From the IMG/VR virus record IMGVR_UViG_3300044641_009551, positions 1-20,126 of that record: a stretch of DNA of 20,126 nt, one strand, 5' to 3'. Positions within the stretch are counted from its first letter, which is position 1. The number at the start of each line of letters is the position of its first letter. Under the pieces are notes generated by a model. It saw only the letters and a list, made by a program, of their open reading frames with translations. It made no database searches and was not told the origin of the DNA. This document shows, one piece after another, positions 1-20,126 of the stretch. The translations under genes were made by a program, and so were the position numbers. Source of the stretch: a virus.

Positions 1-291
1 GGGGTACAGCTTCTTGGCGAGCTCACGGGACTCAGGAGAGCCGTCCTCGCGGAGCTTGGTGATCAGCTCCTGGACGGGATCCTGCTTGCCGAACTGCGTG
101 GGCGCGAGGATGGGGAACTTGCCGATGTTGTAGTAGAACATGCGGGTGGCGCAGGGCTCACCGTCGTTGTTCGGAAGGGCGATGAGACGAACGTAGTGCT
201 CGCTTGGCGCCTTGGGCTTCCACTGTGCGCTGAACTTCTGCCCAGAGAGCTGGGCCATGCGACGCTTAATTGCTTCCAGATCGAGTGCCAT
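1..291 (-). CDS. 32: T4 gp32-like single-stranded DNA-binding protein, N-terminal 97 residues (runs off window)
   Basis: Reading the minus strand from an ATG at 291 gives an open frame to the window edge, beginning MALDLEAIKRRMAQLSG. The product resembles the single-stranded DNA-binding proteins of T4-like phages, which coat ssDNA during replication, recombination and repair. Seen: a short basic N-terminal helix with a KRRMAQL pattern, then a beta-rich stretch (HYVRLIALP, TRMFYYNIGKFP) as at the start of an OB fold, then an acidic/basic helical segment (DPVQELITKLREDG, ESRELAKKLYP) of the kind found in gp32 proteins of marine and jumbo T4-like phages. The start is chosen by a Shine-Dalgarno AAGGA ten bases upstream. 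The leader carries a hairpin, annotated separately. The zinc-binding and C-terminal acidic regions lie outside the window, so the family call rests on the N-terminus only. Confidence 0.72.
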   Translation of the reverse strand, partial: MALDLEAIKRRMAQLSGQKFSAQWKPKAPSEHYVRLIALPNNDGEPCATRMFYYNIGKFPILAPTQFGKQDPVQELITKLREDGSPESRELAKKLYP

Positions 292-340
292 GACTTGTTG
301 TTCCTTACTTGGGGTTACGCGCCGAAGCGCACAACAAGTC
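292..340 (-). promoter_or_regulatory. Leader stem-loop abutting the gp32-like start codon (candidate translational operator)
   Basis: In the mRNA sense GACTTGTTG (340 to 332) is a perfect 9-base inverted repeat of CAACAAGTC (300 to 292), and the ATG follows with no gap. The 31-base loop holds a small inner hairpin GCGC-TTCG-GCGC (330 to 319) and the Shine-Dalgarno AAGGA (306 to 302). Forming the outer stem would confine the ribosome site. T4 gp32 is known to repress its own translation by binding a structured leader, so autogenous control here is a reasonable inference; the details differ from T4. Confidence 0.55.
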
Positions 341-360
341 TAACTCGCCTAGCTCAAATG

Positions 361-389
361 TTCACAAGGTTATCAACCTTTTCTGTGAA
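361..389 (-). other. Stem-loop across the 3' end of the 599-aa gene
   Basis: AAGGTT (366-371) pairs with AACCTT (375-380) around a 3-base loop, and TTCAC (361-365) can pair with GTGAA (385-389) below a small bulge. The structure spans the stop codon at 373-375. No U-tract follows on the minus strand, so it is not a standard rho-independent terminator. It could be a 3' processing or pause structure, or chance. Confidence 0.3.
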
Positions 390-2172
390 CGAACTTGTAC
401 CCCGGCATGAGGTCCTCGAGGTCCTTCTTGCGGCCCGGCGTGCGCATCCCCATCGGGAGGATGACTCCGCCGATTGCTCCGGTTCCGACCGCCGAGAACT
501 CATCGAGCTCATTGTCATCGCCGCTCATCGCCTTTGTCAGGCTCAGCTTGGAGACAGGTGCCTTCTTGCTCTTCTTACGCCTCGCCTCCTGGAGGGGGCT
601 GCCAGCGTATCCCCCGTACCTGCCAAACCTGCTGCGAGATGGCATGCCGCCAATGTCGAAGACGTCAGCGATCCCGTCGTCGTCGAGGTCGACGTCAAAT
701 CCCTCCGTCTCTCCGCCGGTTGCGTAGATCGGATAGGACTGCGGACGATCAGCCACGCCAGACGAGGTCTTGGCGGCCTGACGCTCGCCTTCCTGCTCGG
801 CCTGAAGCTGACTGAGGATCTCCTCGCCGGAGTGCTTGATCTCAGCGCCCGACACTGTGTACTGCCGAGCTTTGCGCGACGCGAAGGAGCTCTTTATGAA
901 ATCGTACAGGTCAGGCAGGCGCTTCTGGACGGCCTCGAGGATCTTCGCGATGTCAATTGACAGCTTGCCCTGGAAGAACTTGAGGGCCGCTCCTGTCACG
1001 CCTCCGCCCGCGCTCTTCGCCTTGAGGCTCTCGATCGCTCGAGACAACACTGTCTCAACGGTGGACTTGACGCGCGCCGCGATGCCCGACGCGCCGCCCA
1101 GCGTCTTGTCGATTTTCTTGAGGAAGCCCGCAACAATGGGACCCAGCTGATCGTCTTGCAGCGCCTTCTTCCAGATGTCACGTGAGGCCGCGACCTTGGA
1201 GGTGATGTCAGGCGAGTTCTTGATCACCTGAATCTCAGCCTCGCTGATCTTCGCGAAACGCGTGAGGTAGCCCACCTTCGCGAGGTCCCCCAGGTAGGGA
1301 ATGAGAGAGATCGCGTCGAGCATGGCGTAGAAGTAGTTGCCGCAGACCATGTTGATCACGAAGTTCGAAGCGTCAAAGAACCCCGTGGGATCAAACACGC
1401 CCGCGATTCCGAGTGCGATCTGCAGCCCCTTGACTGCCATGCTGTGGCAGCTCATGACCTTGGCAGTCATGTCAGCGTCGCTGGCTAGCGCCTCAACGCC
1501 CTCCGGGCTCATCACGCCGGGGTTCCGGTAGACCTCTGGCGAGTCAGCAGCCATGCCCCGGATGTCCGCGGGCGTGAGGTCAATGTCCTCCTCAGGCTCG
1601 TCAGAAAAGAGCTGTCGAGAGGTCTTGCCGCCCGCCATCGATTCGACATCGAGTCCGCCGCCCGTCAGCGCGCTCATGATGTTCTGCTCGAGCGTCTTGG
1701 AGGGATCCATGGCCTCCTCGAGGGGACGCATGAGCATCGCAGCCTCTGTGACGACTCGAATCCGTCTGGCGGTGCTGTTGATCCTCTGCCTGTACTCCCT
1801 TATGAGGCGCCGCTCGAACTCGTTGCGCGGCTTGTGGGCGAGGATGCCCATGTACATTTCCATCACAACACGGGGCGTGAGTCCCATGTCCTCAAGACGC
1901 GACGCGTTCTTCTTCAGCCAGCTGACCTCGGGCACTGCCTCGATCTGTCGCTGGACCTCCTCGCTTCCCGCAGCGACTCTCTGGATCATTCGAGAGAATC
2001 CCATGTCAGCCGCCGTGCTTGGGCTGCCCTGGTAGCCAGACATGTTCGCAGGAATGGGAAGCTTCCCAAGGCGGCGGTCAGGAGAGTGAACTCCTGCCGC
2101 GGGAAGGCCCGTTCCCCTGCCGGACGGGTAGTCGTTCTGCTGCCTGCGCTGCGGTGTCTTGATCTTTGCCAT
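373..2172 (-). CDS. Probable virion protein with toxin-like hydrophobic segment and calcium-loop motif (599 aa)
   Basis: Function not recognised. The start chosen is the ATG at 2172 (MAKIKTPQRRQQ), 17 bases after the HD gene's stop and just behind AGGAG, although that spacing is very short. A longer open frame to 2310 would overlap the HD gene, and its extra residues look like out-of-frame translation. Residues about 60-170 are helical and charged. Residues about 249-303 form a hydrophobic stretch (GIAGVFDPTGFFD, then AISLIPYLGDLAKVGYL) with the DP-x-G-x-x-D ... IP-x-x-GD pattern common before toxic domains in polymorphic toxins and also seen in phage structural proteins. Residues about 494-506 (DVDLDDDGIADVFD) resemble a thrombospondin type 3 or dockerin calcium-binding loop. 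The C-terminus is basic then Gly-rich. It lies between replication-type genes, so its place in the virion is inferred. A membrane-acting or ejected protein is an alternative. Confidence 0.5.
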   Translation of the reverse strand: MAKIKTPQRRQQNDYPSGRGTGLPAAGVHSPDRRLGKLPIPANMSGYQGSPSTAADMGFSRMIQRVAAGSEEVQRQIEAVPEVSWLKKNASRLEDMGLTPRVVMEMYMGILAHKPRNEFERRLIREYRQRINSTARRIRVVTEAAMLMRPLEEAMDPSKTLEQNIMSALTGGGLDVESMAGGKTSRQLFSDEPEEDIDLTPADIRGMAADSPEVYRNPGVMSPEGVEALASDADMTAKVMSCHSMAVKGLQIALGIAGVFDPTGFFDASNFVINMVCGNYFYAMLDAISLIPYLGDLAKVGYLTRFAKISEAEIQVIKNSPDITSKVAASRDIWKKALQDDQLGPIVAGFLKKIDKTLGGASGIAARVKSTVETVLSRAIESLKAKSAGGGVTGAALKFFQGKLSIDIAKILEAVQKRLPDLYDFIKSSFASRKARQYTVSGAEIKHSGEEILSQLQAEQEGERQAAKTSSGVADRPQSYPIYATGGETEGFDVDLDDDGIADVFDIGGMPSRSRFGRYGGYAGSPLQEARRKKSKKAPVSKLSLTKAMSGDDNELDEFSAVGTGAIGGVILPMGMRTPGRKKDLEDLMPGYKFVHRKG

Positions 2173-2177
2173 GCTCC

Positions 2178-2185
2178 TAACTATT
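2178..2185 (-). promoter_or_regulatory. NATAGWTA octamer (AATAGTTA) before the 599-aa gene
   Basis: The minus-strand octamer AATAGTTA lies in the 17-base gap between the HD gene and the 599-aa gene. It is the same motif as in the sheath, tube and J-like gene leaders. Here it ends only five bases before the chosen ATG, so a transcript from it would be almost leaderless, which weakens the promoter reading at this site. Confidence 0.2.
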
Positions 2186-2189
2186 ACAG

Positions 2190-2777
2190 CTATCCGAGCA
2201 TGGCCCTCCTCACCGCTGTCTGGAGGAGAAGGGTGAGCTGGCGATCGTCGCCGATGTAGAAGCGGTTCTCCTCGAGGCCGTAGCCGTATGCAGTCTGGAT
2301 GGCGATCCACTCGTGCATTGACAGGCTGATGCCGTAGTTGCTGAGGACGTACAGCGACCTCGCGCTGTGGGTCATCTTGGGCAGCGCCTCGTTGTACTTG
2401 TAGTTTTTCCCGAGCTTGTCTCTACGCCATGAGTCTGTCTCGGGCAGGTAGTACGGAATCCTCCGATCGGGTGCCGGGTCGCCCACACGGCCAATGTCGT
2501 GGAAGAGCGCGACCTTGATGATGGACTCCGGCGACTCATCGGGCGCGAGAATCGGGGCCAGCTTCCGCGCGTGGCTTGTGACCGAGACCATGTGAGCCAT
2601 TAGGCCGCCGGGCCCATCGAAGCTCCTGTCGTCTCGATCCGACGCCGGGCACATGAACAGCATGTCTCCCAGGTCGTCGATCATGAACTTGATGCGCTGA
2701 TACGTCTCCTCGTCGTAGGTCACCTGTGTGATCCTGACAACGTTGTCGTAGAGCCGCTTGATCTCTTCAGGGGTCAC
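2190..2777 (-). CDS. HD-domain phosphohydrolase-like protein (195 aa)
   Basis: A compact all-helical HD-domain protein of a type common in large phages. HD proteins usually hydrolyse phosphate esters of nucleotides using metal bound by H...HD...D. Seen: His62 (LMAHMVSV), the His93-Asp94 doublet in ALFHDIGRVGD, then PYYLPETDSWRRDKLGKNY and KMTHSARSLYVLSNYGI (His137), the order found in phage HD proteins. Where relatives usually have a final metal-binding Asp (a LLH-x-AD type motif), this protein reads LLLQTAVRR, with Val189 at the expected place, so catalysis may be altered or lost. The start is GTG at 2777, overlapping the polymerase-like gene's TGA by four bases (GTGA), with AAGGAGG seven bases upstream: clear translational coupling. 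The substrate is unknown. Nucleotide metabolism is inferred from family and neighbour. Confidence 0.75.
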   Translation of the reverse strand: MTPEEIKRLYDNVVRITQVTYDEETYQRIKFMIDDLGDMLFMCPASDRDDRSFDGPGGLMAHMVSVTSHARKLAPILAPDESPESIIKVALFHDIGRVGDPAPDRRIPYYLPETDSWRRDKLGKNYKYNEALPKMTHSARSLYVLSNYGISLSMHEWIAIQTAYGYGLEENRFYIGDDRQLTLLLQTAVRRAMLG

Positions 2778-3979
2778 TCGGTCACCTCCTTAACCTTAGC
2801 GCGAATGGATCCTGGGAACGCGTCGCCGAACCTGACAGGCTGCTCGCAGATCTCTCGCAGATTGTCCTCGTGGCGCTCAGAGATTTCAAGCACAGCAGCG
2901 TCGTGGATGAAGTACAGAAACCGCACGGGGATGAGGCAGGAGGCGAGCTCATCCGCGATCCTGCGGAATCCCATCATTCCGACGTCGTGCGCCGTGCTCT
3001 GCACGTAGTTGTTGACCAGCGTGCCCGGGGCGGAGCTTGTGGGCCTGATCTTTCGGCCGAAGTGTGACCTGATGATGCCCTTGTCCCTGTGCTCTGCGAC
3101 CAGCCTGCGCTCGAGTCCCTGCAGGCCGAAGTGGGACCGCACGCTCTCAGAGATCACCCTCGCCTCGACGATCGTGCTGTCGAGCTTCTCGGAGAGGGTG
3201 CCCGAAGACATGCCGTACAGCGTTCCGATGATTGCGAGCTTGGCCACGTCGCGGGTGATGGTCGGCATCATCTCGTCCCTGTACCAGCCGTAGATGTCCT
3301 CGGGCGGGTCGACACCCGCCATGCAGAGGGCGACGCGAGGCTCGTGCGAGACGAAGTCGACCATGACAACTCGCCTCCCGCGCCTGCTCGGGACGATGAC
3401 ACGTCGCATGTCCTTGCGAAGGGTGAGGATCTGCGGCCCCGCTGTGACCGTGAGGCGACCGGTCACTGATGCGACCTGATCGTAGGTGGGCGGCCTCACC
3501 ATCCCCGAGTCGTCCGGCTCGAAGGACTCAAGGGCGGGTGACGGATCCTCGCGCATTATCTCGGCCCAGGCGGCTGGATCCACGCGGCCCTCGCTGAGCT
3601 CACACAGCTGACGCCGAGCCTCGAGGGCGTGCTGGATGATGTATGGATCGGTCGCTAGCTCCTCGAGGGAATGCGCGTCCCGCAGCACATCGCGGACGTG
3701 AGCTAGCAGGTGCACCTGGGGCACTGTGAGGATGTGCTTGCCGCCATCGACTCCCGCGATCTCGTCTGCCCTGAGGAAGCGCTCGGGAATGGGCGGGATC
3801 TCGGATCCCGCGAGTGTTGCGAGGAATCGCAGGTCCCTAGTGTGCCGCACATCAGGTGCGCTCAGCATCCATGCGTCCTCGGGCGGCGAGCTGGACCACC
3901 GCCACGGAACGCTGGCGTCCGTGTCGCAGACCAGATGAAGATCAGACCCCAGGTAGCTCTTGTGCAGGCAGACTCTCAT
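2774..3979 (-). CDS. Reduced family A DNA polymerase-like protein (401 aa)
   Basis: The C-terminal half carries the family A (Pol I) polymerase motifs in order: TGRL at 173-176, motif A VDFVSHEPR with Asp208, an O-helix (motif B) TRDVAKLAIIGTLYGMS with Arg243, Lys247, Tyr255 and Gly256, a NNYVQSTAHD segment (Gln327), and motif C FIHDAAVLE with His359 and Asp360. The two metal-binding aspartates are kept, but the usual HDE of motif C is HDA, and the O-helix Phe is Ile251. Spacing from motif A to motif B is 35 residues against about 49 in E. coli Pol I, so the fingers are shortened. About 170 residues precede TGRL and show no recognisable 3'-5' exonuclease motifs. At 401 aa it is much smaller than Klenow fragment. 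It could be an active small polymerase, a second subunit, or a degenerate protein. It is coupled to the HD gene. No strong Shine-Dalgarno was found at its ATG. Confidence 0.75.
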   Translation of the reverse strand: MRVCLHKSYLGSDLHLVCDTDASVPWRWSSSPPEDAWMLSAPDVRHTRDLRFLATLAGSEIPPIPERFLRADEIAGVDGGKHILTVPQVHLLAHVRDVLRDAHSLEELATDPYIIQHALEARRQLCELSEGRVDPAAWAEIMREDPSPALESFEPDDSGMVRPPTYDQVASVTGRLTVTAGPQILTLRKDMRRVIVPSRRGRRVVMVDFVSHEPRVALCMAGVDPPEDIYGWYRDEMMPTITRDVAKLAIIGTLYGMSSGTLSEKLDSTIVEARVISESVRSHFGLQGLERRLVAEHRDKGIIRSHFGRKIRPTSSAPGTLVNNYVQSTAHDVGMMGFRRIADELASCLIPVRFLYFIHDAAVLEISERHEDNLREICEQPVRFGDAFPGSIRAKVKEVTE

Positions 3980-4012
3980 GCCCGCATCTTAATTCAATGA
4001 TTTTTTCTTTAC

Positions 4013-4028
4013 AGGCTGGCGCTAGCCT
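4013..4028 (-). other. Short stem-loop at the stop codon of the 935-aa gene
   Basis: AGGCT (4013-4017) pairs with AGCCT (4024-4028), extended by a G-T and a G-C pair, around the stop codon at 4022-4024. No U-tract follows in the minus-strand transcript; the next 42 bases up to the polymerase-like ATG are AT-rich but contain no promoter I can support. Possibly a pause or decay structure, or chance. Confidence 0.2.
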
Positions 4029-6829
4029 TTTGCCTTATCGTCGATGGACTTGATGAGGGTCCTTATCTTGGAGTCAAGCGCGGAGTTCGCGCCCGTGGTC
4101 CGCGTGAGCTTGAGGTCGAGGTCCGTCTTGAAGGAGCCGGGCGAGATGCTGTGCGTGATCCCGTTGACCACGTACACGTTGTCGATCGAGGTCCCAGTGT
4201 CCATGTCAAAGAAGAACTCCTGCGCGTAGTCGATGAGCGGGCAGCCGAGGATGGACACGCCGATGTTCATCGGGTAGATCTGCATGTCGTTCTGGGGCGA
4301 GTTCGTGTCGGGCTGTCCGGGGACGCGGGTTCCGTTGGCCGCCTGAACGAGAAGAGCTGTCTCAAAGTCCTGCATGTCGATTGACTGGAGGCTGAAAGAG
4401 GTGAGGACGGATCCCGGCGACCCGTACGTGATGCTGGGCACAGTGCGCTTGATGTACCGCTTGAGGACGACGCTGTTCGTGTTCATGGCGTAGGAGGTGC
4501 GCGTCTTGCCGTCCTTCGTGGCCGTGGTGGCACGCACTATTCCCTCGTCCACCGCGCCCTGCAGCACTCCGCTGTTGAGCTTGGTCGCGTCTCCCTGCTG
4601 CAGCGTCCCGACTAGATTGACCAGCTCCTCAGACCCGCCGCCTGCGAACTGGAGGTCGAGGAGGTACAGGGCCTCATCGTTCGGCGTGCTCTTCTTGTCG
4701 AAGAAGTGGATGCGGAGCACAGGCTGGTCGCCTATCCGTATTGAGTCCAGCGTGTACTCGATCACCGGCTTCTTGAACCTGGTGGTCATGCAGCCGTACT
4801 GGGTCATCAGAGTGGAGTTCGACGAGACCCGCGCCTTGCGGTCTTCGTCTTTCTCAGTCGCTCCCGGCTGCAGGACCGGGTCGGGCTTTATGCCGTAGGC
4901 CGCGGCGGATGAGTCGGAGACGAGGTTCGCAAGTATTCTCATCACCTTCTTCAGCGGCATCTTCGGGTCAGTGCGAATCGCGTCCTCGAAGGCGGTGTTG
5001 AACTTCGCTATCTCAATGGGGAACTCAGCGATGTTGCGCCTGTTCACGGCGCCCGCGTCGCTGTTGAAGGTGTAGAAGAGGAGCTGGACCTCGGCGAAGT
5101 TGCCTGACGTAAGGGGCGCGCCCACAAAGGCGGCGACCGCCTTTCCGAAAGTGATGTAGCCGCGCGTCGTCTTCTGTTTCGCGTCGATTGTTGTGTCAAT
5201 CTGCGCGGTTCCCGTGTTCCTCTTGCCAAGCTCATAGAGCTCTGCAGAGGTGGTGACAGCGTCCATCTTCTTCTTGAAGACGGTGGTGGCGTTGTCGATG
5301 ATCTTCTTGTACTCACCGCCCTCGCCGTCAGCTCCGTAGATCTCGACGATCTTGGTGCGCAGCTCTCCGAGGTCGCCAGTGTTGCTGCTGGCGGACTTGA
5401 TGAACTCCTTGATGAGCGACTTCTCCTCGGCAGATATGCCGAACTTTCCAGAGGCGCCGCCGCGCGAGAGGGATCGAATAGTCTCCACGTACCTGATGTC
5501 GGTCTCTGGCTTCTCGTCCTTGTCGGCGTCAATGTTTCGAATGATGCGGTTGGCCTCCTCAAACAGCTGCTCCGCCTGCGTGGTGGAAGTCCACACCTCG
5601 CTGATGGGCGTCAGGTTGAGAAGGTCTCGAGCGCCCTTGAGCGCGCACCTGATCGAGACTGAGACTGCTCCGTCGTCGCCCATGGAGACGTTTGACGAGA
5701 CGACCGTGTAGAGCTCTCGCTGCCTGAAGGAGTTGATGAAGGGCGCGTAGGGGTTGTTGGCGCCTGCGTCGTCCGGATGGGCCCAGCCGTACTCCAGCTC
5801 TATGAAGTTGTACCCGAACTGGTCGGGGCGAAGGAGCTGCCCCACGTCCTGCATCTTGCTCCTGTCGTGGATCTTGATGTTGACGGTCCCCTCCTTGAAT
5901 GCGAGGGCGCCGTGTCCAGCGGGAGTGACGCGTATGTTGACGCTCTCGAGCGACATCAGGGGGCGAAACGGGTCGAGGATGGGAACTCCTCGCGATCCCA
6001 CAAGCTTGTTCGCGTTCACGAGGGTCTGCGGCGTCGTGAACATCTCCATGCCGAACAGAGACTGCTCCCCCGGCTGAGACCCTGACGGGACCAGGACACC
6101 CGCGGGAAGTCGCGTTGATCGCGCTGACGTCGCGATGTCGTGCTCGACCGTCCCAGGCTTGATCTCGCTGGACGAGTCGCCCAGGTAGGAGCCGAGAGAG
6201 AGCGTTGTCGTCCTGCCACCCTTTGTGGGAGACATGGGAGAGATGACGCGAACGATGACAAAGGGGACCGCCCTGCTTATCTCCAGGGTCGGCATGCTTG
6301 TGCAGAACAGAGAGACTGGCAGCACGTTGCGGGTGGGCAGGGACAGGAACGGATTGTTGATCTCGACGATCCCGAGGCTGGGCTTGTCCGTCTGTGGGCT
6401 GCCGACCTGCGTGTTGATGTTTGCGCTGCCTCCCGGCACGTCGCCGAGAAGATCCTTGATGGTGATTTCGGCGACGTAGCCGCCCACCACCTTATTGCTG
6501 CCATCCAGCACAAGCCGACCCGTGTTCGCGTTGGTGCCCTGCGCTACGTGGTACGCGATGATCGATCCGCGAGGCTCAGCCGGATTTGCAGGGTCGCCAG
6601 GTGAGCCCGATGACTTTATGTTCGGGGGCAGGACCTCGGTCAGGTACCTGTTCAGGAACACGGCATCGTCCGCGTTCGCCGTCAGCTGATTGGAGATCTG
6701 ACGCGAACGCAGGGCAGATCCTCCCGCCTGGCCAGCAACGCCTCCCACCTCGGAAATTGTGTTCCGAGAGTTGAGGACGAATATCTCCTCGAGGTCGCGC
6801 ATCGCGTTCTCGAGAACTGATCGACTCAT
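4022..6829 (-). CDS. Large baseplate hub-like structural protein (935 aa)
   Basis: Probable baseplate component; exact T4 counterpart not assigned. Residues about 300-353 (HDRSKMQDVGQLL and FIELEYGWAHPDD, preceded by beta-rich FKEGTVNIKI) match a pattern I associate with large tail proteins of T4-like jumbo phages. The C-terminus has VYVVNGITHSISPGSFKTDL, the beta-hairpin style of ending found in hub proteins of the gp27/gpD type, where such domains form the ring joining tube to spike. The middle (about 390-540) is helical and charged (TTQAEQLFEEANRIIRN, EEKSLIKEFIKSASS), probably an insertion. The start overlaps the LysM gene's stop by four bases (ATGA), so the two are translationally coupled and likely made together. 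The role in the hub is inferred from position and terminal patterns. It could also be a wedge protein. Confidence 0.55.
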   Translation of the reverse strand: MSRSVLENAMRDLEEIFVLNSRNTISEVGGVAGQAGGSALRSRQISNQLTANADDAVFLNRYLTEVLPPNIKSSGSPGDPANPAEPRGSIIAYHVAQGTNANTGRLVLDGSNKVVGGYVAEITIKDLLGDVPGGSANINTQVGSPQTDKPSLGIVEINNPFLSLPTRNVLPVSLFCTSMPTLEISRAVPFVIVRVISPMSPTKGGRTTTLSLGSYLGDSSSEIKPGTVEHDIATSARSTRLPAGVLVPSGSQPGEQSLFGMEMFTTPQTLVNANKLVGSRGVPILDPFRPLMSLESVNIRVTPAGHGALAFKEGTVNIKIHDRSKMQDVGQLLRPDQFGYNFIELEYGWAHPDDAGANNPYAPFINSFRQRELYTVVSSNVSMGDDGAVSVSIRCALKGARDLLNLTPISEVWTSTTQAEQLFEEANRIIRNIDADKDEKPETDIRYVETIRSLSRGGASGKFGISAEEKSLIKEFIKSASSNTGDLGELRTKIVEIYGADGEGGEYKKIIDNATTVFKKKMDAVTTSAELYELGKRNTGTAQIDTTIDAKQKTTRGYITFGKAVAAFVGAPLTSGNFAEVQLLFYTFNSDAGAVNRRNIAEFPIEIAKFNTAFEDAIRTDPKMPLKKVMRILANLVSDSSAAAYGIKPDPVLQPGATEKDEDRKARVSSNSTLMTQYGCMTTRFKKPVIEYTLDSIRIGDQPVLRIHFFDKKSTPNDEALYLLDLQFAGGGSEELVNLVGTLQQGDATKLNSGVLQGAVDEGIVRATTATKDGKTRTSYAMNTNSVVLKRYIKRTVPSITYGSPGSVLTSFSLQSIDMQDFETALLVQAANGTRVPGQPDTNSPQNDMQIYPMNIGVSILGCPLIDYAQEFFFDMDTGTSIDNVYVVNGITHSISPGSFKTDLDLKLTRTTGANSALDSKIRTLIKSIDDKAKG

Positions 6830-7125
6830 GACAGGACCGCCTGCTCAACAGCGCCGAGCGAGGTCGGGATAGTGAGGACGGTGCCGGGCGGAACCTGTGG
6901 AGCCCAACCAATGCCCGATGCGGCCGCTATCACCCACCACAGTCCAGAGTTGCCGTACTCCTGCCCAGCGATTGTGTCGAGCCGCTGCCCAGCGGAGAGG
7001 ACCATGGTCCTGTAGGGAATAAGACCTCGGCGAATCCCGTCGCGCACCTTGACGATCGCGTCCGACGTGCCGTATCTCGTGCCTGACCCCAGGATGGTTG
7101 TCCTGCTGTACCTTCTCACAGCCAT
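6826..7125 (-). CDS. LysM-domain baseplate protein, T4 gp53-like (99 aa)
   Basis: Residues about 38-87 form a LysM fold: YRTMVLSAGQRLDTIAGQEY, then GNSGLWWVIAAASGIGWAP and PPGTVLTIPTSL, matching the classical YxVxxGDTLxxIAxxYYGxxxLWWxIAxAN...PGxxLxIP pattern. In contractile-tail systems, small LysM proteins (T4 gp53, P2 gpX type) sit in the baseplate and clamp the tube-hub junction or join wedges; peptidoglycan binding is not required. The first 37 residues are basic and Arg-rich. T4 gp53 is about twice this length, so only the LysM portion is comparable. The ATG at 7125 has AGGAG with good spacing, overlapping the region just after the upstream gene's stop. It is coupled to the hub-like gene downstream. 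Confidence 0.75.
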   Translation of the reverse strand: MAVRRYSRTTILGSGTRYGTSDAIVKVRDGIRRGLIPYRTMVLSAGQRLDTIAGQEYGNSGLWWVIAAASGIGWAPQVPPGTVLTIPTSLGAVEQAVLS

Positions 7126-7137
7126 TGTGCGCTCCTG

Positions 7138-10100
7138 TTAGCTGCGAATAGCGTTGGCAACGGCGTCTGCTGCTCCCCTGAGCATCTCATCTGCGGTTGG
7201 AGCAGAATTGTTGATGACCTTGGGATTTCTTGTGAAGCTCTTCAAGCTCTCGCTCCCTGGTGACACTGGCACGTCGTACTCCTGCGTCGGACCCGTGTAC
7301 TGGGTGCCGAAGAAGCGCCTGTTTGTGTTGCCCACTGGGTAGGCGGGAGACATCATGAATCCGTCGTGGCCGAGGCCCAGCGGCAGGTCGTGGATGACGC
7401 TCATTCCGAGGGATATCTTGCAGGAGAGAGGAGCACGCGATCCGCGGGTGACCTCCCAGAGGTTGTTCTGATCGAGCCAGGTAAACTTGAGGCTGGTCAG
7501 CATGCCCGCTAGACCCTTGCCTCGGGTCGTCTCGAAGGCGCGAACGAGTGCGTTATTGTCAGAGCTAAAAAAATCATCTGTAGCCTGTATTCCGCCGCGT
7601 GAGAGATTGATCTGTTCAACGACTTGTGTGCCTAGCGCTGCTCCTGTTGGCAAAATTCCGCCAGAGTTGTCAGGATCAAGCATCAGGTCAGCGACTGTTA
7701 CTCTTATAGACTTCCCATTGATCTCGCTATATCGATCATCTACGACGGTAACATCCAGCTGGATAAGAGGGAGCGAGTCCTTTGCGAGCCCTTTCTGCGC
7801 AAATCCGCCCAGCTCAGAAAGTGTCTTGCTAATGACGGCTGTGAAATCTGCAGTGCACTTGATCGGAAACTGTGTCCTTATTGGGCGGAGAGCAAAACCA
7901 TCAACAAGCTGATAGCTGTTGCCCATACTCGGCTTGAGAAGCACGGGCTGGCGCGGCTGCTTTTCAAGATTCTTGAGGTAGCTCCTCGCCTCCAGTGTGT
8001 CAGGGGCAAAGAAATGCTGCGACCTGCTCGCAAGATCCTCGGGAGTGAACCTCGTAAGGCGCTTGTTTTTGTTGTCCTCACTAAGCACAGTCGAGTCATC
8101 TCCGCCCCCAAACAGGCGTGAGAGCCCAAACTTGCTGTAGTTGGAGGAGATCACGTCGCCCACGCGGAGCCTGATGAGGGGCGATGCACCGACGACCTGC
8201 GAGAAGGGGACCTTGAACTGGGGCTTCCAGCCTCCTGCCCTTGGATTTCCAATCACCTCGTCGCCCGGCGTCCACTGGGGATAGGCAAGTGTGACGAGCT
8301 TGTTGATCCGGTACCACATCTCGTCGAAGTCAGACTCGGACGTCGCGACGATGTTGAAGCCGAGGGACACAGAGCGTGTGGTTCCCCTGTATATCTGGAC
8401 CGGGTCAAGCCTGCCGAAGGTCGACTCTCCCGACACCTCGATGTTGTAGTTGTCGTCGAGGGAGTCGAGGAAGGCGTGGAAGCCGATCACCTCGTTCGTC
8501 CGAAGGTCGTGGAAGTAGAAGGGCATGTACTCAGCGTCAAGGTACGCCTCGATGTCCTGCACGACCTTGCTGTCGAGCCTCTTGCCCGCTGTGACCACCG
8601 TGCTGTCGATGATGTTCGTGTTGACAACGGCGCGCTCGTCTGGGACGATGCCCTGCTGGCCCTCAAACACCGTCTTTGGGACAAGCATGGCCGCAGCAGC
8701 AGAGCCGTGCCGCCACGCGAGACGCCCCTTGGATCCCGTGTATATGTCCCTGTAGTTCTCGGGAATGACGCCAAGCGCGGTCTGAGGGCTTGCGCCCTCC
8801 CTGCTCAGTGTCACGCGGTTGGCGGGAATTGTCGATGGAGGTCCCTCCTCGACAGAAATGCCGAAGCTCTCCAGGGAGAGAGAGAATCCTACCGGCGCGT
8901 TGGCAAGGACGTTGTCCCCTATCGCGGCAAGGGCGTTCATGTAGCCCACAAGGCGGGAGCGTCGTATCGTGTCGGCCAACGCCGCCGTGGAGACGATCGC
9001 CTGCGCGACGCTGCTGCCGTCGAAGTCTTTGAACGCCTGCTCCACCTGCGCGTAGGAGCGAAGGATCGATCGTATTATGACGACGTAGTAGCCAGGCGAC
9101 TGTAGGACGGAGCCCGCGAGGCCTGTCAGAGAGCTCGTCCCGCCCCCGCCGGCGCCAAAGAAAGTGAGAACGCCTGCTTTGACGCAGTCCCCGTAAGGGT
9201 TTTTAGTGCTGATCAGGCCGATGATATCCGGCGTCACGCCGACTGACGCCAGCGCCGCCTCCGTGTAGGAGGGAACAGCGTTCCGACCGGAAAAGAAGGG
9301 CCCCCTCGCAGGATTCGCTCGAGCGCCGAGAGGAACAAGGGACAGGATCGTGCCGATGATGGCGGAGGCCGTGCCCAGCTTCGCGATGCCGATTGCGGCC
9401 TGGGAGATCATGGCGGCAGGAAGCGGACCGTTGAAGGGCGTCGCGGGCGAGTTCATGACGCCGTAGGAGAGGCGTCCCTTTGCATCCGACGTGAGGATGT
9501 CGGACGAGCGATCCTGGCTGAGCTTGGATCCGCCGTCTGCGCTCCCCGCCGTGAGAATGTTGGTGTCAACGCGCGAAGAGATGTTGGAGGGGTTCAGCTC
9601 GAAGATCGTGTCTGGGACGAGGACCTGCTTGCTGACCGTGCTGATCCTGTCAACATCGATGCTGGTCTCGGGGGTCCTTCCCGTGTCCACCCTCGCCGCC
9701 TTGAGCATGAGGGAGGTCCCTATGCGCCGCAGCTCGTCGAAGGACGCTGTCTCTCCCGCGCGCTTGAACTCGCCGAGGATCTCGGGTATGCTGATGCCGC
9801 GGGAGTCGATGTCCTCGGGCGTGGTTCCCGGCGGGGCGAACTGCTCGCCCCTCGCGCTCGTGTACCGGTTCTCCACACGCAGGGACGACTCAACAACGGT
9901 GGGAACCCTGTCTCCAGGCGTTGTCTGGGTGTGAGTGCCGCCGCTCTTGTCGACGCCGGTCCCAGCGACACCGGGCAGGAGCTCATTGCCTCCCTTGCCT
10001 CGCGTCTTATCGACGAATCCCCTGTCGCCCGTGAAGCGTGTCAGGCGGCCGCTGTCCGAGTACTCCTGCAGGCCGTCGGCCCTGACGAACACGCGCTCAG

Positions 10101-10380
10101 CGCCCGTGCTCTCAGCGCTCGTCAGCGGGGCGGGATCGCCCTCGGGAGTCGTGAGGACTACCTCCTCGCCGCCCGGCGCGATCGCGTAGTCGTTGCGGTC
10201 GGTCACGTAGGCGAGAAAGTCGCGGAGCAGGGGCCGTATGGGCTGGCCCGTTCCCACATCCGTCCCGAGGTCGTCCTCGCCGGGATCGTAAGCGCGGTTT
10301 GCGCCCGGGTCCGGCGCGAAGGTCAGCTGATCGCCGCCGCCTCGGGACCCGAGAAAGTCCTTGAGCCGCTCTCTAGCCAT
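7138..10380 (-). CDS. Large baseplate/tail structural protein (1080 aa), possibly gp48/gp54-like in part
   Basis: Function not firmly recognised. Residues 1 to about 170 are Gly/Asp/Thr-rich and probably disordered. Residues about 315-350 include a hydrophobic run (AAIGIAKLGTASAIIGTIL) that could be an amphipathic or membrane-seeking helix. Residues about 625-710 contain FHAFLDSLDDNYNIEVSG, RGTTRSVSLGFNIVATSE and MWYRINKLVTLAYPQW: a beta strand, a basic turn, a strand and a helix ending in YPQ. This order recalls T4 gp48/gp54-type tube-initiation proteins, whose cores are related to tail tube protein. The C-terminus is helical. The ATG at 10380 has AAGGAGG upstream and overlaps the previous gene by 8 bases. 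A section at 7555-7930 is poorer in GC than its surroundings. Its position beside LysM and hub-like genes supports a baseplate job. Confidence 0.5.
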   Translation of the reverse strand: MARERLKDFLGSRGGGDQLTFAPDPGANRAYDPGEDDLGTDVGTGQPIRPLLRDFLAYVTDRNDYAIAPGGEEVVLTTPEGDPAPLTSAESTGAERVFVRADGLQEYSDSGRLTRFTGDRGFVDKTRGKGGNELLPGVAGTGVDKSGGTHTQTTPGDRVPTVVESSLRVENRYTSARGEQFAPPGTTPEDIDSRGISIPEILGEFKRAGETASFDELRRIGTSLMLKAARVDTGRTPETSIDVDRISTVSKQVLVPDTIFELNPSNISSRVDTNILTAGSADGGSKLSQDRSSDILTSDAKGRLSYGVMNSPATPFNGPLPAAMISQAAIGIAKLGTASAIIGTILSLVPLGARANPARGPFFSGRNAVPSYTEAALASVGVTPDIIGLISTKNPYGDCVKAGVLTFFGAGGGGTSSLTGLAGSVLQSPGYYVVIIRSILRSYAQVEQAFKDFDGSSVAQAIVSTAALADTIRRSRLVGYMNALAAIGDNVLANAPVGFSLSLESFGISVEEGPPSTIPANRVTLSREGASPQTALGVIPENYRDIYTGSKGRLAWRHGSAAAAMLVPKTVFEGQQGIVPDERAVVNTNIIDSTVVTAGKRLDSKVVQDIEAYLDAEYMPFYFHDLRTNEVIGFHAFLDSLDDNYNIEVSGESTFGRLDPVQIYRGTTRSVSLGFNIVATSESDFDEMWYRINKLVTLAYPQWTPGDEVIGNPRAGGWKPQFKVPFSQVVGASPLIRLRVGDVISSNYSKFGLSRLFGGGDDSTVLSEDNKNKRLTRFTPEDLASRSQHFFAPDTLEARSYLKNLEKQPRQPVLLKPSMGNSYQLVDGFALRPIRTQFPIKCTADFTAVISKTLSELGGFAQKGLAKDSLPLIQLDVTVVDDRYSEINGKSIRVTVADLMLDPDNSGGILPTGAALGTQVVEQINLSRGGIQATDDFFSSDNNALVRAFETTRGKGLAGMLTSLKFTWLDQNNLWEVTRGSRAPLSCKISLGMSVIHDLPLGLGHDGFMMSPAYPVGNTNRRFFGTQYTGPTQEYDVPVSPGSESLKSFTRNPKVINNSAPTADEMLRGAADAVANAIRS

Positions 10381-10582
10381 TCACCCTCCTTGCGATCTCA
10401 CGGAGGAGCATCTCCTTGCCCTCCCTGTCAGCGACCGCGGACTGAATCATGGCGATGACGCCCTCAGTCTCAGCCTCAATGCTCTCAGAGGTCGATCTGA
10501 CGCGCTCCTGCTCCTCCTCGCTGAGGCCCGCGAGGGCGAACTTCTCAAGCAGAGCGTCAAGCTGTTTAGATCTGTCGGTCAT
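10373..10582 (-). CDS. Small helical protein (69 aa), unknown function
   Basis: Not recognised. The product is highly charged (LSEEEQERVRSTSESIEAE), almost certainly alpha-helical, with no cysteine, signal or membrane segment. It is 12 bases behind the tape-measure-like gene, and its stop lies 8 bases inside the 1080-aa gene, so it is certainly in the same transcript. The reading frame is supported by tight spacing on both sides. The Shine-Dalgarno is weak (TGGA). Small helical proteins at this place in tail clusters are often assembly factors, but nothing in the sequence proves that here. Confidence 0.65.
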   Translation of the reverse strand: MTDRSKQLDALLEKFALAGLSEEEQERVRSTSESIEAETEGVIAMIQSAVADREGKEMLLREIARRVNG

Positions 10583-10594
10583 GGCGAGATTCCA

Positions 10595-12661
10595 CTAGGG
10601 GGAGGGTGGGGGCTGCTTCTGCAGAGCGAAGTACCCCGTGGAGGCGAGCTTCGAGGCGAGAGCGTTGGAGTCAAGCGTCACGTTGAGCGTGAGGTTGATC
10701 GGGGAGGATCCCGCCGCAGTGGCTGAGGTGGTCCCGCCCGCCACAGGGGCTGCTGCCGCTGCGGGTGCCACCGCGGGTGCAGTCGCTGTCGCAGCTGCAG
10801 GCTGTGCCCCAGCAGACGCAGCGGCAGGAGTAGATGTCGCCACGGTGGCAGCTGCAGGCGTTGTCGCGGTGCCCACAGGTGCAACAGCTGTCACAGGGGC
10901 AGCAGCAGGCGCGGGGCCCAGGACGGCTGGGCTGGCGGTCGTTCCCCCGGACAACACTCCGCCGGTCGTGCCAGCGGGAGCCGCACCTGTGTTTTGCGCC
11001 TTGCCCATGATCCTGACCAGCTGCTCAGCGGCGGCCTGATCGGACATCATCTTGTCTGCTAGCCGCTGCAGCGCTGCCTGCTTAGTCGCTGAATCTACGC
11101 GCGGATTGAGAACTGTGACGACATCTGGGTAGACCGCTGCGTTCGACTCAAGTCGAGCGAGGAGCTCTGGCGGAATCTGGTAGCCTGTGACCGCCTGGTA
11201 CTGGGCGTCCTGGGGCGCACCTGTGCCGGACTCAAACCGCTCAGTGTAGTCGATCTGGCGCTTGCCCGAGAGCTTTTGACCGCCATGCTCATCTTCGTAG
11301 GACTTCTCAAGCGTCTCGCCGAATGCCCTCGTGGAGGCAGCTGCGACCCGCGCGGTGCCCTCTGCTGCCTTGTATGTCTTATCAAGAGCTGTCTTGACAG
11401 CGTCAGACTTCTCCAGGAAGAGGTTCGCCTTGTCGAAGAACCTGGAGCTGGACGAGGCAAGCTCTGCGAACTGGATGGCGGAGCCCCTCGCCTGCTGGCC
11501 TAGGCGGGCGAGCTGCTGCTGGCCCACCATTTCCTTCATCTCCTCCATGGTCCTGTAGACCTTGGCGATGTCGTTGTCCAGCAGCCTTATGGCGTCAGCG
11601 GGTGCCTTCTGAGCGTCAGCAGCCTTGCTTGCCGCGTCGAGGATGGCGTCAGTGTCGACGCCTGCGCGCTCTGGGTCGAACAGAGAGAACAGGGTCTCGT
11701 CGTCCGCGATGTTGGTGATCTGCTTGAAGGTGCGGATCATCGGAGCAGAGAGCTCTGAGACGTCGACGCCCGCGCCGATCACGCTCTCCCTCAGGTCGTC
11801 GATCGCCTTGAGGACGCCATCTGGGCCCGAGTTCATGTCGACCATCATCTGCATGGCGTCAATGTTCACGCCCAGGGCCTGGGACAGCTGCGCGGACGCG
11901 GAGGCTGCAGAGTCAAAACTGCCGAACGCCCTTCCGATGGAGCTGTTCACCTCCTGGACGGAGACGCCGAGGGACTGGAACTTGACCGCCGCCGCCGTGG
12001 CAGCCTCAATCGACACCTTGCCGAAGGTCTCGATGTTGGTCGTGATGTTTGCGACCTCGGAGGCAACCATCTTGGTGTCCATACCGAACTTGTCTGCTAG
12101 CTGCTTGGAGAATGTCCCAATGTCAGCCAACATCTGGCGCGAGTCCTCTCCTCTCGCCTTGGCGATCTTCATGATCGCAGCAGTCTCCTCGCCCGAGAGG
12201 CCGGACGCCTTCTGGAGAAGCTGAGTGATGATGAGATTCTGGCCCTGCAGGTCGTCCGTGAACTGGATTGCAGAGCCGTGGAAGTTGCCGATGATCTCCT
12301 CGGCGGCGGCGGCGGCCTCATCAGCGCTCTCAAAGACATCAGCCAGGTGAACGCCTGACTCAGACATCTCCAGGAAGCTCTGCCGGAGAGCCTCGACCTG
12401 CTGGTACTGCAGCTTCGTTGCGGACTTGCCGAAGGTCTCCTGCTGGAGAGAGATGTCGCCGTACACGTCGACGACGCGCCTCTCGTACTGCTGCGCCTGC
12501 TTGAGCCCCTCGTCGAATATCGCCTGCGCCGCGTCCACAGCGCCGCCTATGATCTTGATCCCGCCCTTTCCAAGCGACGTCGTGATGTCCTGGAAGAGGC
12601 CTGTCTGGCGCTTCTCCAGCTCCTCAAGCATCCTCTGGACGTCTTTATCGGTAAACGGCAT
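10595..12661 (-). CDS. Tail tape-measure-like protein (688 aa)
   Basis: Probably sets tail length by spanning the tube lumen, and is ejected with the DNA. It is helical over most of residues 1-500, with amphipathic segments such as FADIGTFSKQ-like turns and repeated phage minor-tail style stretches (QNLIITQLLQKASGLSGEE, AVKFQSLGVSVQEVNSSIG, ASASAQLSQALGVNIDAM). Residues about 557-651 are low-complexity Ala/Pro/Thr/Gly. The end returns to ordered sequence (PINLTLNVTLDSNALASKL), a strand pattern often closing tape proteins. It directly follows the gp26-like gene with its frameshift extension, the usual place for a tape measure after its chaperones. Length times about 1.5 angstrom per residue would give a tail near 100 nm if all of it spans the tube. 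AGGA precedes the ATG by eight bases. Another helical structural protein remains possible. Confidence 0.65.
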   Translation of the reverse strand: MPFTDKDVQRMLEELEKRQTGLFQDITTSLGKGGIKIIGGAVDAAQAIFDEGLKQAQQYERRVVDVYGDISLQQETFGKSATKLQYQQVEALRQSFLEMSESGVHLADVFESADEAAAAAEEIIGNFHGSAIQFTDDLQGQNLIITQLLQKASGLSGEETAAIMKIAKARGEDSRQMLADIGTFSKQLADKFGMDTKMVASEVANITTNIETFGKVSIEAATAAAVKFQSLGVSVQEVNSSIGRAFGSFDSAASASAQLSQALGVNIDAMQMMVDMNSGPDGVLKAIDDLRESVIGAGVDVSELSAPMIRTFKQITNIADDETLFSLFDPERAGVDTDAILDAASKAADAQKAPADAIRLLDNDIAKVYRTMEEMKEMVGQQQLARLGQQARGSAIQFAELASSSSRFFDKANLFLEKSDAVKTALDKTYKAAEGTARVAAASTRAFGETLEKSYEDEHGGQKLSGKRQIDYTERFESGTGAPQDAQYQAVTGYQIPPELLARLESNAAVYPDVVTVLNPRVDSATKQAALQRLADKMMSDQAAAEQLVRIMGKAQNTGAAPAGTTGGVLSGGTTASPAVLGPAPAAAPVTAVAPVGTATTPAAATVATSTPAAASAGAQPAAATATAPAVAPAAAAAPVAGGTTSATAAGSSPINLTLNVTLDSNALASKLASTGYFALQKQPPPSP
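10707..10990 (-). repeat. Low-complexity Ala/Pro/Thr-coding tract
   Basis: This stretch of the tape-measure-like gene uses repeated GCA/GCT/GCC, ACA/ACT and CCT/CCC codons in many near-copies of GCAGCAGC and GCTGCAG on either strand. It encodes residues about 557-651, a probably unstructured linker. There is no exact long tandem unit, so it is a compositional repeat. Confidence 0.6.
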
Positions 12662-12698
12662 TGCTCAGTCCTGCATGTACCTATGTGGGCCACGCAGG

Positions 12699-12947
12699 TC
12701 AGAAGCTGCGCGACAGCTTTCCGAGACGACTCTCGAGCGTGCTGGCGGCAGCCTCAGCCTGGCTCTGCGCGGACGCGGACTTCCTCTGGTTCGCCTTTGC
12801 CTCGTCCACCTCACGGATGTACCGCTTGATGAACCAGTTGCGATACATGACGGGCATCTCACGAACCTCCCCGTAGGAGATCGGAATGCGTCGCATCAGG
12901 AAGTAGAAATCTTCGAGAATCCGCTCTCGATCACTCGGCGTCAGGCC
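12699..12947 (-). CDS. Frameshifted extension of the gp26-like gene (gp51/tail-chaperone-like), 82 codons
   Basis: A second frame, +1 relative to the gp26-like gene, is open from 13007 to a stop at 12699. Between its last upstream stop (13010-13008) and an ATG at 12896 there is no ATG, GTG or TTG, and that ATG has no Shine-Dalgarno. Yet the sequence before the ATG looks coding and continuous with it: GLTPSDRERILEDFYFL then MRRIPISYGEVREMP and YRNWFIKRYI. The short acidic/aromatic segment followed by a proline-turn and W-F-x-K-R is the style of T extensions in G/GT tail chaperones and of small gp51-type proteins. Translation from the ATG alone would give 65 aa; frameshifting inside 12963-12946 would give a fusion of about 358 aa. 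Position just before the tape gene supports a chaperone. The frameshift is inferred. Confidence 0.6.
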   Translation of the reverse strand, partial: GLTPSDRERILEDFYFLMRRIPISYGEVREMPVMYRNWFIKRYIREVDEAKANQRKSASAQSQAEAAASTLESRLGKLSRSF

Positions 12948-13776
12948 AAAGAAAGGAGGGACCGATGGGCATGTCGACCCTGCTCGCCTCCCCGCACGAT
13001 GTGCAAGTCATGTCGCACGTCATGTCGATTCCTGGCTCAATCTTCTTGATCCTGTTGCGCAGGGTGCGCGCGTCACGAGCGGGCATGTTCTTGACGAACA
13101 TGCCGATCTTCGTGCGATCGGTCACGTCTCCCACAGACACAATGGACTTCTCGAGGAACGCGGTGACGCCCGACTCAGGGGCGTCCGGAAGGACTGCGCG
13201 CATCTTGGCGTTCTGCGCGTTGATGTCCTCCTGGTCCCTCCCCGTCAGGATCTTGAAGGTGACGCGCTTCTTGGTCACCGGGAGGTCGATCGCGAAGGCG
13301 TTCTCGCCCGGCACCGCGGGCTCCTCCTCGAGTCGCTTGATGCTGAGGGACCCGAGGTCGAATGTGTAGGGACCGCGCTGGCCGCACTTCTCGCAGGTCG
13401 CCTCGACGCGATACTCGCTGCCGTAGCCAGTGATCCTGATGGAGATCATCAGGGCGTTCCTGTCGCCCGCGATCAGCTCGGAGGGATCTCCGCCCTTGTC
13501 GACCATGCAGGACCTGATCAGCTCGTTGATGATCGTCCCCTTCTTCATGAGGGCGCGGGACGTGAGGATGTCCTCCTCACGAGCTGTCATGGCCCTAATC
13601 TCGATCGTCTCCCTTCCATGGAAGAAGCTGCCCTTCGGGTAGACCGCTCCTCGCGATGGGAGAGGAACTGACTCGACAGGAACCTCCCATCCAAAGTCGT
13701 CCCGCATGACATCCCTGCGGGGCATTGCTGGGTGGACTGCTTGCTGCGTGAAGATCTCGTTGTTGTCGCGGCTCAT
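12931..13776 (-). CDS. 26: T4 gp26-like baseplate hub assembly protein with four-cysteine zinc site (281 aa)
   Basis: It resembles the T4 baseplate gp26 family (T4_baseplate). Hallmarks in order: VPLPSRGAVYPKGSFF (37-52), IEIRAMTAREEDILTSRALM (58-77), a conserved helix with LIRSCM, GDRNALMISIRITGYGSEY (104-122), then CEKCG (Cys128, Cys131) and a C-terminal CTSCG (Cys258, Cys261, with Cys254 nearby). The two CxxC pairs look like a zinc ribbon closing the fold. The protein acts in hub assembly in T4 and does not stay in the final particle in all accounts. It is encoded between the J-like gene and the tape-measure-like gene, 25 bases after the former. No Shine-Dalgarno is visible at the ATG. The last codons overlap an extension frame, described separately. 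Confidence 0.8.
   Translation of the reverse strand: MSRDNNEIFTQQAVHPAMPRRDVMRDDFGWEVPVESVPLPSRGAVYPKGSFFHGRETIEIRAMTAREEDILTSRALMKKGTIINELIRSCMVDKGGDPSELIAGDRNALMISIRITGYGSEYRVEATCEKCGQRGPYTFDLGSLSIKRLEEEPAVPGENAFAIDLPVTKKRVTFKILTGRDQEDINAQNAKMRAVLPDAPESGVTAFLEKSIVSVGDVTDRTKIGMFVKNMPARDARTLRNRIKKIEPGIDMTCDMTCTSCGEASRVDMPIGPSFLWPDAE
12946..12963 (-). promoter_or_regulatory. Candidate +1 frameshift window near the end of the gp26-like gene
   Basis: The mRNA reads GGT CCC TCC TTT CTT TGG in the gp26-like frame. CTT-T is the same P-site tetranucleotide used in the bacterial prfB +1 shift (there followed by GA), and here the slow single-codon TGG follows. CCC-T and TTT-C also allow re-pairing after a one-base slip. 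Any of these would join the extension frame. No upstream Shine-Dalgarno stimulator as in prfB is seen. The exact site cannot be fixed by inspection. Confidence 0.4.
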
Positions 13777-13801
13777 GTGCGCAATTGTACAGCGCGTCTG
13801 T

Positions 13802-15208
13802 CTACAGGTCCTCGCCGGACGTCCTGGTTCTCACAACATCAAAAAGTGTGGTGACGGCGTCCTGCAGCTCCTGGAGGTGCTGGTAGACGACGGGCGAATT
13901 GATGGCTGACGCGGTGACTGCGCTGTCAAGCTGCTCGACTGCGTCCATGACCGTCTCCTCCATCTGGTCAATCTCCTCGGGAGACAGGGTCGGCTCCGCC
14001 GGGGGAGAAGGCTCGGGCTCCTCGGATCTGCTGGGTGACCCATACGCGCCCGTGAGGATGCTGTAAACAGCCATGGGATTGTCATCTTCGTCTCCGGCCA
14101 ACAGGGCAGAGAAGTCGAGCTCAGGTTCGGCAGCCTCACGCATTCGAGATGGACCGCTGCGCACATTGCGTGCAATTTCATCGGCAAGCGACCTGACGAT
14201 CTGGACGTAGTCATCGACCTCACGCCTCGCAGCATCGCTCAGGTCGATGCCCCGCAGGACATCGAGAGACGCCTTGACAGCGTTCGCAGCGTCGCGAACG
14301 CTTCGGGCCGAGGCGCCCGCATCGCTTGCGCGCGATGAGGAGCGCTCAATGTAGGGGGTCTCTTCGCTCTCGAGTGAGCGACTCCGCGGCGTCACAATTG
14401 CGCTGACAAGCGACATTGGGAAGAAGTCCTCTTCATACTGGGCCGATCCTGCGTACATGGCAGAGAGGGGCCAGGTGCTCAGCATGAGCATCTTCTCAAT
14501 CTTGCTGAGGATCTGCTGCTCCTCGTCCGGACTTCTTCCCTGCCTCCTCATGACCCTGCGTGCGGCCGCAGCAGCCATGATCTGGGGCCTGCCGCTCTCA
14601 AGCTCCTCCCTGTAAGCGCCGAGGACCTCCATGTCGTCCTCGTTGTTGAAGTCTGGGTCGTCGTGCGCGAAACCCACCTGGAAGGCGCGTGCCAGGGAGG
14701 AGATCGTCGGATACTTCCTTCTGAGGAGCTCAAGATCGTTCTTGTCGGGCTCTGTGCCGAGAACATCGGCAGGAAGAGCGACGGCAGTGCCCCTCTCAGC
14801 TGGGAGAGGCAGCCCCTCGTCGTAGAGCCTGCGCAGATCCGCGCTCAGGAGGATCTTCGCAGCGTCCTGGACCTTGCTGCGCATCACTGCGGCTGAGGCT
14901 GTCGGGTTGACGTTAGGGTTCAGGCCCATCATCAGGTTGTTGTATGCCTGATCTATCTGCTGACGAGACGCCGTCCTGCTGACTCCGAGCACCTCGTAGT
15001 AGTCCTCAGAGGCGCTTCCCACAAGCCTTCTGCCCACCACAGTCGTGTATCTGTCAAGGGAGGATGGGATCGTCCTCCCAGTCCTCTCCTCCAGCTCCAG
15101 AAGCAGCTGGCGCGCGTGGACGGCGAGAGCAAGCTTCCTGGGCGTGACGCTTGGTCTGGACTGTGCCTCGCTCAGGATCCTGCGAACAATGCTGCTGAGT
15201 GAGATCAT
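13802..15208 (-). CDS. J-domain-like protein without HPD, tail cluster (468 aa)
   Basis: Residues about 68-131 resemble a DnaJ J-domain: EDYYEVLGVSRTASRQQI, then a helix with QAYNNLMMG, LNPN in the loop, and AAKILLSADLRRLYDEGLPL. The usual D-Y-Y-x-x-L-G-V opening, the AY helix and the L-x-D-x-x-R-x-x-YD ending are all there, but the HPD tripeptide that stimulates Hsp70 is Asn97-Pro98-Asn99. It therefore probably keeps a J-type fold for binding a partner without activating DnaK. The N-terminal 60 residues are helical. The remainder is charged and helical (residues about 150-350), with a Pro/Glu-rich linker (SEEPEPSPPAEPTLSPEE) and a helical tail. AGAGGAAAGG precedes the ATG. It sits between tail tube and gp26-like gene, so a scaffold or chaperone role is inferred. 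Structural protein is the alternative. Confidence 0.6.
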   Translation of the reverse strand: MISLSSIVRRILSEAQSRPSVTPRKLALAVHARQLLLELEERTGRTIPSSLDRYTTVVGRRLVGSASEDYYEVLGVSRTASRQQIDQAYNNLMMGLNPNVNPTASAAVMRSKVQDAAKILLSADLRRLYDEGLPLPAERGTAVALPADVLGTEPDKNDLELLRRKYPTISSLARAFQVGFAHDDPDFNNEDDMEVLGAYREELESGRPQIMAAAAARRVMRRQGRSPDEEQQILSKIEKMLMLSTWPLSAMYAGSAQYEEDFFPMSLVSAIVTPRSRSLESEETPYIERSSSRASDAGASARSVRDAANAVKASLDVLRGIDLSDAARREVDDYVQIVRSLADEIARNVRSGPSRMREAAEPELDFSALLAGDEDDNPMAVYSILTGAYGSPSRSEEPEPSPPAEPTLSPEEIDQMEETVMDAVEQLDSAVTASAINSPVVYQHLQELQDAVTTLFDVVRTRTSGEDL

Positions 15209-15225
15209 GCCTTTCCTCTGACGAT

Positions 15226-15233
15226 TAACTATC
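15226..15233 (-). promoter_or_regulatory. NATAGWTA octamer (GATAGTTA), candidate late promoter after the terminator
   Basis: GATAGTTA on the minus strand lies right after the terminator's T-run and 17 bases before the J-like gene's ATG. It matches T4's late consensus TATAAATA at five of eight positions. Position after a terminator and before a new gene fits a -10-like element with a leader of about ten bases, keeping the Shine-Dalgarno. Confidence 0.4.
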
Positions 15234-15235
15234 GC

Positions 15236-15268
15236 TAAAAAGGCTTGGGGCGCCGAAGCGCCCCAAGC
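15236..15268 (-). terminator. Rho-independent terminator after the tail tube gene
   Basis: In transcript sense GCTTGGGGCGC-TTCG-GCGCCCCAAGC forms an 11-base-pair perfect stem with a UUCG tetraloop (15268 to 15243), followed by CTTTTTAG. This is a textbook intrinsic terminator on the minus strand, placed 22 bases beyond the tube gene's stop. It would separate the abundant sheath/tube transcript from assembly genes downstream, or let only part of transcription through. Confidence 0.9.
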
Positions 15269-15290
15269 GGTCCTAGGTGCGGATCGAGGA

Positions 15291-15782
15291 TCAGTACTGG
15301 AGGACGCAGTTGTCGAAGCGAACCGTGAGCTGAATGTCCATGGTCGCGCTGTCGTCCGAGTAGTCGAGGTTCCCGTAGCGGGCGTCCGTGAGGAACGCGC
15401 CCTTGATGTCCCAGAGCTCGACGACGGTGCCGACCGGATCGAGAAGCTTCAGCTGGATGTCACGCTTGTAGAAGTCAGCGTAGCCCGCGCGGCCTGAGAC
15501 TGACTCATAGTGCGTGCGGATCCACTCCATGACCTGCTGCGCGCCCGAGGGGGCGATGGGATCGTGCAGGGTCATGCTGATCGTGGAGAACTCGAGGCGG
15601 CCAGCGATGTAGCGCTTCGCGTTGATGAAGGGAATCATCTCCTCACGGATTGTGAAGGTCGGACGGTCGGTCGACTTCACAAGAAACGCGTCAATGCCCT
15701 CGCACATGAGGACCCATCGAAACCGGCGCTTCGGCTCGAACTTGTTGGGAAGCATTTCCGTGACGGAAAGTGTCTCAGCCAT
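15291..15782 (-). CDS. 19: Tail tube protein, T4 gp19-type (163 aa)
   Basis: Forms the stacked hexameric rings of the inner tail tube through which DNA passes. Length equals T4 gp19 (163 aa). Family features: N-terminal strand FRWVLMCEGIDAFLVKSTDR, PTFTIREEMIPFINAKRYIAG, a strand with FSTISMTLHDPIAPSGAQQV, helix MEWIRTHYESV with RAGYADFYKRD, and the strand DPVGTVVELWDIKGAFLTDA ending in DIQLTVRFDNCVLQY. The start has AGAGAGGA eight bases upstream. It follows the long sheath gene by 28 bases, the standard gp18-gp19 order, and is followed by a strong terminator, consistent with the high copy number of both proteins. Confidence 0.93.
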   Translation of the reverse strand: MAETLSVTEMLPNKFEPKRRFRWVLMCEGIDAFLVKSTDRPTFTIREEMIPFINAKRYIAGRLEFSTISMTLHDPIAPSGAQQVMEWIRTHYESVSGRAGYADFYKRDIQLKLLDPVGTVVELWDIKGAFLTDARYGNLDYSDDSATMDIQLTVRFDNCVLQY

Positions 15783-15800
15783 GTGATGAATCCTCTCTTC

Positions 15801-15808
15801 TAACTATG
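15801..15808 (-). promoter_or_regulatory. NATAGWTA octamer (CATAGTTA) before the tail tube gene
   Basis: CATAGTTA lies in the 28-base gap between sheath stop and tube start, ending 18 bases before the ATG and ahead of its Shine-Dalgarno. Same motif and almost the same spacing as before the J-like gene. An own promoter would help boost the abundant tube protein. Confidence 0.35.
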
Positions 15809-15810
15809 CG

Positions 15811-18800
15811 TTAAATCTCAGCGCCAGCGTTTGTCACCACGAAGTCGAGGGCGACGAACTCTGCAGTGCGCGTGGGCTGGACGTAGATCTTGCCGCGAAT
15901 CGTGTTGTTCTCAACGTCTGCCTGGGTGGTCGTGCTCGTGTCGATCTGGACGCGGTACCTGACGACGCCCGCGCCCTCCTGCACCCTCTGCAGGATCGGG
16001 TTGACCCGCGCGCGGAAGTTCGCGAGGGTGGACTCCCTGTTCGGCTCGAACAGGATCGTGTTGGCCACAGCCCTGACCTGACGCCTGATCTCGATGAGGA
16101 GCCTACGAACGTTGACGCGATCGAGCGAGGACTCTGTCGCGAGAAGCGTCTTCTGGCCCCACACGACCACGCCGTCGGTCGTGGAGATGATCGGGTTGAT
16201 CTTCGCGTCGTACAGTGTGTCGAGGTTCTGCTGGCTGAGCAGGACCGTGGGCTCAGTGACCGAGGTGAGGACGCCGCGGGTCTGGCCTGCGGGGGCGAAC
16301 CAGCTGCGCGCGAGCCTGTCGTTCTGGCTGTAGGCTCCGAGGACCGCGACCGAGGGCGGCACCCTCTGCGTGCGCCCCGAGGAGTCGACGGTCATGACGA
16401 CGTCAGGGAAGTACGCTGCAGCGAAGGAGCTGTCGAGCGCGCGGCTCCTGAAGTTCGTGGTGGTGTTGGTCACGCTGAGCCTGGGCGACACGTCCGAGGA
16501 GGTCACGTAGATGTTCTGCGTGTCCTTCTCCTCGATGTCCATGATGTACAGGGCATCGAAGCGGTTCTCCACGGCGGTGATCGCGTAGTCGCTGATGGAC
16601 GTGTGCCTCATTCCGGGAACCGTGAGAAGCTGGATGTCCACGTCAGACTTGTTCGTCAGCGTGTCGATCGCCTTCCTGACAGACGCCACCGTGGGACCTG
16701 CGGTTCCGCCCTGCACCGTCGCGTCGTCGATCTCGCGCTTGGCAGCGGCGTTGGAGAGGCGGGACTTCTCGCCGTCGAAGATGTTGACGCCGTCGAAGCC
16801 GCCCTGGAGGAAGAAGCTGAACTTCGCGTACGCCCTGTTGCCCGCGACGGTGAGGTCGTCCACATTCATCGCGCGGGTCTTTGTCGCGTCGTCGATTGGG
16901 ATGCCGCCCTGCCTGAAATAGGAAGCGCTCACCCACGCGTTGACTGAGGTGTCGGCCTTGCCATCAGATCCTGTGACAACCCTCACCCTCTCGAGAGAGA
17001 AGAAGTTGTTGTTGAACCTGTCGGAGTCAAGAACCGTCCCGCTTGAGTCGGCCACGCCCGCGTTGTTCCCGACCCACGGCGCTCTGAAGTTCGTGTGGTA
17101 GTCGGCGAAGTACCTCGTGTGGCTGTTGATGGTGGGCGAGGGGCTTGTTGAGATGTTTGGCTGGTCGAGCGAGACTCGCCTGTTGAACTGCACGCCCCAT
17201 GAAAGCGCCGAGGAGACTGTGCGTGTGCTTGCGCCGATCGTGATGTTCTCACGGAACGGCACAGGCGGCACGACCGCCGCGCCGAGGAAGGTGGGCTGGT
17301 TCTTGGCGGCAACGAAGCCGACGCCAGTTCCCGCCGAGAATATCCCGGATCCGCTCGTCACGAGGTGGTGGTGGCCTCGGAAGCCGAACGGGAGGGCGTA
17401 GGCCGGAATCTCCTCGTTGCGAAGCGCGTCCGACACCTCGACTCGAATGTAGTTCGAGCTGTTCTCGTAGTCGCCAGTCGAGACGATCTTCTGCGCCCTA
17501 GTAGCGCGATCGAAGTCGAAGTAGGTGTACCTGTCGCCAATCCTGCGAGCGATGTAGTTCTGGGAGTTGGGATCGAGAGTGAGTCCGCGGAACGCCTCGA
17601 GGACGGCACGGTTCTCGTCAGAGTCCACCACAGCCGACCCGCCGCCCGTCGGGAAGATCGGATCGAGAGCGCGGACGACGAGGTCGAACGTGCCGTACTG
17701 CGTGTTCGACAGGGGCTTCGTGATGTTCTCAATCGTGATCTTTGTGCGCGTGGTGGCGGCGGCGCCGTCATTCAGCGCATGGATCCTGAAGAGGTTCCGC
17801 GCGCTTCCTCCCACAGTCTGCGAGACCACGAAGGGTGAGAAGGCGGCCTTGTACCGCTCCTCAAAGCCCTCGAAGTTGGGCACGCTGATTGTGCCGCTGT
17901 TGTGCGTGGCTGATCCCGAGAGGATGAATCCGACCTCAAAGCGGCGCTCAGCCTCTGTGTAGCCGTTGTTGTCGTTAACGGTCTCGAAGAAGCCCGCCGT
18001 GTGGACGTTTGCGCCCGTCACCGCCGCGAGCGTCGGGTGGACGTCGTAGTGCGTGTAGAGGTAGTGGCCCGCCTGCTCGATCTTGAGGGGATCGGTGTTG
18101 AAGGCGCGAGAGATGTACTGCGGGCTGTCCTCGTCGAACGACGCGGTGATCCAGGCCCTGTACTGCGCGGTGTCCCTGTGCCCGTTCAGGATGAGGACGA
18201 AGCTCTGCCCCTGGCCGACTGATCCCGTGACGAGGCCGCGAATGTTCGAGGCGACGTTTGTGGGGCCGGTCGAGGGCGTGTTGGTGCCGTAGTGCGCGGA
18301 GGAGAGGGCGGGAACGACGCCCGAGGCCACCATGAGGACGCCCCTGATGATGGGCACCGCCTGGGGATCTGTCTGGATGCCCGCGCGTGAGAAGACGGTG
18401 CTTCCCGCGGACTCAGACATGAAGCAGCCAAGGAAGTAGGTCCGGCCAAGCGGCCCACCGGAGTAGGCGTACGGATTCTCATTGACGAGTCCGCTCGCCT
18501 GCACCTGCCTCGCGCCTGCGACGAAGCCCGCGCTGGTCACCTTGCCAGAGTTGACTCCGGAAGAGGTCCTGCGAGTGCCGTCTCCAGCCCCCAGAACCCT
18601 AACGTATGTCAGCGCGGTCGCGTTGCGGAGCCACTCTCTGGCCGCAAGCATACCGAACCTGGTGGAGTCAACCTCGCCAAACACCGTGGTGAATTCAGCG
18701 AAGGATCCCACGGTGACCGGCACAAATGCGGGACCGCTCACGGCGGTGCCGATCACGCCAGCGGGAACTCCCACAACAGGGGAGCGTGTAGCGCCGCTGA

Positions 18801-18852
18801 GATCAATCTCTCTGCTGCTAACACCAGCGCTCTTGAAGGTGATCTCTGACAT
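15811..18852 (-). CDS. 18: Tail sheath protein, complete, enlarged (1013 aa)
   Basis: Contractile sheath subunit: hexameric rings wrap the tube and shorten on infection to drive it through the cell envelope. N-terminus (FKSAGVSSREIDLSGATRSP, then GSFAEFTTVFGEVDS) is the classical sheath opening, and the C-terminal domain has AAYFPDVVMTVDSSG, WFAPAGQTRGVL, DAKINPII, VVVWGQKTLL, SSLDRVNVRRLLIEIRRQV, LFEPNRES, and an ending of PTRTAEFVALDFVVTNAG, the handshake strand region. T4 gp18 is 659 aa, so about 350 extra residues are present, mostly in the variable middle (about 150-620), probably surface-exposed domains. AGGAG stands ten bases before the ATG. It follows a second sheath gene (41-base gap) and precedes the tube gene. 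Confidence 0.93.
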   Translation of the reverse strand: MSEITFKSAGVSSREIDLSGATRSPVVGVPAGVIGTAVSGPAFVPVTVGSFAEFTTVFGEVDSTRFGMLAAREWLRNATALTYVRVLGAGDGTRRTSSGVNSGKVTSAGFVAGARQVQASGLVNENPYAYSGGPLGRTYFLGCFMSESAGSTVFSRAGIQTDPQAVPIIRGVLMVASGVVPALSSAHYGTNTPSTGPTNVASNIRGLVTGSVGQGQSFVLILNGHRDTAQYRAWITASFDEDSPQYISRAFNTDPLKIEQAGHYLYTHYDVHPTLAAVTGANVHTAGFFETVNDNNGYTEAERRFEVGFILSGSATHNSGTISVPNFEGFEERYKAAFSPFVVSQTVGGSARNLFRIHALNDGAAATTRTKITIENITKPLSNTQYGTFDLVVRALDPIFPTGGGSAVVDSDENRAVLEAFRGLTLDPNSQNYIARRIGDRYTYFDFDRATRAQKIVSTGDYENSSNYIRVEVSDALRNEEIPAYALPFGFRGHHHLVTSGSGIFSAGTGVGFVAAKNQPTFLGAAVVPPVPFRENITIGASTRTVSSALSWGVQFNRRVSLDQPNISTSPSPTINSHTRYFADYHTNFRAPWVGNNAGVADSSGTVLDSDRFNNNFFSLERVRVVTGSDGKADTSVNAWVSASYFRQGGIPIDDATKTRAMNVDDLTVAGNRAYAKFSFFLQGGFDGVNIFDGEKSRLSNAAAKREIDDATVQGGTAGPTVASVRKAIDTLTNKSDVDIQLLTVPGMRHTSISDYAITAVENRFDALYIMDIEEKDTQNIYVTSSDVSPRLSVTNTTTNFRSRALDSSFAAAYFPDVVMTVDSSGRTQRVPPSVAVLGAYSQNDRLARSWFAPAGQTRGVLTSVTEPTVLLSQQNLDTLYDAKINPIISTTDGVVVWGQKTLLATESSLDRVNVRRLLIEIRRQVRAVANTILFEPNRESTLANFRARVNPILQRVQEGAGVVRYRVQIDTSTTTQADVENNTIRGKIYVQPTRTAEFVALDFVVTNAGAEI

Positions 18853-18880
18853 GTGGCGTCGCTCCTAGTGCTCTGCCTTG

Positions 18881-18888
18881 TATCTATT
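18881..18888 (-). promoter_or_regulatory. NATAGWTA octamer (AATAGATA) between the two sheath genes
   Basis: AATAGATA in the 41-base gap ends 28 bases before the ATG of the long sheath gene. It agrees with T4's TATAAATA late element at six of eight positions and is the closest of the four copies. The distance leaves room for a transcript leader with the AGGAG ribosome site. Confidence 0.4.
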
Positions 18889-18893
18889 GATCA

Positions 18894-20126
18894 TCAGAAG
18901 CTCACCCCCGCGTTGGTCACCACGAAGTCGATCGCGATGAACTCAACGGTGCGTGTGGGCACGATGACAATTCTGCCGTTCAGGCGATTGCTCTCGACGT
19001 CCGCCTCAGTGTTGTTGCGGGAGTCCATGATCACATCGAACGAGTCGATGCCCTGCTGAGACTGGATGATCGCCAGCTGTGGCTTGACAGCGTCCACGAA
19101 CCTCGCGCGGGTGGCGGGAGTGTTCTGCTCGAAGACGATGCCGCGGGCGATGCCCTCGACGATGCGCTTCACCTCGAGGAGGAGGCGACGCACATTGAGC
19201 CTGTCGAGAGAGCTCTTTGTCACCTGGAGCGTCTTCTGGCCGAAGATGACGAACCCAACATCTGGAAGACGCGCGATCGGGTTGATGCGCGCGACGTAGA
19301 GGTTGTCCCTGTCAGCGGAGTTGAGGCGGACCTGCGTGTTGTTGACGAAGGACAGGGCGCCGCGGCTGAATCCCGCTGGGGCGTACCAGGGGTAGGCCAC
19401 GGTGTCGCTGTAGGCGATGCCTCCCATCGCGGCGACCGAGGCAGGAACCTGGACGCGGCGGCCCGTGATCGTGTCGGTGATCGTCACATCAGGGAAGTAT
19501 GTCGCCGTGTAGTTGTTGTCGATCGCCCGCGCAGAAAACTGATCGCAGGTGGACTGCACATCAGGGCGCCTGCCGTCTCGGGCGAAGACGCGGATCGTGT
19601 CCTCGGTGTAGGAGGGGATGTCAGCGACGTAAGCGGCCTTGCCGTACTCCTTGACCTTCCTCGCGGCGTGGTCCGTGATCAGGGACTCCCTCATGTCCGG
19701 AAGGGCGAGGAGGTTGATCCTGGAGGTGGCCGTGTCGGCGATGATGTCGACCGCAGTCCTGAAGGAGTTGACGCCGTTGTTCTGAAGCGCGACGCCCGAG
19801 GGATTGCTGATGCCGATGTCAACGGTGTTGAGCGCCTTTCCGCCTACCTCAGCCGAGGTGGAGCGGTCGCTCAGCACGGCAGCGTCCCTGTCGAGGATGT
19901 TGACGCCGTCGAAGCCTCCGTAGAGGAAGGTGGTGTACTTGGCGTACCCGCTGAACCGGTTGAAGTACGTGGAGCTGGTGAGGGCGAGCACCGAGGCGAG
20001 GGTGATTCGGCTGTAGTTCGCCTCCTGGGGATCGACTATCGTGTAGTCGGTCGTGTCGGGCACGCCGTTCCTGATGTACGCCGCCCCGCGCATGTGCTCA
20101 TCAGCTGTGCCGGTGAGCGCGTTCAC
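18894..20126 (-). CDS. Second tail sheath protein, C-terminal 410 residues (5' end beyond window)
   Basis: A paralogue of the neighbouring long sheath protein, cut by the window edge. The first visible codon is GTG at the border and is most likely internal. Shared landmarks are GGFDGVNILDRDAAVL, ATYFPDVTITDT, WYAPAGFSRGAL, ARINPIARLP, GFVIFGQKTLQVT, SSLDRLNVRRLLLEVKR and the ending PTRTVEFIAIDFVVTNAG. Divergence is large in the surface loops and high conservation is kept in the ring-contact C-terminus, so both copies look functional. It lies upstream of the long copy and the tube gene in the same direction. Which copy builds the main sheath, or whether both mix, cannot be read from sequence. 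Confidence 0.88.
   Translation of the reverse strand: MNALTGTADEHMRGAAYIRNGVPDTTDYTIVDPQEANYSRITLASVLALTSSTYFNRFSGYAKYTTFLYGGFDGVNILDRDAAVLSDRSTSAEVGGKALNTVDIGISNPSGVALQNNGVNSFRTAVDIIADTATSRINLLALPDMRESLITDHAARKVKEYGKAAYVADIPSYTEDTIRVFARDGRRPDVQSTCDQFSARAIDNNYTATYFPDVTITDTITGRRVQVPASVAAMGGIAYSDTVAYPWYAPAGFSRGALSFVNNTQVRLNSADRDNLYVARINPIARLPDVGFVIFGQKTLQVTKSSLDRLNVRRLLLEVKRIVEGIARGIVFEQNTPATRARFVDAVKPQLAIIQSQQGIDSFDVIMDSRNNTEADVESNRLNGRIVIVPTRTVEFIAIDFVVTNAGVSF

Follow-up and report, generated by a model that had tools for sequence, protein, structure and literature searches.

A probable +1 frameshift at CUU-U extends a gp26-like protein of contractile-tailed phages and may produce a two-length tail assembly chaperone

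The window analyzed here is a virus sequence of 20,126 bases (IMG/VR record IMGVR_UViG_3300044641_009551) whose minus strand carries a contractile-tail module that also includes baseplate-type genes; neither Rfam families nor tRNAs were found in the window. Within this module, a gp26-like gene and the extension that follows it sit between the tail tube gene, which lies upstream with one J-domain ORF intervening, and a long downstream ORF (Table 1). Pfam and PHROG profile searches gave no significant family match for the long ORF, which is called a probable tape measure from its position; in the phages immuto and LIS04, the gene order around the chaperone locus is the same and the annotated tape measure occupies that place. 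The intervening ORF encodes a J-domain (DnaJ) protein of 468 aa (13802-15208, minus strand; PF00226, 2.7e-12) between the tail tube and the chaperone gene in the tail operon. Two tail sheath ORFs are arranged in tandem, the second at 18894-20126 (minus strand), and the 1013-aa sheath protein is unusually long. Beside the tail genes, a family A DNA polymerase fragment (401 aa; 2774-3979, minus strand; PF00476, 2.4e-13) adjoins an HD-domain protein (2190-2777).

Table 1. Features of the chaperone locus and the neighboring tail genes in the window
Feature	Coordinates	Strand	Remarks
gp26-like gene (putative TAC-N)	12931..13776	-	zero frame, 281 aa; stop TGA 12931-12933
+1-frame extension (T domain)	12699..12947	-	82 aa from GGC 12947, plus stop TGA 12699-12701
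Putative slip tetranucleotide CTTT	12948..12951	-	zero-frame P codon CTT 12951-12949 and first base of TGG
Zero-frame A-site codon TGG (Trp)	12946..12948	-	TGG in 138/141 relatives
E-site codon TTT	12952..12954	-	TTT 135/141, TTC 6/141
Internal ATG chosen by ORF callers	12894..12896	-	start not conserved (GTC in L018)
GGGGAGG, anti-Shine-Dalgarno complement	12987..12993	-	GGAGG end 35 nt from P codon
AGGGT, weaker anti-Shine-Dalgarno complement	12977..12981	-	near register of GGAGG in most relatives
Probable tape-measure protein, 688 aa	10595..12661	-	position only
Tail tube protein	15291..15782	-	phrog_4542, 1.9e-27
Tail sheath protein, 1013 aa	15811..18852	-	PF04984, 5e-9; PF17482, 5e-8

Between its stops at 13008-13010 and 12699-12701, the +1 frame is open (13007 to 12702), and a frame scan confirmed that it crosses the gp26-like stop with no ATG, GTG or TTG ahead of the ATG at 12894-12896. 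That ATG has no Shine-Dalgarno sequence ahead of it (GATTTCTACTTCCTG precedes the ATG), which is also as the sequence-only reading had described it; every checkable detail of what that reading observed at the locus proved correct. The junction letters are TCC TTT CTT TGG CCT GAC: with CTT in the P site, the T at 12948 would be skipped and +1 reading would resume at GGC (12947-12945). A slip of the prfB type requires CUU or UUU followed by U, and this arrangement is present. The L023 version of the junction region is TTTTTTTGG.

The gp26-like protein is a member of a recognized family: its residues 54-268 match PF12322 (T4_baseplate) at 1e-16, with 61.7 bits against a curated cutoff of 24.5, and it also matches phrog_150 ("baseplate hub") at 5e-22. 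Relatives were initially collected with a +1 peptide query that included the junction pattern FFGLTPSD, and in all 58 loci found in this way the extension was +1 after the gp26-like ORF. Because this query contained the junction, the scan was redone with a junction-free gp26 query, an alignment of 29 gp26-like proteins without their C terminus. This repeat scan of viral and genome contigs yielded 94 loci, 2 of which ran off the contig, and the extension was in the +1 frame in 92 of the 92 testable loci. The full comparison set consisted of 141 nonredundant sequences, and the unbiased subset consisted of 90. The median open run past the gp26 stop was 81 codons in the +1 frame, 11 codons in the -1 frame and 3 codons in frame 0. 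Judged from these alignments, a forward slip of one base near the end of the gene is almost certainly needed to make the longer protein, both in the window and in the 92 relatives.

The proposed slip site is nearly invariant. The slip codon and the next base are [U/C]UU followed by U or C in 140/141 sequences and nearly always read [U/C]UU-UGG-CC; the P codon is TTT in 122 and CTT in 18, which bears out the earlier proposal of CTT-T as the slip. In the unbiased subset, the P codon is TTT in 80/90 and CTT in 10/90, and the A codon is TGG in 88/90. All 122 Phe P codons are TTT, although at their other Phe positions these genes use TTT for 69% and TTC for 31% (P = 1e-20); of the 19 Leu P codons, 18 are CTT, a codon that makes up 28% of Leu codons elsewhere in them. 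The P values take no account of relatedness. There was no link between the slip codon and GC content (P = 0.2). Third-base constraint is strong at the slip, and most other third positions of the alignment carry little information. Information content tracks the gp26 codon positions upstream of the slip and the extension codon positions downstream of it, so that the three-base periodicity of conservation switches phase across the site. In several relatives (L061, L070, L118, L124, L128, L131, L164 and L167), the +1 frame has a stop three codons ahead of GGC, and in L128, L131 and others the gp26 stop lies four codons past the P codon. In L128 and L131, the two stops therefore confine the shift to about five codons, and the sole slippery place within that interval is TTT-T.

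The extension is annotated by ORF callers and in GenBank records (immuto, SP-15) as a separate small gene, which would begin at ATG 12896 or another start and would perhaps be coupled translationally to the gp26 stop; a start codon does occur close to this position in many relatives. The codons ahead of the ATG speak against this explanation. Extension codons 6-17 are located around or beyond the gp26 stop but still ahead of the usual internal Met, and single-base codon changes between relatives in this interval were 1045 synonymous versus 373 nonsynonymous in the extension frame; the corresponding ratios in the remaining frames were 196:1569 and 188:1301. By this measure, the region before the internal ATG is under purifying selection in the extension frame alone, the outcome of a check that the sequence-only reading had itself proposed. 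The peptide that it took for real protein is conserved among relatives and is longer than first quoted (GLTPSDRERILEDFYFL). Of extension codons 1-17, 7 are identical between the window and its close relative L018, 7 differ synonymously and 3 are changed; codon 18, the ATG of the window, is GTC in L018. No start codon is found upstream in the extension frame in 73/141 relatives, and in 19/141 ATG, GTG and TTG are absent both upstream and before the conserved core. Furthermore, the ATG at 12896 lacks a Shine-Dalgarno sequence, and if the gene were separate, nothing would keep the third base of the slip codon fixed. The search for homologues whose small gene has its own start found one case, the distant phage LR756511 (L173), and none closer; in it, around position 2271, the T domain seems to be a separate ORF that starts within a TAATG where it overlaps the first gene. 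We consider a separate gene very improbable for the window. A sequencing error or a pseudogene that has split one gene has nothing in its favor beyond the split itself, and comparison contradicts it, since the identical split is present in 92/92 loci and in the genomes of isolated Flavobacterium, Microcystis, Bacillus, Listeria and Streptococcus phages; its likelihood is negligible.

Two further explanations accept a change of frame but attribute it to other events. A shift of -2 would give the same frame and one residue more, and re-pairing of this kind is also possible at TTTTTTT and TTTCTTT, the E codon being TTT in 135/141; however, in the six relatives with TTC-TTT (L092, L096, L118, L126, L156 and L169) the Phe tRNA would land on UCU, and in Streptomyces phage BRock (CTG-TTT-C) it would land on UGU. 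Re-pairing in the +1 direction is possible in nearly every variant, from CUU to UUU or from UUU to UUU and, in relatives that have C as the following base (L169, BRock, SP-15, GXN1 and L003), from UUU to UUC; the least clear case is Listeria phage LIS04 (TTT-A). The TTC-TTT-T sites are a perfect fit to +1 re-pairing and a poor fit to -2, which we regard as very unlikely. Transcriptional slippage, in which RNA polymerase slips on a T run and leaves an insertion or deletion in part of the mRNA, could draw on the run of seven T's in most relatives, but the longest T run is three where the slip codon is CTT (18/141, including the window, with TTTCTTT) and four in the five relatives with TTCTTTT. 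Runs of three or four T's, in the same gene and at the same place, are too short for such slippage, and we give it hardly any credence. On comparative evidence, an internal start at 12896, a -2 shift, transcriptional slippage and sequencing error have thus each been rejected or demoted.

From the comparison of relatives, we conclude that the extension is made as protein without a start of its own and that the join is +1 and is located at [U/C]UU-U. The proposal of a +1 frameshift joining a gp26-like protein to a chaperone-type extension was therefore essentially right (92/92 loci in +1, 140/141 slip codons). It is very probable that the products are the two lengths of a tail assembly chaperone, made by a +1 P-site slip at CUU-U. 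We infer that this is slippage of a single tRNA in the P site, and its efficiency and the chaperone role are likewise inferred. It can be envisioned that most ribosomes would read the gp26-like gene through to its TGA and produce TAC-N (281 aa); in a minority, peptidyl-tRNA-Leu on CUU (12951-12949), with UGG waiting in the A site, would re-pair one base downstream on UUU, and these slipped ribosomes would produce TAC-NC, of 358 aa. By analogy with lambda G/GT, TAC-N would coat the tape measure and the T domain would recruit tail-tube subunits.

Structural predictions are compatible with a chaperone-like N terminus. An AlphaFold2 model of the fused protein, built on a 38-row alignment, has a mean pLDDT of 86, with residues 21-270 mostly near or above 90 and a flexible junction (pLDDT 56-70); in the extension, a predicted helix of 16 residues is followed by a short and then a long one. 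Among 994 solved chains aligned, 2ob9, a tail assembly chaperone of HK97, ranked first (Z 5.6, rmsd 8.1 over 90 residues), followed by YqbN 3klu (Z 5.5, rmsd 3.8 over 87 residues), which we take to be a member of the chaperone family; both alignments fall within residues 13-122. Z scores below 8 are weak, but the two top-ranked chains are both tail proteins of phage type. The modeled N-terminal fold is thus weakly chaperone-like. A Foldseek search against the PDB found nothing significant, and a gp51 model did not retrieve 2ob9 or 3klu. Among the named best matches in a viral library were baseplate hub/gp26 proteins of the T4-like kind, including the one from SP-15. DUF6760 was matched by 26/54 extensions (E up to 0.1, best 2.6e-4) and phrog_634, to which the C-terminal half of T4 gp51 belongs, by 1/54 (L165, 4.7e-4), and the predicted helical C-terminal domain can be described as resembling DUF6760 and the T4 gp51 tail.

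The link to T4 gp26 and gp51 suggested by the sequence-only reading also holds, once refined in one respect. Both gp26 (208 aa) and gp51 (249 aa) are full-length PF12322 matches (215.6 and 177.5 bits, respectively), and gp51 has about 48 C-terminal residues beyond the match; therefore, the extension probably corresponds to the C-terminal tail of gp51 and not to gp51 itself. In a model of a close gp51 relative, this extra tail is predicted to consist of two helices with a short one between them, which is also the order in the +1 extension. HHalign placed the extension on the gp51 C terminus when the gp51 alignment was used, at a nonsignificant P of 0.078, and gave nothing useful with the single T4 gp51 sequence. 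In T4 (Straboviridae), then, gp51 resembles gp26 but carries an additional C-terminal segment; unlike the phages studied here, T4 encodes the two proteins in separate genes, on opposite strands, and needs no frameshift. The two forms that these phages obtain by frameshifting seem to have been retained in T4 through gene duplication. A different arrangement is seen in four jumbo phages, Pseudomonas phage Cassandra (L172), Atu_ph07 (L007), Erwinia phage pEa_SNUABM_19 (L174) and Salmonella phage Munch (L175), in which the extension is in the -1 frame. The heptamer T_TTT_TTC, a -1 site, precedes the extension in all four. The PF12322 family switches the direction of its shift, and its output is conserved while its route is not; the routes are +1 here, -1 at U_UUU_UUC in the jumbo phages and two genes in T4.

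A further element is present upstream of the slip. GGAGG occurs within the 60 nt before the slip in 114/141 loci, compared with 19 to 23 expected when synonymous codons are reshuffled, and it is near or below expectation in every other interval of the gene. Its register varies, with ends 26, 20, 29 or 35 nt before the P codon (about 20 to 40 nt upstream), and this enrichment at several registers indicates selection as a nucleotide element. Third bases are constrained from -33 onward (z of 5 to 14 for most codons, compared with about 0 to 4 further upstream). As a start signal for the extension, GGAGG was rejected: a start lies 3 to 12 nt downstream in 65/114 loci, and most of these starts are in the gp26 frame. 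The element is too far from the slip for the 3-nt spacing of prfB; no prfB-like Shine-Dalgarno sequence lies 3 nt ahead of the slip, and 122/141 have no Shine-Dalgarno match within 18 nt. No conserved RNA structure was found by RNAalifold in 57 to 58 diverse sequences (energy 0.0), and no stable RNA fold was found in the window (fold z of +0.36). One tentative reading, which we think possible although the balance is against it, is that PF12322 specifies a two-isoform gene with at least three routes, whose +1 route is driven by long-range pairing of GGAGG with the 16S rRNA tail 20 to 26 nt upstream of the slip codon; the spacing so proposed, on the same tentative footing, would lie outside the known frameshift-stimulating spacings.

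Nearly all long-tailed phages make their tail chaperones with a frameshift, mostly of -1, T4 being the named exception (2016 review, PMC5009743). That T4-like genes use a mechanism other than frameshifting is stated in the title of Vladimirov, Gautam and Davidson 2022 (cited in PMC12846349 and PMC10885494). The system is reminiscent of lambda G/GT (Xu, Hendrix and Duda 2004; PMC5009743), in which two isoforms arise by a shift near the 3' end, the C-terminal addition comes from the shifted frame and the gene is placed between the tail tube and tape measure genes. Unlike lambda, which shifts -1 on a heptamer, the phages studied here would shift +1 at [U/C]UU-UGG, and their N-terminal protein, 281 aa with CxxC motifs in the window, belongs to the T4_baseplate family and is not a relative of lambda G by sequence. 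The slip itself is shared with prfB, the release factor 2 gene, since CUU-U and, in a minority, UUU-U are natural prfB slip sites (PMC5009743, PMC12421855). However, the A site here holds UGG and not a UGA stop, there is no Shine-Dalgarno sequence 3 nt upstream and no autoregulation is implied; with neither an A-site stop nor a near Shine-Dalgarno sequence, the site resembles prfB at the slip without forming a prfB-type cassette. In yeast, the abundance of the Gly tRNA matters at the Ty1 site CUU_AGG_C (PMC5009743); GGC is the +1 codon after the slip here too, and UGG/GGC may by analogy have a parallel role.

Shifts of +1 have been suggested for the tail chaperones of HSTV-2 and HF1-like archaeal viruses, where they would also occur between the tail tube and tape measure genes (PMC5009743, PMC7230728). 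The HF1 group has TTT-CGC, as does BRock in the present set; these haloviruses differ in being archaeal viruses, represented by few sequences and having another motif. Listeria phage PSA likewise uses +1 shifts in a phage structural operon, but in the capsid and major tail genes rather than in chaperones, with a proline codon before the stop or a pseudoknot (PMC5009743). No report of a +1 motif in PF12322 genes was found in the literature searched, a scope outside which most subscription papers lay.

In conclusion, the frameshifted PF12322 family comprises a very large set of mostly metagenomic myoviruses, together with several isolates, that would combine the rare +1 direction with a near-invariant slip site. 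It accounts for misannotated small ORFs in many genomes; the GenBank records for Flavobacterium phage vB_FspM_immuto, Microcystis phage Mel-JY01 and SP-15 (L001, L002 and L005), for example, list the extension as a small hypothetical protein that is truncated or begins at the wrong place. Cultured isolates such as immuto and Mel-JY01 carry the same slip site as the window's relatives. As a natural library, the family offers over 140 +1 sites that lack an A-site stop codon, and the selected upstream GGAGG is a candidate new stimulator that would be cheap to test. These phages also make testable why the direction of the shift may vary while the two-isoform output stays.
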